Assembly (NCBI RefSeq): GCF_000821245.2
Contig: NZ_LN611424.1
Coordinates: 388,065 to 452,064, forward strand
Direction of reading: 5' to 3'
Length of the DNA: 64,000 nucleotides
DNA from: Virgibacillus senegalensis
Lineage (GTDB): Bacteria > Bacillota > Bacilli > Bacillales > Amphibacillaceae
The notes beneath the pieces are model-generated. The model was not told where the DNA came from. It made no database searches and saw only the letters and a program-made list of their open reading frames with translations. Both the position numbers and the translations under genes were made by a program. Below are positions 1 to 64,000 of the stretch, in pieces (positions within the stretch are counted from its first letter, which is position 1; the number at the start of each line of letters is the position of its first letter).

Positions 1-160
1 TCTGGAAACGGTGAAGGGGGAAATCGAACAGGCGGGAAGCGATTTTGGAAAAGTCCAGGAACTGTACAACCGCCAAGAAGAGCTGGAAGCCGGTTTGGAA
101 CAGGCAATGGAACGATGGGAAGAATTGTCGATTTTAGTGGAAGAAATCGATCAGCAATAA
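1..160 (+). CDS. ABC-F family ATP-binding protein, C-terminal end (partial)
   Basis: The window opens inside a gene. Reading from base 2 gives 52 codons and a TAA stop at 158-160. The visible segment is highly charged and helical and ends in a W-E-E-L-S-I-L-V-E-E-I pattern. This is how the C-terminal coiled coil of Bacillus ABC-F proteins (YfmR/YdiF/Uup type, ribosome-associated ATPases) ends. No nucleotide-binding domain is inside the window, so the family call rests on the coiled coil alone. An unrelated coiled-coil protein is possible. Confidence 0.5.
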   Translation, partial: LETVKGEIEQAGSDFGKVQELYNRQEELEAGLEQAMERWEELSILVEEIDQQ

Positions 161-216
161 CCGGTACGCTTTCCGAGGGCAGGGCCGCCTTTGTAGAAGC
201 AAAAAAAACGCTTCTT

Positions 217-312
217 CAGGTGAGAGGCCACTGAAAAACTGAAGTTGTTTGAAAAGTAGAATTTAAAAAAGCGGTCTGTATGGAATTTAATTTCCATACA
301 GATCGCTTTTAT
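217..312 (-). repeat. End of an IS1182-like element with terminal hairpin
   Basis: The segment GAGGCCACTGAAAAACTGAAG is followed by a long hairpin: AAAAGCGGTCTGTATGGAAA pairs with its near-complement ending ATCGCTTTT at 269-311. The same end sequence and hairpin recur at about 10166-10255. The hairpin lies just downstream of the broken transposase on the minus strand, so it is probably the element's own terminator or terminal structure. Confidence 0.6.
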
Positions 313-795
313 CTAATTTCAATGATTTGTGCCCCAAACGGGCATCAGGATCTTGAGACTCTTGTAATTCCAGTTGGTCATCTGTAATCGTCTCTTTCAG
401 TAAGTTCAGAGGTTCTTTGATTTTGGGGATAAAAACGAGCTTTGGTTCCTTTTCAATGACTTCGACAAGACGTTCTGAATAGTCCAGCTCAGCTTCAAGC
501 GTATCTTCGGTTGGTTTCAGGAAATTTTTTTCTTCATGGATTCATCGAGAGAATAAATCATTTTACGGACGTTCTTGGAACGGCTACGCAATACTTCTTG
601 AGGGGATGTTTGATTGTATCGAGCCTTTGTGTGTGTCGCATCAAGGATGAGAGACTTCGATTGGATCACGCCTTTCTCAAGCGCGACCTCTACGGTTTTT
701 CCAATCAGGAAATCTAAAAGGTTTGGATCTTTCAGACGTTTACGACGGAAGTAAGCTAATAAGCTGGGATCAATGACGTCATCTTCCGGTGCCAT
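298..795 (-). pseudogene. IS1182 family transposase remnant (frameshifted, truncated)
   Basis: On the minus strand, 795 to 517 encodes an N-terminal IS1182-type transposase segment (FRRKRLKDPNLLDFLIGKTV, SKSLILDATHTKARYNQ). After a frameshift near 517-525 the homology continues in another frame (ERLVEVIEKEPKL, PLNLLKETITDDQLELQ, SQDPDARLGHKS) and runs straight into the terminal hairpin. The first residues and the catalytic C-terminal half are missing. The copy therefore carries a 5' truncation, a frameshift and an internal deletion, and cannot make an active transposase. It is an old insertion scar. Confidence 0.85.
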
Positions 796-803
796 TTACC
801 CTC

Positions 804-952
804 TGTTGATTCCACGATGAGCGTGCGGTGGTGACGCCTGCGGGAACAGCGCGAGCCGAAGATCCACTTGCTTAAGTGATCTTCTTGACCAAGTTAGCTG
901 AGGCCGTGCCCGCGGCAAGCATCCACCGATAAGCGGTTGGTGAGAATCAACA
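804..952 (+). repeat. GC-rich dispersed repeat, copy R1, with bounding inverted repeats
   Basis: The core runs from ACGCCTGCGGGAACAG to GCCGTGCCCGCGGCAAGC. It is bounded by a perfect inverted repeat CGGTGG (826-831) / CCACCG (923-928). An outer inverted repeat TGTTGATTC (804-812) / GAATCAACA (944-952) lies outside that. Related cores are at R2-R8 further along. Together with the IS scar it fills the space between the ABC-F gene and the aminopeptidase. Confidence 0.8.
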
Positions 953-1124
953 ACAAACTTTAAAATCTCTTCTGAATTAGAAAGGACTTTTTCTGTGGCC
1001 TCCTTCAGGCAGGCTTTGCTTTTTTGTTATCTCTGCAGGACAAAGCATACGTCGAAAGGGAAGAATTAGCTTTTACTATCTGTATCAATCCCAAAGGAAC
1101 AAGGCCGGGAATAATAAGAAAATT

Positions 1125-1153
1125 TTGTTAGTTTTCGTATTTTGTGAAATAAT
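1125..1153 (+). promoter_or_regulatory. Candidate sigma-A promoter of the first aminopeptidase gene
   Basis: TTGTTA (1125-1130), a 17-nt spacer and AATAAT (1148-1153) lie about 50 nt before the start codon. The -10 box is weak. A similar TGAAATAAT stretch precedes the paralogous gene at 21077. Confidence 0.4.
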
Positions 1154-1201
1154 AGAGAAGTAAAGAAAACAGACTGACAGGTCGATTTTGGAGGGAAAAG
1201 T

Positions 1202-2443
1202 ATGGCAGAGTTAAAAAACTTGGAAAAATATGCCGAGCTGGCATTGAAAACGGGTGTCAACCTGCAAAAAAACCAGACGTTGATGATTAATGCGCCAATA
1301 GAAGGAGCAGATTTTACCCGGATCGTCGTCCGGAAGGCTTACGAGCTTGGAGCCAAGAATGTACATATCAATTGGTCGGATGACGAAATCTCTTTGCTTA
1401 AATATGAAAATGCACCAGAAGAGGTGTTGACGGATGTTCCTCAATGGCACGTAGATAAGTTTGTGTCATTTGCCAAAGAGGGAGCGGCGGTGTTATCCAT
1501 CCGTTCGACGAACCCGGATCTTTTAAAGGATATCGATGCCGGCAAAGTAGCAAGAGCTTCCAAAGCAAATGCAGAAGCGATGAAGGAATTCCGTCAGTAC
1601 ACAATGAATGATCGCATTCCTTGGACGATCATTTCGATTCCTACTGGTGATTGGGCCCAAAAAATTTTCCCGGATCAATCGAAAGAGGAAGCGATGGAAA
1701 GTCTTTGGGAACAAATCTTCAGCATTGTACGAGTGGACAAGGAAGATCCTGTTGCAGCATGGGATAAACACAATGCAACCTTGCGGAAAGCACGTGAGTT
1801 TTTAAACAAAAAACAATACAAGAAATTGGTGTACAAAGCACCAGGTACTGATATCGAGCTGGAGCTTCCGGAAGGACACATTTGGAAGGGTGGTTCCGCC
1901 AAAACAGAGGACGGAACAGACTTCAATCCGAATATGCCGACGGAAGAAGTCTTCACTTTGCCTCATAAATATGGGGTGAATGGCAAGGTTTCCAGTACAA
2001 AACCACTTAACTATGGTGGCAATCTGATCGACAATTTCAGCTTGACCTTCAAGGATGGGAAAGTGGTTGATTTTCAGGCAGAGCAAGGCTACGAAACGCT
2101 GAAGCATCTGCTGGATACTGATGAAGGAGCCCGGCGTTTAGGCGAAATCGCATTAGTACCCCACGAGTCTCCGATTTCTCAATCCGGTCTCATATTCTAT
2201 AACACGCTTTATGATGAGAATGCATCCTGTCATATTGCCTTGGGAAAAGCCTATCCAACCAGTCTTGAAGGTGGCTCGCAAATGGATGACGATCAACTTG
2301 ATAAGCACGGGGTCAATGACAGTTTGACCCATGTGGATTTCATGATCGGTTCAGCTGAACTGGATATTGACGGCATAACAGCAGACGGCAATAGCGAACC
2401 CGTCTTCCGCAAAGGAAGCTGGGCCCTAGATTTCGATGCTTAA
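1202..2443 (+). CDS. Aminopeptidase, M29 family (AmpS/PepS type), first paralogue
   Basis: A 413-residue cytoplasmic metallo-aminopeptidase that removes N-terminal residues from peptides. The four regions that hold the two-metal site in family M29 are present: EEVF.LPH near residue 250, HESPIS near 321, the ASCHIALG segment near 344 and HVDFMIGSAELDIDG near 377. Length is normal for the family. The ATG follows GGAGGG at good spacing. A second gene of identical length and closely similar sequence is at 21077-22318. The small zinc-ribbon gene at 2531 follows at 87 nt and may be cotranscribed. Confidence 0.93.
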   Translation: MAELKNLEKYAELALKTGVNLQKNQTLMINAPIEGADFTRIVVRKAYELGAKNVHINWSDDEISLLKYENAPEEVLTDVPQWHVDKFVSFAKEGAAVLSIRSTNPDLLKDIDAGKVARASKANAEAMKEFRQYTMNDRIPWTIISIPTGDWAQKIFPDQSKEEAMESLWEQIFSIVRVDKEDPVAAWDKHNATLRKAREFLNKKQYKKLVYKAPGTDIELELPEGHIWKGGSAKTEDGTDFNPNMPTEEVFTLPHKYGVNGKVSSTKPLNYGGNLIDNFSLTFKDGKVVDFQAEQGYETLKHLLDTDEGARRLGEIALVPHESPISQSGLIFYNTLYDENASCHIALGKAYPTSLEGGSQMDDDQLDKHGVNDSLTHVDFMIGSAELDIDGITADGNSEPVFRKGSWALDFDA

Positions 2444-2530
2444 TCCGTTTTAGTTTGATGCTCGTCATTCGAGGGTAATATCTTGTTAAGATTCGGTGTT
2501 TTTCTATAACAACCGGAAGGAGAGTTTACC

Positions 2531-2698
2531 ATGGTAAGACGAAATGAAGGCGAGCTAATCGGTTTTCAGTCAAATGCAAATGAGTTCCATAAATGCTCGA
2601 GCTGCGGCAGGCTCTTGTCAAGCAGGCAAGAGGAAGAAGTTAAGCTATGCAAAGATTGCCAGGAACGGCATAATCAAAATACAAATACCGGGATTTGA
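2531..2698 (+). CDS. Small CxxC...CxxC zinc-ribbon protein (55 aa), function unknown
   Basis: An ATG preceded by GGAAGGAG opens a 55-codon frame ending TGA at 2696-2698. The product has two cysteine pairs, HKCSSCGRL and KLCKDCQERH, spaced as in a zinc ribbon. The rest is short, polar and without a membrane segment. A strong terminator follows 15 nt later, which supports a real gene at the end of the aminopeptidase transcript. I do not recognise a named family; it resembles in style other tiny Bacillus zinc-ribbon proteins such as YhfH. Confidence 0.7.
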   Translation: MVRRNEGELIGFQSNANEFHKCSSCGRLLSSRQEEEVKLCKDCQERHNQNTNTGI

Positions 2699-2712
2699 AA
2701 AGTTCCTAACAG

Positions 2713-2752
2713 AAAAAAGCACGCGGAGAGATTTTTTTCCGCGTGCTTTTCT
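2713..2752 (+). terminator. Rho-independent terminator
   Basis: GCACGCGGA pairs with TCCGCGTGC (2719-2747), with an A-rich run before and TTTT after. It ends the aminopeptidase/zinc-ribbon transcript. Confidence 0.85.
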
Positions 2753-2817
2753 GTTTCGTGCAGTTTGTGCGTCTTCTATCTGGTTTCGAGACCCTGCCTT
2801 CCTAAAGCAAAAGAAGG

Positions 2818-4977
2818 CTATCGGTTCAGGAGGATGCCATGTTTGATTAGCACCGCTTTGATAGCCGTATAACTGATATCGGATGCTATTGCTTCTTTAA
2901 TGGGTTTAAGCTTCGGTTCCTCCATGCCCTCTCTGACGGAAAGCACTTCTTGTTCTTCTGTTTTTGAGAAAAGCCTGTCCCAATCAAGTGGATAAGCTTC
3001 TGCGTATGCTTTGAATAGATGATTCGCCACTGTCTGTTCGGTAATCTCCCTGGAAGTTGCAATCTCGGTGAGCGAAGAGCCGTCGGAAAATAGCTGATAG
3101 CTTACGAGATGGCTCGGTGTTTGATCATCTTGCTCCCGCTTTTCCAATATAGACTGATTCAAGGAGACAGCAGTTTTTTCCGTACGTTTTTTATCTGCTT
3201 TATCCGCCCACGGAGCAATCGTTTGAAGAAAGGGTTCACCATATTGGTCGAACTTTTTCTCACCTACTCCTTTCACGCGGAGCATCTCTTCTCTTGTTTG
3301 TGGGAAATGACGTGCCATCTCTTTTAATGTTGCATCAGAAAACAAAACATAAGGCGGCACTTTTTCTTCGATGGCAATATGCTTGCGCAGCTGCCGGAGC
3401 TCTTCGAATAATGCTTCATGGTAGTCGGCTTTGTCAGTACTTCTGGCGAACCCGGTTTGTACCCATACTTGTTTACGACCTTGCAGCACTTCTTTTGCCT
3501 GTTTGGTCAGCTTTAAAATTGGATAACGGTCATCACCAGTAGATAGAATGTTTTCTGCTACAAGAAAGTGAATGAAGTTAGTTAATTCCTTTTCGGTATA
3601 TTGGGACATCAGTCCGTAAGTTGAAAGCTGATCGAATTGAAATTCCTTAACCTTTTTATCTCTCGAGCCTTTCAGCACCTTGGCCGTTAACCCGGCACCA
3701 AATCTTTCCCCCATCCGTTTGACACAGGATAATACCATCTGGGCTTCACGCGTCATGTCTTCCCTATTTTCGCTGTTAAGACAGTTACTGCATTTACCGC
3801 AGTCTTTTGCCGCTGAATAATCATTGAAGTAGTGCAGGATATAGGTTTGCAGACAACTATGGGTATGACAATAATTGACCATTGCCTGCAGTTTTTTATA
3901 TTCTTTCGTTTTCTTGTCTTCATCCATCAGGGATTGCTCGATTAGGAATTTTTGCAGTTGGATGTCCTGCCCGGAGAAAAGCAGAATACAATCACTTGGT
4001 TCCCCATCCCTGCCGGCACGGCCCGCTTCCTGGTAGTAGGACTCGATATTCATTGGCAGCGCGTAGTGAACCACATAGCGGACATTCGATTTATCGATTC
4101 CCATGCCGAATGCGTTTGTAGCGACAATGATTGTTTTTTCATCCTGAATAAAAGCGTTCTGTGCCTGTTTCCGCTCCTGTTCTGAAAGGCCTGCATGATA
4201 CTTGGCTGCCGCATATCCTTTACTTTCGAGCAGCTGATGGATGTTATCGGTTTGCTTCCTTGTTGAAGTATAAATGATACCAGACTCTGTTGGCCGTTCT
4301 TTCACATAATCAAGCAAAAAATCTCGTTTATCCCTGCCTTTGATAATATGAAAAGACAGGTTATCTCGAGCAAAACCGGTATTTATGACATGGTCGTCTT
4401 CAATATGTAACAACCTGCGGATATCGTAATTCACCTCGTCGGTAGCCGTAGCAGTCAATGCTACAATTACCGGTAGATTGGGTAGTTTTGCCAATGCAGG
4501 TACAATCGATCGATAACTTGGCCGGAAGTCGTGCCCCCACTGAGAGATACAGTGGGCTTCATCGAAAGCAATCAAGGAAAGGTTGATTGCTTTGATGGAT
4601 TCGATGAATGCTGGTGATTCAAAGCGTTCTGGCGCTGCATAAACGAATTTGTAGCGGCCAGCTCGCAGCTGCTGCATTCGTTCCTGGAATTCTTCCGTAC
4701 TAAGGGTACTGTTTATATAAGTGGCAGCAATACCAAGTGAGGTCAAAGCATCCACTTGATCTTTCATTAACGATATCAACGGCGAAACCACAATGGCGGT
4801 TCCCTCGAGTGCAAGCCCGGGAATTTGATAACAAAGTGATTTTCCACCTCCGGTAGGCATAATGGCCAGAGCATTTTTTTGACTGGTTACATACTCGATG
4901 ACTGCTCGCTGGCCGGGTCGGAAGCTTGGAAAACCAAAGTATTCTTCAAGTATTTGTTGGGCTTTTTCCATGATCAT
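2818..4977 (-). CDS. recQ: ATP-dependent DNA helicase RecQ
   Basis: A 719-residue 3'-5' DNA helicase of recombination and fork repair. Visible parts in order: Walker A TGGGKS at residues 42-47, DEAH at 139-142 followed by the aromatic-rich loop CISQWGHDFRP, helicase motifs in the second RecA domain (MGIDKSNVRYVVHYALP, EAGRAGRDG), the four-cysteine zinc site (near 370-395, C..DCGKCSNC), a winged-helix RQC region, and an HRDC domain (FPQTREEMLRVKGVGEKK). A C-terminal helix-turn-helix tail follows, as in the longer Bacillus RecQ. The ATG at 4977 has a modest AAAGGA upstream; the ATG two codons later is an alternative. The gene stands alone. Confidence 0.96.
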   Translation of the reverse strand: MIMEKAQQILEEYFGFPSFRPGQRAVIEYVTSQKNALAIMPTGGGKSLCYQIPGLALEGTAIVVSPLISLMKDQVDALTSLGIAATYINSTLSTEEFQERMQQLRAGRYKFVYAAPERFESPAFIESIKAINLSLIAFDEAHCISQWGHDFRPSYRSIVPALAKLPNLPVIVALTATATDEVNYDIRRLLHIEDDHVINTGFARDNLSFHIIKGRDKRDFLLDYVKERPTESGIIYTSTRKQTDNIHQLLESKGYAAAKYHAGLSEQERKQAQNAFIQDEKTIIVATNAFGMGIDKSNVRYVVHYALPMNIESYYQEAGRAGRDGEPSDCILLFSGQDIQLQKFLIEQSLMDEDKKTKEYKKLQAMVNYCHTHSCLQTYILHYFNDYSAAKDCGKCSNCLNSENREDMTREAQMVLSCVKRMGERFGAGLTAKVLKGSRDKKVKEFQFDQLSTYGLMSQYTEKELTNFIHFLVAENILSTGDDRYPILKLTKQAKEVLQGRKQVWVQTGFARSTDKADYHEALFEELRQLRKHIAIEEKVPPYVLFSDATLKEMARHFPQTREEMLRVKGVGEKKFDQYGEPFLQTIAPWADKADKKRTEKTAVSLNQSILEKREQDDQTPSHLVSYQLFSDGSSLTEIATSREITEQTVANHLFKAYAEAYPLDWDRLFSKTEEQEVLSVREGMEEPKLKPIKEAIASDISYTAIKAVLIKHGILLNR

Positions 4978-5428
4978 GGTGGGTGTTCATCCTTTTCTTT
5001 AGGTTCCAAATTCAAAAAATCAATACTACTATCCTATCACGATTCTGCCGAAACGAGAATTGTATCCATTTAAGAAATTGGAATCCGGTATGTTTAATTT
5101 TGCCAATATCAGGGGAGAGTTAGGGAAAACCTTTTGAAAAGGATTGAAAGAATAGAATAATCTTACGAACAGGAAAAATACCAGCAATGCGTCAGGAATA
5201 TCATTCTGAAGGTGAAATTAGAAGGAATTCAAATCCTGACTAAAGCAGGGGATGGAATACTCACCGTTAAGGATAACAAAGGAAGGGCTGTCCTTTAGAT
5301 GGGCAGCCCTGCTTACACGATAGATGTAGTGAAAATGTTTTAGGAAGGCTGATGCGAAGCCTATCCTGTATCAAATTACTTGGCATAGCCAAGTTTTCTT
5401 ATTTTTTCCTGACGATCATTTTTAATCT
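4978..5428. other. Intergenic region with stem-loops; possible small gene remnant
   Basis: No convincing gene. A plus-strand frame of about 45 codons ending TAG near 5297-5299 (SYEQEKYQQCVRN...NKGRAVL) looks protein-like but has no good start or ribosome site and may be a gene fragment. A GGGCTG.CC / GG.CAGCCC hairpin covers that stop (about 5287-5309). At 5379-5415 a hairpin CTTGGC-ata-GCCAAG is followed by TTTTCTTATTTTTT. That reads as a terminator for plus-strand transcription, although no intact plus-strand gene lies upstream. Confidence 0.4.
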
Positions 5429-6712
5429 TTACCGGTGGTCGATAAACCCGCCGATAGATGCTCCGATAACTGCAGGGAGCAGCCATCCAAGCCCGACACC
5501 GTAAAGTGGCAGCTGTTCGATTATCGGCTGGAGGGCCGTCATTTGCAGGCCGAATTCTGTCAACCCTTGGTAGACGCTGACAATAGCAGTCAACAATATA
5601 GCTCCGCGGTACACGCGTTTCGATCCCTCGAACCATTTGTTAAGGAAGGTGAGCAATACTAACACAATGGCAATGGGATAAATAGCGACCAGTACGGGGA
5701 CAGAGATAGCAATAATCTGATTTAACCCAAGGTTAGCGATCAAAAAGCTGGCACCACTAACCACAGCGGCGATTTGCTTATACGAATAACGGGTAACTCG
5801 GCTAAAATACTGTGCGCAAGCCACTGTTAAACCGATGGATGTCGTGAAACAAGCCAACGCTACAATGAGTCCCAGCAGCAGCAGGCCGAAATTTCCATAG
5901 ACCAATTGGGTGGCACTGGACAATATCTGACCGCCATTTTCAAAGTCACCCTTCACTGCCATTTTGGCCCCGATCCATCCGAGCGATCCGTAGACAAGGG
6001 TCAGTGCAGCTCCAGAAACGAGTCCGGCCTTTAAGGTGGAGGATACAAGTGCTGACTTGCTTTGAATTCCGTTTTCCTTAAAGGCAGATATGACAATGAT
6101 ACCGAAGGCCAGAGCAGCAATGGCATCCATGGTTAAATATCCTTCTATAAAGCCGCTGAAAAACGGGGCTGAATGATATTTTTCGCTTGGTGTACTGGAA
6201 GGCGCCTGCAGCATAAAAAAACTGCCGATACAAAGCGCTGCTACAGCGACCAATAAAGCAGGAGTAAGCCATTGACCGATCCGATCGACCAGCTTGGATG
6301 GATTCAGGCTGAACCAATAGACCAAACAGAAGAAAACAATCGTATAGAGGAGAAGTAACAAGGTGTGATCTCCCCCTGCAGATACAAAGGGAAGGACACC
6401 CATTTCAAAAGCTACGTTTGCTGCTCTTGGAATACCGAAAAATGGCCCGATTGCCAGGTAAATGACTGACGTGAACACCAAACCGAAAAGAGGGTGTACC
6501 TTATTTCCCAGTTGCGCCTCCTGATCACTGATTAAGGCAATGGCGACTATGGCGAGGATAGGCAAGCCGACCCCGGTTAAGATAAAACCGATCATTGCCG
6601 GCCAAAAGGAAGTACCTGCCTCCAATCCTAAGGTAGGCGGATAGATTAAGTTTCCTGCCCCGAAAAATAGGGCAAATAGCATAAAACCAATTAAAAAAGT
6701 CTGTTTTACCAA
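5429..6712 (-). CDS. brnQ: Branched-chain amino acid transport system II carrier protein (BrnQ)
   Basis: A 427-residue polytopic membrane protein with about 12 hydrophobic segments. Its N-terminal signature, FMLFALFFGAGNLIYPPTLG, is typical of BrnQ carriers, which import leucine, isoleucine and valine with sodium or protons. Length is normal. The start is TTG at 6710-6712, seven bases after GGAGG; no ATG is placed as well. It has its own near-consensus promoter at 6806-6834 and a leader of about 85 nt. The divergent neighbour is a cation:proton antiporter. Confidence 0.93.
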   Translation of the reverse strand: MVKQTFLIGFMLFALFFGAGNLIYPPTLGLEAGTSFWPAMIGFILTGVGLPILAIVAIALISDQEAQLGNKVHPLFGLVFTSVIYLAIGPFFGIPRAANVAFEMGVLPFVSAGGDHTLLLLLYTIVFFCLVYWFSLNPSKLVDRIGQWLTPALLVAVAALCIGSFFMLQAPSSTPSEKYHSAPFFSGFIEGYLTMDAIAALAFGIIVISAFKENGIQSKSALVSSTLKAGLVSGAALTLVYGSLGWIGAKMAVKGDFENGGQILSSATQLVYGNFGLLLLGLIVALACFTTSIGLTVACAQYFSRVTRYSYKQIAAVVSGASFLIANLGLNQIIAISVPVLVAIYPIAIVLVLLTFLNKWFEGSKRVYRGAILLTAIVSVYQGLTEFGLQMTALQPIIEQLPLYGVGLGWLLPAVIGASIGGFIDHR

Positions 6713-6805
6713 GCTAATTCCTCCGTACGCAGGCTCTTACCAAATGAAAAAGCTGTATCATTCATAAAAACGTTGCATTTTTTTGAAATATTAAAAAGCA
6801 GAACT

Positions 6806-6834
6806 ATACTATCAACGGCATAGTCATTTGTCAA
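6806..6834 (-). promoter_or_regulatory. Strong sigma-A promoter of brnQ
   Basis: On the minus strand TTGACA (6829-6834) is separated by exactly 17 nt from TAGTAT (6806-6811). The -35 box is perfect and the -10 box matches at five of six positions. Confidence 0.85.
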
Positions 6835-7010
6835 TGATAGTCGAAATTTGAAAATAAAAAGTGGGTGTACCCAATAATATTTTGCTTTTTGATCCATACC
6901 CAGCAACGGCGTAGAAAAACAAACCGATTTACATGGAAAACAAGCCGCTTTACACTATGTTATATCTTTTTTCCACACACGATTTTAATGCAGAAAGGGG
7001 TAAAAGTGAA

Positions 7011-8861
7011 ATGAGCGATTCCCTTTTATTAGAGATAATGATGATCGGCGCGCTAGGTGTCGGTTCGCAATGGTTTTCCTGGCGTTTTCGTCTGCCTGCC
7101 ATCGTGGTAATGTCGATCGCCGGGTTAATGGTTGGTCCTGTTTTTGGCTGGATCAATCCTAATGAAGATTTTGGAGACCTTTATCGGCCGATAATATCTG
7201 TCGCCGTAGCAATTATTTTGTTTGAAGGCAGTTTGAACCTTCGCTTTCAAGATATCAGAGGATTGGGAAGGCCTGTCTTCCGAATTGTCACGTTTGGTGC
7301 CTTTTTAGCTTGGATATTGGGTTCTTTGACAGCACACTATGTTGGCGGTTTCTCCTGGGCTGTATCGTTTGTCATCGGTGGAGTGTTCATTGTCACAGGC
7401 CCCACCGTCATACTTCCGTTATTGCGGCAGTCAAAACTGAAACCGAGACCTGCTAAAATTTTGAAATGGGAAGGGATTATCGTCGATCCGATCGGTCCGC
7501 TTCTGGCGATCTTAGCTTTGGAGGTCATTCTGGTTCTTACTAATACAGGGCATAGTCTGTTATCGTTACTATTTTTCTTCCTGGCATCGCTGTTTGCCGT
7601 CATTCTCGGCTGGGCATTCGGTAGAGGAATCGGTTGGATGTTTGAGACGGGACATGTCCCGGAGTACTTAAAATCTCCTCTCGTTTTTGCTGCTGTCATC
7701 GCTTGTTTCACGATTGCCGATGATATAGAGCATGAGACAGGATTGCTCGCTGTCACAGCCATGGGGATGACACTGGCTAACATTCGTATTTCGTCCATCC
7801 AGGATATGCGACACTTTAAAGAAAACATCTCGATTTTGTTAATTTCAACCATTTTCATCATGTTGACCGCCTCCCTGACAAGAGAGACGCTCTTACAGAT
7901 TTTTCGACCAGAAATCATTGGCTATGTGTTATTGATGCTGTTTATTGTCCGGCCGCTTTCCATTTTCTTATCGACGGTTAAGACCGATTTATCAAAATCG
8001 GAAAAACTGCTTGTCGGCTGGATAGCACCGAGGGGGATCGTCGCGCTTACGGTTTCTGGTTACTTTGCCTCGATTTTATATGACGAAGGATACGAGGATG
8101 CCGCAATGGTAACCTCCCTTACGTTTGCGCTGGTGTTTTCCACCGTTGTCGCTCATGGGTTTTCTATTGGGTGGCTGGCTGGAAAACTAAATCTGTCGGC
8201 AGAAGGGCGTCCCGGGACATTGATTGTCGGAAGCAACAGTTTTACCGTTGCCTTGTCCAAAATCCTGAAGGAGATGGATATACCGGTCATTGTGTCTGAT
8301 TCTTCCTGGCAACGACTTGCCAAAGCAAGAAATACCGGAGTCTCTTTCCATCACGGGGAAATCCTTTCCGAGCAGACTGAATACCGGCTTGACATGACCC
8401 CATATGATTATTTGATTTCAGCGACGGAATTCGATTCTTATAATGCTTTGGTTGCCACGACGTTTGTTCCGGCTTTCGGCCGCAATAATGTTTTCAAATT
8501 GAGCATTCAAACGGCAAGAGGTGATCACGTAGAAGATTTGGATCCAACCATAGCAGGCCGGGTGTTATTTTCGGGTGAAATATCATTGGCAGGGTTGTGC
8601 AACAAGGTAGAAGACGGATATGTGATGAGAAAAACGAACATCACCGATCAGTACACCTATCCTGATTATTTGGAGGATCGCGACCAAGGTACCATTTTGT
8701 TGTTTGTCCTGCGGGCGACTGGGAATGTGGAGTACTATACGGATGAAATTAAATTAAAAGCAGAATCAGGAGATGTAGTGGTGAGTCTGACACCTCCGAG
8801 CAAAGAAGTCAACAAGATCAAAGCCAGACTCGAACAGCAGCAAGAACAAAATAACCAGTGA
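7011..8861 (+). CDS. Cation:proton antiporter (CPA1/NhaP type) with C-terminal RCK-like domain
   Basis: A 616-residue membrane antiporter that probably exchanges Na+ or K+ for H+. About 12 hydrophobic segments fill residues 1-400, including FEGSLNLRFQDIRGLG and GWIAPRGIVALTVSGYFAS, characteristic of NhaP-like CPA1 carriers. Residues from about 405 form a cytosolic nucleotide-binding-like fold (GTLIVGSNSFTVALSKIL), then a TrkA-C-like tail, suggesting gating by a ligand. ATG 7011 is chosen because AAAGGGG lies ten bases upstream; an ATG at 6933 lacks a ribosome site. Such carriers suit a salt-tolerant lifestyle. The transported ion cannot be told from sequence. Confidence 0.88.
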   Translation: MSDSLLLEIMMIGALGVGSQWFSWRFRLPAIVVMSIAGLMVGPVFGWINPNEDFGDLYRPIISVAVAIILFEGSLNLRFQDIRGLGRPVFRIVTFGAFLAWILGSLTAHYVGGFSWAVSFVIGGVFIVTGPTVILPLLRQSKLKPRPAKILKWEGIIVDPIGPLLAILALEVILVLTNTGHSLLSLLFFFLASLFAVILGWAFGRGIGWMFETGHVPEYLKSPLVFAAVIACFTIADDIEHETGLLAVTAMGMTLANIRISSIQDMRHFKENISILLISTIFIMLTASLTRETLLQIFRPEIIGYVLLMLFIVRPLSIFLSTVKTDLSKSEKLLVGWIAPRGIVALTVSGYFASILYDEGYEDAAMVTSLTFALVFSTVVAHGFSIGWLAGKLNLSAEGRPGTLIVGSNSFTVALSKILKEMDIPVIVSDSSWQRLAKARNTGVSFHHGEILSEQTEYRLDMTPYDYLISATEFDSYNALVATTFVPAFGRNNVFKLSIQTARGDHVEDLDPTIAGRVLFSGEISLAGLCNKVEDGYVMRKTNITDQYTYPDYLEDRDQGTILLFVLRATGNVEYYTDEIKLKAESGDVVVSLTPPSKEVNKIKARLEQQQEQNNQ

Positions 8862-8921
8862 GAAGGGGCGGCCACTGCACAGAAGGCTACATCTATTGCA
8901 GAGGTTTCCATCTTTCCACCC

Positions 8922-8966
8922 AAAAAAAAACCCACGGCATCTTGTGCAGCATGCCGTGGTTTTTCG
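8922..8966. terminator. Bidirectional terminator
   Basis: CCACGGCAT pairs with ATGCCGTGG (8932-8959), flanked by an A-run on the left and a T-run on the right. It serves the antiporter gene and the convergent small gene. Confidence 0.85.
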
Positions 8967-8995
8967 TTTGAATAAGGCGCTGATAATTGCTCGTT

Positions 8996-9175
8996 TTATT
9001 CCATCGCATCAAGTTGCTTATTCAAGTCTGCCAGTTCTTGTTCCATATCGGCCAATTGCCGTTCGGCGTTGGCTGTATTGCCTCCGACTGAGTCGAGTTT
9101 TTCCAAATCGGCTTGAATACGCATATAATCTGACTTTAGTTCGCGGATCCGGTTTTCGATTTCTTTCTTTGTCAT
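8996..9175 (-). CDS. Small coiled-coil protein, SE1832-like family (59 aa)
   Basis: The product begins MTKKEIENRIRELKSDYMRI and is almost wholly charged helix (heptads of L, I and A), so it should form a short coiled coil. It resembles the uncharacterised SE1832 family of small Bacillales proteins, recalled rather than searched. ATG 9173-9175 follows AAGGGAGTGG; an upstream in-frame start is weaker. No function is known. It lies between a shared terminator and the divergent GNAT gene. Confidence 0.7.
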   Translation of the reverse strand: MTKKEIENRIRELKSDYMRIQADLEKLDSVGGNTANAERQLADMEQELADLNKQLDAME

Positions 9176-9307
9176 GGTTACCACTCCCTTGATTAAACTG
9201 TATGTCAGCAGAGGGGCTTCGTCAATCAGCATGCTTTCAAAATAAATAGTAGTCTGAACAGGGTTAATCAGTTAAACTACTAGAAAAGATAAAAGGGGGA
9301 ACCAGGG

Positions 9308-10159
9308 ATGGAAGTTTTGCAAATTGAAGACCCTACAGTGTTTTATCAACAGGCGGCATCCTTGTTGTTAGAAAAAGAGGCCTGTAACAACCTTGGTCTG
9401 GGGATACTTAACAGGCTTATAAAGAATGGAAGGGTGCAAAAATCTGCCCCGCCATATTTGGGGATGGTAAAAGAGGCAGGGAAACCAGTATACGTTTTTC
9501 TGCAAACACCGCCCCACAATTTGATTTTGCCTGATATCGAAACAAGTAGTACGGATGTAGTTGAACGTATCGCCAAACACCTTTACCAGCAGGGCATCCA
9601 AATTCCAGGGGTCGTCGGTCCTGTAGAGGAAGTGCAGGTCTTTGCTGAAAAGTGGGAGAGATTGACTGGAAACGAATCCAGGAAAGAAATGGAACAACTT
9701 ATCTATCGACTTGACGAGGTGGTTGCGACAGGGGAAGTGAGCGGTCATCTCCTTACTGCTAGTGAAGAAGATGATGAGTTGATTAAAGGATGGCTGATTG
9801 GCTATGCAAGAGAGGCAAAGGTATCGATGGATGAAGAGCGGGCTGCAGAAATGGCGCGTGATTTTATCGACTCTGGTTCTGTTTATCTATGGATGGTGAA
9901 TGACCGCCCTGTTTCGATGGCCAATCAATCAAGAAAGACCGAAAATGGCGTCACGGTCAATGCAGTGTACACACCGGACGATTACAAGCGGAATGGCTAT
10001 GCCACGGCGCTTGTCGCTGCTCTTTCCCAAAAACTCCTTGATGAGGGTAATCTGTTTTGCAGCTTGTACACGGATCAGGAAAACCCAACTTCCAATAGCA
10101 TTTATAAAAAAATTGGTTATCGGGTTGTCGGAGAGTCTGTTATGTATAGCTTTAGATAG
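9308..10159 (+). CDS. GNAT family N-acetyltransferase, two-part (283 aa)
   Basis: The C-terminal half carries the acetyl-CoA binding pattern of GNAT enzymes: VNAVYTPDDYKRNGYATAL (about residues 218-236) and then LYTDQENPTSNSIYKKIGY. The N-terminal 130 residues are a separate domain with no motif I recognise, as in the larger Bacillus GNAT proteins of about 280 residues. A single ATG follows a GGGGGA ribosome site. The acceptor substrate is unknown and neighbours give no clue. The gene is followed directly by an IS1182 scar. Confidence 0.85.
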   Translation: MEVLQIEDPTVFYQQAASLLLEKEACNNLGLGILNRLIKNGRVQKSAPPYLGMVKEAGKPVYVFLQTPPHNLILPDIETSSTDVVERIAKHLYQQGIQIPGVVGPVEEVQVFAEKWERLTGNESRKEMEQLIYRLDEVVATGEVSGHLLTASEEDDELIKGWLIGYAREAKVSMDEERAAEMARDFIDSGSVYLWMVNDRPVSMANQSRKTENGVTVNAVYTPDDYKRNGYATALVAALSQKLLDEGNLFCSLYTDQENPTSNSIYKKIGYRVVGESVMYSFR

Positions 10160-10165
10160 TCCTTG

Positions 10166-10256
10166 AGGCCACTGGAAAAACGGAAGCGCTATGATAGGCA
10201 GTACTTTAAAAAGCGATCTGTATGGAATTAAATTCTTCTACAGATTGCTTTTCGTT
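10166..10256 (-). repeat. Second IS1182-like end with the same hairpin
   Basis: GAGGCCACTGGAAAAACGGAAG and the hairpin AAAAGCGATCTGTATGGAA ... CAGATTGCTTTT match the segment at 217-312, in the same orientation. No transposase coding sequence remains here, so this is a solo end or a short non-autonomous derivative. Confidence 0.6.
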
Positions 10257-10375
10257 TCTTTTCAAAAAGTTTGTGCCCTCTGTTCCTTTATTTGTTCAAC
10301 GATCATTTGCAATGAAGAGCCGTATTGGGGATATTCCTATGGGGATCAAGTTGCGTGATTGTCCGCCGCTACAGA

Positions 10376-10478
10376 AATTTCCTACGCTTTCCGCGGGCGG
10401 GTTGGTGAGCTTCCTCGAGCTAAAGCTCTGCGGGACCTCACCGAGGCCTTTCCTCCCGCCGGAGTCTTCGGTTATTTC
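10376..10478 (-). repeat. GC-rich dispersed repeat, copy R2
   Basis: CGCTTTCCGCGGGCGG at the left and CCTCCCGCCGGAGTCTTCGG at the right are the two ends of the repeat core in reverse orientation. The bounding inverted repeat is only GAAAT/ATTTC here, weaker than in other copies. Confidence 0.7.
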
Positions 10479-11268
10479 CTCCGCTAAGTACCGTTTCCTA
10501 ATTATCAGGGAGGAAACTAGCAACGTTCTCTTGTTTCACATCGTATGGTGAAAAAAATATATTTTTAGAAAAAATAGGGAGAAATCCGAACCTCCTGTTT
10601 GTTTCGTAATACGTATAGCCAGGTGGAAGGATATCTATTCTATTCCTAGCACAAGCAGCATACAGCGGGATCAGCACGTGTCCGAAGGCCCTGTAAGAAG
10701 CGAAGTATGCTACCGCAGCGGTTGGTTAGCACTTTAGTTTATGCAGAAGGAAAGTAGTTTGAGGTTGCTGTCTGTATCTTTCGTAAACAGCCTTTTCGTT
10801 TCGTCTTTGGAGGCAGCCGGTACACGGTGCTATGTCTGGAGTCCTATCTTCTCCATGCTCTATGCCATTTTCCTACGTTCTGACTTTTTGCCGCCAGTCT
10901 CTCATTTTCTGTAAGTTAGAATATAAAAGCATTTACTATCTTAATCTAGCAAATATAAACATCTTAGAGATATAACCGGGTCATTTAGTTATACGCCACT
11001 CGATTCTATTTTTTCAGAATATTCGCTGATTGAAGAACATAAATATTAGGTATAAAGTTATATATATGCCTGTAGGCACTCCAAGCAATTCTCCGAATTT
11101 ATGCTCCATTTTTCTTTTATCCGCAGTGGAGGTGGTTCTGCTCACGTGGTATTCAGCTGAAGGTAAAAACCGCAGGATAACAGTACTTCATACTTATTAA
11201 TGAGCATCTGCTTAAGTGCACAGCAAATGCTTTTTTACTCAAGAAACTCAGGGAGGTTTAATTAGTTA
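10479..11268. other. Long non-coding stretch leading into the ectoine importer operon
   Basis: No gene is visible over about 790 nt. A possible weak promoter, TTGAAG (11030-11035), 17 nt, TAAAGT (11053-11058), would give a leader of roughly 200 nt. Near its end an imperfect hairpin AGCATcTGC / GCAaATGCT (11203-11231) is followed by TTTTTT. This is a terminator-like structure 38 nt before the ehuB start and may attenuate transcription. The remainder is AT-rich sequence in which I see nothing definite. Confidence 0.45.
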
Positions 11269-12144
11269 ATGAAAAAATACTTATCAGGTTTAGTGCTAGG
11301 GATCGTATTGATTTTTACACTGGCGGCATGCGGCTCAAGTGATAGCGATGCAAGTGGCGACGGAGGAAAATTGGCCGAGCTTAAGGAAGCAGGGAAAGTG
11401 ACCATCGGTTTTGCTAATGAAAAACCTTATGCCTATGAGGAAGATGGAGAATTGAAAGGGGAAGCTGTAGCCATTGCTAAAGAGGTATTTAAAAACCTCG
11501 GTATCGAAGAAGTAGAAGGACAGCTTGCGGATTTCAGTCAATTGATTCCAGGTTTGCAGGCAGGTAAGTTCGATGTAGCGACTGCAGGGATGGCAATCAC
11601 GCCAGAGCGTTGCGAAAACGCGGATTTCGGTGAGCCGGAAATCAAATACGGGGAAGGTCTTATCGTTGAAAAAGGCAATCCGCACAATATTAACAGCTAC
11701 AAAGACATAGCTGACAATCCAGACATCACGGTTTCTGTTATGTCGGGTGCTACGGAAATTGACTTCCTGCAGCAGGAAGGGGTAAGCGAGGATCAGATTT
11801 CTGAGGCTCCGGACATCCCGGCAACTTTCTCAGCTGTAGAGTCTGGACGTGCTCAGGCAACAACTGGTACGGAAATGACCATCAAAATGGCGCTGGAATC
11901 CTCCGACACGGATGCGCTTGAATTTGTTGAGGGCTTCGAACAGCCTGATATCGAAGGTGTACCTAGCTATGGTGCAGCAGTCTTTCATCCCGACAATGAT
12001 GATTTAAGAGAAGCTTACAACGAAGAATTACAAAAATTAAAAGATAATGGTGAAATCGCCGGCTTGATTGAACCATTTGGTTTTTCTGAGGAAAGCAATG
12101 TCATCACAGAAGACATTACGACCGAAGATCTTTGCCAAGGATAA
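11269..12144 (+). CDS. ehuB: Ectoine/hydroxyectoine ABC transporter, substrate-binding lipoprotein
   Basis: A 291-residue lipoprotein of the family-3 solute-binding type. The signal sequence ends LAAC with the lipidated cysteine at residue 21, so it sits on the outer face of the membrane. The mature part begins KEAGKVTIGFANEKPYAY, and TAGMAITPERCENADFGEP matches EhuB proteins closely. It captures ectoines, used as osmoprotectants or as nutrients. The permease and ATPase genes follow, making the identification firm as a set. A perfect 15-bp hairpin downstream separates it from ehuC. No ectoine catabolic gene is present, which favours a salt-protection role, though catabolic genes could lie elsewhere. 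Confidence 0.85.
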   Translation: MKKYLSGLVLGIVLIFTLAACGSSDSDASGDGGKLAELKEAGKVTIGFANEKPYAYEEDGELKGEAVAIAKEVFKNLGIEEVEGQLADFSQLIPGLQAGKFDVATAGMAITPERCENADFGEPEIKYGEGLIVEKGNPHNINSYKDIADNPDITVSVMSGATEIDFLQQEGVSEDQISEAPDIPATFSAVESGRAQATTGTEMTIKMALESSDTDALEFVEGFEQPDIEGVPSYGAAVFHPDNDDLREAYNEELQKLKDNGEIAGLIEPFGFSEESNVITEDITTEDLCQG

Positions 12145-12161
12145 AAGGGGATAAAATAATG

Positions 12162-12197
12162 AAAAGCAGGCCCCCTCATGTCAGGGGGCCTGCTTTT
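12162..12197 (+). promoter_or_regulatory. Perfect 15-bp intra-operon hairpin between ehuB and ehuC
   Basis: AAAAGCAGGCCCCCT (12162-12176) pairs without mismatch with 12183-12197, loop CATGTC. It ends in only four T residues, so it could be a leaky terminator or an mRNA-stabilising structure that favours the binding protein over the permeases. Confidence 0.8.
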
Positions 12198-12222
12198 CCC
12201 GGTAAAGAAAGGGTGAATCCGT

Positions 12223-12885
12223 ATTAGTGATCTTACTGAAATATTTTCCGTCTTAATAAAAGGGATCAACATAACGATAACTGTATTGATCGCTTCGGCG
12301 ATTCTATCATACTTAATCGCCTTTATTGCTGGATTTGGAAGATTATCAAATAACATCTTTTTAAGGAAATTCACCGGTTTCTATGTAGAAATTTTTCGGG
12401 GGACATCCTTGATTGTCCAGTTGTTTTGGTTTTATTATGCCTTGCCAGGATTGTTCGATATTCATCTGGCCACCGACTTTTGGGCGGCAGTGATCGCTAT
12501 CTCAATGAATTACGGGGCTTACATGTCCGAAATAGTCCGAGGTTCCATTCTTGCTGTTGCGAAAGGGCAGAGAGAAGCTGCTACGGCCTTGAATATGTCC
12601 CGGTTTCAGCGGATGCGGCTTGTCATTTTGCCGCAGGCGGTCCGGATGATGCTTCCTGAATTCGGTAACTATTTGATACAGATGTTAAAAGCCACTTCTT
12701 TGGTATCTCTGGTTGGGTTGACAGATATTCTTTATCACGGCGATATATTCAGGAGTACGAACCTGTCATTGGCTCCTACAGTATATATCATGATATTGAT
12801 TTTTTACTTCATTTTAGCGCTTCCTTTGATTTGGCTTACTCGTTGGGCAGAAAAACAATCATCGAAGGGAGTGGCTACTGAATGA
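12223..12885 (+). CDS. ehuC: Ectoine/hydroxyectoine ABC transporter permease EhuC (probable ATT start)
   Basis: A 220-residue inner-membrane permease of the polar amino acid type. The EAA loop, GQREAATALNMSRFQRMRLV, contacts the ATPase. The frame is open back to a stop at 12214-12216. It contains no ATG, GTG or TTG before TTG 12286. Starting at 12286 would delete half of the first membrane helix and leaves no ribosome site. ATT 12223 gives the expected N-terminus (ISDLTEIFSVLIKGINITIT) and lies seven bases after AAAGGGTG. I therefore choose ATT, a rare initiation codon. The end overlaps ehuD by four bases. Confidence 0.82.
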   Translation: MSDLTEIFSVLIKGINITITVLIASAILSYLIAFIAGFGRLSNNIFLRKFTGFYVEIFRGTSLIVQLFWFYYALPGLFDIHLATDFWAAVIAISMNYGAYMSEIVRGSILAVAKGQREAATALNMSRFQRMRLVILPQAVRMMLPEFGNYLIQMLKATSLVSLVGLTDILYHGDIFRSTNLSLAPTVYIMILIFYFILALPLIWLTRWAEKQSSKGVATE

Positions 12886-13592
12886 CTTGGAATTGGGATT
12901 ATGTAGTGGAATCATTTCCGGCTATCTTTCAGGGGATGTGGATTACGCTTGGATTAACCATTGCCTGTTATCTGTTTGCCATGCTGTTTGGATTTGTTTG
13001 GACGTTCGTGCGAAGAATCCCCTTACGGCCGCTCCAGGTGACAATAGCATTTATCATGGAGTTCATTCGTTCAACACCGCCGCTCGTCCAATTATTTTTC
13101 CTTTACTATGCGTGGCCGGTGGTTCCGTATGTCGGCTTGACTTTGGACCCGATTACCGTGGCGATCGTCGGTCTAGGTGTTCACTTCAGTACGTATATAG
13201 CGGAGATATACCGCTCCGGAATCGAGTCCATCGACAAGGGGCAATGGGAAGCAGCTACGGCGTTAAACTTGTCTTTAAAGGATAAATGGACAAAAATCAT
13301 TTTACCTCAAGCGATACCGCCAACCATCCCGATGCTTGGTAATTACTTGATCATCATGTTCAAAGAGGTTCCGCTGACTTCAACGATCGGTGTTGCCGGA
13401 ATGCTTCATATGGCAAACAACTTTGGCTCGAAAAACTTTGCCTATTTAGAACCATTAACCTTAGTGGCGGCATTCTTCCTGTTAATGAGTTATCCGACAG
13501 CGGTGCTTTTCCGCAAGCTTGAACAGAGGATGAATCGCCGATTTGATAAGCGGAATCCGACAGGCAAAATAGATAAAGGAGTTGTCACGTGA
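12882..13592 (+). CDS. ehuD: Ectoine/hydroxyectoine ABC transporter permease EhuD
   Basis: A 236-residue second permease of the same importer, with about five membrane segments and the EAA loop GQWEAATALNLSLKDKWTKI. The ATG overlaps the ehuC stop (ATGA), so the two are translationally coupled and probably form a heterodimeric channel. The gene also overlaps the start of the ATPase gene. N-terminus MTWNWDYVVESFPAIFQGMW is typical of EhuD. Confidence 0.85.
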   Translation: MTWNWDYVVESFPAIFQGMWITLGLTIACYLFAMLFGFVWTFVRRIPLRPLQVTIAFIMEFIRSTPPLVQLFFLYYAWPVVPYVGLTLDPITVAIVGLGVHFSTYIAEIYRSGIESIDKGQWEAATALNLSLKDKWTKIILPQAIPPTIPMLGNYLIIMFKEVPLTSTIGVAGMLHMANNFGSKNFAYLEPLTLVAAFFLLMSYPTAVLFRKLEQRMNRRFDKRNPTGKIDKGVVT

Positions 13593-14362
13593 TGGTACAA
13601 CCCATTGCAGTATACAATGATGTCCACAAATCGTTTGGTGATGTGGAAGTTTTAAAAGGTATTGATTTAGAAATTGCTCCGGCAGAAAAGGTAGCTTTAA
13701 TCGGACCGAGTGGTTCCGGGAAAACCACCATCATCCGTATGCTGATGACATTGGAACAGCCCACATCTGGCACAATCCTTGTGGATGGTCAGCACTTGTG
13801 GCATATGGAAAAGCATGGGGAGCTTGTTCCAGCCAACGAAAAGCATCTACGACAGGTTCGTGGAGATATCGGTATGGTTTTTCAACATTTCAATCTGTTT
13901 CCACACATGACCATCCTGGAAAACTGCATGGTCGCTCCAGTAAATGTGAAAGGGATCCCTAAGAAAGAAGCCAGGCAGCGCTCCGTGGAAATGTTGGAAA
14001 AAGTAGGACTCGGAGACAAGCTTGATGTTTATCCGAGCCAGCTTTCCGGTGGTCAGAAACAGCGGGTGGCAATGGCACGTGCCTTGGTAATGCGTCCGAA
14101 AATCATGCTGTTTGACGAGGTGACATCTGCACTCGATCCGGAGCTTGTAGGCGAAGTACTGGAAGTGATTCGTGATATCGCTGTGGAAGGCGAAATGGCC
14201 ATGGTACTTGTAACACATGAGATGGACTTTGCGCGTGATATTGCCGACCGGGTTGTGTTTCTGGATGAAGGCAGAATCGCTGAGCAGGGGACACCTGAGC
14301 AAGTATTGGAAAATTCGACGAGTGAACGGTTAAATTCTTTTCTCAGTCGTTTCCGCTCCTGA
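13589..14362 (+). CDS. ehuA: Ectoine/hydroxyectoine ABC transporter ATP-binding protein EhuA
   Basis: A 257-residue ABC ATPase that powers the importer. Walker A GPSGSGKTT at residues 39-47, Q-loop FQHFNLFPHMT, signature LSGGQKQR, Walker B IMLFDEVTSALDP and the switch histidine in LVTHEMDFA are all intact. The start is GTG 13589 or ATG 13592; both overlap the ehuD stop and share the AAAGGAG ribosome site. Gene order is BCDA, with the ATPase last. A strong terminator follows immediately. Confidence 0.88.
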   Translation: MMVQPIAVYNDVHKSFGDVEVLKGIDLEIAPAEKVALIGPSGSGKTTIIRMLMTLEQPTSGTILVDGQHLWHMEKHGELVPANEKHLRQVRGDIGMVFQHFNLFPHMTILENCMVAPVNVKGIPKKEARQRSVEMLEKVGLGDKLDVYPSQLSGGQKQRVAMARALVMRPKIMLFDEVTSALDPELVGEVLEVIRDIAVEGEMAMVLVTHEMDFARDIADRVVFLDEGRIAEQGTPEQVLENSTSERLNSFLSRFRS

Positions 14363-14363
14363 T

Positions 14364-14410
14364 AAAAAAGGCATGGTTCCGATCAACTGTCGGAACCATG
14401 CCCTTTTTTG
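14364..14410 (+). terminator. Rho-independent terminator of the ehu operon
   Basis: GGCATGGTTCCGA pairs perfectly with TCGGAACCATGCC (14370-14402), with A-run before and TTTTTT after. Confidence 0.9.
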
Positions 14411-14550
14411 TTGGAATTAATTGTTTACATCTTTGGTTTTCGCTGGTCGTTACAGCAATCCGTGAGATAAAAACCGAAATCATCGATCGTTAAGTCACGG
14501 GTTATGTTTAGAGTTTCGATTACCTTCCAAGAAGGGAAGGCGAGTTCCAC

Positions 14551-15660
14551 TTAAAAAATTTTCTGGTCTTCCTCAGGCTGTCTTTTCAGCCACTCATGAT
14601 AAAAGTGGGAAATGATTGTTTTTACAACCGCATAGGCAGGGATGACGAACAATAGCCCAACGAAGCCGGCAATGCTTCCTGCTGCCAAAATCAACGTAAT
14701 GATCGTCAACGGATGAAGCGATAGTACTTTGCCCATGACGTTCGGTGAAATCAGGTTACTTTCAATTTGCTGCGCAATCACCATAACTAGTATGGCCCAG
14801 ACAGCCATCATCGGGTCTTGGAAAAAGGCAACCAGTACGGCAGGGACAGCTGACAGAAACGGACCTACAAACGGAATGAAATTCATAACCAGGCCAAACA
14901 ACGCCAGTGTCAGCGAATATGGCAGGTTGATGATTAAATATCCGATATAGAGCATGATCCCGACGCAAATACTGACGATGAATTGTCCCTGGATGAAAGA
15001 GGCCAGCGTATGGTTGATGTTGTCGGCCAACCTGCGGAAGCTATCAGCTTTGCTTTTGCTTAAAAATTGTGAAATGAACGGTACAAACTTATGACCGTCT
15101 TTCAGCATAAAAAACAGGAAAAACGGAATTAGTACAAAAGCGAAAAGAAAACCGAATAACTGCCCGATAAAGTCTATCAGGAATCCTACCACGTTTTGGG
15201 CATAATCGTTTAAATTATTGGTGATATTTTCAATCGTACTGTCCATTTGGCTCGGAATCATATCTTGATTATCACGCCAATTATCTATTAACTTCTCACC
15301 GCTATCTACCATTTTCGGAATATTGTCAGTCAGTCTGGTAAATTGTTCCTGAACAATCGGCGCAATAAAGTTGGAGGTGAAGTAAATGATGCCGATAATG
15401 AGAAGGAAAACAATGATAATCGACAGGATTCTATTGATCCGCATTTGCTCAAGCCTGCGTACTAATGGCATCGTAATGTAGTAAAGCAGACCAGCGCCGA
15501 TAATCGGCACAGCAATCGAGAGCAAATACGCTCCGACCGGTGCAAAAATAAATTTTGTGATAGAAATCAAGTAGACAAGCATGAAAATCAGGATAGCTAC
15601 AATTAAACCTTGAACCCATTTCTTCTGAAAAATTGACAAGTGCGACCACAACCTTAACAA
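14551..15660 (-). CDS. AI-2E family transporter (PerM-type membrane protein)
   Basis: A 369-residue membrane protein with the family layout: two N-terminal helices, two more, a central soluble helical stretch (residues about 110-180), then a C-terminal block of four or five helices including FGLVMNFIPFVGPFLSAVPA and a final KTIISHFYHEW. Members were named for autoinducer-2 export but several act as other efflux or ion carriers, so the substrate is open. The start is uncertain. TTG 15660 begins the frame, but a TATAAT at 15676-15681 on the minus strand would leave almost no leader; TTG codons at 15651 or 15639 are alternatives. Confidence 0.85.
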   Translation of the reverse strand: MLRLWSHLSIFQKKWVQGLIVAILIFMLVYLISITKFIFAPVGAYLLSIAVPIIGAGLLYYITMPLVRRLEQMRINRILSIIIVFLLIIGIIYFTSNFIAPIVQEQFTRLTDNIPKMVDSGEKLIDNWRDNQDMIPSQMDSTIENITNNLNDYAQNVVGFLIDFIGQLFGFLFAFVLIPFFLFFMLKDGHKFVPFISQFLSKSKADSFRRLADNINHTLASFIQGQFIVSICVGIMLYIGYLIINLPYSLTLALFGLVMNFIPFVGPFLSAVPAVLVAFFQDPMMAVWAILVMVIAQQIESNLISPNVMGKVLSLHPLTIITLILAAGSIAGFVGLLFVIPAYAVVKTIISHFYHEWLKRQPEEDQKIF

Positions 15661-15984
15661 TAAAGTGTTTTCTCTATTATATAATAAATGGTTGGAAGAA
15701 GAGAGGAAACTACAAAACTTTACTAGACTTATTTAAAAAGTCTGCAAGGGAAGATAGATCCTTCCTGCCCATTATTTAACAGGTTTTCCAGAAGAAAGAG
15801 TGAATAAACCTCCTGGAAACAGGGTATGTATTTTCCGTAGATAAATAGAGGAATTCTAGGTTTTATGGTAAGCTTTCTTATAGTATAGGAACTATCGAAC
15901 ATTCTGGATGTTGAATGAGGGGATACCATTCCAGGTCCGGTTTTGTTAATTATTTGGTAATGTAACCTTGAAGGAGGATGTTTT
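15661..15984. other. Divergent intergenic region, no gene seen
   Basis: It holds a minus-strand TATAAT (15676-15681) that may serve the AI-2E family gene, and the leader of the phosphoglucomutase gene ending in AAGGAGG. I see no convincing promoter for the latter and no other structure. Confidence 0.4.
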
Positions 15985-17718
15985 ATGTCTTGGAAAACTA
16001 CATATAAGAAATGGTCTGATTTTCCTGAGCTTGATCCGGCTTTGAAAGAACAACTGGAGGAAATGCAGGGTTCAGACAAAGAGCTGGAGGATGCTTTTTA
16101 TAAGGAGTTAACCTTTGGAACTGGCGGCATGCGTGGAATGCTGGGACCAGGTACGAACCGGATGAATATTTATACGATTCGCAAGGCTGTGGAAGGGCTG
16201 GCCAACTATATAAAACACAATGTGAAGGATTATGCGGAACGCGGGGTGGCCGTGGCTTATGATTCACGCTACAAGTCGAAGGATTTTGCGGTCGAATCTG
16301 CCAGGGTACTTGGCGCGCATGGCATTAAAGCACACGTATATGAATCATTGCGTCCAACTCCAGTATTATCCTTTGCTGTCCGGCATTTACAGGCAGCAGC
16401 TGGTATCATGATTACCGCCAGCCACAATCCGCCAGAATATAACGGCTTTAAAGTGTACAACGAAGACGGAGGACAGATGCCTCCGGCAGAAGCAGCGGAA
16501 GTAATCGCCAATGTACAGAAAGTCGACAACGAGCTTGAAATCCCAGTAGCGAGTCAGGAGGAGATCGAGCAGCAGGGATTATTGAACTGGATTGGCGAAG
16601 AGGTAGATGCTGCATATCTGAAACAGTTGAAATCTATCTCACGCGTCGAGAAAGAGGAACTTCACGGCGAGGAGCCGTTGAAAATCGTGTTTACGCCGCT
16701 TCATGGAACAGCCCATGATATGGTGCTGAACGGCTTCCGACAATTGGGCTTTGATGAGATCCAAGTTGTAGAAAAACAGGCGAAGCCCGATCCGGAATTT
16801 TCCACTGTTGATTCGCCAAACCCAGAAGAACACCAGGCGTTCACATTAGCTATTCAGCAAGGGAAACAGTGGGATGCCGACATCCTTGTCGGTACTGATC
16901 CGGATGCCGACAGACTTGGCGTAGCCGTCAAAGATGGGAATGGCTCTTATCAAGTGCTCACCGGAAACCAGCTGGGTACCTTGATGCTTGATTACCTGCT
17001 TTCCCATACAAGCGAAGCGGACAAGCAAAATGGCAAACTGATTAAAACGATTGTTACCACAGAGCTCGGCAGGACGGTTGCCAAGCATTATGGAGTAGAA
17101 ACGATCGATACATTGACAGGTTTCAAATATATTGGCGAAAAAATAAAGGAATTCGAATCGACGGATGAATCCTTTTTGTTCGGCTATGAAGAAAGCTATG
17201 GCTACTTGATCGGCGATTTCGTTCGCGACAAAGACGCAGTGCAATCGACGATGATGGCCTGCGAGATGGCCAGCTATTGGAAACAACAAGGGAAAACCTT
17301 GTTGGAGGCGCTAGAGGGACTGTATGAGCAGCACGGTTTCTATTTTGAGGATATGTCCTCATTGACGCTGAAAGGTAAGGATGGCGCAGAACAAATTGCA
17401 AAGATTATGGAAGATATCAGAGAAAACCCGATGTCGGAAATCGGAGGATTGAGCGTCGTAGCGACGGAAGACTATCAAATATCGGAAAGGCGTTATGTCA
17501 AAACAGATGAAACCGAACAGATCGACCTGCCGGTTGAGAATGTCGTGAAGTACTTGCTGGATAAAGACGGCTGGGTATGTCTTCGTCCTTCCGGAACCGA
17601 ACCGAAAATCAAATGCTACTTCGGTGTTTCCAGTTCAAGCAGGGAGGAAAGTGAACAGCTCCTGGAGAAGCTGAAACAGCAAATGAGAGAACGAATCGAC
17701 TCGGTAATACAGGCTTGA
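15985..17718 (+). CDS. pgcA: Alpha-phosphoglucomutase / phospho-sugar mutase
   Basis: A 577-residue alpha-D-phosphohexomutase that interconverts glucose 6-phosphate and glucose 1-phosphate for UDP-glucose and glycolipid synthesis. The phosphoserine loop ITASHNPPEYNG, the Mg2+ loop GTDPDADRLG, the sugar-specificity loop GYEESYGYL and the phosphate-binding loop RPSGTEPKIK occur in the expected order. Length matches Bacillus PgcA. ATG follows AAGGAGG. It acts on alpha-glucose 1-phosphate and so would not by itself process the beta-anomer released by inverting GH65 phosphorylases such as the one at 34002. Confidence 0.94.
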   Translation: MSWKTTYKKWSDFPELDPALKEQLEEMQGSDKELEDAFYKELTFGTGGMRGMLGPGTNRMNIYTIRKAVEGLANYIKHNVKDYAERGVAVAYDSRYKSKDFAVESARVLGAHGIKAHVYESLRPTPVLSFAVRHLQAAAGIMITASHNPPEYNGFKVYNEDGGQMPPAEAAEVIANVQKVDNELEIPVASQEEIEQQGLLNWIGEEVDAAYLKQLKSISRVEKEELHGEEPLKIVFTPLHGTAHDMVLNGFRQLGFDEIQVVEKQAKPDPEFSTVDSPNPEEHQAFTLAIQQGKQWDADILVGTDPDADRLGVAVKDGNGSYQVLTGNQLGTLMLDYLLSHTSEADKQNGKLIKTIVTTELGRTVAKHYGVETIDTLTGFKYIGEKIKEFESTDESFLFGYEESYGYLIGDFVRDKDAVQSTMMACEMASYWKQQGKTLLEALEGLYEQHGFYFEDMSSLTLKGKDGAEQIAKIMEDIRENPMSEIGGLSVVATEDYQISERRYVKTDETEQIDLPVENVVKYLLDKDGWVCLRPSGTEPKIKCYFGVSSSSREESEQLLEKLKQQMRERIDSVIQA

Positions 17719-17809
17719 TTATATGTATAAGGCCTGCAATTCCAGGCAACGATAAACGTGTGTCCTGGGGATCGTTTCGTCATAGTCTGCCAATTTAGTG
17801 ATAAATCGG

Positions 17810-17838
17810 TTGACTTTGTGGGTGGGAATGTTTATGAT
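17810..17838 (+). promoter_or_regulatory. Sigma-A promoter of the manganese riboswitch/TerC unit
   Basis: TTGACT (17810-17815), a 17-nt spacer, TATGAT (17833-17838). The predicted start near 17845 lies just before the riboswitch. Confidence 0.75.
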
Positions 17839-17847
17839 ATAACCATC

Positions 17848-17960
17848 TAAAGGGGAGTAGCTGCACAATTTAAGTCGTCATTTCGAGAGACAATCTCCGG
17901 CTTAATTGGCAACCAACGTTGTTAGCGAGACCTTTACCACCAGGGTAAAGGTCTCTTTTT
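17848..17960 (+). ncRNA. yybP-ykoY manganese riboswitch with terminator
   Basis: AAAGGGGAGTAGC at 17849-17861 is the conserved opening of the yybP-ykoY aptamer. It is followed by the internal stems and a terminator in which GAGACCTTTACC (17927-17938) pairs with GGTAAAGGTCTC (17944-17955), then TTTTT. Binding of Mn2+ normally relieves termination. The downstream gene encodes a TerC/YkoY-type exporter, the usual partner of this riboswitch. Confidence 0.88.
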
Positions 17961-17962
17961 AT

Positions 17963-17997
17963 GGTCTTTACCGGGACACGGTGGAGGCCGTTTTTTA
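17963..17997 (+). terminator. Second terminator-like hairpin behind the riboswitch
   Basis: GGTCTTTACC (17963-17972) can pair with GGTGGAGGCC (17980-17989), using three G-U pairs, followed by G and TTTTTT. CTTTACC inside it can also pair with GGTAAAG (17944-17950) of the first terminator, so the two structures compete. Confidence 0.6.
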
Positions 17998-18036
17998 TTT
18001 GGCCAATAAGCAAACATAGGAGGAGCTGTTTTAACA

Positions 18037-18804
18037 TTGGATATTCAATTATTGATTGAATATGGTTGGGTACTTATTGTATTAGTAGGATTGGAAGGTA
18101 TTTTAGCAGCAGATAATGCGCTTGTCCTGGCCATCATGGTCCGGCATTTGCCGGAGGAGCAACGGAAAAAGGCGTTGTTTTACGGTTTGGCCGGCGCTTT
18201 CGTCCTTCGCTTTGGTTCACTGTTTATCATTTCGTTCCTGGTAGACGTATGGCAAGTACAAGCGATCGGCGCTGCTTACTTGTTATTTATTTCCATCAAG
18301 CATTTATATGATAAGTTATCAAAGCGGGGAAACGAAGAGGAGGAAGTGGAAGCAGAGACCAAAGGAAGCGGTTTTTGGACTACCGTTCTAAAGGTGGAAA
18401 TCGCCGATCTGGCTTTCGCAGTAGACTCGATTCTGGCAGCGGTGGCATTAGCTGTAGCACTGCCTTCTACCGGACTGCCTAATATCGGAAGTCTGGATGG
18501 AGCTCAGTTTGCGGTCGTATTCGCTGGTGGAATGATTGGATTGATTATCATGCGGTTTGCCGCTAATTTATTTGTCAAACTCCTACATGACCGTCCAGGT
18601 TTGGAAATCGCCGCATTTGTGATTGTCGGTTGGGTGGGTGTAAAGCTGTTGGTTACTGTGCTTGCGCATGAAGCTATCCACATCCTGCCACATGACTTTG
18701 CCCACTCTACAGCCTGGAAATTGATATTTTATGGCGTGCTTGTAGTCATTGCTTTGGCTGGCTGGTTTTTATCCAGCAACAAGAATACTGAAAAGCAGGC
18801 ATAA
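18037..18804 (+). CDS. TerC family membrane protein, probable manganese exporter (YkoY/MeeY type)
   Basis: A 255-residue integral membrane protein with seven or eight hydrophobic segments and the two TerC signatures: EGILAADNALVLAIM near the N-terminus and EIADLAFAVDSILAAVALA in the middle. The paired acidic residues in these helices are thought to bind metal. Family members under this riboswitch export Mn2+ and help load exported metalloenzymes. The start is TTG 18037, after AGGAGGAGC. Expression is predicted to rise with manganese through the upstream riboswitch. Confidence 0.88.
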   Translation: MDIQLLIEYGWVLIVLVGLEGILAADNALVLAIMVRHLPEEQRKKALFYGLAGAFVLRFGSLFIISFLVDVWQVQAIGAAYLLFISIKHLYDKLSKRGNEEEEVEAETKGSGFWTTVLKVEIADLAFAVDSILAAVALAVALPSTGLPNIGSLDGAQFAVVFAGGMIGLIIMRFAANLFVKLLHDRPGLEIAAFVIVGWVGVKLLVTVLAHEAIHILPHDFAHSTAWKLIFYGVLVVIALAGWFLSSNKNTEKQA

Positions 18805-18814
18805 ACAAGGTAGG

Positions 18815-18852
18815 AAAGACAGTTGTTTCTTGAAAGGACAGCTGTCTTTTTG
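18815..18852 (+). terminator. Terminator of the TerC gene
   Basis: AAGACAGTTGT pairs with ACAGCTGTCTT, followed by TTTTG. Confidence 0.7.
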
Positions 18853-18972
18853 ATTTGGATTTTTAACCTTTTCCGGGTGGATGCTATGCTATTTCGCAGG
18901 CATTTTATTTCCACTCCTTGTGTGCGGCGCATTACAATAAGGAAAGACTTAACGATAGAAAGGAAGATGGTT

Positions 18973-19422
18973 ATGGCAAAGCACTCTTTTCACTTGAAGG
19001 CGGACTGGCCGGGAGGAAGAAACACAGTCGGCCGTATTGAAGCGGGGAACCTGAAAACAGAGATATCGATTCCGCCCGAAATGGACGGCCCAGGAGTGGG
19101 CACCAACCCGGATGAAATGCTGCTGGGTGCTGCAGCGACTTGTTACATTATTACTCTTGGTGCTATGTTCGAGCGTGCAAGCCTGCCGGTCGAGAGCATG
19201 GACTTACATTCAGAAGGAATCGTTGACGTGACAAACGGGGTATTTACTTATCAAAAGATCATCCATCGTCCTACCGTTGTCCTGAAGGAGGGCAGCTCGG
19301 AAACTGACTTAGCCAAAGCCAAAAAATTAGTGGAGAAAGCGGAGCAGTCTTGTATGATTTCCCGAGCCGTCATGGGAAACGTGGAACTGTCACTGGAACC
19401 GGATGTGTCCATCATTGCTTAA
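18973..19422 (+). CDS. OsmC family protein
   Basis: A 149-residue small cytosolic protein of the OsmC/Ohr superfamily, which reduce organic hydroperoxides. Two family cysteines are visible: one in LLGAAATCYIITLGAMFERA and one in AEQSCMISRAVMGNV. ATG 18973 is chosen because GGAAG lies at proper distance; ATG 18967 is too close to it and an upstream extension is hydrophobic and lacks a ribosome site. The precise substrate is unknown; OsmC members are often general-stress or osmotic-stress proteins. Confidence 0.88.
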   Translation: MAKHSFHLKADWPGGRNTVGRIEAGNLKTEISIPPEMDGPGVGTNPDEMLLGAAATCYIITLGAMFERASLPVESMDLHSEGIVDVTNGVFTYQKIIHRPTVVLKEGSSETDLAKAKKLVEKAEQSCMISRAVMGNVELSLEPDVSIIA

Positions 19423-19625
19423 TGTTACAAAATAAAAAAGGTTCGTTGAATGGCTGTTCAAGCTTCTATGGGCTTGGACAGTTTTTTGGTCATTTTTTTA
19501 TACGTGCTACCCATGTCCTGCTTTATTCGTTCCAAATCGGGTCAAAACGACTTTTTTATTTATGGAATGGAATAGCCTGTTGCGATATTTGCAAAAGTTA
19601 CGGGTTTAAAACGAAATCATTCTTA

Positions 19626-19654
19626 TTTACAAAACGTAATCGTTACGATATAAT
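19626..19654 (+). promoter_or_regulatory. Promoter with embedded Zur-type operator
   Basis: TTTACA (19626-19631), 17 nt, TATAAT (19649-19654). The spacer contains the dyad ACGTAATCGTTACGA (19634-19648), close to the Bacillus Zur box TCGTAATnATTACGA. A repressor bound there would block RNA polymerase, so the zinc lipoprotein gene should be induced when zinc is scarce. Confidence 0.78.
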
Positions 19655-19695
19655 TCTTCCTGGTATCATTTCACTTTTGGGAGGGGAGTAAGACG

Positions 19696-20706
19696 ATGAA
19701 GAAAAAAATCATATACGGCATGTTGTTTTTCGTTCTGCTTCTGACAGGCTGTGGAACTTCTTCTGTTCAGCAGGAGGAAGATGGACAGGATAAACTGACG
19801 ATTTACACAACGCTATACCCACTGCAGGACTTTACCGAAAAAATTGGCGGGGAATACGTGGAAGTAGAATCTATCCTGCCGCCTGGAGCAGATGCCCACA
19901 CGTTTGAACCGACATCCAATACATTGGTCGATATTGCCGAGTCTGACGCCTTTATCTACATAGGCGCAGGAATGGAACAATATGCAGACACTATTGCTGA
20001 AGCAGTAAAAGAAGAGGATGTAGCCCTGTTCGAAGCAGTAGATGGCGTATCCTTGCTCGGTTCAAATCATGACCATCTCAGGGAAGAAGCCGAGGATGAG
20101 CATCATGAGCATGATGGAGAAGAGGAAGCTGCCCATGAACGGGAAGAAGAGAAAGGACAAGAGGAATCCCACCACGAGCATGGGGATTTTGATCCTCATA
20201 TCTGGCTCGATCCAATTCGCTCGATTGGATTGGCTGAAAATATAAAAAACAACCTGGTGGAACTAATGCCGGAACACCAGCAAGCATTTGAGGATAACTT
20301 TGCAGACTTGGAAGAAAGGCTCCGCGATTTAGACCAATCCTTCCATGAGACGGTGGAAAACGGGGAGAAACCGGAGATATTGGTTTCGCACGCTGCTTTT
20401 GGTTATTGGGAAGATGCATACGGACTAGAACAGATTGCTGTCTCCGGGTTATCGACTTCTCAGGAGCCGTCTCAAAAACAATTGGAATCCATAATCGAAG
20501 AGTCAAAAGAACATGACTTGCATTACATTCTCTTCGAGCAAAATGTAACACCACGAGTAGCGGAAGTCGTCCAAAAGGAAATAGGGGCAGAAGCACTGCG
20601 AATCCACAATTTATCTGTGTTGACGGAAGAAGACGTGGAAAATCAAGAAGATTATTTCAGTTTGATGGAAAACAACCTGGAAACGATAAAAACTGCCATA
20701 CAATAA
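19696..20706 (+). CDS. Zinc ABC transporter substrate-binding lipoprotein (ZnuA/AdcA type)
   Basis: A 336-residue lipoprotein; the signal sequence ends LTGC, cysteine 19. It has the cluster A-1 metal-binding fold: TTLYPLQDFTEKIGG, PPGADAHTFEP (metal histidine), a histidine- and glutamate-rich loop at about residues 118-162, DPHIWLDP and SHAAFGYW, and a final FEQNVTPRVAEVV. The His-rich loop is typical of zinc rather than manganese binding. A Zur-like operator controls it. No permease or ATPase gene is adjacent, so it must work with a znuBC-type pair elsewhere. Confidence 0.9.
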   Translation: MKKKIIYGMLFFVLLLTGCGTSSVQQEEDGQDKLTIYTTLYPLQDFTEKIGGEYVEVESILPPGADAHTFEPTSNTLVDIAESDAFIYIGAGMEQYADTIAEAVKEEDVALFEAVDGVSLLGSNHDHLREEAEDEHHEHDGEEEAAHEREEEKGQEESHHEHGDFDPHIWLDPIRSIGLAENIKNNLVELMPEHQQAFEDNFADLEERLRDLDQSFHETVENGEKPEILVSHAAFGYWEDAYGLEQIAVSGLSTSQEPSQKQLESIIEESKEHDLHYILFEQNVTPRVAEVVQKEIGAEALRIHNLSVLTEEDVENQEDYFSLMENNLETIKTAIQ

Positions 20707-20719
20707 CTTTTTTATCCGT

Positions 20720-20755
20720 AAAAGCCTGCCATTACTCACGAATGCCAGGCTTTTT
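20720..20755 (+). terminator. Terminator of the zinc lipoprotein gene
   Basis: AAAAGCCTG.CATT pairs with AATG.CAGGCTTTTT around loop ACTCACG. Confidence 0.8.
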
Positions 20756-21076
20756 CGCTTTTATTGTCCTTTTACCAAAATTTATATATCGTGATACGTA
20801 CCCATATTGGTTGGGAAAACGCGAACACCGAACAACCTTATCCGGAATGCACAGGGGGAATATACCATCCCTTTTCATTCAGGGATAGTTCTTCTGCATG
20901 GTCCGAGCTTGATATTTGTGTATGTACTATCTCCTGCATATGTGAAGGCAAATTACCTCTACAAGCCGCTAGGAACAATCATCTCACCGAAAGCGATTGA
21001 ATTTTTCCAATTATCTACTATCTTTGCTTCGAGATTTATGAAATAATGGTAGAAAAACCGAAGGGAAGTTTTACGG
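20756..21076. other. Intergenic region before the second aminopeptidase
   Basis: No gene seen. The last 60 nt contain ATGAAATAATGG (21039-21050), resembling the -10 region upstream of the first M29 aminopeptidase. Confidence 0.35.
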
Positions 21077-22318
21077 ATGGTGAATCATGCAGACGCAATG
21101 AAAAGGTATGCCAAATTGGTGATTGAGACAGGCGTCAATCTGCAGGAAGGACAAGGCTTGATCATCAATTCCCCTGTAGAAGCTGCTGAATTTACAAGGA
21201 TGGTTGTAAAAGAAGCGTATCAAGCAGGTGCTAAAAATGTCCATATCGAATGGAATGACGAAACACTTACCTACTTGAAAATGAAAAATGCTCCGATGGA
21301 AGTGCTGGAAAATTATCCAAAATGGAAAGCCCAGGGGCTGGAGGAAATGGTCAAGGACGGATATGCCCTGCTTACCATGTATGGAGAAAATCCAGATTTG
21401 TTAAAAGATATCGACGGGAAACGGATAGCAGCGATTAATAAGGCAGGCGGAGAGGCGCTCAGCACTTATCGCGATTATATTATGAATGATAAGGTATGTT
21501 GGTCCCTTGTTGGATACCCGACCGTATCCTGGTCGAAAAAAGTTTTTCCGGAATTACCTGCGGAAGAAGCGCAGGCAACGTTATGGGAGAAGATTTTCAG
21601 TATTACCCGGGTGGACCAAGATGATCCGGCCAAGGCTTGGGCCGACCATAATGAAACCTTGCGTCAAGCACGTGAGTATTTGAATGGTAAACAATACAAA
21701 CAGCTTATCTATCGGGCGGAAGGAACAGATTTGACCATCGACCTTCCCGAAAATCACATTTGGCATGGAGGATCGGGAGTGTCTGCAGGAGGCATTGTAT
21801 TCAATCCTAACATGCCTACCGAGGAAGTTTTCACCATGCCGCACAAGTACGGGGTGAACGGAACCGTTAAAAGCACCAAACCATTGAGCTACAGCGGCAA
21901 TTTGATCGAGAATTTCTCTTTGACCTTTGAAGATGGAAAGGTCGTTTCGTTTTCTGCAGAAAAAGGGGAAGAAACCTTGCAACGTTTACTCGATACCGAT
22001 GAAGGTTCTCGCCGATTGGGAGAAGTGGCATTGGTTCCTCATGAATCGCCGATTTCCCAGTCCAAGATCATTTTTTTCAACACGCTGTTTGATGAAAACG
22101 CATCATGCCACTTGGCGCTGGGCAAAGCATATCCAACCAATATTGAAAACGGCCCGGAAATGGATAAGCAGCAACTGGACGAGCATGGGGTCAACGATAG
22201 TCTCAATCATGAAGATTTCATGATGGGTTCAGCTGAGCTTGACATTGACGGGGTTAAAAAGGACGGCAGTATCGAACCGATATTCCGTAATGGCAGCTGG
22301 GCTATTTCGTTCTCATAA
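21077..22318 (+). CDS. Aminopeptidase, M29 family (AmpS/PepS type), second paralogue
   Basis: A 413-residue enzyme of the same length as the gene at 1202 and roughly two-thirds identical by eye. The M29 metal-site regions are all kept: TEEVFTMPHKYG, VPHESPISQSKI, ENASCHLALGKAYPT and NHEDFMMGSAELDIDG. Starts at ATG after AAGGGAAG. Stand-alone transcription unit, convergent with ligD. Two near-copies within 20 kb suggest a duplication within the lineage; whether they differ in specificity is not visible. Confidence 0.93.
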   Translation: MVNHADAMKRYAKLVIETGVNLQEGQGLIINSPVEAAEFTRMVVKEAYQAGAKNVHIEWNDETLTYLKMKNAPMEVLENYPKWKAQGLEEMVKDGYALLTMYGENPDLLKDIDGKRIAAINKAGGEALSTYRDYIMNDKVCWSLVGYPTVSWSKKVFPELPAEEAQATLWEKIFSITRVDQDDPAKAWADHNETLRQAREYLNGKQYKQLIYRAEGTDLTIDLPENHIWHGGSGVSAGGIVFNPNMPTEEVFTMPHKYGVNGTVKSTKPLSYSGNLIENFSLTFEDGKVVSFSAEKGEETLQRLLDTDEGSRRLGEVALVPHESPISQSKIIFFNTLFDENASCHLALGKAYPTNIENGPEMDKQQLDEHGVNDSLNHEDFMMGSAELDIDGVKKDGSIEPIFRNGSWAISFS

Positions 22319-22325
22319 CAGGTAC

Positions 22326-24149
22326 TTAATTGCTGTTTTTAATAAATTGTATTAACAGTTCAAGCTTTTGGCTGTCTCGAGCCTGGTCATACCCGGCAAA
22401 GGGGCAGCCTTTTGCTTGTACTCGTTCTATCGTGTTTTCCAATGTGAAGTGGGCTGGAGACAGTCGCTCGGTTACTTCCTCCCAAAATAATGGTGCGGAT
22501 ACCGTTGCTAAATCGTTTTTTCGCGGTGAATAAGGAGCAATCAACGTCTTATCTCTTCCATGCTGTACATAATCTACATAAAGCTTGTTACCGCGATTCT
22601 TTTTCAGACGTTCGATTGTGAACAAATCACTATGCTGTTTGACCAGAAGCATAGCAAGCGCTTGTGTAAATGTGGCAGTATCCTGATAGGTAAGACTGTT
22701 TTCCGGAATAGGGACATAAACTTGAATGCCTTTATTGCCCGAGGTTTTTACAAACGATAATAGCTGGAGCTGATCAAGCATCTTCTTTAACAGCTGTGCT
22801 GCAAAGACAGCAAGTCGAAACTCCTTGATCGATGGAGGGTCTAAATCAAAAACAATTTCAATGGGGTCAGTCCCTCTCATATACTGAAATGGTACGTGAT
22901 ATTCCAGTGCGCCGTGGTTTCCCAGCCAAACAAGTCCTTCTTCGGTACCGCAATGGAGCAGGATGTCCTCGCCGCTTTTGGAGCCTGCCAGGAAATCTGG
23001 TGCATAATCGGGTAAATGCTTTTGAAAGAAGGATTCGCCATCGACGCCTTCCGGACACCTGATCACCGTCAACGCTTTGTTTTTTAAAAATGGCAGCATA
23101 TATGGGCTAATTTCCCGCAAGTAATGTACCAAGTCACCTTTCACTAGCTTTTTTTCAGGATAAAATATCTTTTCCTGATTGCTTAAAGAAATAGTCGGAG
23201 GCAGCATAGCCAAGCTTTGTTTTGCCTGGCGCCATGTACACTGGTCGGGCTGCAAATCTACACGGAAGCCTCGGAAAACGGGTTCCCGCAGCTCCCCGTC
23301 TTGAATGTCAAGGCAATTGATGTCCACACAGATGGCTGGAGGCAGCTTAATATCGCTTTTCTGTTTTTCCCCCTTGGACTGAACCAGTTGTTTTAACATC
23401 GCTAATGATTCTCCTTCAAGCCCATGCTTGAATTTTCCGATTGATACAAGTACCCCGTCACGATAAATTCCTAGATTAAAATACCCGTTGGAAGGGGAGT
23501 AACCGGTAATAATACAGCTAACTACTCGCCAGTTTTTTACTTTAAGCCAGTCCCGGTGATTCTTTCCCGTGGCATAACGACTGTCCCTTCGTTTTGTGAC
23601 CATGCCCTCTCCTCTATGTTCTTCGATTTTCTTCCAAAGGACTGTCCAGTCATGATAGCCCTTGATGTAACCAAGCCGTTTATCCCAGTCAATCGGCCGT
23701 TTGATTTCCAACTGCGTAAACAAATGAGATAGTTGTTCTTTACGCTCGTAATACTTCCATCCACTTAAATCCTTTCCTGCAAGAGACAGAAGGTCAAAAC
23801 AAAGCAAGTGGGCCGGTCGGGCTTTTGCTGCTTTTTCTATTTTTTCTACGGTCTTAAAGCGGCCGCGCTGCTGGATTTGCTGGAAATTCGCCTGATACAG
23901 CGTGTTGAGAATCACAATTTCTCCGTCCAGAGACAACGGAAGGAGGTCTGCTATTTGCGGCTGCTTCTCCCGGCAAAATGCCAGGATTTCTGGGAAATTA
24001 CTGCTTAAATCCTTTCCATTTCGGCTGATCAAGTTTATGCTGTCTTTTTTCCAGTGAAGAACCGCCCGAAATCCATCATATTTGGTTTCAAACACCCATT
24101 CTTTCCCTTCTGGAATCGAATCGTTGGCAATTGGCTGCATCAGCTTCAT
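22326..24149 (-). CDS. ligD: NHEJ DNA ligase LigD (ligase-polymerase fusion)
   Basis: A 607-residue enzyme that seals double-strand breaks with Ku. The N-terminal ATP-dependent ligase has the adenylated lysine in ETKYDGF (Lys23), LDGEIV, and the GMVTKRRDSRYATGK motif, then an OB-fold. From about residue 330 a primase-type polymerase domain follows: RCPEGVDGESFFQKHLP, the catalytic acidic pair in FDLDPP, and SGNKGIQVYVPI. The nuclease module of some LigD proteins is absent, as in Bacillus. ATG at 24149, divergent from ku. In B. subtilis this pair acts in spores. Confidence 0.93.
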   Translation of the reverse strand: MKLMQPIANDSIPEGKEWVFETKYDGFRAVLHWKKDSINLISRNGKDLSSNFPEILAFCREKQPQIADLLPLSLDGEIVILNTLYQANFQQIQQRGRFKTVEKIEKAAKARPAHLLCFDLLSLAGKDLSGWKYYERKEQLSHLFTQLEIKRPIDWDKRLGYIKGYHDWTVLWKKIEEHRGEGMVTKRRDSRYATGKNHRDWLKVKNWRVVSCIITGYSPSNGYFNLGIYRDGVLVSIGKFKHGLEGESLAMLKQLVQSKGEKQKSDIKLPPAICVDINCLDIQDGELREPVFRGFRVDLQPDQCTWRQAKQSLAMLPPTISLSNQEKIFYPEKKLVKGDLVHYLREISPYMLPFLKNKALTVIRCPEGVDGESFFQKHLPDYAPDFLAGSKSGEDILLHCGTEEGLVWLGNHGALEYHVPFQYMRGTDPIEIVFDLDPPSIKEFRLAVFAAQLLKKMLDQLQLLSFVKTSGNKGIQVYVPIPENSLTYQDTATFTQALAMLLVKQHSDLFTIERLKKNRGNKLYVDYVQHGRDKTLIAPYSPRKNDLATVSAPLFWEEVTERLSPAHFTLENTIERVQAKGCPFAGYDQARDSQKLELLIQFIKNSN

Positions 24150-24297
24150 CGTTGTAATCTTCCTTTGTCCAGTAATGTTATGGTAAATAGTATTTTCCTT
24201 TTCCCTATGTACTTAGTCATAAATACCGCTCGTTTCGACAAAATAAAAGTACGTCTTCAAACTAAAGATGGTGGAAGGAAAGAAAGGAGGAATGAGC

Positions 24298-25143
24298 ATG
24301 CATACTATGTGGAAAGGAACGATCAGCTTCGGATTGGTCAATATACCGGTAAAGCTGCATGCCGCTACGGAAAACAAAGATGTCAAATTACGCCAGCTGC
24401 ATAAGGAGTGCCAGTCACCGATTAGATATCAAAAGGTATGTCCGATATGTGAAAGGGAAGTCGAATCGGAGGAAATCGTCAAAGCCTTCGAATATGCCAA
24501 AAACAAATTTGTTGTCCTGACCGACGAGGAAATGGCAGAACTTCAAGACGAGCACACAGATAAAGCGGTTGAAATCGTGGATTTTGTTAAGCTGGAAGAA
24601 ATCGATCCGATTTATTTTGAAAAAAGCTACTATTTATCGCCGAATGAAGGAGGCGGGAAAGCCTATACGTTATTAAGACAGGCGTTGGCAGATAGTGAAA
24701 AAATCGGTGTGGCCAAGATGGTCATCCGTTCCAAGGAACAATTGGCAGCTATTAGGGTTTATGAGAACACACTCGTCGTGGAAACAATCCATTATCCAGA
24801 TGAAGTAAGAGACGTGAAAGAAGTTCCAAACGTTCCTGAGGCTGCCGAAGCCGATCCAAAAGAACTCGATACAGCAAAAATGCTGATCGATCAGTTGACT
24901 ACTAAATTCGATCCGGAAAAATACAAAGATAATTACCGGACAGCCTTGCTGGACTTAATCGAAGAAAAGAAAAATGCAGATGAAACTGCAACAGCCAAGG
25001 ATAAACCGGCCCCTGACAACGTCCATAACTTGATGGAAGCACTCGAAGCCTCACTGGACAGAGCCAAGAACGATAAACCAGCCGCAAAGAAAAAAACCAC
25101 CACCCCGAAAAAGCCAAAGAAGAAAATGAAGAAAAATGCATAG
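24298..25143 (+). CDS. ku: Non-homologous end-joining protein Ku
   Basis: A 281-residue DNA-end-binding homodimer that recruits LigD. The N-terminus MHTMWKGTISFGLVNIPVKL is diagnostic. CQSPIRYQKVCPICEREVE carries a CxxC pair. The tail from about residue 250 is very rich in lysine and alanine, as in Ku proteins that slide on DNA. ATG 24298 lies seven bases after AAAGGAGG; ATG 24292 overlaps the ribosome site and is rejected. It is divergent from ligD across a 148-nt gap that should hold both promoters. Confidence 0.95.
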   Translation: MHTMWKGTISFGLVNIPVKLHAATENKDVKLRQLHKECQSPIRYQKVCPICEREVESEEIVKAFEYAKNKFVVLTDEEMAELQDEHTDKAVEIVDFVKLEEIDPIYFEKSYYLSPNEGGGKAYTLLRQALADSEKIGVAKMVIRSKEQLAAIRVYENTLVVETIHYPDEVRDVKEVPNVPEAAEADPKELDTAKMLIDQLTTKFDPEKYKDNYRTALLDLIEEKKNADETATAKDKPAPDNVHNLMEALEASLDRAKNDKPAAKKKTTTPKKPKKKMKKNA

Positions 25144-25156
25144 GAGGGTCAGTCCC

Positions 25157-25192
25157 CTACCCTGTTACTACTGTAACAGGGTAAAGTTTTTT
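25157..25192 (+). terminator. Terminator of ku
   Basis: ACCCTGTTAC pairs perfectly with GTAACAGGGT (25159-25182), then AAAG and TTTTTT. Confidence 0.85.
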
Positions 25193-25347
25193 ACTGGAGA
25201 TGTCGGTTTTTTACAAACTATTTAAGATACATAACAATTTGATAACAACCTATTTAAATTGTTCATTGGGCAGCGAAAGTTTGTTTAGAATGGGTATTAA
25301 ATAAACAGAAACCATTTCGAAGATGAATTTTCGCGGAGGAATGCGCA

Positions 25348-26349
25348 ATGAAGAGAGAAGCTTTTTTTGACAATGCCAAGTTCCTGCTGATTTTCCTGGT
25401 TGTTTTCGGCCACTTGATCCAACCGTTAAAAACCGATTCGGCAGCAATCAATATATTGTATCATTGGATCTATCTATTTCACATGCCGGCATTTATCCTG
25501 CTATCAGGCTTTTTTGCCAAAGGTTCGGGAAGTAAAGGTTATATCGCCAAGCTTTCGAAAAAACTGTTGCTTCCCTATATGATTTTCCAAGTTTTCTATA
25601 CCATTTACTACTTCTTTATCGGAAAAGGCGACTGGATGACAGCTCCTTTTTATCCACACTGGTCGCTGTGGTTCTTATTCAGTTTGTTCTGCTGGCACCT
25701 GATGTTGATCGTATTCAGCAAATTGTCGATGTTCAAAGGGCTTACTGCAGCTGTAATGTTAGGACTGCTGGTCGGTTACTTCGATAACATCGGCCATTCA
25801 TTCAGTTTATCCAGAACATTCGTGTTTTTCCCGTTTTTCCTGCTCGGGTACTGGTTGACGAAGGAGCAAGTAATGTTGGTCAAAACCAAGCTGGTAAAAT
25901 CAGTGTCACTGGTCATTATGACTGCCGCGGTTTTGGTCATTAGTATTTTCCCTGACTTTTCGACAGACTGGCTACTCGGATCCAAGTCATACGCCGCTAT
26001 GGATGCGTCCACTTTAGGTGGGTTTTCCAGATTGGCAGTCTATGCTTCTGCGCTGATAATGACATTCAGCGTATTGGCTTGGGTACCGCGAGCCGCCGGA
26101 ATTTGGACAGAATTCGGAAAGCGGACATTGTATGTTTATTTGCTGCACGGATTTTTCATTCAATATATCCGCCAGGAAGACTTGCTGTTTTACAACCATC
26201 CGGTCGATATTATCGGCTTTGCAGCTGTTACGATGGCGATTGTTTTGTTACTGTCCAATAAAACCATGCTTACCATATGGCAGCCGTTCATTGAAGGGAA
26301 TGCATCCCTAATGAAGGAAAAATGGTTTACCAACCGAAAACATCGGTGA
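25348..26349 (+). CDS. Acyltransferase family membrane protein (fucose 4-O-acetylase-like)
   Basis: A 333-residue protein with about ten hydrophobic segments. The opening (DNAKFLLIFLVVFGH, then FHMPAFILLSGFFAKG) is the signature of acyltransferase-3 proteins, which transfer O-acetyl groups to cell-surface sugars. The histidine in VVFGH is the usual catalytic residue. HWSLWFLFSLFCWH is also typical. The closest style is the COG3594 fucose 4-O-acetylase-like group. The acceptor is unknown, and no capsule or teichoic acid genes are adjacent. ATG follows GGAGGAATGCGCA. Confidence 0.87.
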   Translation: MKREAFFDNAKFLLIFLVVFGHLIQPLKTDSAAINILYHWIYLFHMPAFILLSGFFAKGSGSKGYIAKLSKKLLLPYMIFQVFYTIYYFFIGKGDWMTAPFYPHWSLWFLFSLFCWHLMLIVFSKLSMFKGLTAAVMLGLLVGYFDNIGHSFSLSRTFVFFPFFLLGYWLTKEQVMLVKTKLVKSVSLVIMTAAVLVISIFPDFSTDWLLGSKSYAAMDASTLGGFSRLAVYASALIMTFSVLAWVPRAAGIWTEFGKRTLYVYLLHGFFIQYIRQEDLLFYNHPVDIIGFAAVTMAIVLLLSNKTMLTIWQPFIEGNASLMKEKWFTNRKHR

Positions 26350-26389
26350 TGAAATAGATAAATGGGGACAAAAGCATGTTCACCAAAGC

Positions 26390-26433
26390 AAAAACGAACG
26401 AATCCTAGACGCCAATGGATTCGTTCGTTTTTT
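26390..26433 (+). terminator. Terminator of the acyltransferase gene
   Basis: AAACGAACGAATCC pairs with GGATTCGTTCGTTT and is followed by a T-run. The sequence of the stem resembles that of the terminator at 27061-27096. Confidence 0.85.
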
Positions 26434-26500
26434 ATTTGTATGTTACTTAGATAGATTTCTTTTTATCCTGTTTTTTGATACGTGCTTCAAATCGCTACGA

Positions 26501-26610
26501 CAAGATACTACGCTTTCCTCGGGCACGGCTTCAACTTCCTCAGTAAGCAAAAGACGCTTACTTGTGGGATTTTCAGCTCGTGCTGTTCCCGTAGGAGTCT
26601 CCGTATCTTG
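26501..26610 (-). repeat. GC-rich dispersed repeat, copy R3
   Basis: Core CGCTTTCCTCGGGCACGGC ... CTGTTCCCGTAGGAGTCTCC in reverse orientation, bounded by perfect CAAGATAC (26501-26508) / GTATCTTG (26603-26610). An 8-bp direct repeat TCGCTACG lies outside at 26492-26499 and 26614-26621. It may be a target duplication or chance. Confidence 0.85.
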
Positions 26611-26887
26611 CCTTCGCTACGTTTTCGTGTTCTAATTTCTGCAGAGCAAGACTAGATGAATAGAACCGTATTCTTTTCTTCCATTGTCTGAGAGGTATCT
26701 AAACAATGACGAAGACGAAAAATCAACATATTGGCCCCTTTATTTTTCGGAATTTGGAGGGGGACCAACAGCACAAAAGGAAAAATAAGGACTCCTGGTT
26801 TGCTTGCAGATTGGCTTTCTACCATAACGGCAACAGATAGGGAAAACGGAATCCCATGAAAATTGAAAGTAGCTGCATTTAACGGAG

Positions 26888-26999
26888 GCAAGGTGCGCAG
26901 ACTCCAGCGGGATGAGCGCGAGCTGAAGATCCACTTGGGAAAGCGGTATTCTTTGCCAAGTTAGCTAAAGCCGTGCCCGCGGAAAGCGAAGTACCTTGC
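26888..26999 (+). repeat. GC-rich dispersed repeat, copy R4
   Basis: Core CAGACTCCAGCGGG ... GTGCCCGCGGAAAGCGAAG, bounded by perfect GCAAGGT (26888-26894) / ACCTTGC (26993-26999). With R3 it occupies the 780-nt gap between the acyltransferase and the YjiH gene; no coding sequence is seen there. Confidence 0.85.
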
Positions 27000-27060
27000 A
27001 GGAGTGGAACGCTGCTCTTTTTAAAAGCAAATGTTAGAACGCGGTTTTTTTTTTTAAGCA

Positions 27061-27096
27061 AAAATCCGAACGAATTGGATTCGTTCGGATTTTATA
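27061..27096 (-). terminator. Terminator of the YjiH family gene
   Basis: AAAAATCCGAACGAAT pairs with ATTCGTTCGGATTTT around TGG. A run of T residues follows on the minus strand. Confidence 0.8.
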
Positions 27097-27133
27097 TTGG
27101 TCACAATGCTTTTGTTCCAGTCCATTTTCAGTA

Positions 27134-28483
27134 TTAAAAAATGATATGAGCGACGAGGACGATGATCGGCAAGGTGATAAGCGTCCGCTCGAGAAAAATC
27201 AGTACTAATTCATAGAATTTTACTGGTACCTTCGATCCCAGTAGAAGACCACCGACTTCTGACATATAAACCAACTGGGTAACCGAAAGGGCAGCAATCA
27301 CAAATCTGGTAAGCTCACTCTCGATAGAGCTTCCGATAATAGCCGGAAGGAACATGTCTGCAAAACCGACTAAAATCGTTTGAGATGCTTCTGTTGCGTT
27401 TGGAAGCTGCATCAATTCCAACAACGGAATAAACGGAACACCAAGCCATTGGAAAATCGGTGTGTACTCTGCAAGAATCAAGGCAATCAAACCGAACGCC
27501 ATGACTACAGGAGCAACACCCATCCACATATCAAGGGTATTCTGGGCTCCTTGTTTGAAAAATTTCAGCACACTTGTTTCCTGGCCGCCCCGGTTAATAG
27601 CCTGCTTGTATCCCCAACTAAAGACATTCTGGTTTTCCGGAATGCTTTCGTCCTTTGGTGTACTGGTATCATCCACAAACGTGTCAGCTTTGCGCGAAAG
27701 CGGTGGAATCCGCGGCATGATCAGAGCAGCCACAAAGCCTGCTAACAGAACCGTCGTATAGAAAGGCAGGAACATATCCATCAAGCCTACTTCTGAAATA
27801 ACTACGAGCGTAAAGGTAATCGAGACAATTGAGAAAGTCGTACCGATAACGGCAGCTTCCCGTTTCGTATAATAACCTTCTTCGTACTGTTTACTGGTAA
27901 GCAAGACACCAATCGTCCCGTCACCAAGCCACGAGGCAAGCGAGTCAATGGATGCCCGGCCAGGCAGCTTGAACAAAGGACGCATTACTTTTGAAAGAAG
28001 GGTGCCGAATAATTCCAGCAGTCCATAATTCAATAACAGTGGAAGGAACAAACCGGCAAACAGAAACACACTGAATAAAACGTGCAGCAAGTCCCCAAGG
28101 ATAAAGGCGCCGGTATCGGCCGAGTAAATAGCCTCATGGCCTAATTCAAAATAAACCATGATGGCGAAAACCATCGCAGCGACTCGGGTTATCAGCCAGA
28201 ACCAGCTGACATCGAATAGTTGTTGAAAAAAAGGATACCGGTCAAGCACTTGCTTTCCGGCAAACTTGACTAGCAAACTGGCAATAGCCGTGATGGAAAT
28301 AATAATCGTCATAATGATGGAAAGCTGATTGGCTAATACATCCTGCAGCCAGTTGGACAAGATGGCAATTGTTATGGTCACTTCCCCATTGACAGAAATG
28401 GGAATCATAAACAAAAAGATCCCGATTAACGATGGTATGATAAATTTAAGGTGATCAGACAATGTATATTTTTTGTTTTCCAT
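27134..28483 (-). CDS. YjiH family membrane protein (nucleoside-recognition domain)
   Basis: A 449-residue membrane protein with about ten hydrophobic segments. The paired gate-like domains (LPGRASIDSLASWLGDGTIG and VGFADMFLPAIIGSSIESEL) are typical of nucleoside-recognition (Gate) proteins of the YjiH group. Function is uncharacterised; members are presumed transporters. ATG 28481-28483 lies after GGGGGAGG; an upstream in-frame start lacks a ribosome site. It is transcribed away from the GC-rich repeats and shares its direction with the kinase gene upstream, but a 140-nt gap suggests its own promoter. Confidence 0.83.
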   Translation of the reverse strand: MENKKYTLSDHLKFIIPSLIGIFLFMIPISVNGEVTITIAILSNWLQDVLANQLSIIMTIIISITAIASLLVKFAGKQVLDRYPFFQQLFDVSWFWLITRVAAMVFAIMVYFELGHEAIYSADTGAFILGDLLHVLFSVFLFAGLFLPLLLNYGLLELFGTLLSKVMRPLFKLPGRASIDSLASWLGDGTIGVLLTSKQYEEGYYTKREAAVIGTTFSIVSITFTLVVISEVGLMDMFLPFYTTVLLAGFVAALIMPRIPPLSRKADTFVDDTSTPKDESIPENQNVFSWGYKQAINRGGQETSVLKFFKQGAQNTLDMWMGVAPVVMAFGLIALILAEYTPIFQWLGVPFIPLLELMQLPNATEASQTILVGFADMFLPAIIGSSIESELTRFVIAALSVTQLVYMSEVGGLLLGSKVPVKFYELVLIFLERTLITLPIIVLVAHIIF

Positions 28484-28622
28484 TGGGTCCTCCCCCTGAA
28501 GAGACGATATAGGACTCTTCAATGTTCTATTAATAGTATAAAAATACAGCAATATTCATTTTAATGCATAAACAAAAATTAGCCAACCGTTTTTTGAAAA
28601 AAACTTTATACAACTTTTTACA

Positions 28623-29492
28623 TTATCCTATATATTTGCTTAAAATGCGGTCTACAGAGTGTCCGTATGCTTCCCCAAACATGTTGAGATGAACCAATAA
28701 GTAATAGAGCTGGTACAAAGGTTTTACTTCTGGATAGTAATCAGGCAGCGGGGATAGCTCTTCGTAAGCATTGTAAAAATCATCCGGGAATCCGCCGAAT
28801 ACTTCGGTGAAAGCCAGTTCAAAAAGCCGGTCGCCATATAATACTGATGGGTCGATTAAAAAAGGTTCTCCTTCAGGACCGGGCAGCCAATTTCCGCCCC
28901 ATAAGTCGCCGTGCAAAAGGGAAGCAGGGATAGTCGATGGAATCCAGTCATCCAGCCGGTCGAGGAGAGCTGCCATTTGTTTTCGTCGAGTTTCCGGCAT
29001 CCTTCCATTTGTAACGGCCGTATGAAACTGTGGCTGAAGCCGATGCTCCCTGTAGTAAGTCAGCCAACTGTCAAATAGTCCATTCGGCTGTGGCAGTGCC
29101 CCGATAAACGTTTCGTCTTCAAAACCGTGCTGGGTGTTTTGATGGCCATGCATCGCTGCAACTTTTCTGCCAAGCTGTTCAGTCGTCGTTTGAGATGGAC
29201 TTCCTGAAATCCAGTCCATGACAAGCAGCCCCACTTCACCGTTTTCCGGCTCATCATAATCAAGCACATCCGGAACGGGGACTGTCTTTGTTTCTTTTAT
29301 GTACAGCAGTCCTTTTGCCTCGACTCGGAAAAAGTGTGGGGGAACGTTTTGATTTCCTTTAATAAAATATTCCCGCTCTTCCGTACGTACATAGTAAGTC
29401 TTGTTAATATCACCTCCGCTTACCTGACGTAAAGCTTGAACATTCGATGAGTCTCCGATGAGCTCTAGCTTCTTTCTAATCTGTTGTTCCAC
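28623..29492 (-). CDS. Fructosamine kinase family protein
   Basis: A 289-residue protein of the fructosamine-3-kinase/aminoglycoside phosphotransferase fold. LLHGDLWGGNWLPG is the catalytic loop with the base Asp, and FLIDPSVLYGDRLFELAFTEVFGGF holds the metal-binding Asp of the DxD-like motif. The N-lobe has VSGGDINKTYYV as nucleotide loop. Family members phosphorylate ketosamines on glycated proteins or small molecules as a deglycation step. The start is GTG 29490-29492, with AAAGGAG upstream. The real substrate cannot be inferred. Confidence 0.87.
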   Translation of the reverse strand: MEQQIRKKLELIGDSSNVQALRQVSGGDINKTYYVRTEEREYFIKGNQNVPPHFFRVEAKGLLYIKETKTVPVPDVLDYDEPENGEVGLLVMDWISGSPSQTTTEQLGRKVAAMHGHQNTQHGFEDETFIGALPQPNGLFDSWLTYYREHRLQPQFHTAVTNGRMPETRRKQMAALLDRLDDWIPSTIPASLLHGDLWGGNWLPGPEGEPFLIDPSVLYGDRLFELAFTEVFGGFPDDFYNAYEELSPLPDYYPEVKPLYQLYYLLVHLNMFGEAYGHSVDRILSKYIG

Positions 29493-29569
29493 AACAATCT
29501 CCTTTCTTTCGATTTTGACGATGAAAAGCGTTATGGTAATTTATATCCTAAATAAATTGCTGTATAACC

Positions 29570-30313
29570 TCAGATTTGCTTTACATGCCGATCACGGAAC
29601 TCGCGGGGGGTAACGCCTTCGTATAGTTTAAACTGGGCAGAGAAATAACTTTGGTTGCAGAATTTGAATAGCAAGGCAATTTCCGAGATCGAATTGGTTG
29701 TATGGAGAAGGTAATACTTCGCTTCGGTAATTCGTTTTTTATTGATGTATTTGACAATCGATATGCCGACTTCTTTTTTGAACAAATGAGACAAGTAGCT
29801 GGGATGGACAAAGCAGAATTTGCTGATGATATCTAAGTTTAAATCTTGGAGAATGTGGTATTGGATATAAGTGATCGCCCGGTTGACAACCTTCCCATAC
29901 GGCTGTTTTTTTTCTTCGTTTACAATTTGAATGAAGTGCGACAGCATTACATATTCCAGTTGGTCGAGTGCTTCGAGCTGATCCAGTCGTTCGATTTCCA
30001 GAATATATACATCGCTGAGTGTGAAGGCGGTTTCCGGATCCACACCGCCATTGATGACTGCTCTGGTTAGTAAGGTACAGGAACAGATCAACGAATTTTT
30101 CATGGAACGCAGAGTGGTATGGGCAAGTTTTGGGCGCTGATCTTTATTGATGCTTTGCATTATGCTGGTGGCTTTTTCGATATCTCCCTGGGCGACAGCT
30201 GTAAGCAGCTGACCCTCCAGTAGAAAGGAAGGGTGATAGTATTCATTGTTCCGGTTTTCCAGTTTCATCGTCAGGAAACTGGAAACGACGGGGTTATGGG
30301 CCGATTGATCCAT
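29570..30313 (-). CDS. AraC family transcriptional regulator
   Basis: A 247-residue regulator. The C-terminal 100 residues form the double helix-turn-helix: LNLDIISKFCFVHPSYLSHL, FKKEVGISIVKYINKKR, NSISEIALLFKFCNQSYFS and the closing GVTPREFRD. The N-terminal 130 residues have no cupin signature and are probably a helical sensor domain. The gene is divergent from the disaccharide importer/phosphorylase cluster starting at 30440, so it most likely controls that cluster in response to the sugar. ATG lies after GAGAAGGA. Confidence 0.88.
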   Translation of the reverse strand: MDQSAHNPVVSSFLTMKLENRNNEYYHPSFLLEGQLLTAVAQGDIEKATSIMQSINKDQRPKLAHTTLRSMKNSLICSCTLLTRAVINGGVDPETAFTLSDVYILEIERLDQLEALDQLEYVMLSHFIQIVNEEKKQPYGKVVNRAITYIQYHILQDLNLDIISKFCFVHPSYLSHLFKKEVGISIVKYINKKRITEAKYYLLHTTNSISEIALLFKFCNQSYFSAQFKLYEGVTPREFRDRHVKQI

Positions 30314-30372
30314 GTCCTTCTCTCCATTTCTATCAAAAAAATTAATAACAATATAAAAAATTTAGTATTCAA

Positions 30373-30386
30373 TGAAAGCGTTCTCG
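30373..30386 (+). promoter_or_regulatory. cre site (CcpA operator) before the sugar importer
   Basis: TGAAAGCGTTCTCG matches the cre consensus TGWAANCGNTNWCA at 13 of 14 positions. A possible -10 box TACAAT follows at 30390-30395, so CcpA bound here would cover the promoter and repress the cluster when glucose is available. Confidence 0.72.
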
Positions 30387-30439
30387 TTATACAATCAATT
30401 ATAGTTAAATATATAAAAATAACAAGGAGGTCAATCAAC

Positions 30440-31726
30440 ATGAAAAAGTGGCTGTCATTATTATTTGCTATTGCTTTCATGACGTTTGTTCTGGCTGCAT
30501 GTGGGGGAGATGAAGAATCCAGTCAGGAAAGCGGAGAGGAAACAACCGGTGAAACAGAGGGTTCCGATAGCGAACCAAGCGGAGACGTGACAACGATCAC
30601 GTTTGCTGCACAAAGTGATGATACACCGGCGACCAAAGCCGCTATTGAAGAATTTAACAATAGTCAGGATCAATATAAAGTGGAATGGACGCAGATGACC
30701 AATGATTCTGCGCAAATGCACGATCAGTTGCTGACTTCTTTGTCCAGTCAGGCAGGAGAATATGACATCCTCTCGCTCGATGTGGTTTGGGCTGGAGAAT
30801 TTGCCGGGGCTGGATACTTGGAGCCAATCGATATGATGATGGATGAGGCTGGAGTGAATCCGGATGATTATAACGCCGGGTCGATGACATCCGGTAATTA
30901 CAAAGGGAAACAATATACGCTTCCATACTTCCCGGATGTTGGGTTATTGTTTTTCCGGAGTGATATTGTTTCGGACGATGACGCTCAGAGATTGATTTCG
31001 GGCGATTATACGTATGAAGAACTTGGGGAGATGGCTGAGCGTTATCAATCGGAGAGTGACATCAAAAACGGATTTGTTTATCAGTCAAAGCAATATGAAG
31101 GACTGACTGTAAATGCCAACGAATTTACCAACCAATTCGAAGATGTTGAATCAGGATTGCAAACGATGTATGACTTCACCACGTCCAATTGGACGCCGGA
31201 TGATATTCTTAATTATACCGAAGGGGAAGCGGCAACTGCTTTTGAAAACGGCAATGCCGTATTTGAACGAAATTGGCCGTATATCTATGGCCGCCTGAAA
31301 AATCCGGAAGAAAGTGGAGCAACGGTTGATGTGGAAAACGTCGAGGCAGCACCACTTCCGAATGGCGGATCAGTTGGCGGATGGCTTCTTGGTATCAATG
31401 CGAACTCTGATGTGAAGGAAGGAGCCTGGGAGTTCATTCAATTCCTGGCTGGTCCGGAAGGTCAGAAAATCCTGTCTACAGAAGGAAGCTATTTGCCAGG
31501 ATATAATCCATTGCTTGAAGATCAGGAAGTGCTTGATTCCAATGAGTTGCTGAACATGGAAGGATTCCAAAATGCACTTCAGAGCACCATTGCGCGACCG
31601 GTATCAGCGGATTACTCCGAAATTTCGAACGAGATTCAGGTTGCTGTTCACAAGTATCTGAGCTCCGGAGAAGGCTTGGACAATGCCGTACAAACAATCG
31701 AGGATGCCACTAGCGAAGAAGAATGA
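30440..31726 (+). CDS. Sugar ABC transporter substrate-binding lipoprotein
   Basis: A 428-residue family-1 solute-binding protein (maltose/trehalose type). The signal sequence ends LAAC, cysteine 21, followed by a Glu/Ser/Gly-rich linker. The mature part begins VTTITFAAQSDDTPATKAAI. GGWLLGINANSDVKEGAWEF near residue 313 is the usual C-lobe motif. It delivers an oligosaccharide, probably a glucose disaccharide, to the two permeases that follow. ATG 30440 is preceded by AAGGAGG; the longer open frame upstream has no ribosome site. No ATPase gene is in the cluster, so a shared MsmK-like ATPase is expected. Confidence 0.88.
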   Translation: MKKWLSLLFAIAFMTFVLAACGGDEESSQESGEETTGETEGSDSEPSGDVTTITFAAQSDDTPATKAAIEEFNNSQDQYKVEWTQMTNDSAQMHDQLLTSLSSQAGEYDILSLDVVWAGEFAGAGYLEPIDMMMDEAGVNPDDYNAGSMTSGNYKGKQYTLPYFPDVGLLFFRSDIVSDDDAQRLISGDYTYEELGEMAERYQSESDIKNGFVYQSKQYEGLTVNANEFTNQFEDVESGLQTMYDFTTSNWTPDDILNYTEGEAATAFENGNAVFERNWPYIYGRLKNPEESGATVDVENVEAAPLPNGGSVGGWLLGINANSDVKEGAWEFIQFLAGPEGQKILSTEGSYLPGYNPLLEDQEVLDSNELLNMEGFQNALQSTIARPVSADYSEISNEIQVAVHKYLSSGEGLDNAVQTIEDATSEEE

Positions 31727-31743
31727 GGAGCATAAGAATACAG

Positions 31744-31783
31744 GTGGAATAAAAGGGCTCTTTCGCAAGGGCCCTTTTCCACT
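31744..31783 (+). promoter_or_regulatory. Intra-operon hairpin between binding protein and permease genes
   Basis: GTGG..AAAAGGGC (31744-31758) pairs with GCCCTTTT.CCAC (31771-31782). Its place after the binding-protein gene parallels the hairpin after ehuB and should lower permease mRNA relative to binding protein. Confidence 0.7.
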
Positions 31784-31842
31784 TTCATTGCTACAACCAG
31801 AAATGACCGCTTTATCACAAGAGTCGGGAGGGACACAGCCTT

Positions 31843-33057
31843 ATGAGAAAAATGGGTTTTCGTGAATTTTTATTTATTGTTCCTATTCTATTGCTAATCG
31901 GTATCTTTTCCTTGTGGCCAGTAGTCCAGTCCTTTACGTACAGTTTCTTCGACTATCAGTTGAATGACCGTACCAAATCAGGACTTTACTTAAATGAACG
32001 GTTTAATGTCGATTTATATAAGGAAACATCCTTATATGTCGATCGCTTTATTTCTCAGGATATGGATGCCATCACAGATGAAGAAGATAAGGCTAGCGCA
32101 CAGGGAGTTATCGACCAATTGAATAGTCTTGATGAGGAATTCGATAACGAAGAAGGCGTCATAACCATTAGCGGTGAGCAGAAGGAACAAATAGAGGCTG
32201 CTTATGAAAATGCCGATGCAACTGTCCAGACATTGAGCGATAATTATGAGCTGCAGCAGGAGGAGAATTTGCCACTGCTCGTAGAAGATATCAAGAACAG
32301 TATGATTGAATCCAATTTTATCGGCCTTCAGGGTTATAAGCGGGCCTTACAGGATCATTTTGTATTAGACGCGCTCTGGCATACGCTTGTTTTCACTTTT
32401 GTCAGTGTAGCATTGGAATTGGTTCTTGGACTCGGGATGGCCATGGTGATGAATCAGGGGATTCGTGGAAAAGGGTTCATCCGGACAACTTCCCTGATTC
32501 CTTGGGCAATTCCGACTGCGGTTGCTGCCTTGATGTGGAGCTATCTCTATGATGGCAGTGCAGGTGTGGTGGCCGAAATTTTTTCCAACATCGGGTTGCT
32601 TGATGAACCGACGGATTTAATGCAGACAGGAGCAGGAGCAATGACTGCAGCAATCTTGGCCGATGTATGGAAAACCACTCCTTATATGGCGATATTGCTT
32701 TTAGCTGGCCTGCAAAATATCCCGAATTCTTTGTATGAAGCATCATCGATCGACGGAGCGGGCAGAGTCCAAAATTTTTTCCGTATCACTTTGCCGTTAC
32801 TGAAGCCATCAATTCTCGTCGCTTTATTATTCCGGACGCTGGATGCATTCCGTATTTTCGATTTGATTTACGTGTTGACCGGTGGCGGTCCGGGCGGGTC
32901 TACCGAAACCTTGTCGGTGTACTCGTATAAAGTGATGTTCGGCCAGACCAATTTTGGATATGGATCTGTCGTCGTCATGATTATGTTTGTGTGCGTCGCA
33001 ATCATTTCCACTATTTATGTCAAATTTCTTGGTGCGAACATCATGGATAGAAATTAA
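31843..33057 (+). CDS. Sugar ABC transporter permease, MalF-like, with large extracytoplasmic insert
   Basis: A 404-residue permease, about 110 residues longer than the usual 290. After the first membrane helix there is an acidic soluble stretch of roughly 130 residues (about 35-165), including ISQDMDAITDEEDKASAQG. The transmembrane core follows: HTLVFTFVSVALELVLGLGM, and the EAA loop NSLYEASSIDGAGRVQNFFR. The insert should face outside, as the P2 domain of E. coli MalF does. Start ATG lies after GGGAGGG. It pairs with the permease at 33072. Confidence 0.88.
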   Translation: MRKMGFREFLFIVPILLLIGIFSLWPVVQSFTYSFFDYQLNDRTKSGLYLNERFNVDLYKETSLYVDRFISQDMDAITDEEDKASAQGVIDQLNSLDEEFDNEEGVITISGEQKEQIEAAYENADATVQTLSDNYELQQEENLPLLVEDIKNSMIESNFIGLQGYKRALQDHFVLDALWHTLVFTFVSVALELVLGLGMAMVMNQGIRGKGFIRTTSLIPWAIPTAVAALMWSYLYDGSAGVVAEIFSNIGLLDEPTDLMQTGAGAMTAAILADVWKTTPYMAILLLAGLQNIPNSLYEASSIDGAGRVQNFFRITLPLLKPSILVALLFRTLDAFRIFDLIYVLTGGGPGGSTETLSVYSYKVMFGQTNFGYGSVVVMIMFVCVAIISTIYVKFLGANIMDRN

Positions 33058-33071
33058 AGGAGGGAAGCTTG

Positions 33072-33917
33072 ATGGCAAATAATGCAGGTGCAAAGAATAA
33101 AGGCTTTGGCTGGCCGTTTTGGATTATGCTTATTTTTTACTTAGTAATTATCGTTTTCCCGTTTATTTGGATATTGATCACCTCCTTTAAACAGACGGGT
33201 GAGATTTATGGAAACAATCCGTTTTCCATCATTCCGGAAAATCCGACCATGCAACATTATGCGAATGTCATTATGGAAAAGGGGATTTTGCGGGCAATCG
33301 GAAACAGTTTGATTGTATCCGGGGTTACAACCATTTATATCGTGATTGTGGCAACTTTTGCCGCGTATGCGATATCCCGCTTTGATTTTAGGGGGAAAAA
33401 TCTGTTGTTGGGTATCGTACTGGCCGTTTCGATGTTTCCGCAAATGATTGTAATCGGACCGATTTATAATTTATTCATCGATTTGGGATGGACGAATAGT
33501 TACTGGATCACACTGCCATACTCTTCGATCACGTTACCGATGGCTGTCTGGATCCTGGTCACCCATTTCAATCAAATACCGCTGGCACTCGAAGAGTCTG
33601 CACGGATTGATGGGGCCACGGCCTTCCAGACACTCTATAAGATCGTTTTTCCGCTGGCAGCTCCAGGAGTATTTACAGTAGCTATCATTACGTTTATCAC
33701 TGCTTGGAATGAATTTGTTCTGGCGATTACCATCAACTCGAATTCTGAATATCACACGGTTCCGGTAGCCATTTCATTCTTACGTACCCAGTTTGAAATC
33801 TTGTGGGGACAAGTGGCTGCAGCGACAATATTAGTTACCATACCGACTTTGGTAATTGTGCTCTTGTTCCAGCGGCAAATTGTCAATGGATTGACACAGG
33901 GCGGGGTCAAAGAATAA
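33072..33917 (+). CDS. Sugar ABC transporter permease, MalG-like
   Basis: A 281-residue permease with six hydrophobic segments and the EAA loop LALEESARIDGATAFQTLYK near residue 190. It ends QIVNGLTQGGVKE, the classic MalG-type C-terminus (GLTxGAVKG), which reaches into the ATPase. ATG 33072 is seven bases after GGAGGG; a TTG one codon earlier is less likely. Only 14 nt separate it from the preceding permease gene, so the two are cotranscribed. Confidence 0.9.
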   Translation: MANNAGAKNKGFGWPFWIMLIFYLVIIVFPFIWILITSFKQTGEIYGNNPFSIIPENPTMQHYANVIMEKGILRAIGNSLIVSGVTTIYIVIVATFAAYAISRFDFRGKNLLLGIVLAVSMFPQMIVIGPIYNLFIDLGWTNSYWITLPYSSITLPMAVWILVTHFNQIPLALEESARIDGATAFQTLYKIVFPLAAPGVFTVAIITFITAWNEFVLAITINSNSEYHTVPVAISFLRTQFEILWGQVAAATILVTIPTLVIVLLFQRQIVNGLTQGGVKE

Positions 33918-34001
33918 ACAAGTAGCTATCGAGCGGCGATTTCTAATCTTGATCACTAATAAACAATTCGACTGAATTTTAAAAGGAGGAATAGGCCAAC
34001 T

Positions 34002-36320
34002 ATGACATGGAAAATATACAGTCACTCCTTGCGTGACACCGATCTTTTAAACGAGGAAAGCCTATTCTTTTTGGGAAATGGCTATCTGGGTGTAAGAGGT
34101 AGTTTCGAAGAAGGCTATGGCCCATCATTCGAGTCGATACGTGGCACTTATTTGAATGCTTTTCATGATACGATCAACATTTCGTACGGTGAAAAGCTTT
34201 ATGGTTTTCCTGCTACACAACAAAAGATGCTTAATGTAATAGATGCTCAAACCATTGATATCTATATTGGAGATGATAAAGAAAAATTCGCGATAACCGA
34301 AGGGGAAATTATTGATTATACGCGGACCCTGCATATGGATAAAGGGTATTCTGAAAGAAGCATCCACTGGTTATCCCCGAGCGGTAAGGAAGTCAAGCTC
34401 ACGTTTCAGCGCATGGTCTCGTTTATTCACCGGGAATTATTCATTAGCAAGGTAATAATCGATCCAGTCAATTTCAATGATAAAGTAACGGTGGTATCAA
34501 CCGTCGATGGGGATATTTCCAACTATATCAGTATGGATGATCCCCGGCTTGCGGCTGGTCACTCCAAGAGCCTGAATGTAAAGGAAATCGATGTCCATAA
34601 TGAAACGGGCTATATTATGTGTCAAACGGAAACTTCGGGTCTGCAGGTCGGCTGTCATACAAGCCACATCCTGCCTAATAACAGCGACATTGAACCTAAT
34701 ATTGAACATGATGAACAAAAAATCTATTTTTCTTATACATTTGATAAAAAGAAAACCGATGCGGTAGAAATCATCAAGCAAAATATTTATGTAGATACAT
34801 TGCGGCATGGCGAAGATTTAAAAGAAAGGGCGAAAAGTATCTATTATCGGCTGCTTGATGTTGAATTCGACACACTTCTGCGATCACAGCAGGATTATTT
34901 GAAGCTCTTCTGGGATAGAAGTGATGTAGAAATTCAAGGGGAGGCGAAATTGCAGGAAGGAATCAGGTTTAATCTGTTCCATCTGCTACAATCCTCCGGA
35001 CGGGATAAATTCAGTAACATTTCGGCCAAAGGACTGTCCGGTGAGGGATATGAAGGCCATTATTTCTGGGACACGGAAATATACCTATTTCCCGTGTTCC
35101 TGATGACTAATCCGGAATTGGCCAAACAGTTGTTGATCTATCGATATTCTATTCTGGAACAGGCAAAAAAATGGGCACGTACACTTGGACATAAGCAGGG
35201 CGCTCTGTTTCCGTGGCGGACGATAACGGGGGAAGAATGCTCTTCTTACTTTCCTTCGGGGTCAGCCCAATATCACATCAGTGCAGATATAGCTTATAGT
35301 TATATACAGTATTACTTTGCTACCCACGATGAGCAGTTCATGCTTGATTATGGAGCAGAATTATTGATTGAAACGGCGAGGTTATGGATGGATACCGGTC
35401 ACTTTAGAAGAGATGGTAGCTTTGCAATTGATGAGGTAACCGGACCGGACGAATATACTTGTCTCGTAAACAATAACTATTACACCAATGTGATGGCGAA
35501 GCACAATTTGCTATGGGCTGCCAAGATTGTGGAACGACTGCCTAAATGGGATGAGCGAATTGCGGATCAATTGTTTGATCATATAGGGTTTGAAACACAT
35601 GAAATTGAGGACTGGAAACGGGCAGCCGAGAATATGTATCTCCCTTATGATCCTGAAATGGACATCAACCCGCAAGATGACTCGTTCCTTCATAAAAAGA
35701 AGTGGAATCTTGCTGAAACACCGGATGAAGAAAAACCGCTGCTGCTGCATTATCATCCATTGACCCTATACAGATACCAGGTATGCAAACAGGCGGATAC
35801 GATTCTGGCCCACTTTTTGCTGGAGGATGAACAGCAGTATAGTACGTTAGTGAACACGTATGATTATTATGAAGACATCACGACCCATGATTCTTCGCTG
35901 TCTTCCTGTGTTTTCAGTATCATGGCTTCCAAGCTGGGATACAAGGAAAAGGCTTATAATTATTTTATTGAAACAGCACGTCTTGATTTGGATAATACGA
36001 AAGGAAACACAAAGGATGGCCTCCACATGGCCAACATGGGAGGTACATGGATGGCAATCGTGTTTGGATTTGCCGGATTGCGGATCAAAGAAGACGGTTT
36101 GCATATGGAGCCACGGCTGCCGGATGAATGGGAACGCTATTCCTTTCACGTACAGTATAATCATCAAGTAATAAAAGTGGATAGAGAAGTAAATAAACTC
36201 GTCCTTCACTTACTAGAAGGACCCGATCTGCCAATATGCGCTTACGGTGAAAAGTACACCCTAAGAGCCGAAAAAGACCTCGTCCTCGATCCTAACCCAA
36301 AAGCGGAAGCGACCGAATAG
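34002..36320 (+). CDS. Glycoside hydrolase family 65 disaccharide phosphorylase
   Basis: A 772-residue GH65 enzyme that phosphorolyses an alpha-linked glucose disaccharide (maltose, trehalose, kojibiose or nigerose) to glucose and beta-glucose 1-phosphate. The opening FFLGNGYLGVRGSFEEGY, the substrate region GEGYEGHYFWDTEIYLFPVF, the general acid in VTGPDEYT (Glu484), NNNYYTNVMAKHNL and the phosphate-contact segment near HDSSLSSCVFSI are present. The family call is firm; the linkage specificity cannot be read with certainty. It is last in the importer operon, so the imported sugar is the likely substrate. No beta-phosphoglucomutase gene is nearby. Confidence 0.9.
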   Translation: MTWKIYSHSLRDTDLLNEESLFFLGNGYLGVRGSFEEGYGPSFESIRGTYLNAFHDTINISYGEKLYGFPATQQKMLNVIDAQTIDIYIGDDKEKFAITEGEIIDYTRTLHMDKGYSERSIHWLSPSGKEVKLTFQRMVSFIHRELFISKVIIDPVNFNDKVTVVSTVDGDISNYISMDDPRLAAGHSKSLNVKEIDVHNETGYIMCQTETSGLQVGCHTSHILPNNSDIEPNIEHDEQKIYFSYTFDKKKTDAVEIIKQNIYVDTLRHGEDLKERAKSIYYRLLDVEFDTLLRSQQDYLKLFWDRSDVEIQGEAKLQEGIRFNLFHLLQSSGRDKFSNISAKGLSGEGYEGHYFWDTEIYLFPVFLMTNPELAKQLLIYRYSILEQAKKWARTLGHKQGALFPWRTITGEECSSYFPSGSAQYHISADIAYSYIQYYFATHDEQFMLDYGAELLIETARLWMDTGHFRRDGSFAIDEVTGPDEYTCLVNNNYYTNVMAKHNLLWAAKIVERLPKWDERIADQLFDHIGFETHEIEDWKRAAENMYLPYDPEMDINPQDDSFLHKKKWNLAETPDEEKPLLLHYHPLTLYRYQVCKQADTILAHFLLEDEQQYSTLVNTYDYYEDITTHDSSLSSCVFSIMASKLGYKEKAYNYFIETARLDLDNTKGNTKDGLHMANMGGTWMAIVFGFAGLRIKEDGLHMEPRLPDEWERYSFHVQYNHQVIKVDREVNKLVLHLLEGPDLPICAYGEKYTLRAEKDLVLDPNPKAEATE

Positions 36321-36335
36321 CGACGAAAAAAGCGT

Positions 36336-36380
36336 GCCCCCGCATCGGGGGTGGTTCGACGTTGCCGTGCAACACGGCGG
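36336..36380 (+). other. Two GC-rich hairpins after the phosphorylase gene
   Basis: CCCCCG-cat-CGGGGG (about 36338-36352) and GCCGTG-caa-CACGGC (about 36364-36378) are perfect stems without a T-run. They may form the 3' end of the mRNA. A fragment of the dispersed repeat (ATTCCCGCAGGAGATG) follows at about 36400-36416. Confidence 0.5.
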
Positions 36381-36444
36381 GTTTAGTTCGAACATCCGAT
36401 ATTCCCGCAGGAGATGTAGAAAATGAGAGAGATGGTAATCCGAC

Positions 36445-36564
36445 GCTGCGGAAAAACACTCCCTTTCCGCGGCCACCGCCTCAGCTTCCTCACAAGCAAA
36501 CATCGCTTGCTGCGGGATCTTCAGCTGGTGCTGTTCCCGCAGGAGTGTCGCATTTTTCCGCAGC
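36445..36564 (-). repeat. GC-rich dispersed repeat, copy R5
   Basis: Core CCCTTTCCGCGGCCACCGC ... GCTGTTCCCGCAGGAGTG in reverse orientation, bounded by a perfect 12-bp inverted repeat GCTGCGGAAAAA (36445-36456) / TTTTTCCGCAGC (36553-36564). Confidence 0.88.
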
Positions 36565-36617
36565 TGGGATTTGCGTCCAAGCAACTTGTTAATGATTCTC
36601 CTGGGGAGATAGCACAG

Positions 36618-36734
36618 AGCAGCCCGAATACACGGAGACTCCTGCGGGAACAGTGGCCTATGTAAGATCCCGCAGAACGGAGTTCGAGGAGGCTTACGGG
36701 TCACCCGCGGAAAGCGAAGTGTATTCGAGCTGCT
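36618..36734 (+). repeat. GC-rich dispersed repeat, copy R6
   Basis: Core GAGACTCCTGCGGGAACAG ... TCACCCGCGGAAAGCGAA in forward orientation, bounded by perfect CGAATACAC (36625-36633) / GTGTATTCG (36719-36727). After one mismatch the pairing extends through AGCAGC (36618-36623) / GCTGCT (36729-36734). Confidence 0.88.
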
Positions 36735-36810
36735 GACTACATAAAAGCCGCTATTTTTGAGGAATTCCTGTTATACCCTATATGAGCATATTTCTACCCC
36801 TGGAAACAGG

Positions 36811-36857
36811 AAAAAAGCAGAACCGTTCTTGGCTAAGCCAAGGGCGGTTCTGCTTTA
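36811..36857 (-). terminator. Terminator of the M6 peptidase gene
   Basis: AAAGCAGAACCG..CTTGGC pairs with GCCAAG..CGGTTCTGCTTT, with a run of six T on the minus strand. Confidence 0.85.
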
Positions 36858-36902
36858 TGGTAGAGGGGAGCACACTACATACATTGTTTAAAAGGCTTAC
36901 CT

Positions 36903-39014
36903 TTACTTTTTTGGACCTTTATCTTTTAACTCAATACTATATTCAAATGGAACTGGTTCGTTACTACCTTCTGGTGCAGCATACCAAGTAGTCATGTAGT
37001 TGGTTCCTTTCTTGAACAAATTACGCAGGTTGAGAGCATCTTCCTCGGTAACATTGAAAGGATCTACATGATATACCTTGAATTTACCGTGCTTATCTTC
37101 GTTAACAAAGGTAACAGAATACTGGACGTATTGCTTTAGCAATTCCTCTTTTGATTGCAGTCCATCAAGGGAGGACCCGTCATACGCCAAGCCGATTTCC
37201 GGAATGGTAATGTTATCGACAAACCAACCTGAATCGGTTGTACCCCAGTCCGTCAAGTAACGGAAGGAGACATGCACCTTTTGTCCGGCATAATCAGATA
37301 AATCAAAAGTTTCATGCTGCCAGTCATCGGAGTAGCCGGTAAATCCAGGAACGTTTTCTTTGATTTTTGGATATCCTTCGTCGACGACATCCGATCTCGT
37401 GTTTTCATTTTCCAGGCTGGTCCAAGTCTTGCCTTCATCTGTAGAAACCTGGACGACGCCGAAGTCCCACTGCTCCTCAATATCGACATAATGATCGAAT
37501 TGAAGGGAAGCTTCTGATACATCTGTCAAATCGGCCTCGAAGATAAGGCTATTATCTGCTTCATCTCCATCATTACCCCAATAAACCTGATCGCCAGACC
37601 CTAATGGATCAGCAACGGTTTGCCATGGGCTTGATAGAAAGTCAACGCCGTCAAAGCTGATGTTATCGATTTTTCCATCAAAGTCCAGTAGCTTGTAATC
37701 TGCTCCCCAAGCAGGTACACCGTCTTTTTCATACAAGGAGGCCTCTTCAAAATTAACCGTAGTGCCTCTCACTTTTCCATCTTCTACCGGGATTTCGCGC
37801 AGGTCGATTGAATCAAAACCGTAGATTCCTTTTTCGCCCTTCACATTTTTGTTTTCATCGATTAACAAAGCTGTGACGAATTTTTCGAAGACGCTTTGAA
37901 AATCTTCTTGAATTCCAAAGTCTTTGTACGCTTGGTTATAGCTTTCAATGCCATGGAGCGGACTAGTGGCAACTTCACGGATAAACTCCTGTCCGAATTG
38001 TTCGTAGTTGTACAAGGTGAACAAATAAACAAGTCCATAATCTGCAATCGTTTCTGGTCCTGTATCCGCTCGGACATGCTCATCCCAATTCACTAGTGAA
38101 TTTTCCGGATGATCTAGCAGGAAGTTGATCGAACCATAATCGTGGCCGTAACCCCCAAGATATTCGGAGAATGTAGACATTCCTTCGTTTAGCCAGGTAG
38201 TTTCTGCACTGTCGTTATCGTTATGGATCAAATGCTGGAACTCGTGCATTGTAGTGGCAAAGAAAGTATTCTCCAGACGCTCCTCCCAGTTGTTTGTATC
38301 AATCGTGATAATGTTACGGTCGATATAGCTTTCCAAAGTCCCCCAGAAAAATCCTGCCACAAAGAATGGATAATCCGGGTTATAGTAGTTATCATCTTTA
38401 ATATTGTCGACGAGCATGATTGTTTTGTCACTGCCATCCTCTGACTGGTAGTATCCTTCTGGAAGCCCGACCATGCCTGGAAGCGGTGAGTTGCTTCCGT
38501 CGAGAGAATCAGGAGTTCCAAAGAAGGCTGTTGTTTTAGGGTAAATATTCGTATCGAATTCATCGGCTAGCTTGTCCACTTGTTCCTGGGTTACTACCTG
38601 TGGATCCCTAGGATCCCCCTCAGGGAAGCTAAGATCTTCAGCCACCCAGATCTCTACATTTTCCCCAACACTACGCAGGGTGAATTCTTTAAAGGCTAAG
38701 TCACGATCAAGGAACAGCTTGGTCCCGCCGTCATAGGTGAATCCATCGTCTTGCGTTTCATTGTCAGACGCCTCAACTTCATTAAAGTTCACTTTTGCCG
38801 CTGACTCTTTGATCAGCTTTTTTGCTTCTTTCTGAAACTCCTCATCTTTCGACTTTTCGTTTAACTCTGCGGTGATGTCGAGTTCATCCCCATATCGTTC
38901 AGTGTTCCATGCTTCGCTGCTCTCTGCTGCCTCTGTCTGATAGGAAGCAGAAGGAGCAAATAAAGAAAAAGACAATACACTAGTAGAAATGATTGCGGTC
39001 AGTTTTTTCTTCAA
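36903..39014 (-). CDS. Secreted M6 family metallopeptidase (immune inhibitor A-like)
   Basis: A 703-residue exported zinc protease. The N-terminus KKKLTAIISTSVLSFSLFAP with ASYQTEA after it is a signal peptide. The zinc motif HEFQH is at about residues 257-261, followed downstream by NEGMSTFSEYLGG with the third ligand. The C-terminal half has two beta-sandwich-like domains with DWGTTDSGWFVDNITIPE. The protein is strongly acidic, as expected of a secreted protein in saline media. The start is TTG 39012-39014, nine bases after GGGGAGG; upstream codons of the frame lack a site. Substrates are unknown; InhA-type enzymes degrade host antimicrobial or matrix proteins. Confidence 0.87.
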   Translation of the reverse strand: MKKKLTAIISTSVLSFSLFAPSASYQTEAAESSEAWNTERYGDELDITAELNEKSKDEEFQKEAKKLIKESAAKVNFNEVEASDNETQDDGFTYDGGTKLFLDRDLAFKEFTLRSVGENVEIWVAEDLSFPEGDPRDPQVVTQEQVDKLADEFDTNIYPKTTAFFGTPDSLDGSNSPLPGMVGLPEGYYQSEDGSDKTIMLVDNIKDDNYYNPDYPFFVAGFFWGTLESYIDRNIITIDTNNWEERLENTFFATTMHEFQHLIHNDNDSAETTWLNEGMSTFSEYLGGYGHDYGSINFLLDHPENSLVNWDEHVRADTGPETIADYGLVYLFTLYNYEQFGQEFIREVATSPLHGIESYNQAYKDFGIQEDFQSVFEKFVTALLIDENKNVKGEKGIYGFDSIDLREIPVEDGKVRGTTVNFEEASLYEKDGVPAWGADYKLLDFDGKIDNISFDGVDFLSSPWQTVADPLGSGDQVYWGNDGDEADNSLIFEADLTDVSEASLQFDHYVDIEEQWDFGVVQVSTDEGKTWTSLENENTRSDVVDEGYPKIKENVPGFTGYSDDWQHETFDLSDYAGQKVHVSFRYLTDWGTTDSGWFVDNITIPEIGLAYDGSSLDGLQSKEELLKQYVQYSVTFVNEDKHGKFKVYHVDPFNVTEEDALNLRNLFKKGTNYMTTWYAAPEGSNEPVPFEYSIELKDKGPKK

Positions 39015-39293
39015 ATAACATTCCCTCCCCGTAATTATAAATGAATAGATGTGCCCCGCCACTTACCATTATAGTTAATTTTTCACAATATTATGAATAG
39101 TAGAAAAGTATGATTTCTGCGACAGCATTCTCTAGTCGGTTAGGTGAAAAGAACTGGTTTAACGGTTGAATTGATAAATGCTGACAAGCTTCCCGCCATT
39201 TAGCTCGTTTTTTCTGTAATGGATAAGGGTATCTATTACTAATAATCAGGCGCGGCATTGAATAAGCGTTGTAAAAATGGATGGTGGTTTTAA

Positions 39294-40943
39294 ATGAAAT
39301 ACAATACGTTCTATCGCATATTCAGCATCGTTTTCATGACAATCAAATTTCTCCTTCAAATTTACAGCTTCCATTTTATCCACCGTGTCTGGGACAGGGA
39401 AACAAGTAAGAAGTGGGAGAGGCTGCTTGCTGGACAAGCGAGGGAGTACCGTAAAAAGGCACTGGAGTTAGGCGGTCTGTTAATCAAATTCGGTCAATTT
39501 TTAAGCACACGTGCAGATTTGCTTCCTGCTGCTTTCATAAAAGAACTACAAGGCCTGACAGACCAAGTTAAGTCGGTTCCATTTAGATATTCCCGGGAGA
39601 TAATGGAGGAGGAGTGGCAGACTGACCTTGAGGATCACCTTGCCGATATTGATCGTCAACCAATCGCTTCTGCTTCCATAGGAGAGGTGTACAAGGCAAG
39701 GCTGCATGATGGCACAACTGTAGCGGTGAAAGTAAGAAGACACCGGGTGGAAGAGGTATTTCACAAGGATTTTCGCGCACTTCGGATTGTATTTTGGCTG
39801 TTGTCCCGATTCACGGTTTACGGGGAAAAAGCTGATTTGCAAAAACTATACAAAGAAATTGTCTCGGTCATGAGTCAAGAACTCGACTTTGAGCAGGAAT
39901 TAAAATATGCCAATTATTTCAAAAGTCGTTATAAGGATAATGAATACATTCATATTCCGGAATACTTCGATGAATTATGTACTGCAAGGGTTTTGGTCAT
40001 GGAGTGGGCCGAAGGGGTAAAAATCGATAATCTTTCGTTTATGCAGGAAAATGGAATCGAACGAAAACAAGTTGCCAAGCGGTTGTTTGATTTTTATGTC
40101 GATCAATTCATCAATCCCGGCTTCTTCCATGCCGACCCGCATGTAGGCAATATCCTTATACGGCGGGATGGAACACTTGTCATCCTTGACTATGGCATGG
40201 CAGGAGAAATTCGAAAAGAAGACACGAAGCAACTGCGTAATATCGTTCAAGGGGTTATTCTGGATGACTATGATCGGGTCATTCGTGCTCTGCTGGAAAT
40301 GGACTTTTTGCTGGAAAACTACGATACGGAAAAAATCAAAAAATTATTAAAGAAAACCATGGACCTTTACCAAGAGGAAGCTGGGCAACGGATGCAGAGC
40401 GAATTGATGGAACAAGTAATGGAGGACCTCCAAGTATTTGTCAAAGAGCAACCGATCCAACTGCCGGCGGATTATGCGTTTCTTGGAAGAGCCGCTTCCA
40501 TTTTGCTTGGTGTATTGCTATCGATTTATCCAGAAATGGACGTCGTTAAATGGGCGCGACCAGTCGTAAAACAATGGGCATCCGGGGAAAATGGCAAAGG
40601 ATCCATTTATACAGAAGTCTTGAAAGAGTCGACCCGACCGCTCTTGTCGTTGCCACGGGAACTGATTGATTGGATGAATGATGGGGAAAGGGACCGTGAG
40701 TGGGAAAAAAACAAGCAGCGTTATAAATTCATGCATCAATATTACCTGTTTTATGCAATTATCTGTTTTTTCTTGCTTACTGTAGGAGCTGCTGTCTTAA
40801 CTGCCGGCTGGTTTTTGGACTCCCAGCTGCTTTTGAAAAGCGGTGCCTTTTCGGGTGGACTGTTTCTGATATTGCTTGCTGCTTTGGCTAGAAAGCATTA
40901 TAAAATGATTCATTCCTTAAAACATAAGAGGAGGTTTTGGTAA
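39294..40943 (+). CDS. ABC1/AarF (UbiB-like) atypical kinase
   Basis: A 549-residue member of the UbiB/COQ8 family. The family motif KFGQFLSTRADLLP (KxGQ motif), the A-rich loop ASASIGEVYKARL, the catalytic lysine in VAVKVRR, and the DPHVGNILIR and LDYGMAGEI segments are all visible. Two hydrophobic helices close the protein (about residues 483-530), anchoring it to the membrane. UbiB proteins support isoprenoid quinone synthesis or lipid handling by ATPase activity. The stop abuts the ATG of the phasin-like gene, so the two form one operon. Confidence 0.9.
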   Translation: MKYNTFYRIFSIVFMTIKFLLQIYSFHFIHRVWDRETSKKWERLLAGQAREYRKKALELGGLLIKFGQFLSTRADLLPAAFIKELQGLTDQVKSVPFRYSREIMEEEWQTDLEDHLADIDRQPIASASIGEVYKARLHDGTTVAVKVRRHRVEEVFHKDFRALRIVFWLLSRFTVYGEKADLQKLYKEIVSVMSQELDFEQELKYANYFKSRYKDNEYIHIPEYFDELCTARVLVMEWAEGVKIDNLSFMQENGIERKQVAKRLFDFYVDQFINPGFFHADPHVGNILIRRDGTLVILDYGMAGEIRKEDTKQLRNIVQGVILDDYDRVIRALLEMDFLLENYDTEKIKKLLKKTMDLYQEEAGQRMQSELMEQVMEDLQVFVKEQPIQLPADYAFLGRAASILLGVLLSIYPEMDVVKWARPVVKQWASGENGKGSIYTEVLKESTRPLLSLPRELIDWMNDGERDREWEKNKQRYKFMHQYYLFYAIICFFLLTVGAAVLTAGWFLDSQLLLKSGAFSGGLFLILLAALARKHYKMIHSLKHKRRFW

Positions 40944-41249
40944 ATGAGTGATTTATTGAAAAAAGGATTTTTGCTGGGTTTGGGAGCTGCGGTTCTGGGA
41001 AAGGAAAGTATGAAAAGAAAATTGGATGAAATGGTGGCCAACGATGAATTGACGGTGAAACAAGCGAGAGAGATGCTGCGAAAATTTACCGAAAAAGGAG
41101 AATCCAAAGCCGCTGAATGGAATGAGCAGCAGACGGAACAGAAAAATAAAATCATCGATGAGCTTGGAATTGCAACGAAGCAGGAGCTTAAGGAACTGGA
41201 AGTAAGACTTCAACGACTGGAAAACATTCATTCCGATAGTGTGGAATAA
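40944..41249 (+). CDS. Phasin family-like small helical protein
   Basis: A 101-residue protein: a short glycine-rich hydrophobic N-terminus (LLKKGFLLGLGAAVLGKESM), then an uninterrupted charged helix ending LEVRLQRLENIHSD. This matches the COG3937 phasin/polyhydroxyalkanoate-regulator-like group often found after aarF genes in Firmicutes. The ribosome site AGGAGG is inside the aarF end and the ATG touches its stop. Its role with the AarF kinase is unknown; it may be an interaction partner at the membrane. Confidence 0.78.
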   Translation: MSDLLKKGFLLGLGAAVLGKESMKRKLDEMVANDELTVKQAREMLRKFTEKGESKAAEWNEQQTEQKNKIIDELGIATKQELKELEVRLQRLENIHSDSVE

Positions 41250-41259
41250 TAGACGAGCC

Positions 41260-41300
41260 AGGCTTTCCCGTTAGCGTTTTCCTTTTATACGGGAAAGCCG
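41260..41300. terminator. Hairpin between convergent genes
   Basis: GGCTTTCCCGT pairs with ACGGGAAAGCC around an 18-nt T-rich loop. There is no clear T-run after it, so termination is likely but inefficient. Confidence 0.5.
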
Positions 41301-41333
41301 TCATGATCGAAATATGTAACTGGATGGACAGAA

Positions 41334-42173
41334 TTAGTTCTGCTGACGATGAAGCATTTCAACTGCCTGCTTCAAATGGGATTTGGCAATGACCCCTTTA
41401 TCCTTGAACATCCCTAATTTCATTGCCCTTATACTCATTTCCGGTTGAATACCGGTGAGAATCGGTGAAATTCCCAGAAGACTTAACAGATCGAGGAGTT
41501 TATATAAATAACTGACAAACAAATCGTTTACTGTGACAACACCAGAAAGATCAATAACCAGCCAGTCGATTGACAGTTTGCTCGCTTTTTGGATTGTTTC
41601 CTCCAACAGGATTTCTGCCCGCTTTTCATCGATTTCTCCAATAATGGGCAGGATTGCCACATGCTCCATAATCGGAACAATCGGCGTAGAGGTTTTTAAA
41701 TATTTTTCTTCGAAGCTGCTGATCTTTCGTTCTTCTTCTTCCTTGAGGGTAATGCTCACCCCATGGATAATATGATTATATAATTCGTCGATTCTTGTCA
41801 TCGTTTCAATAGCTTCATGTGATTGGTCCTCGGCTGCGACTTGTTCGACGAAAGACCAGAGAACGCGTTTATGTACAGTCAATTTTGCCAGCGAATCGGA
41901 TAAATTATTGTTTCGCTCTACTAACAACCGGCCGACTTTTCGGCCCCATTTCACCGCTTCCTGGTTAGAAGCTTCCTGTTCCGGTAACAGGCTTGCGAGT
42001 GTGGAAATTAATTCACGGACTAATCCGTGAGATGTCTCATAGTCCTGCTCCGAGTGATTCTCGTATGCTTCAGGAAAGCTTTCAAACAACTTTTGGAGCA
42101 GTGTATCGGTTAGTTGCTGAACATTTTTCTCCAGGTGATTCTGAAAAAAGGCAAGCTGTCGGGTTTGTTCCAT
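41334..42173 (-). CDS. RsbR-type STAS domain protein (stressosome component)
   Basis: A 279-residue protein with an N-terminal helical, globin-like sensor half (residues about 1-145) and a C-terminal STAS domain (VAILPIIGEIDEKRAEILLE, LVIDLSGVVTVNDLFVS, GISPILTGIQPEMSIRA). RsbR paralogues co-assemble into stressosomes that pass stress signals to sigma B via RsbT. Here the residue after the conserved Asp of the sheet motif is Leu (VNDL), where many RsbR proteins carry a phosphorylatable Thr (DT). Lone gene; other rsb genes are not in this window. ATG start with a GGTGGAAC-type ribosome site. Confidence 0.85.
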   Translation of the reverse strand: MEQTRQLAFFQNHLEKNVQQLTDTLLQKLFESFPEAYENHSEQDYETSHGLVRELISTLASLLPEQEASNQEAVKWGRKVGRLLVERNNNLSDSLAKLTVHKRVLWSFVEQVAAEDQSHEAIETMTRIDELYNHIIHGVSITLKEEEERKISSFEEKYLKTSTPIVPIMEHVAILPIIGEIDEKRAEILLEETIQKASKLSIDWLVIDLSGVVTVNDLFVSYLYKLLDLLSLLGISPILTGIQPEMSIRAMKLGMFKDKGVIAKSHLKQAVEMLHRQQN

Positions 42174-42397
42174 CGTTCCACCTCTCCATATGATTGTTTG
42201 TTTACATTATAACGGGAAACCATGGTTTTTGCTATAAAGATACTCTACTTAGTTGAACCATCATAGCTGAGATTGGGCTACTTTAACAAGAGATCCATAC
42301 TAAATCCTATTCCAATCACAACCAATATACAACAGGAGATACATGCAAACAGAAAAGCTTTTCTTTTAGGATATTGCGGCTTATGTGGTTGTATAAC

Positions 42398-42439
42398 TTG
42401 TCATTTTCACAAGTTAAGTTTATAATGTAAGCGCATACA
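42398..42439 (+). promoter_or_regulatory. Consensus-like sigma-A promoter overlapped by a cre-like site
   Basis: TTGTCA (42398-42403), 17 nt, TATAAT (42421-42426). ATGTAAGCGCATACA (42425-42439) fits the relaxed cre consensus WTGNAANCGNWNNCW and would sit on the transcription start. A transcript would run about 215 nt before the small gene at 42648. Confidence 0.6.
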
Positions 42440-42544
42440 CAATTGGTATTACGATGTTCTAATGTTTTTTTGATATGTGAGACATAAAAGACGATGAATT
42501 TCAATTAATTTGTCTAAAAATTTCAAAAAAACTTTAAAATAATA

Positions 42545-42573
42545 TTGAATATTTATTGTATTAAAAGTACAAT
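42545..42573 (+). promoter_or_regulatory. Second candidate promoter of the 45-residue protein gene
   Basis: TTGAAT (42545-42550), 17 nt, TACAAT (42568-42573). It gives a leader of about 65 nt that can fold GGCA...TGCC before the ribosome site GGGGAGGA. Confidence 0.5.
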
Positions 42574-42647
42574 AAACTGTAAACAATTAGCGTTCAGGCA
42601 CCTGTGGGGGGATGCCAACTTTTTCGGATGGGGAGGATAAACTCTGA

Positions 42648-42785
42648 ATGATTGACTACACTGTCTTTGTGAGCAATATTGAAAAAGAGTTAAAACGAGA
42701 GCTCTATAGCGAAGAATTGGAATTCGTCCTGTGGATGTATGAAAGGTATATAGAGGATCAGGAGCAAATGAACTTTGTCATTTAA
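42648..42785 (+). CDS. Small acidic hypothetical protein (45 aa)
   Basis: ATG after GGGGAGGATAAACTCTGA opens a 45-codon frame ending TAA. The product MIDYTVFVSNIEKELKRELY continues as a charged amphipathic helix (EELEFVLWMYERYIEDQEQ). A good terminator follows 18 nt later, and one or two promoters precede it, so it looks like a genuine single-gene unit. I do not recognise the family; it has no signal peptide or membrane helix and could be a small regulatory binding protein. Confidence 0.65.
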   Translation: MIDYTVFVSNIEKELKRELYSEELEFVLWMYERYIEDQEQMNFVI

Positions 42786-42802
42786 AAATAAATAGAAGAG
42801 AC

Positions 42803-42842
42803 AAAAGCCTTGGAGCGGAGTAAATAGCTTCAAGGCTTTTTA
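42803..42842 (+). terminator. Terminator of the 45-residue protein gene
   Basis: AAAAGCCTTG.AGC pairs with GCT.CAAGGCTTTT, then T residues. Confidence 0.82.
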
Positions 42843-42882
42843 ATTATGGTGGAATGGGAACGGGTACACGAATTTTCCTAAC

Positions 42883-43608
42883 CTAGTTTTGTTTGTTTTT
42901 TTCGCCAGGAAATAGTTTTGCTAATCCGTACAATAGACTGAAGGCGAGAAAGGCTGTCATCACTAGCTGGATATAATATTGAATCCCGCTCCCAAAATGG
43001 CCGAGCAAGGTATCAGCTGCAGGTCTTGTAAGATACAAGTAGTTAGCGCCTGACATTGGGTTGATTAGCAGTCCGACTATTAATGCATAGATTACCAGAA
43101 ACAAAAATGCCTGCAACATGGATGAACGTGTGATGCGGGTGTTGGTAGAAAGAACGACAAAAATTCCGGACCAGGAAATGACTATATGGTGGAGGAAAAA
43201 TTTCCAAAACCGGAAGTGTTCGGGACCATAGGGTAAATCTGGTGTAATCAAAGCAAGCATGGCAGGAACGACAGCAAAAAAGTACGCAAACCTTATAAAT
43301 GATTTTCGCTGAAAAATCAAAGCAAGCATTGCAACGATTGATGCGATGCCGCAAAGGTGAAGGGGAAGGTGAACCTGAGAACTCCAAATTCCGTGGGAAA
43401 CGGCCCACCATTGATACGATAATTCGAATGAAAACAGCAGAAGGAATAACAACCACCGAATGACTGTGCGAACCTGCTCCTTCTGCAGCTTTCGTTGAAG
43501 TAAAAACAATCCCGCAACTCCGACGACATAAATAACCAGCATTAGTAAATGACTGGTTGAAAATGGGTGAAACAAATCGGTTGATGACACTCCGAACCAT
43601 TCCCTCAT
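42883..43608 (-). CDS. TIGR02206/YwaF-like membrane protein
   Basis: A 241-residue integral membrane protein with seven hydrophobic segments. STSHLLMLVIYVVGVAGLFL near the N-terminus, HLPLHLCGIASIVAML and a later YGPEHFRFWKFFLHHIVISW are the conserved His-rich segments of the YwaF/TIGR02206 family. Function is unknown. ATG 43606-43608 is chosen because GGAAGGAG precedes it; the open frame upstream reads through the divergent promoter region and is not coding. Confidence 0.83.
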   Translation of the reverse strand: MREWFGVSSTDLFHPFSTSHLLMLVIYVVGVAGLFLLQRKLQKEQVRTVIRWLLFLLLFSFELSYQWWAVSHGIWSSQVHLPLHLCGIASIVAMLALIFQRKSFIRFAYFFAVVPAMLALITPDLPYGPEHFRFWKFFLHHIVISWSGIFVVLSTNTRITRSSMLQAFLFLVIYALIVGLLINPMSGANYLYLTRPAADTLLGHFGSGIQYYIQLVMTAFLAFSLLYGLAKLFPGEKNKQN

Positions 43609-43712
43609 CTGGAATCTCCTTCCTGCTACAGTGCGACGCGTTATCAAACTAGCATCATTTACCAATATCAGCCTAGGATAATCCTGTTGAAAAACTAGTT
43701 TTCCCCGCGTTA

Positions 43713-43741
43713 TTGTATTAAGAAACATTTTTTATTATGAT
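43713..43741 (+). promoter_or_regulatory. Candidate promoter of the sodium symporter gene
   Basis: TTGTAT (43713-43718), 17 nt, TATGAT (43736-43741), about 100 nt before the start codon. Confidence 0.55.
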
Positions 43742-43844
43742 AGGAAAGTATGTTTTCAAAAACGTAATTACTCGGCGTAAAAAACGCCTGCTAGGGTCGA
43801 TGATCCAGCTTGTAATAAATCAAGATTTGGAAAGGAGTTGGAGT

Positions 43845-45188
43845 ATGAATTCCACAAGAGAAAGGTGGGCATCGAAACTCGGTTTCATGCTTGCAGCAAT
43901 GGGTTCTGCTGTCGGACTGGGCAATATTTGGAGGTTCTCTTATGTAGCCGGCGAAAATGGCGGTGGAGCCTTTTTGATTTTGTATCTAGCAAGCATTCTG
44001 ATTGTCGGGATCCCATTATTGCTTGTTGAAGTAAGTATCGGCAGGAAGGCGAAAAGTGATGTGGTAGGATCCTTTCAGACACTCGCACCCAAAAAGCCCT
44101 GGTATTTAGCAGGCTTTCTTGGGGTCTTTGGGGCTTTATTGATATTAGGGTTTTACAGTGTAATAGCGGGTTGGTCTATGTACTATTTTTGGAATTATCT
44201 AACAGGTCAATTTTTCACTGTACCCGAGCAAGGGTATGGCGCTGCCTTTGAGATTTTCACCACTTCCACTGCGCAGCCGCTGATGTGGCATGCCATATTT
44301 ATGGTGCTGACCATTACGATTGTATTGACTGGGGTTAAAAAAGGCATCGAACTGGCAAACAAAATATTTATGCCTGCTTTGGCCGTGCTGTTAATAATCC
44401 TGACCGTCTTCAGTCTGTCGCTGGATGGCGCAATGGAAGGGATGCGTTTTTTGTTCCAGCCTGACTGGAGCGTGCTTGGCAATCCTTCTGTTTACATTGC
44501 TGCCCTGGGACAGGCGTTTTTCTCCTTAAGTCTGGGGGTGGGAGCCATGATGACATATGGAAGCTATCTTTCCGATCACCACAAACTGCCGGGAGCAACA
44601 GTCGGCATCGGATTGATGGACACCTTTTTTGCTGTCATTTCCGGAATTGTCATTTTTCCAGCGGTGTTTGCATTTGGAATCGAACCGGATTCCGGCCCTG
44701 TCCTTGTATTTATTACACTTCCGGATATATTCAGCCAAATGCCATTTGGCGGGTTTGTAGGAATACTGTTCTTCTTATCGCTAACCCTTGCAGCTGTTTC
44801 TTCGTCGGTCTCCTTGTTGGAGGTGCCGGTAGCCTACTTGATGCGTGTCGCAAAGTGGAGCCGGAAACGGGCTTCGATCTTTACAGGCATGGTTATTTTT
44901 ATCCTGGGAATTGGCGCTTCCCTTGGAATGGGAGCGTGGGCTGGTTTCACACCGATTGGCCAGCATAATATCATGGATTCGATGGATTATATCGCTTCCA
45001 ATGTTTTTCTTCCACTCGTCGGTCTTGTAATGGCTTTGTTCGCCGGTTGGCATTTTAGCAAAAAAGAAGCGCTGACTGCCGCTGATCTTGGACATCATCC
45101 GGTGGGCAATTGGTGGTATATCTTAGTGAAATATTTTGCGCCGGTCATTATTGTGATAATTTTCCTGAATACACTTGGGATTTTATAG
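43845..45188 (+). CDS. Neurotransmitter:sodium symporter family transporter
   Basis: A 447-residue LeuT-fold carrier. RWASKLGFMLAAMGSAVGLG with NIWRFSYVAGENGGGAF after it is the family signature, including the unwound TM1 sodium site. About 11 or 12 helices follow. It imports an amino acid or related small solute with Na+, which suits a saline habitat. ATG 43845 has AAAGGAG seven bases upstream; an upstream frame extension lacks a ribosome site. Substrate is unknown. Confidence 0.92.
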   Translation: MNSTRERWASKLGFMLAAMGSAVGLGNIWRFSYVAGENGGGAFLILYLASILIVGIPLLLVEVSIGRKAKSDVVGSFQTLAPKKPWYLAGFLGVFGALLILGFYSVIAGWSMYYFWNYLTGQFFTVPEQGYGAAFEIFTTSTAQPLMWHAIFMVLTITIVLTGVKKGIELANKIFMPALAVLLIILTVFSLSLDGAMEGMRFLFQPDWSVLGNPSVYIAALGQAFFSLSLGVGAMMTYGSYLSDHHKLPGATVGIGLMDTFFAVISGIVIFPAVFAFGIEPDSGPVLVFITLPDIFSQMPFGGFVGILFFLSLTLAAVSSSVSLLEVPVAYLMRVAKWSRKRASIFTGMVIFILGIGASLGMGAWAGFTPIGQHNIMDSMDYIASNVFLPLVGLVMALFAGWHFSKKEALTAADLGHHPVGNWWYILVKYFAPVIIVIIFLNTLGIL

Positions 45189-45324
45189 TTTTTCACACGG
45201 AAGGAGGAAAGTGAGCCATTGCCTCCTTCCGTGTTATACTTAGAAGGATAATCATTCCATGAAGAAGGGATGCAGTCATTTCTTAAATGGCTGTCCAGTT
45301 TGGAAAAATAGAAGGAGGGATTCC

Positions 45325-45612
45325 ATGGCAATTTCCAATCAAACCGTTTTGGCTAAAATGATGAGTGAATTGCAGGAAGCTCTGGTGAAGAAGGATAAAA
45401 CTGCCGCTGTAAGGGAGCATGTCCGGGCTGTTCGCCTGCTGTGCGACTTGGTGCTTGAGGAAGATAGCGCTTCGGCATCGGACCAGGAAATGGCAAAAAT
45501 GATGGGCGATATGGCTACAGGCAGGACTGCCGGTAAACCGGAAGTTAAATCCGTCGGTAAGCAAGCAGTTGATCATGAAGAAGCAAATGGCAATTCGATT
45601 TTTGACTTTTAA
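45325..45612 (+). CDS. YwdI family protein
   Basis: A 95-residue soluble helical protein: MAISNQTVLAKMMSELQEAL at the N-terminus and a charged C-terminal tail ending NSIFDF. It matches B. subtilis YwdI in size, pattern and place: YwdI lies near ung and ywdK in that genome, and here the ywdK-like gene starts 16 nt later. Function unknown. ATG after GAAGGAGGG. Confidence 0.8.
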   Translation: MAISNQTVLAKMMSELQEALVKKDKTAAVREHVRAVRLLCDLVLEEDSASASDQEMAKMMGDMATGRTAGKPEVKSVGKQAVDHEEANGNSIFDF

Positions 45613-45627
45613 TAGAGGTGAATACGA

Positions 45628-45996
45628 ATGAAAGTGTTTCTCGTTCTAGGTATTATCAATGGGTTTCTCGCTGTTGCACTAGGAGCCTTTGGAGCTCACG
45701 GACTAGAGGGAAAGATATCGGAAAAAGCATTGGCCACTTGGGAAAAGGCGGTAAATTATCAAATGTTTCATACGATGGCACTACTAGTGACCGGGCTTCT
45801 GGCCAGCCGTTTTCAGGCCGCAAGTCTGACAACAGCCGGATGGTTGTTCTTTGTCGGAATCCTCCTGTTCTCCGGGAGCCTGTATATATATGCTACGACA
45901 AGCATCAAGTTTTTTGCGATGGTAACACCGCTGGGAGGATTGGCCTTTCTGGCAGGATGGATTGCCCTCGGATATGCAACCATTAAATTAGTATGA
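45628..45996 (+). CDS. ywdK: DUF423 membrane protein (YwdK)
   Basis: A 122-residue protein with four hydrophobic segments and the family signature NGFLAVALGAFGAHGL followed by WEKAVNYQMFHTMALL. DUF423 proteins are widespread small inner-membrane proteins without known function. It is cotranscribed with the ywdI-like gene. Its 3' end overlaps by 14 nt the 3' end of the convergent gene at 45983. Confidence 0.88.
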   Translation: MKVFLVLGIINGFLAVALGAFGAHGLEGKISEKALATWEKAVNYQMFHTMALLVTGLLASRFQAASLTTAGWLFFVGILLFSGSLYIYATTSIKFFAMVTPLGGLAFLAGWIALGYATIKLV

Positions 45997-46237
45997 TAGC
46001 CAAATAAGTGATGAGTACGATGATGAAAAATGCTCTGGCTGTTTGTTGAGCGAACGGCAATTTATGCTGTTTTTTGTACTCGGACAGTCCTTCGAAGATG
46101 AAACTGAAAGCCAGAAAGTAAAACGCAGCTACAATCATGACCAGGCTTGCTTTGAGCAATGCGATGACACCTAGAAGCAAAGCAAGCCCCATCATAAGCA
46201 ATTGGATTTGGAAAAATTTTTTATAGGGATGTTTCAT
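45983..46237 (-). CDS. Small two- or three-helix membrane protein (84 aa)
   Basis: The product MKHPYKKFFQIQLLMMGLAL has hydrophobic segments at about residues 12-30, 33-50 and 66-84, with a short polar loop EGLSEYKKQHKLPFAQQ. AAGGAAGGTAGG lies before the ATG. Convergent with and overlapping ywdK. I do not recognise a named family; it may be a gerQ-linked spore membrane protein only by position. Confidence 0.65.
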   Translation of the reverse strand: MKHPYKKFFQIQLLMMGLALLLGVIALLKASLVMIVAAFYFLAFSFIFEGLSEYKKQHKLPFAQQTARAFFIIVLITYLAIILI

Positions 46238-46307
46238 CGATTCCTACCTTCCTTTCTTTGCGCTATCCAACCGACTAACGATTTGCTGGCTTTTCTGTCA
46301 GTAGAAG

Positions 46308-46341
46308 AAACCCTTGCATGCTTGTAACCTGCAAGGGTTTT
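46308..46341. terminator. Terminator downstream of gerQ
   Basis: AAACCCTTGCA pairs with TGCAAGGGTTT around a 12-nt loop. T residues occur on both sides, so it may act in both directions. Confidence 0.7.
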
Positions 46342-46412
46342 ATAATAGAGGAAAAAGAATAACCGCGATTTCCGATACTCATTAGCAAGCAAGGCAATTG
46401 GTTGCACTTCGT

Positions 46413-46955
46413 TTATCGGCGCGGGGGATACGTAACTGTCTGGCCGGCTCCTCCTCCGATAGGATACGAATAATTGATTTCTTCCGGGAACGTAATATAA
46501 TCCAGATACACCATCAGCAGCAAATAGCGACGGTTTGTTTCAGGATCGCTGAGAATAAGGTGATCCCTGCCGGCAGCTTCGATAATTCCTTTAAATATCA
46601 TGGCGTTCCAGCGTTCATTATTCTCGAAGGTCATATAAACAGTCGCCCGTTTCCCCCGGTTTAGGCGCAATATATTTTCTATATAGGATTGTTCGGTTGG
46701 CAGCATGCCTGGAATATCGCTTGCTCCGGCTGTTTGCTGTTGGGAAGGCGCCGGCTGTTGCATTTGCTGCTGAGGCATTCCCTGCATTCCTTGCATACCT
46801 GGATAATATCCTTGCTGTGCACCCTGCATCATCTGCTGTGGGTAATAGTAGCCGGGTGTCTGTCCGTATCCATAAGCTTGCTGTCCTTGTGATGGAATAC
46901 CGGAACTACTGCTTCCTTGTGGTGCGGAAGGCATCTGTCTTTTATCTTTACTCAT
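46413..46955 (-). CDS. gerQ: Spore coat protein GerQ
   Basis: A 180-residue inner coat protein needed to place the cortex-lytic enzyme CwlJ. The N-terminal half is rich in Gln, Gly, Tyr and Met (YGYGQTPGYYYPQQMMQ, GMQGMPQQQMQQP), the substrate region for transglutaminase cross-linking. The C-terminal half is the conserved domain: QSYIENILRLNRGKRATVYM and FKGIIEAAGRDHLILSDPET. ATG 46953-46955 follows GAGGGT; an ATG seven codons upstream is an alternative. In B. subtilis it follows ywdK in the same neighbourhood. It implies a spore-former. Confidence 0.93.
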   Translation of the reverse strand: MSKDKRQMPSAPQGSSSSGIPSQGQQAYGYGQTPGYYYPQQMMQGAQQGYYPGMQGMQGMPQQQMQQPAPSQQQTAGASDIPGMLPTEQSYIENILRLNRGKRATVYMTFENNERWNAMIFKGIIEAAGRDHLILSDPETNRRYLLLMVYLDYITFPEEINYSYPIGGGAGQTVTYPPRR

Positions 46956-47394
46956 CTTGCTACCCTCTCCCTTCATGATCCACTCGATATTTATTCAGGC
47001 ATATGCCTGTAGAAAACATTCGAACCCTCTTTGGCGAACTGCCAAAATACCTGCCTCCAGCCCGACACAGTCGAGCAGGATTATAAAGCTGTGTTTCTTC
47101 TATCTCCCTGTATCCCTTGGACACCACTAGGAGAAGGAGCTGCTTTATTCCAGTTGCAACAGCACTACCAGCGGGGTTCATCCCTGCATAAATCGTGCAA
47201 ATGAGTCTGCGTCTTTCTCGTTAAACGGTATGATGGCTATAGGATGTCACCTCTTTCTTGATGCAAGCGAGAGAATCTCTGTTTTGCCAACGCTCTCTAA
47301 TAGTTATACGTATGCGGGCCGCATAGGCTCTATGACCAAAAAAGAAAGGAAAGATAAATAGGAGGGGGAGGAGAGGCATTCTTAGCTGTCCAAT
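46956..47394. other. Intergenic region between hemQ and gerQ
   Basis: No gene is supported over about 440 nt. A 14-bp perfect palindrome CAGGCATATGCCTG lies at 46996-47009, about 41 nt before the gerQ start, and may mark an operator or part of a sporulation promoter. The rest shows nothing definite. Confidence 0.35.
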
Positions 47395-47420
47395 AAAAAA
47401 CCGCCCAATGGACGGTTTTT
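47395..47420 (-). terminator. Terminator of hemQ
   Basis: AAAAAACCG.CC pairs with GG.CGGTTTTT around CAAT; on the minus strand TTTTTT follows. Confidence 0.7.
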
Positions 47421-47430
47421 CGATTTCTTC

Positions 47431-48180
47431 TTATATTTGCAGAAAAGATGGGACTTGTTCAGGAGTTAAAATGCTGCCGACGTAGAAGGCGCCGAATTCG
47501 CCATAGCGGGCACTTACTTCGTCAAAACGCATTTCATAGACGAGCTTTTTGATTTCCAGGGAATCGTGCGCGAACAAGGTAACGCCCCACTCCCAGTCAT
47601 CCAATCCCATGGAACCGGTGATGATCTGCCGGATTTTTCCTGCATATTTTCTGCCTGTTTTACTGTGCTCGTACATCAGCTTGCCTCGGTCTTCGAACGG
47701 TAGCATGTACCAGTTGTCGTCACCTTGGCGACGCTTGTCCATTGGATAGAAGCAAATATATTGCCATTTCGGAAGCGTCGGCTTTAGACGTGCTTGTGTT
47801 TCCGGTTTTTGCTCCGGATCCTCTCCGTCTTTGCTTGGTCTGTATTTTGAAAGCTCGACAACCGATACATAAGAATAAGCAGGCTTCGTAAATTCAGCGA
47901 GCTTGCTTTTATTGAATTCCGTCTCGATTTGGTTCAACTCTTCCAAGGTCGGGCGTAATAGCATCAGCAAAAAATCCGCTTTTTGGCCGACAATGGTATA
48001 TAAGGCATGGCTGCCATTGCGATCTTGTTCGACTTGCTCCCACTTTTCTAGGAGCTGCTGAAATTCATCTATAGCAGCTTGCCGTTCTTCGCTAGTAGCA
48101 AGTTTCCAGGAAGTCCAGTCGATGGTGCGTAAGTCATGTAAACAATACCAGCCATCCATTGTTTCAACTGCTTCTGGCAT
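47431..48180 (-). CDS. hemQ: Coproheme decarboxylase HemQ
   Basis: A 249-residue member of the chlorite-dismutase fold that performs the last step of the coproporphyrin-dependent heme pathway of Gram-positive bacteria. [15 protein letters not shown] holds the catalytic tyrosine and lysine, and [20 protein letters not shown] the heme-ligand histidine and the lysine after it. Length is normal. It is divergent from pta, the same arrangement as in B. subtilis. The start is ATG after a TGAAGGAG-type site. Confidence 0.95.
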
Positions 48181-48362
48181 AGTAGGTCACTCCTTCAAGG
48201 TTAAGTATGTTTTTAATATAACATAATTAGGGAAAGATAATCATTAACGGAAACTGGGCATCTGTAGGCCGCTTCCATCAGAGGAACGCTGGTTTATCAA
48301 TGGTTCAGCTGTTCGATGGGGAAAAATGGAAGGGATGACAGGAAGTAAGTGTCATCATTTGG

Positions 48363-48377
48363 ACAAAAACGGAAACA
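48363..48377 (+). promoter_or_regulatory. Possible cre-like site upstream of pta
   Basis: ACAAAAACGGAAACA matches 13 of 15 positions of the relaxed cre consensus, about 70-90 nt before a promoter at 48422-48450. In B. subtilis CcpA activates pta from an upstream cre, so the position is plausible, but the match is imperfect. Confidence 0.35.
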
Positions 48378-48421
48378 TGATAAGGCTTCCAGTACAAATT
48401 TCCAAACAGAGGACTTTCATT

Positions 48422-48450
48422 TATACAGGAAAAAGCGTATCATGTATAAC
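48422..48450 (+). promoter_or_regulatory. Candidate pta promoter
   Basis: TATACA (48422-48427), 17 nt, TATAAC (48445-48450), 25 nt before the pta start codon. Confidence 0.5.
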
Positions 48451-48474
48451 AGAATGAATGTTGGAGGGTTTCTA

Positions 48475-49446
48475 ATGAGTGATTTATTCGTAGGATTAAA
48501 GGATAAAGTGAAAACAGACAGTAAGCGAATTGTATTCCCTGAAGGGTTAGATGAGCGTATCCTGACTGCTGCCAGCCAGCTGGGAGCTGAAGGGATTTTA
48601 ACACCTGTATTAATCGGTAGTGAAGAAAAAATAGTACAGAAAGCGCAGGAGCTTCAAGTCGATGTTTCGGCTTCTGATATAATCGACCCGCAAAAATATG
48701 CAGGTTTTGATGACATGGTGGCTAGCTTTGTGGAACGACGCAAAGGAAAAAACACCGAAGAACAAGCGAGAAAAATGCTGCTTGATGAAAACTATTTCGG
48801 TACCATGCTCGTATATATGGGAAAAGCTGATGGATTGGTAAGCGGAGCTGCTCATTCAACTGCGGACACTGTTCGTCCTGCTCTGCAGATCATCAAAACG
48901 AAGCCTGGGATCAAGAAAACCTCTGGTGTGTTTATCATGGTAAAAGAAGAAGAAAAGTATATTTTTGCCGACTGTGCCATCAATATTGCACCGGACAGCC
49001 AGGACTTGGCGGAAGTCGCAGCAGCCAGCGCGGAAACCGCTAAGCTGTTCGATATCGATCCGAAAGTTGCGATGCTTAGCTTTTCTACAAAAGGTTCAGC
49101 TAAATCGGAAGAGACCGAAAAGGTGGCAGAGGCTGTCAAAATCGCGAAGGAACAAAACCCTGGTTTGCCATTGGATGGTGAATTTCAGTTTGATGCAGCC
49201 TTTGTTCCGGCGGTAGCCGAGAAGAAGGCCCCTGATTCAGAGCTGAAAGGGGACGCAAACGTATTTGTTTTCCCTGGATTGGAAGCCGGTAACATTGGTT
49301 ACAAAATTGCACAGCGCTTAGGGAATTTCGATGCTGTCGGACCGATTTTGCAAGGTTTGAATCAGCCGGTTAACGACTTGTCACGCGGTTGTGTAGCAGA
49401 CGATGTTTACAAACTTGCAATCATTACAGCTGCCCAAGCTTTATAA
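48475..49446 (+). CDS. pta: Phosphate acetyltransferase
   Basis: A 323-residue enzyme converting acetyl-CoA and phosphate to acetyl phosphate and CoA in overflow metabolism. KRIVFPEGLDERILTAA at the N-terminus, GMADGLVSGAAHSTADT-like sequence (here GKADGLVSGAAHSTADT), and VFPGLEAGNIGYKIAQRLG near the C-terminus are Pta signatures. ATG 48475 is preceded by GGAGGG; the frame is open further upstream but without a ribosome site. Divergent from hemQ. The terminator at 49472 ends the unit. Confidence 0.95.
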   Translation: MSDLFVGLKDKVKTDSKRIVFPEGLDERILTAASQLGAEGILTPVLIGSEEKIVQKAQELQVDVSASDIIDPQKYAGFDDMVASFVERRKGKNTEEQARKMLLDENYFGTMLVYMGKADGLVSGAAHSTADTVRPALQIIKTKPGIKKTSGVFIMVKEEEKYIFADCAINIAPDSQDLAEVAAASAETAKLFDIDPKVAMLSFSTKGSAKSEETEKVAEAVKIAKEQNPGLPLDGEFQFDAAFVPAVAEKKAPDSELKGDANVFVFPGLEAGNIGYKIAQRLGNFDAVGPILQGLNQPVNDLSRGCVADDVYKLAIITAAQAL

Positions 49447-49471
49447 AGGGATAAATTAAAAGCAAAGAAGG

Positions 49472-49512
49472 AGCTTGCAGAGAAACCACAGGTTTTTCTG
49501 CAAGCTTTTCTT
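49472..49512 (+). terminator. Terminator of pta
   Basis: AGCTTGCAGA.AAACC pairs with GGTTT.TCTGCAAGCT around ACA, then TTTCTT. Confidence 0.85.
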
Positions 49513-49658
49513 ATACAGCCAAGCGAAACAAATCCGGCCACTCATCGGGGTGAATAGTTCTACGGGGAATACGTCGTTAGACAAAGCGGCTGCAAAGTAT
49601 TACGATAAATTCCACCAGGTAAATATCCAACGCTTTTCAGGGAAGAGGAGGAATTTGA

Positions 49659-50783
49659 ATGGGAATGACCCCTTTTTATATAGAAAAAGTTATTTTGCAC
49701 CGTCTCGTCATGGACTTGAAAAATCCTTTCGAAACCAGTTTCGGCACCTTTAAGAAAAAGGATTTTTTTATTATAGAAGCCGTCGACGGTGACGGAAATC
49801 ACGGTTTTGGCGAATCGGTTGCTTTTCCAATTCCGTGGTACACAGAGGAAACCGTAGCAACTACAGAGCATGTAATCAAAGACTTTTTACTGCCTTTGCT
49901 GTTTGAAAAAGCTATCCAGCATCCAGATGAGATAAGCAAACGGTTTGCGGTGGTTCGCCGAAATAATATGGCAAAAGCTGCAGTGGAAGGGGCGGTTTGG
50001 GATTTATACGCTAAAAGGCAAGGAGTACCCCTTGCCGTGGCATTGGGCGGGGAGCGGGATCGGATAGAATCCGGTGTCAGTATCGGAATTCAATCGTCTG
50101 TATCGGATTTGCTCAAGATTATGGAAGGGCATCTTGAAGAAGGGTACAAGCGGATAAAACTGAAGATAAAACCTGGAATGGATGTGGATGTTATTCGCGA
50201 AGTGCGGCATCATTTTCCAGAGATACAGCTCATGGCCGATGCGAATTCTGCCTATACGCTTAAAGATACCGATACATTGAAACAGTTGGATGCGTTTGGC
50301 TTGATGATGATCGAACAGCCGCTCGGCCATGATGATATTTACGAGCATTCTTTACTACAAAGCAAATTGGATACCCCGATATGTCTGGATGAAAGCATCA
50401 ATTCACTGACTGATGCTCGGGCTGCAGTCGAGCTTGGCAGTTGCAGAGTCATTAACCTTAAAATCGGCCGGGTCGGGGGTATCAGTGAAACGAAGAGAAT
50501 CCATGATTTTTGCCGGGGAAAGGGCGTGCCGGTTTGGTGTGGCGGTATGCTGGAGTCTGGCGTCGGCCGAGCCCATAACATTGCTGTCGCAAGTCTGCCA
50601 CAGTTTGTGTATCCTGGTGATATTTCCGCTTCCGATCGGTATTGGGAGCGGGATATTATCAAACCGCCGGTTACGTTGCAAAATGGAGAAATAATTGTGA
50701 AAAGCACACCCGGAATAGGATATGACATCGATTGGCAGGCTCTGGAAGCCAACAGGGTAGAGTGTCACGTTCATCACAGGTAA
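49659..50783 (+). CDS. menC: o-Succinylbenzoate synthase MenC / N-acylamino acid racemase-type enolase-superfamily enzyme
   Basis: A 374-residue enolase-superfamily enzyme. The KxK motif RIKLKIKPG, the metal ligands in [14 protein letters not shown] and CLDESI, and the second base lysine in NLKIGRVGG are intact. [20 protein letters not shown] near the C-terminus favours the OSBS/NAAAR branch over dipeptide epimerases. OSBS makes o-succinylbenzoate for menaquinone. Lies alone, away from any other men genes, so promiscuous racemase activity could also be its role. ATG has AGAGGAGG seven bases upstream. Confidence 0.82.
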
Positions 50784-50786
50784 AAG

Positions 50787-50817
50787 AAAGCACTGGAAAT
50801 TATTTTCCCAGTGCTTT
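50787..50817. terminator. Bidirectional terminator overlapping the lipL stop
   Basis: AAAGCACTGG pairs with CCAGTGCTTT around an AT-rich loop. Its right arm encodes the last residues of LipL (KALGK), so it serves both menC and lipL. Confidence 0.8.
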
Positions 50818-51633
50818 GATATTTCGATCCTTCATTTGCTCCAACCTTTTTTTGAACCCTTGCTGTTCTGAGGTGTCAAGCGAATGTTCCGTAATGGACA
50901 TGCTCACACCCTCTAGTGCTTGATAGATACGATTGCATACATCATCTACTGTTAACGGCATGGAGAGCAGTTCATTTAGTGAGGCCATTGTCTCTGGCTT
51001 TACCACTGGATATTCAAATTTGTTCGGCTCCCCTTGCATACCAATTCGATAAAATTCACGAACCAACTCGGCCCGTTCACGGCCGCTTCCTTCCACGCAA
51101 AGATAAATTTGAACAGCAGATCCGTTTTTAACACGACGCTGGGAAATTCCGGCGAATTTTCTGCCTCCAATACTCAGATCATATTCCCCGGGGCAATAGG
51201 AGCCTGTTACTTCAAAGGCTTTTATGTCAGAGGTGACATCCTGGAATAAATCCTGGATAAATGAAACCATCAATTGATACCCCTCGTGAATACTGGTTTG
51301 TTTGGCATTGGGTAAAATAAATGACAGGTTCAAAACACCTGAATCAAGTACAACGGCGAGTCCTCCGGAATTCCGGACGACCGTTTGATATCCTTGCTCT
51401 TCTAACCATTGGATGCCTTCATTCACATTTGGCAGTTTTGCATCGGGAATGCCAAGAATAATCGTTTTTTCGTGAACCCAAAGTCTTGCTGTCGGAGGAG
51501 AATCCTCATTTCCGACAGAAATGGCCAATGCGTCATCATAAGCAAAGGAAGCGATCGCGTCATCTCTGGCCGACTTACCTCGCTGGTCGATATAGCGTAC
51601 TGTTTCACTAAACAGTTGTTTCCAATCTTTCAT
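50800..51633 (-). CDS. lipL: Octanoyl-[GcvH]:protein N-octanoyltransferase LipL
   Basis: A 277-residue lipoate-ligase-fold amidotransferase that moves octanoyl groups from GcvH to E2 subunits in lipoic acid synthesis. VRNSGGLAVVLDSGVLNLSF is the family loop, and the catalytic cysteine is in GSYCPGEYDLS, with FAGISQRRVKNG after it. In B. subtilis lipL (ywfL) is also near pta and hemQ. ATG at 51631-51633 with AAAGGAG upstream. The 3' end lies in the shared terminator. Confidence 0.93.
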   Translation of the reverse strand: MKDWKQLFSETVRYIDQRGKSARDDAIASFAYDDALAISVGNEDSPPTARLWVHEKTIILGIPDAKLPNVNEGIQWLEEQGYQTVVRNSGGLAVVLDSGVLNLSFILPNAKQTSIHEGYQLMVSFIQDLFQDVTSDIKAFEVTGSYCPGEYDLSIGGRKFAGISQRRVKNGSAVQIYLCVEGSGRERAELVREFYRIGMQGEPNKFEYPVVKPETMASLNELLSMPLTVDDVCNRIYQALEGVSMSITEHSLDTSEQQGFKKRLEQMKDRNIKALGK

Positions 51634-51843
51634 AAAAATTTCTCCTTTAATGTCCGCCAGTTGTCTGGTCGGGCCGCCGCAGTTTATCTAACTGCCGCCA
51701 ATACATTATAGCAAATTACAAGATCTGCTGATAATCACAAAAAATCCATTTCGTGCAAAAAAACCATTTTTGTGTCGGCTTTTCTATTATATAATGATAT
51801 TAAATTGTCTATTAGTCGACATGCAATATAATAGGAGAAAAGG

Positions 51844-52011
51844 GTGGATCGAAAAAATCGACGACAGCTGCTGCTCAGCACTGACGTCACTGTCCACGCC
51901 TTTTTATTTCACATGGAATATTCCGCGTGGAAGCAGGGTACAGGGAAGATGGAAAGACAAGGTGAACCGGATAGAAAACAGTCGGTTCCCGTTATGGCCA
52001 ACTTCAAATGA
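51844..52011 (+). CDS. Possible small basic protein (55 aa) upstream of ywfO
   Basis: GTG at 51844, preceded by AGGAGAAAAGG, opens a 55-codon frame ending TGA at 52009-52011: MDRKNRRQLLLSTDVTVHAF and so on, with an HMEYSAWKQGTGKMERQ segment. A TATAAT lies 50 nt upstream. The frame is protein-like, but no family is recognised and the following 100 nt to ywfO are empty. It could be a real small gene cotranscribed with ywfO or a leader-region artefact. Confidence 0.5.
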   Translation: MDRKNRRQLLLSTDVTVHAFLFHMEYSAWKQGTGKMERQGEPDRKQSVPVMANFK

Positions 52012-52118
52012 AAAAAGAACGGAATATCATTCTAATTTGATCGTTCACCGTTTAATGGATGATACAAAGCGGCAATCTATGAAGAAACTGCCTTGATATT
52101 AATGGAAGGGATCTGGAC

Positions 52119-53417
52119 ATGGCATATAAAGATGAGCAGTTAAATGAGGAAAAGGTGTTTAAAGACCCGGTACATAGGTATATCCACGTCAAAGATCAAG
52201 TGATTTGGGATTTGATCGGCACAAGGGAATTTCAAAGGCTGCGAAGGATCAAACAACTTGGAACCTCGTTTTTGACATTCCACGGCGCGGAACACAGCAG
52301 GTTTAATCATTCGCTTGGCGTGTACGAAATCGTCCGCCGGATATTATTCAATTTTGAGAACCGTCCGAACTGGAATAACGATGAGCGACTGTTGTGCCTG
52401 TGCGCTGCCTTGCTGCATGATTTGGGACATGGTCCATTTTCCCATTCCTTCGAAAAGGTTTTTAAGCTGGATCACGAGGATTTCACCAAAAAAATCATTC
52501 TTGGAGATACAGAAATCAATAAAATTCTGAAACGTGTGGGCGAAGGGTTTGCACAGAATGTGGCGGATGTTATTAATAAAACATATGAAAACAAGCTGGT
52601 CGTCAGTCTGATATCCAGTCAAATCGATGCTGATCGAATGGACTATCTTCAGCGCGACGCTTATTTCACCGGTGTGAGCTACGGACATTTCGATATGGAA
52701 AGAATTTTGCGGGTCATGCGTCCGATGGAAGATCAAGTCGTTATTAAGCAGACCGGAATGCATGCAGTAGAAGATTACATTATGAGCCGTTATCAAATGT
52801 ATTGGCAGGTTTATTTTCATCCTGTGACCAGAAGTGCAGAAGTGATTTTGTCGAAGATCCTTCACCGGGCCAAATATTTATACGAGCAGAATTACCAATT
52901 TAAGCTGAAGCCGATACACTTTTTATCGTTTTTTGCCGAAGATGTCGATTTGGAGGATTATCTGCGACTGGATGAATCGATTGTCTTGTACTACTTTCAA
53001 GCATGGATCGAGGAAAAAGATGCTGTATTGAGTGATCTGTGCGAGCGGTTTATCAACAGGCGTCTGTTTAAATATATCGAGTTCAATCCGAACCAGCAAA
53101 TGACGGAATGGATGGAATTGTACAAGTTGTTCCAAGCCATCGACATTGACCCGGAATACTATTTGGTTGTCGATTCCTCCTCCGATTTACCGTATGACTT
53201 TTATCGTCCAGGAGAGGAAGAAGAACGACTGCCGATCCATTTATTACAACCGAAAAAGGATGAACTGAAGGAGCTGTCGCGTCAGTCGGACATTGTCGAA
53301 GCAATTTCCGGCAAAAAACGCACAGACCACAAACTGTATTTCCCATTGGATGTGCTGGAACAGCTCCCGGCAGACAAACCCGAAAAAACGCGGATTTTTG
53401 AGATATTGTTCGGATAA
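52119..53417 (+). CDS. ywfO: HD domain phosphohydrolase YwfO
   Basis: A 432-residue HD-superfamily metal-dependent phosphohydrolase. FKDPVHRYIHV at the N-terminus, HGAEHSRFNHSLGVYEI, the HD pair in ALLHDLGHGPFSHSFE, and the distal Asp in SSQIDADRMDYLQRDAYFTG are the dNTPase/SAMHD1-like catalytic residues. YwfO-type proteins hydrolyse dNTPs in vitro. In B. subtilis it neighbours ywgA, as here. ATG has AAGGGATC upstream, a modest site. Confidence 0.92.
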   Translation: MAYKDEQLNEEKVFKDPVHRYIHVKDQVIWDLIGTREFQRLRRIKQLGTSFLTFHGAEHSRFNHSLGVYEIVRRILFNFENRPNWNNDERLLCLCAALLHDLGHGPFSHSFEKVFKLDHEDFTKKIILGDTEINKILKRVGEGFAQNVADVINKTYENKLVVSLISSQIDADRMDYLQRDAYFTGVSYGHFDMERILRVMRPMEDQVVIKQTGMHAVEDYIMSRYQMYWQVYFHPVTRSAEVILSKILHRAKYLYEQNYQFKLKPIHFLSFFAEDVDLEDYLRLDESIVLYYFQAWIEEKDAVLSDLCERFINRRLFKYIEFNPNQQMTEWMELYKLFQAIDIDPEYYLVVDSSSDLPYDFYRPGEEEERLPIHLLQPKKDELKELSRQSDIVEAISGKKRTDHKLYFPLDVLEQLPADKPEKTRIFEILFG

Positions 53418-53462
53418 GTAAAATTCAGATTGGCCGATCGGCCGGAATAGGAGTTGGTGAGT

Positions 53463-53969
53463 ATGTTAGAAAATCACGCCAGGATCATGAAGTTTTTCTC
53501 GACCGCAGAGGAAGTTGTCGGCAGAAAAAAACTGCAAAAAATGATTTACATACTAAAAAAGTGCGATATTCCATTCGAGGAAAAATACGAGTTTCACTTC
53601 TACGGGCCATATTCAGAGGAGCTGACGCTTCGAGTTGAAGAGCTATGCAATCTTGGATTCATTTCCGAGGTAAAGGAAGATAAGAGCAATTATTATCAAT
53701 ATCGTTATCGTGTCACAGAACAAGGGGAAGCGTTTTTGAACCATTCAAAGGTCGACCTGCCGCCGCTTGAGATAATGATTAACAGCATGAAAGAAAAAAG
53801 CTCTCGATTTCTGGAACTCGTCTCTACCATGCTATATTTCGACGACTTATCCAAACAGGAAGTAGAAGAAAAGGTCCTTACCGTCAAAAAAACGCAAAAC
53901 TACCAAACTGCGGAGATTGCAGAAGCCTGGGAGTTCATCGACAATCTTCGCCAGCAACCATCCCACTGA
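53463..53969 (+). CDS. ywgA: YwgA family protein
   Basis: A 168-residue soluble protein. The opening HARIMKFFSTAEEVVGRKKLQKMIYILKK resembles the Panacea/DUF-type winged-helix fold: KLQKMIYIL, then FHFYGPYSEEL and LGFISEV. The match to YwgA is by pattern and by the ywfO-ywgA order. Function unknown. ATG 53463 has AATAGGAG nine bases upstream; TTG 53454 and GTG 53457 are in frame but too close to that site. Confidence 0.85.
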   Translation: MLENHARIMKFFSTAEEVVGRKKLQKMIYILKKCDIPFEEKYEFHFYGPYSEELTLRVEELCNLGFISEVKEDKSNYYQYRYRVTEQGEAFLNHSKVDLPPLEIMINSMKEKSSRFLELVSTMLYFDDLSKQEVEEKVLTVKKTQNYQTAEIAEAWEFIDNLRQQPSH

Positions 53970-54005
53970 AATGTCGTAGCCTGTGGAATCAACAGTCGCC
54001 TATTT

Positions 54006-54053
54006 AAAAAGAGTGCCTTTCTTTGATTTTATAAAAAGAAAGGCACTCTTTTT
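54006..54053 (+). terminator. Terminator of ywfO-ywgA
   Basis: AAAAAGAGTGCCTTTCTTT pairs with AAAGAAAGGCACTCTTTTT around a 10-nt loop. The T-run is the target of the ISL3 insertion that follows. Confidence 0.88.
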
Positions 54054-54149
54054 GCGGCGGCTCTATACTGAATGTGGTGGTGTCCCTGCAGTGTGCAAAA
54101 AAAATACACTCATTCCCTCTCTCTTTGTTACCCTAAAGTTGCTGACACC

Positions 54150-54377
54150 AGCTGGAAGAATGTTTGCTTCAAACATAGAGGCATTTCGCCATGTAAGAAA
54201 AACGTTCATGCGTTGGAACAAGAGATTTTACAGTCCATGTATCCATTTCATAATGGGTATATCAAGGGAATAAACAATACGATAAAGGTTTTAAAACGAG
54301 ATTCCTTTGGAATCAAAGACGTTGAACGATTAAAGCATAAAATTTTATGGCAGCAAGCGGTTAAAAAGGCTCTGTAG
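54150..54377 (+). pseudogene. ISL3 transposase, C-terminal remnant
   Basis: The last 60 codons before TAG 54375-54377 read LEQEILQSMYPFHNGYIKG then INNTIKVLKRDSFGIKDVER and LKHKIL. This is the conserved C-terminal end of ISL3 transposases (NGxxEGxNNxIKxIKR). Glu of the EG pair is Lys here. Upstream sequence is not coherent, so most of the gene is deleted. Confidence 0.8.
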
Positions 54378-54391
54378 AGCGAAATAGCGTA

Positions 54392-54503
54392 GCAGAGGAA
54401 ATAAGCGAGACTCCTGCGGAAAAACGGGCGGCCGAGACCCCACAGCGGGCCTTGCGAGGAGGCTCGGGCGTTCGTCCGCGGAAAGCGAGTTTATTTCCTC
54501 TGC
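54392..54503 (+). repeat. GC-rich dispersed repeat, copy R7 (inside the ISL3 scar)
   Basis: Core GCGAGACTCCTGCGGAAAAA ... GTCCGCGGAAAGCGAG, bounded by a perfect 13-bp inverted repeat GCAGAGGAAATAA (54392-54404) / TTATTTCCTCTGC (54491-54503). AAAGGCTC (54365-54372) / GAGCCTTT (54532-54539) extend the symmetry. Confidence 0.9.
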
Positions 54504-54602
54504 GGTCTGAGTAAAATAGCTGTTTTAGAATGAGCCTTTCGATAAAGAGAGGATGGAAGAAAAATCGCACCACCACATTTGACAGAGAACTCTTTTTGCT
54601 CG

Positions 54603-54675
54603 ATAGAGCGAAATAGCGTAACAGAGGAGATAAGCGAGAATCCTGGAGAAAAATGGGCAGTAGCGGGCTCTGCGC
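54603..54675 (+). repeat. GC-rich dispersed repeat, partial copy R8
   Basis: ATAGAGCGAAATAGCGTAAC and GCGAGAATCCTGGAGAAAAA repeat the left half of R7 with its left flank (54376-54420). The right half is missing, so this is a truncated duplicate just outside the IS end. Confidence 0.7.
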
Positions 54676-54828
54676 CTATGAAGGCTTTGATCAGGAATTC
54701 CAAAAAGCTAATAGTCGTTAACCCCGTTTCATGTACCCGTTCCCTTTCAACGTGCATTGTGAATTTTTAGAAAATTGATTACAATAGAGGATGTAGATGT
54801 AAAAAAGTGGGGATGGGGGAAGTTGCAT

Positions 54829-56823
54829 GTGAAATTTATAAAATTCTTTGGGTATTATGTACTTGGCCTTCTCGGCATCGTTGCATTAAGCTCTGCTCCA
54901 AGTCTGTTACAAGGTGAGGGCATTGTCGATATCGGCCTCTATTTTGAGAACACATGGAATCTTGCCAAAGAACTGGTGCAGCCAGACAAGTGGGTTTATC
55001 AGTTCAGGCAGGAACAACTAAATGTGTTTTCCTTTTTATGGGATCCTTACTTTTATTCCATGCGCATCCTGGGGGCTGCCCTGTTGCTTGGCTTTGGTCT
55101 GGCATTTATCCTGGCGCTGCTTACCCAGCTGCTGCCTAAAGGGATTATCCGCATAGTGAAACGGATACTGGTTCTTATGGAGGCAATCCCGGACCTGCTG
55201 GTTGCATTCTTTTTTCAGATGTTCATCGTATTTATCTACAAGCAGTCAGGTCTTCAATTGATGAAGTTTGTGACACTTGGAGATGAACGAATCTTCATAG
55301 CACCGATATCTGTCCTGGCCATTTTGCCGATGATTTCTCTTTTTCGTGTGATTTTACTACTGATGGAGGAAGAATTGACAAAGGATTATGTGGATTTCGC
55401 TCTTAGTAAAGGGATCAAGGATAATGCAATTATCGCTGTCCACGTTTTGCGCAATATTCTCAAAAGCACTTTCTACCATTCCAAAATCATATTATGGGGA
55501 ACGCTTTCGAGTTTGTTTGTGATCGAGTACATTTTCAACATTCGCGGTCTTTTCAGCTTCATGATGGAGGATTTTCGCCCGATGGTGATTGCCGCTGCAT
55601 TGATGATGGTGTTTACGCCGTTTTACATCCTTTATCAGGGTGTCGAAATCTTCATGGAAAAAGAAGCCTTGCAGCTGAGCGACAAAAGATTTATCCATTC
55701 CTTCTCCGCGACTCCTAGCATGCCTTGGAAACAGCGATTAGGTGATTATGCCAAAGGCCTGGCTGCCCATTTCAAACATCCTAAGTTCCTTGTGGGCTTT
55801 GCAATAATCTTCACTGTATTGACTATCAGCGTGGTTCATACTGTGATACATGAAGAGCCGGTCAAAAACTTCACCTTGATTTATGATGATGAAGGCAATC
55901 TGGTTAGCAGCAAGCCACACCCTCCTTCGGAATATGTGTTGCTGGGAACAGACCGGAACGGTTACAGCATACTTGATCAGTTATTGACCGGTGCCAAGTA
56001 TACGATTCTTTTTGCCGGTGCCATTGCCTTGATGCGGATGCTGTTTGGTTTTTTGCTGGCGGTTCCTTATGCGTTGTTTATCAAGGAGAGATGGAAGCGC
56101 AGAATAGAGCGATTTATCGATAGCTTTCATTTTTTGCCTTTAAGTGTTATAGCTGTGATTCTTCTTTCCCCTGTCTTGCTGGGAACGACATCTGGTTTTG
56201 CTTATTCTTTTACCGAACGGATATTGATCGAAGCTGGTGTGTTGATTTTGCTTATCGTACCGTTGACCACCGTGTTGATCGGCAATGAAATCAGGCTCAT
56301 AATCAAGAATGAATACATAGACGGAGCCCGTGTGTTGGGTGGGAATTCCCGCCATATATTGTTTCGTCATATTATGCCGCATCTCCATTCAAAATTGGGT
56401 ATCATTTTTGGACAGCAATTTATTCAAGTATTGCTGATCCTGATACACCTTGGCTTGTTCAATATATTCTTAGGCGGAACCAGTATCATGCTGAATGAAT
56501 CCTATAAAGCCTGGCCGTATTCGGTCACCTTTGAATGGTCGGGGTTGATCAGCGGTTCGCGAAATGCCTTTATGAGCGGACAGTATTGGATTGTCGTCCC
56601 TGTATTTGCGGCCTTTGTTTTATTGATTCTGGCCATGCAGTTAATTATCGAAGGCATTCAGGAAGTTCAGCAGAGACGGGTGGGGGTACGAACGGAGAAA
56701 CAGCGCTGGAACGGTGTGCGTAAAATGAAGCCAGCAGAGCAAGCAATCGAAAGAGATCCTTCGCCAGGTCAGTTTGTATTTATCGGCGAAGAAGAGGTTC
56801 CGAGAAGGGAAAAACAAGGATAA
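54829..56823 (+). CDS. Fused two-domain ABC permease (OppB-OppC type), orphan
   Basis: A 664-residue membrane protein in which two binding-protein-dependent permease domains are fused. The first has a coupling loop near ALSKGIKDNAIIAVHVLRN; the second has DGARVLGGNSRHILFRHIMP. About 12 hydrophobic segments in total. The two halves correspond to OppB and OppC. No binding protein or ATPase gene is adjacent; the flanks are an IS scar and ywhB. GTG 54829 follows GGGGGAAG; TTG 54823 or 54775 are other possible starts. Its substrate and ATPase are unknown. Confidence 0.8.
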   Translation: MKFIKFFGYYVLGLLGIVALSSAPSLLQGEGIVDIGLYFENTWNLAKELVQPDKWVYQFRQEQLNVFSFLWDPYFYSMRILGAALLLGFGLAFILALLTQLLPKGIIRIVKRILVLMEAIPDLLVAFFFQMFIVFIYKQSGLQLMKFVTLGDERIFIAPISVLAILPMISLFRVILLLMEEELTKDYVDFALSKGIKDNAIIAVHVLRNILKSTFYHSKIILWGTLSSLFVIEYIFNIRGLFSFMMEDFRPMVIAAALMMVFTPFYILYQGVEIFMEKEALQLSDKRFIHSFSATPSMPWKQRLGDYAKGLAAHFKHPKFLVGFAIIFTVLTISVVHTVIHEEPVKNFTLIYDDEGNLVSSKPHPPSEYVLLGTDRNGYSILDQLLTGAKYTILFAGAIALMRMLFGFLLAVPYALFIKERWKRRIERFIDSFHFLPLSVIAVILLSPVLLGTTSGFAYSFTERILIEAGVLILLIVPLTTVLIGNEIRLIIKNEYIDGARVLGGNSRHILFRHIMPHLHSKLGIIFGQQFIQVLLILIHLGLFNIFLGGTSIMLNESYKAWPYSVTFEWSGLISGSRNAFMSGQYWIVVPVFAAFVLLILAMQLIIEGIQEVQQRRVGVRTEKQRWNGVRKMKPAEQAIERDPSPGQFVFIGEEEVPRREKQG

Positions 56824-56827
56824 AAGA

Positions 56828-56859
56828 GGCAGCGGAACTCCACAGGAATTCCGCTGCCT
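56828..56859 (+). terminator. Terminator of the fused permease gene
   Basis: GGCAGCGGAA.TCC pairs with GGA.TTCCGCTGCC around ACA; no long T-run, but it lies directly after the stop. Confidence 0.65.
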
Positions 56860-56874
56860 ATCTTATAAGTCCTT

Positions 56875-57060
56875 TTATTCGTCGCTAAGCCGTTTACCGG
56901 CAACTGCATAATCGCTTTTGCTCATTTCCTCAATAAATACGACGACCTTGTCCTTGGAAGCACCAGTCGTATCGACGACTGCATCCGTCACTTTTTCTAC
57001 AAGTGCTTTCTTTTGTTCGTCACTTCGGCCTTCCAGCATTTTCACTGTTACATATGGCAT
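56875..57060 (-). CDS. ywhB: 4-Oxalocrotonate tautomerase family enzyme (YwhB type)
   Basis: A 61-residue tautomerase. Met-Pro at the start provides the catalytic N-terminal proline, and YVTVKMLEGRSDEQKKALVE and VVVFIEEMSKSDYAVAGKRL are the family pattern with the conserved Arg region. It forms hexamers. Physiological substrate in Bacillus is unknown. AGGAGG precedes the ATG. In B. subtilis ywhB, ywhD, pbpG (ywhE) and speE/speB lie in this order, as here. Confidence 0.92.
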   Translation of the reverse strand: MPYVTVKMLEGRSDEQKKALVEKVTDAVVDTTGASKDKVVVFIEEMSKSDYAVAGKRLSDE

Positions 57061-57245
57061 GTTTGTCTACCTCCTCTGTTAATATTCATTCACCATTTCG
57101 ATACAACCGAACGAAAATCCTTGTTGGAGTAAATACTTGATAGATGAAATCCATTTTTCCCCTATGCTACAATAAAAAAAGCATATCATACTAACATAAA
57201 GACTGCGAATCTAAGCAGTTCTAATAGAAGAAGGAGGAGCTACAG

Positions 57246-57764
57246 TTGAGTGAAGAGCAACCTTCCAAAAAGAAAAAGAATCAATTCACGATCATGAAGG
57301 ATGATTCTACAGACGGGCACGGGGGCTATGGTGTAGGCTCAATCAGTTTAGAAAATATTTCTCCTGTTATCATCGATCCTGCCGAAAACAGGGCGTTTGT
57401 CGATATGGGAGCCATGCATGCCCGTAGTGAAGTGGAGCGGAGAGTCAAATTTTTACCTGATAAAGATGCGGTTCCAAATGGCAAATTGTACTGGATTGTC
57501 TGGGTGACAGTCGATAAAAAAGAATCGGGCTCTTTTTATCATGGTGTGGCAGGCAGTGAGATACGTGTAGATCGTTCCATTAAGCGAGCTTATAAGTCGA
57601 TGCCGGAACATGTCAATCATATGGATAAATCGTTAAAAGGCAAGGTAATAGTTGAACATATGGATGAGCACTCAAAAAAACTTCTGGGCGATTTTCTTCG
57701 CGAATTCAACAAAGAAATGTGGGAAAACTCCTCGGAGGAATTAAAGCAAGCACTACCGGAATGA
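57246..57764 (+). CDS. ywhD: YwhD family protein
   Basis: A 172-residue soluble protein with a Lys-rich N-terminus (EEQPSKKKKNQFTIMKDDST) and the segments SLENISPVIIDPAENRAFVD and KLYWIVWVTVDKK. The match to YwhD is by size and place between ywhB and pbpG. Function unknown. The start is TTG 57246, with AAGGAGGAG upstream. It is divergent from ywhB and convergent with pbpG. Confidence 0.88.
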   Translation: MSEEQPSKKKKNQFTIMKDDSTDGHGGYGVGSISLENISPVIIDPAENRAFVDMGAMHARSEVERRVKFLPDKDAVPNGKLYWIVWVTVDKKESGSFYHGVAGSEIRVDRSIKRAYKSMPEHVNHMDKSLKGKVIVEHMDEHSKKLLGDFLREFNKEMWENSSEELKQALPE

Positions 57765-57892
57765 GACAATCCTGAGAATGAGAAATTGAACATTTTGTGA
57801 CTGAATTGTGAATAATGATTGAATATCTTGAGGTTTTGCGAATAAGTTTGTAAAATATGTATCACATGGTAAAACTGTGTACTAGGACAAAG

Positions 57893-57923
57893 AAAAAGGC
57901 CGGAATTCGTTCCGGCCTTTTTC
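57893..57923. terminator. Bidirectional terminator between ywhD and pbpG
   Basis: AAAAAGGCCGGAA pairs with TTCCGGCCTTTTT around TTCG. Confidence 0.9.
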
Positions 57924-57945
57924 TTATGCATAAGAAGACTGTCTT

Positions 57946-60033
57946 TTACCTTCCAGACAGCCATTTAAACCAACGCTTCCAGCCGCTCTCCTGCTCACCA
58001 TCCTCTCTTTCAGACTGCTCATCCTTTTCTAACTCTTTTTCCGTATCAAGGTGAAGGGAACAGTAACTGGTTGGCTCGCTTCCTTCGGAAAAATACATTA
58101 AGCGATGCTGTTTGCAATAAGGTGTAGCCAGTTCCCCAGAGACAGGGTCAACATAAGCGCCGACCACGCCGTCCGGAACCCGGAAAGTATGAAAAGGAAG
58201 GCCGGCATGGGCTTTTTCCATAAATCCGGCCCAAATATCTTTGGCTGCCTGGAGGTCATCTGTATTTTCCACTGGTTTGTTTTCGTCGAAGCCTGTCCAC
58301 ACACTTGTGACAAGATTAGGACTGAATCCAACCATCCAATTATCCGTCTTGGTTGTCCCTGACTTGCCCGCATATGGCCTGGTCAGTTCGTCGGCGATGG
58401 ATGCGCCGGTTACCCGCATATAGCCGTTAAGTGATTCATCGAACATGCCTGTCATTAAATCGGTTAGGATGAAGGTACTGACAGGGTTAAGCACGGTAGG
58501 TGGTTCTTTTTTCTCACGCTCATAAAGAATCTTGCCATGCTGGTCTGCCACTTTTTGGATGGTGAACGGGTCAACTTGTTTTCCGCCGTTGGCAAGCATG
58601 CTGTAGGCAGCTGCCATTTCATTGACAGTTACCGCTCCCGTCCCGAGTGCTAAAGATGGTACGGCATCAAAATCTTCTTTGATACCGAATTTCTTTGTTG
58701 TTTTCACCAGTTCAGCAGGGCCTAAGAATAGATTTGTTTTTACTGCGTAGATATTATCCGATAAAGCCAATGCCTGTGCCAATGTAATCGGCTCATTGGC
58801 ATAGTAGCCATTGTAGTTGCTAGGCTGATAGACAGTACCGTCCTCTAGCTCGAAAGCCGTCGGTTTACTGAGCAGGGAAGTTGCAGCAGTATAACCGTTT
58901 TCCAGGGCTGCGTAATACAAAAAAGGTTTAAATGAGGAGCCAGGCATCCGCTTTGCCTGTGTGACACGGTTATATTGACTTTCTGCATAATCACGGCCAC
59001 CTACCATTGCTGTAATTGCGCCGTCTCGCGGATCATGTGCGACAGCTCCGACTTGCAGATCAGAGGAACTGCTGATCGCCCCTTTGACCGTATCTTCTAA
59101 TTGTTGTTGCTGTTCAAGGTTGAGAGTAGTGTAGACTTGATAGCCGCCTGATCGGATCGCTTCCGTGTCTATATCGAGTATGTCCTGCAACTCTGACAGT
59201 ACGGAATCCAGGAAATAGGGTGCCGTTTTGTTCTTCGCCACATCTGTTTGTTCGGTCAATAGTATGTCTTTACGGGTTGCAAGGAACTTTTCCTCCTCCG
59301 AAATATGCCCGGCCCGCTCCAAAGCAGCCAGAATTCGTTCTTGGCGAGCTTTTGCATGATCTAAATGCTGATATGGAGAATAATAGGATGGCCCCTTCGG
59401 AATTCCTGTCAGTAATGCAGCTTCTGCTAAATCGAGCTGTTTAGCGGATTTATCGAAAAAATACCTGCTGGCTGCTTCGACTCCATAAACCCCGTGCCCA
59501 TAATAAATGGTGTTGAGATATCCTTCGAGAATTTCCTTCTTTCCGTAGAACATTTCCAGGCGGATGGCATAAAAAGCTTCCTTCGCCTTCCGAATCCAGG
59601 TTTTCTCATGGGATAAATAAAGATTTCGCGCCAACTGCTGGGTAATCGTGCTTGCCCCTTGTACTTTCGACATTGCTTTTATATCGTTCCAGGCCGCTGA
59701 GAGGATCCGCTTGATATCCAGTCCGTGGTGGGAGTAAAACCGTTTATCTTCTATCGCCAAAGCAGATTGTATCAGCATGGGAGACATATCCTCCAGACCG
59801 ACCCAATATCTGTTTTCCGGACCATGTTCTTCCCCGATGACCTTTTCATCCGCACTATAATAGATGGTATTCCCGCCTTTGCTCATAGGCGGTGGACCGA
59901 GGATTAGAGCAGCTGCATACAGAATCGTGACGGCCGCTATGGTGGCAGTCGTCATTAGTAGGAGGGAGATAATTCCCCTGCGCAGCAGTTTGTTTTCAAT
60001 TTTGGCTATTTGTTTTTTTATAAAAGAAATCAT
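57946..60033 (-). CDS. pbpG: Class A penicillin-binding protein (PbpG/PBP2d-like)
   Basis: A 695-residue bifunctional peptidoglycan synthase. One N-terminal membrane anchor (residues 20-45) is followed by the transglycosylase domain (EDKRFYSHHGLDIKRI, GASTITQQLARNL, KEILEGYLNTIYYGHGVYG), then the transpeptidase domain with SxxK in PGSSFKP, SDN and KSGTT motifs. The tail is rich in Glu and ends WKRWFKWLSG. By gene order it corresponds to B. subtilis pbpG (ywhE), a sporulation PBP active in cortex or germ-cell-wall synthesis. ATG 60031-60033 lies after AGGTGG; GTG 60042 is the alternative. Confidence 0.9.
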   Translation of the reverse strand: MISFIKKQIAKIENKLLRRGIISLLLMTTATIAAVTILYAAALILGPPPMSKGGNTIYYSADEKVIGEEHGPENRYWVGLEDMSPMLIQSALAIEDKRFYSHHGLDIKRILSAAWNDIKAMSKVQGASTITQQLARNLYLSHEKTWIRKAKEAFYAIRLEMFYGKKEILEGYLNTIYYGHGVYGVEAASRYFFDKSAKQLDLAEAALLTGIPKGPSYYSPYQHLDHAKARQERILAALERAGHISEEEKFLATRKDILLTEQTDVAKNKTAPYFLDSVLSELQDILDIDTEAIRSGGYQVYTTLNLEQQQQLEDTVKGAISSSSDLQVGAVAHDPRDGAITAMVGGRDYAESQYNRVTQAKRMPGSSFKPFLYYAALENGYTAATSLLSKPTAFELEDGTVYQPSNYNGYYANEPITLAQALALSDNIYAVKTNLFLGPAELVKTTKKFGIKEDFDAVPSLALGTGAVTVNEMAAAYSMLANGGKQVDPFTIQKVADQHGKILYEREKKEPPTVLNPVSTFILTDLMTGMFDESLNGYMRVTGASIADELTRPYAGKSGTTKTDNWMVGFSPNLVTSVWTGFDENKPVENTDDLQAAKDIWAGFMEKAHAGLPFHTFRVPDGVVGAYVDPVSGELATPYCKQHRLMYFSEGSEPTSYCSLHLDTEKELEKDEQSEREDGEQESGWKRWFKWLSGR

Positions 60034-60488
60034 GGCATCCACCTGATTTTATGAATATGTAGACAAGGAGAAAATAAGTAACCTTACCAGTATAGGTTGG
60101 AAAACGAAGAAATAAACCTGCCAAAAGAGTTGATTTTTCCTTGTGCTTAAGTATAAGATTTTTAATATTGTTGAGTTTATGGTGTGAAGTCCTGTTGTGT
60201 CGATTTTACATAGATAACGTAAGGGCCGTGTGCCAACTCATCAAATACTGAACTTGCGTTTCAAGCAGTCTATTCAGGTAAATAACAGTAGTAATACTTG
60301 TTGATATCAACGTTAACGGAAGGAAAGCAAAATGGACAAAGCCCTTCCGGAGTTTTTGGATGCTATCTGCATGAGGCAAAAAACAGGATAGACGGCCGGA
60401 CAGCTTAAGGATAAGCACGGACGCTTGTGAAAGGGAAAAGATTTAATCAAGAAACTTAAGAAACTCTTCTAAGAAAAGGAGAATGAAC
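60034..60488. other. Divergent region between pbpG and speE, no gene seen
   Basis: About 455 nt. Two partly complementary segments occur, GGAAGG (60318-60323) and CCTTCCGG (60344-60351). No confident promoter for speE or sporulation promoter for pbpG could be read. The ribosome site AAAAGGAG of speE ends the region. Confidence 0.35.
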
Positions 60489-61316
60489 ATGGAATTATGG
60501 TACACGGAAAAACAAACAAAAGATTTTGGGATTACTGCAAAAATCAAGCAATCTTTACATTCTGAGCAAACGGAATTTCAAAAGCTGGACATGCTGGAAA
60601 CAGAAGAGTGGGGGAATATGCTCGTACTGGACGGTATGGTAATGACCACACAGAAGGATGAGTTTGTCTATCACGAGATGGTTGCCCATGTTCCGTTATT
60701 CACCCATCCTAATCCGAAACATGTTTTGGTTGTCGGAGGAGGAGATGGCGGGGTAATCCGCGAAGTACTAAAACATAAGCAGGTAGAATCTGCAACGCTT
60801 GTGGAAATAGATGGCAAAGTAATTGAATACTCCAAGCAATATTTGCCTGAAATAGCCGGTGAATTGGATGATCCCCGTGTCGAAGTGAAGGTTGCGGATG
60901 GATTTATGCATATCGCTGAAAGCGAGAAGGCATATGATGTCATTATGGTCGATTCCACAGAACCTGTAGGACCGGCAGTAAACTTGTTTACAAAGGGCTT
61001 TTATGACGGGATTGCCAAAGCGCTGAAGGATGATGGTATCTTTGTTGCTCAGACCGACAATCCATGGTTTAAAGCAGACTTGATCAAACAGGTTTATCAA
61101 GATGTAAAAGAAATTTTTCCTGTCACACGAATTTATACAGCAAACATTCCGACGTATCCTAGCGGGCTTTGGACCTTCACCATCGGCAGCAAAATACATG
61201 ATCCGCTTAAAGCAAAGGATGAACGCTTTACGGACATAGAGACGAAATACTATACCAAAGAACTCCATTTTGCCTCATTTGCCCTGCCGAAATTTGTTAA
61301 GGATTTAACCGAGTAA
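60489..61316 (+). CDS. speE: Spermidine synthase
   Basis: A 275-residue aminopropyltransferase that makes spermidine from putrescine and decarboxylated S-adenosylmethionine. [19 protein letters not shown] at the N-terminus, the nucleotide loop [16 protein letters not shown] and the catalytic region [14 protein letters not shown] with QTDNPW are diagnostic. ATG 60489 is seven bases after GGAG; ATG 60483 overlaps that site. speB follows 13 nt later in the same operon. Confidence 0.96.
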
Positions 61317-61329
61317 GGAGGTGGATCTG

Positions 61330-62205
61330 ATGCGATTTGATGAAGCTTATTCAGGTAAAGTATTTATCATGTCACGGCCGGATGTAGAAGAAGCCGAGGC
61401 GATTATTTACGGCATGCCGATGGATTGGACCGTCAGTTTCCGTCCGGGCTCACGCTTCGGTCCAAACCGGATACGGGAAGCCTCTCTAGGCTTGGAAGAA
61501 TACAGTCCGTACATGGACAAGCATTTGGAGGAAGTGAATTTTTTTGATGCTGGAGACATACCGCTGCCATTCGGAAACCCGCAGCGCAGCCTTGATATGA
61601 TTTACGATTATGCCCAAAAGGTGCTGGAAAAAGAAAAATTCCCCTTAGGATTAGGCGGAGAACATCTGGTATCCTGGCCGATCATTCAGGCGGTCTATGA
61701 AAAGCATACAGACATTGCAGTCCTCCACATCGATGCCCATGCGGATTTGCGCGAGGAATACGAAGGAGAGCCACTGTCCCACTCGACCCCGATCAGGAAG
61801 ACATGTGAGTTGATAGGACCGGAAAATGTTTACTCATTCGGTATCCGCTCTGGCATGCGGGAAGAATTTCAGTATGCTGAAACTAGCGGCATGCACATGT
61901 CCAAATTTTCGGTCGCAGAACCGTTAAAACGTGTACTGCCAAAGCTTGCCGGGAGAAAAGTGTATGTCACCATCGATATTGACGTTCTTGACCCTGCATT
62001 TGCTCCGGGAACAGGCACAGCAGAAGCGGGCGGTATTTCCTCCAAAGAGCTTTTGGAGGCGATTCAATTAATTGCCAAGGCCGATTTAGAAGTGGTCGGT
62101 GCCGATCTTGTCGAAGTTGCTCCGGTTTATGATCCGACCGAACAGACTGCTATCGCGGCTAGCAAATTTATTAGAGAAATATTGTTAGGCTGGGTTCAAA
62201 AATAA
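61330..62205 (+). CDS. speB: Agmatinase
   Basis: A 291-residue ureohydrolase that splits agmatine into putrescine and urea, feeding SpeE. The two-manganese site motifs GLGGEHLVSW, LHIDAHADLREEYEG and TIDIDVLDPAFAPGTGTAE are intact. ATG 61330 is eight bases after AAGGAGG; a possible start three codons earlier lacks spacing. The arginine decarboxylase that makes agmatine is not in this window. Confidence 0.95.
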   Translation: MRFDEAYSGKVFIMSRPDVEEAEAIIYGMPMDWTVSFRPGSRFGPNRIREASLGLEEYSPYMDKHLEEVNFFDAGDIPLPFGNPQRSLDMIYDYAQKVLEKEKFPLGLGGEHLVSWPIIQAVYEKHTDIAVLHIDAHADLREEYEGEPLSHSTPIRKTCELIGPENVYSFGIRSGMREEFQYAETSGMHMSKFSVAEPLKRVLPKLAGRKVYVTIDIDVLDPAFAPGTGTAEAGGISSKELLEAIQLIAKADLEVVGADLVEVAPVYDPTEQTAIAASKFIREILLGWVQK

Positions 62206-62285
62206 CGTCCAGGTTTAAGATAGGAACGATTCGACAACGTTCTGTTTGAAAATTCTAAGAACTAGAGGATAAATAGTAGAATATA

Positions 62286-62294
62286 TGGTATAAT
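62286..62294 (+). promoter_or_regulatory. Extended -10 promoter of the AimR-like gene
   Basis: TGGTATAAT (62286-62294) is a perfect extended -10 element, 50 nt before the start codon; no clear -35 box. It suggests the gene is not only read from speEB. Confidence 0.6.
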
Positions 62295-62343
62295 CAAGGT
62301 AGATTGCCACTATATGTAGGTTTAGGGGTGGAAAGGGGTAACT

Positions 62344-63417
62344 ATGAAAAACATTGAAGAAAAAAAGATGAAGCCTGTTGGAACTGATGCCGGTTCAATC
62401 CGGGCAAGAAATCAGTTTTTTTTAAAGGAAGGGGAGCTTTCCCTTTTTCATGTTTTTCAATCATTCTCTGTTTCTGATGACATCAACACAGCGATCGATG
62501 TAACCCGCAGCTATTGTTTAAAGGCGAGGGCAAGTGTCAATCAGCGAGTCGGCATGGAATTTTTATATGCCTATGGCTTCCTGGATGATCTTGATTGCCT
62601 CATCGAAAAAAACCTGGCATCCAAGAACCCGAAAAATCGTCAATGGGGACAGTTGTACAAGCTTATCAATCTTCGCAGAAAAAGAAAGCTAAAGACGGAT
62701 GAGTATTTGGAACGATTGAATACATTAGAGGCAGATAGTGTCGAACTCGAATGCTTGCATATGTTTTTGCGTGTGTACGCTCATTTTGAACGAAAAGAAT
62801 ATGGTAAACTGAGCAGTTATTTGGACGGCTTGCTGCTAAACATCCATGAGATAAAGGATCCGCTGCTGCGCGAATTGTTTTCCGTAAGGCTTGATGAAAT
62901 GCTCCTTACCTTCCATTGGAAACGTAATGAAATGATCATTGCCCGGAAGCATGGTTTTCGTATTTTGCAAACCACCCACTGCCCGAGGAAAAAGGTGGAC
63001 ATTCACAATACCATGGCTCTTGGATATTTGTTTGACAGCTATCATCAGGCCATGCAACATGCTATAGAGGCGAAGCGTCTGGCAAATATGATTGAAGATT
63101 TAACGGCAATCCAGGGAATCAACAATTATACCATTCCTTTTATTGCCGCTTTCCACGGAAGAACGGAGGGTATTACCACACCGGTTGAATCCGAAGCGGC
63201 TCATCTTGCGCTTGCCCGTGGTGATGTGACGACTTGTGTAAACATCTTGAGCAACTTCACCAGTTTGACCCCTTTCCAGCAGTACTACTTAGGAAAAGCT
63301 ACCCGCGATGTCGAAATGCTGGAAATCTCTTACCGGCGCTTTGTAAAGGAACGAAGTGACCACTTCTTTGCCAAACTGCCGTTGTTGGAAATGAATAAAC
63401 TGAATGCTGTACATTGA
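62344..63417 (+). CDS. AimR-family (arbitrium receptor-like) protein, apparently without a DNA-binding domain
   Basis: A 357-residue all-helical repeat protein. The pattern VTRSYCLKARASVNQRVGME followed by FLYAYGFLDDLDCLIEK, KNRQWGQLYKLINLRRKRKL, and the later TPR-like helices (YLFDSYHQAMQHAIEAKRLA) recall AimR receptors of phages such as phi3T and SPbeta. The segment equivalent to the AimR N-terminal helix-turn-helix is not seen: only about 55 residues precede YCLK, with no HTH pattern. No aimP-like peptide gene follows; a terminator overlaps the stop. It lies in conserved chromosomal context beside speEB, not in a prophage. Family call is from recalled motifs. Confidence 0.7.
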   Translation: MKNIEEKKMKPVGTDAGSIRARNQFFLKEGELSLFHVFQSFSVSDDINTAIDVTRSYCLKARASVNQRVGMEFLYAYGFLDDLDCLIEKNLASKNPKNRQWGQLYKLINLRRKRKLKTDEYLERLNTLEADSVELECLHMFLRVYAHFERKEYGKLSSYLDGLLLNIHEIKDPLLRELFSVRLDEMLLTFHWKRNEMIIARKHGFRILQTTHCPRKKVDIHNTMALGYLFDSYHQAMQHAIEAKRLANMIEDLTAIQGINNYTIPFIAAFHGRTEGITTPVESEAAHLALARGDVTTCVNILSNFTSLTPFQQYYLGKATRDVEMLEISYRRFVKERSDHFFAKLPLLEMNKLNAVH

Positions 63418-63441
63418 CGCTGCCAAATGGCAGCGTTTTTT
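63417..63441 (+). terminator. Terminator of the AimR-like gene
   Basis: ACGCTGCC (63417-63424) pairs with GGCAGCGT (63429-63436) around AAAT, then TTTTT. It starts at the last base of the stop codon. Confidence 0.88.
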
Positions 63442-63486
63442 ATCGAGGAAAAAATTTCCTGCAACGATCAGGTGAAGTAAGACTGT

Positions 63487-63514
63487 GGCGCTAGCTTGAT
63501 AGGACACGCTAGCC
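63487..63514. repeat. Inverted repeat before the DUF1934 gene
   Basis: GGCGCTAGC (63487-63495) and GCTAGCC (63508-63514) form a stem of six to seven pairs. No T-run; possibly a regulatory dyad. Confidence 0.4.
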
Positions 63515-63643
63515 GACTGGAGCAAATTGTTAATTGAGCTTGACTATCCATCTACCAAGGGGCTTGAGTTTTTCCTGATTCATTCTTATAATTAGTTATT
63601 TAGGAACGTCTATCGAAAAACCCGCTTAAGGGGGTGTCTAAAA

Positions 63644-64000
63644 GTGACATCAGGCAAAACAGCAGTAGATATCAAGTTAACGACCGAAATTTTTGATTTA
63701 GGTCAAAAAGATGTAACCGTTGTGGAAGAAACGGGCAGTTATATACAAAAAGGGGATACCGCTGTCCTAACCTTTACCGAGCATCAGGAACAGGGGGAGG
63801 ATGTCCAGGCTCTGATCACCATTCATCCGGAAAAAGTCAGTGTGAAGCGGACAGGCGCCGTAAGAATGCATCAAGTGTTTCGAAAAAAACAGACGACCGA
63901 AAATGTTTATCGACATGAATTCGGCACCATGCATATGGAAACACATACTGACCAAATTATTTTTAAACAATTAAAAGAGCAGAAAAACGGTGAATTGTTT
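63644..64000 (+). CDS. ywiB: DUF1934 protein YwiB (partial, 3' end outside the window)
   Basis: 119 codons are visible to the window edge. The product TSGKTAVDIKLTTEIFDLGQ and EETGSYIQKGDTAVLTFTEH fits the DUF1934 beta-barrel family to which B. subtilis YwiB belongs. In B. subtilis ywiB precedes argS. The start is GTG 63644, preceded by AAGGGGGTG at about ten bases; no alternative is better. Function unknown. Confidence 0.8.
   Translation, partial: MTSGKTAVDIKLTTEIFDLGQKDVTVVEETGSYIQKGDTAVLTFTEHQEQGEDVQALITIHPEKVSVKRTGAVRMHQVFRKKQTTENVYRHEFGTMHMETHTDQIIFKQLKEQKNGELF

Follow-up and report, generated by a model that had tools for sequence, protein, structure and literature searches.

AimR receptors decide between lysis and lysogeny in the arbitrium systems of phages. 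In the SPbeta receptor the helix-turn-helix (HTH) comprises residues 1-59, with N30, N32 and Y35 as recognition residues (PMC6458997, available text). Chromosomal AimR "eavesdroppers" devoid of a propeptide gene have been reported earlier, and the available part of that paper (PMC9765709) names Virgibacillus among the AimR carriers, describes Rap proteins alone as lacking an HTH, and states that RapB of B. subtilis, itself lacking a peptide gene, relies on PhrC, the peptide of RapC. According to the available part of another study (PMC12700828), a DPG motif is widespread in the peptides of AimR and of Paenibacillaceae subfamily 08, a sequence tree places chromosomal systems of Alkalihalobacilli (subfamily 21) inside AimR, and phages are proposed to have taken AimR from an ancestral receptor. 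Furthermore, leaderless communication peptides act with RopB (PMC10518010, available text).

Here we describe gene A of Virgibacillus senegalensis, found in a window of 64,000 nucleotides, the whole stretch of DNA analyzed. Its product shares with the AimRs of SPbeta and phi3T the TPR superhelix (Z about 31-32) and the equivalents of the groove residues F276, E300 and D360. It differs from them in its identity of about 16-21%, in the replacement of the backbone-anchoring N202 and N239, in the lack of an HTH and of an adjacent aimP, and in not lying on a phage. Like the eavesdroppers of PMC9765709, gene A is chromosomal, matches AimR and has no propeptide gene; AimRs that have lost the HTH, a constant genomic site and a sister peptide system in the same genome are not mentioned in the available part of that paper. 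The systems of Alkalihalobacilli subfamily 21 and Paenibacillaceae subfamily 08 are, as gene A is, chromosomal relatives of AimR (PMC12700828, available part). RapB is likewise an HTH-less TPR receptor with no peptide gene of its own and with a peptide-bearing paralogue in its genome (PMC9765709, available part), but Rap folds are clearly further from the A protein (Z 22 vs 32), and both the binding and the target of A are predicted. In the literature searched, which covered few subscription papers, we found no description of an HTH-less AimR clade or of an AimR system between spoIIQ and spoIIID, and the available main text of PMC10075063 mentions neither Virgibacillus nor Oceanobacillus.

The key to gene A is its paralogue B, which has a peptide gene and is the one other AimR-type gene of the genome, about 67 kb downstream. 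When 84,980 species genomes were scanned, 63 named loci were recovered, 20 of A type and 43 of B type; these were found with patterns derived from A and B, so that other sites cannot show among them.

Gene A and its product

The open reading frame of gene A starts with ATG on the + strand and its bounds are exactly 62344-63417. The features of the locus are listed below in window coordinates.

60483-61316, + strand: speE, 5' neighbour of A (open reading frame and locus comparison)
61321-62205, + strand: speB, 5' neighbour of A (open reading frame and locus comparison)
62230-62236, - strand: weak, reverse-oriented core of a Spo0A box, TGTCGAA, shared with S. halophilus and S. terrae (sequence)
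62286-62294, + strand: extended -10 element TGGTATAAT (sequence)
62330-62338, + strand: RBS-like GGAAAGGGG (sequence)
62344-63417, + strand: coding sequence of gene A, 357 aa, AimR-family receptor without HTH or peptide gene (open reading frame, profiles, model)
62344-62442, + strand: first 33 residues, for the most part disordered in the model, where phage AimR has HTH helices 1-3 (alignment, model)
62443-63414, + strand: TPR-like superhelix, residues 34-357 (AF2 model and fold comparison)
63416-63441, + strand: intrinsic terminator, hairpin and U run (-16.1 kcal/mol, z -4.5)
63644-64000, + strand: ywiB, to the window end, followed by argS beyond the window (open reading frame and locus comparison)

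The product of gene A is an AimR-family protein: it scores above the curated cut-off of the family profile and has an AimR-type TPR superhelix. It matches Pfam AimR PF22871 at E 3.7e-72 with 243.5 bits (cut-off 26.7), NCBIfam NF038310 ("AimR family lysis-lysogeny pheromone receptor") with 184.8 bits (cut-off 70) and PHROG 1728 at E 5.8e-53, and the sequences of solved AimRs match it down to E 2e-10. The AF2 model, built from 43 relatives, has a pLDDT of 91, and its closest fold is AimR 5xyb_B (Z 32.5, rmsd 2.5 over 323 residues, TM 0.81), well above the best Rap, a fold that has an N-terminal three-helix bundle, which reached Z 22.2 over 291 residues when the whole model was compared. The AimR resemblance put forward in a preliminary description of this DNA is therefore upheld, and the structural comparison that was set beforehand as its possible refutation returned AimR, and no other TPR family, as the best fold.

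That description had also supposed that the N-terminal HTH is absent, and this proved correct; indeed the A and B clades are both without it. In an alignment of 63 proteins, 20 of A and 43 of B, from which the broken genes L113 and L154 were left out, not one protein has a residue in the columns of SPbeta N30 and N32. In the model, residues 1-17 fall under pLDDT 50 and are disordered, a four-residue helix occupies 19-22, and the first longer helix, 34-44, stands at the start of the AimR TPR domain. The A protein of the window fills 25 of the 40 SPbeta positions 5-44; seven of 16 distant rows fill at least 36, and the distant family members L072 and L089 match HTH_3 over its cut-off. The open frame extends only six codons past the open reading frame (363 vs 357), so that no in-frame HTH lies upstream. 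The other outcome set beforehand as a refutation, an intact HTH at the N-terminus, did not occur. Pfam gave no HTH match in any of the 43 sequences searched, but it likewise misses the HTH of SPbeta and phi3T AimR, and consequently the absence rests on the alignment and the model and not on the silence of Pfam. N-termini reach 83 residues in some A proteins, probably as a result of start-codon choice.

Three further statements about the surroundings of the gene held when examined. An own extended -10 and a terminator are present (62286-62294 and 63416-63441), and four other Sediminibacillus species have an element like the former in the corresponding position. Phage genes had been said to be missing, and the genes adjoining A, pbpG, speE, speB, ywiB and argS, are housekeeping genes (the names ywiB, argS, pbpG and ywhD are our assignments from their sequences). 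Finally, neither the window nor any of the 20 named A loci has an aimP directly downstream; on both strands of the same stretches we saw no recurring secreted small open reading frame up- or downstream of A, and the peptide tail pattern of the sister system, described below, is absent from them.

Gene B and its peptide gene in the sporulation locus

Gene B is 41% identical to A and lies between spoIIQ and spoIIID in 43 of 43 named B loci; the B-type genes L045 and L051, relatives outside the named set, have no spoIIQ or spoIIID nearby. Genome G010 carries two B-type receptors (L050 and L051), one at the spoIIQ locus and one elsewhere, and the latter is followed by its own DPGYGDVD peptide gene.

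B of V. senegalensis is followed by a 51-aa open reading frame that has a hydrophobic leader and finishes in DPDYGEIG, which provides gene A with a paralogue and a peptide gene in the same genome. A small open reading frame with a DP-type tail follows B in 37 of the 43 named loci (28 from a peptide screen and nine by inspection), with degenerate tails in two of the 37 (L148 and L154), and no peptide gene was seen at six (L120, L129, L134, L144, L149 and L155). The tail is followed by a few extra residues in L119, L122, L123 and L135. Propeptides with tandem copies occur in L117, L118, L125 and L135, with five copies in L118 and L125 and at least six in L135. Chance open reading frames from the screen, namely the second rows of L119, L136 and L137 and the rows of L135, L143, L146 and L148, were dropped.

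Locus B of Gracilibacillus holds leaderless mini-genes that end in DPDYGDIG or DPDFGDIG (L161, L162, L163, L164, L167, L169, L175 and L176); the peptide screen missed them, and they were found by the tail pattern or by inspection. The product of such a leaderless gene may act as a ligand inside the cell. RopB is a receptor of the Rgg type and has a DNA-binding domain. Its system resembles the Gracilibacillus locus in using a short peptide without a signal sequence (PMC10518010, available text).

The tails were compared at the codon level in 27 A-bearing genomes, of which 26 were typed (G001 was dropped as identical to G004) and 25 were distinct. Only codon positions left free by the tail pattern were used, because the pattern itself fixes part of the codons. 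Seven free first or second positions show one or two letters across the 26 tails, and seven free third positions show two to four; this greater freedom of third positions is a mark of a translated and selected peptide. In V. senegalensis the pattern occurs only behind B, in two copies and with no control matches, the two copies being due to a local duplication in the assembly of the end of B, the peptide gene and spoIIID. This tandem duplication of about 1.65 kb (L034 5790-9660, G000:C6 about 517.8-521.7 kb), which includes the B 3' end, may be either real or an assembly artefact.

TGTCGAA is the core of the Spo0A box (PMC3485338, available text). It is conserved 5' of B, often extended as TTGTCGAACGATT, and by eye stands about 25 bases before an extended -10-like element. 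The strict box, counted on either strand within 200 bp upstream, is present in 32 of 43 named B loci vs 27 of 351 upstream regions of other genes there, kinship being ignored, and TGNCGAA in 38 of 43; both B figures are per locus, the underlying table being one of gene pieces (44 B rows for 43 loci). In L142 the box upstream of B sits in a terminator-like hairpin. Upstream regions of spoIIQ carry TGNCGAA in 14 of 43 cases (12 strict), above most other genes there, and those of speB in eight of 14 (two strict), where it perhaps derives from conserved speE coding sequence. Control of A by Spo0A was considered for the window box at 62230-62236 and dropped, because the clade does not share it: the strict box is found in just five of 21 regions upstream of A, and the window is not among the five.

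A receptor match is found in none of the eight genomes of the family that lack spoIIID vs 125 of 151 that have it, kinship again being ignored. A sporulation role, one of the functions proposed earlier, thus gains indirect support from paralogue B at spoIIQ-spoIIID, from co-occurrence with spoIIID and from the 0A box, although few upstream regions of A carry the strict form.

Gene A across genomes and its association with the peptide gene

The nearest named relatives of A belong to Sediminibacillus (84, 83, 76 and 62% identity), a genus in which we also place the host, and the 20 named A loci span Sediminibacillus, Aquibacillus, Terrihalobacillus and Gracilibacillus. A search for orthologues with shared neighbours, recommended beforehand, found ywiB as the next gene after A in 19 of the 20 (the contig of L102 ends behind A) and housekeeping neighbours in all 20. 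A is intact as a single open reading frame in 19 and is in two pieces in L113. No receptor precedes ywiB in any of the 11 non-A genomes examined; a twelfth genome in this comparison of ywiB stretches carries A and is outside the 11. As a chromosomal paralogue, gene A keeps a fixed place ahead of ywiB-argS in four named genera; this synteny was seen in the 20 named loci, in the window and in stretches from genomes outside the named set, and not in each of the 31 A carriers counted below. speE and speB are both missing beside A in four of the 20 loci (L103, L109, L113 and L132), which makes a polyamine role unlikely, and this function, proposed on account of the speEB neighbourhood, was rejected as the main reading.

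In a quick tree without bootstrap, A forms one clade (SH-aLRT 93) that follows the genera and is separate from B. The tree was rooted by choice on two phage rows, so that it gives no direction between host and phage AimRs, and the word "domesticated" used for A in the preliminary description is not borne out by it. The dN/dS of A is about 0.08 against S. halophilus and 0.09 against S. terrae; dS is saturated against S. albus.

The A protein has a match in 125 of 159 genomes of the family, as grouped by the tool used. The 31 A carriers were recognized from their identity values and from a second, lower match; G010 and G178, whose matches are at 40-42%, were excluded, the former because both its receptors group with B in the tree and the latter as a member of that genus. 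When A was compared by tblastn with 50,697 phage records, 12 records were found, of SPbeta or phi3T type by name and about 21% identical, and B found none at E 1e-3. In viral contigs, 25 candidate stretches were picked by pattern and none was confirmed as a relative. Gene A is not carried by a temperate phage or mobile element, and a phage origin was rejected, given the low identity of the phage AimRs and the lack of a confirmed relative in viral contigs.

The exact tail pattern stands beside the B site in 27 of the 31 A-bearing genomes and a degenerate tail in two; no peptide gene was found in G020 and G068. At least one further receptor match besides A is present in 29 of the 31. In G158 and G085, A is the sole PF22871 match in the genome, and tblastn detected no remnant of B between spoIIQ and spoIIID. 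Both nevertheless retain, between these two genes, a TGNCGAACGATT box (TGTCGAACGATT in G158, TGACGAACGATT in G085) and an open reading frame for DPDYGDIG, with a leader in G158 and leaderless in G085. In Aquibacillus salsiterrae B is broken and the peptide tail is degenerate.

Receptor-less genomes with spoIIID, 26 in nine genera, never have the tail pattern beside spoIIID; the pattern has four matches in them, all on other contigs, vs five for a reversed control. Receptor-less here means no PF22871 match over the cut-off, with weak matches below it in G033 and G134, and 14 of these genomes were named by subtraction from the spoIIID-bearing set. The exact pattern recovers only 27 of the 43 named B loci, so that a single zero means little and 26 zeros in nine genera mean more; the A-bearing genera are related, and the independent co-occurrence events are consequently few. 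As judged from sequence, the peptide gene seems to be kept wherever some receptor is kept, for which A by itself appears to be enough. We read A as a receptor of the locus-B peptide because the peptide gene is retained with A alone and was not detected beside spoIIID in receptor-less genomes.

Proposed mechanism and alternative explanations

We propose that A is a cytoplasmic peptide receptor with the AimR fold and no DNA-binding domain, which would have arisen as an orphan duplicate of the receptor B at spoIIQ-spoIIID. Phosphorylated Spo0A would switch on B and the peptide gene through the conserved 0A box, while A would be expressed from its own sigma-A-type promoter. The small gene behind B would yield a propeptide whose tail, DPDYGEIG in this genome, would be exported, cut and re-imported as in other RRNPPA systems. 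The peptide would then occupy the TPR groove of A as well as that of B and alter the hold of A on a protein partner. A would act as Rap proteins do, comparable to RapB with the peptide of RapC, tuning a step around the entry into sporulation. A Rap-like mode, already suggested in the preliminary description, is still the best guess, because A combines the AimR fold and a chromosomal site with no phage genes next to it with the lack of both an HTH and an own peptide gene. For the whole chain, with A serving as a second, Rap-like and HTH-less receptor of the peptide from the sporulation locus, we estimate a probability of about 55%.

The groove of A could have changed after the duplication, so that it reads another peptide or a small molecule with an output unrelated to sporulation. 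Residues E185, D219, N222 and T263 of the window protein, at groove positions, are almost invariant in A and mostly different in B, so that A may bind a ligand other than that of B; the two A-bearing genomes without a found peptide and an A promoter mostly lacking a 0A box point the same way. Against this stand the 16 columns that are invariant across 43 A and B proteins of alignment A2, as well as the retention of the peptide where B was lost and A kept and its absence beside spoIIID in receptor-less genomes, and we regard a different ligand as unlikely, if worth serious attention. The peptide retained in B-less genomes could, for its part, act on a receptor of another family, which would weaken the reading of A as its receptor. 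It is improbable that A serves mainly as a partner of B, in a heterodimer or as a competitor for one target, and does not itself bind peptide: AimR is known as a dimer (in the part of the literature available) and a further receptor match accompanies A in nearly all its carriers (29 of 31), but G158 and G085 keep A without B.

A role as host sensor of phage decisions, with A eavesdropping on arbitrium peptides, is suggested for chromosomal AimRs in the available part of PMC9765709. Residues that hold the phage peptide are changed in A (N202 to T or I, N206 to K, N239 to L or Q), the phage AimRs found are only about 21% identical, viral contigs gave no confirmed relative, and the sister gene B has a host peptide gene; for A, such a role is very improbable. 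Nor can we give much credence, if any, to the idea that A is a functionless, decaying remnant of a mobile element. It would account for the missing HTH and peptide gene and for the split copy in L113, but it is opposed by a dN/dS of about 0.08-0.09, by the single reading frame in 19 of 20 named loci and by a fixed locus in four genera.

The receptor for the sporulation-locus peptide that we favour may be part of a wider arrangement, which we advance tentatively and at somewhat less than even odds. Halophilic Bacillaceae would possess a chromosomal, Spo0A-controlled, arbitrium-like pheromone system in the spoIIQ-spoIIID locus, whose receptors act by protein contact and not by DNA binding. A would be the second receptor, and the sole one in some species; in Gracilibacillus the pheromone gene would have shrunk to a leaderless mini-gene, turning a cell-cell signal into an internal ligand; and phage arbitrium receptors and the host system would share an ancestor. 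If this is true, phages deciding between lysis and lysogeny and hosts deciding on sporulation may be using one sensor in two ways. An entire AimR branch is without an HTH and has its main site inside sporulation genes, behind a Spo0A box, which would make it a host counterpart to phage arbitrium and the source of a putative pheromone of sporulation throughout a family of halophiles. The two natural losses of B, in which A and the peptide are kept, allow the ligand of the orphan receptor to be tested directly.

A different organization of AimR-type genes was observed in a genome of another family of the order, where L083 (G041:C7:92176-100440) contains seven of them in a row; the single one included in an alignment has an N-terminus of the full length expected with an HTH.
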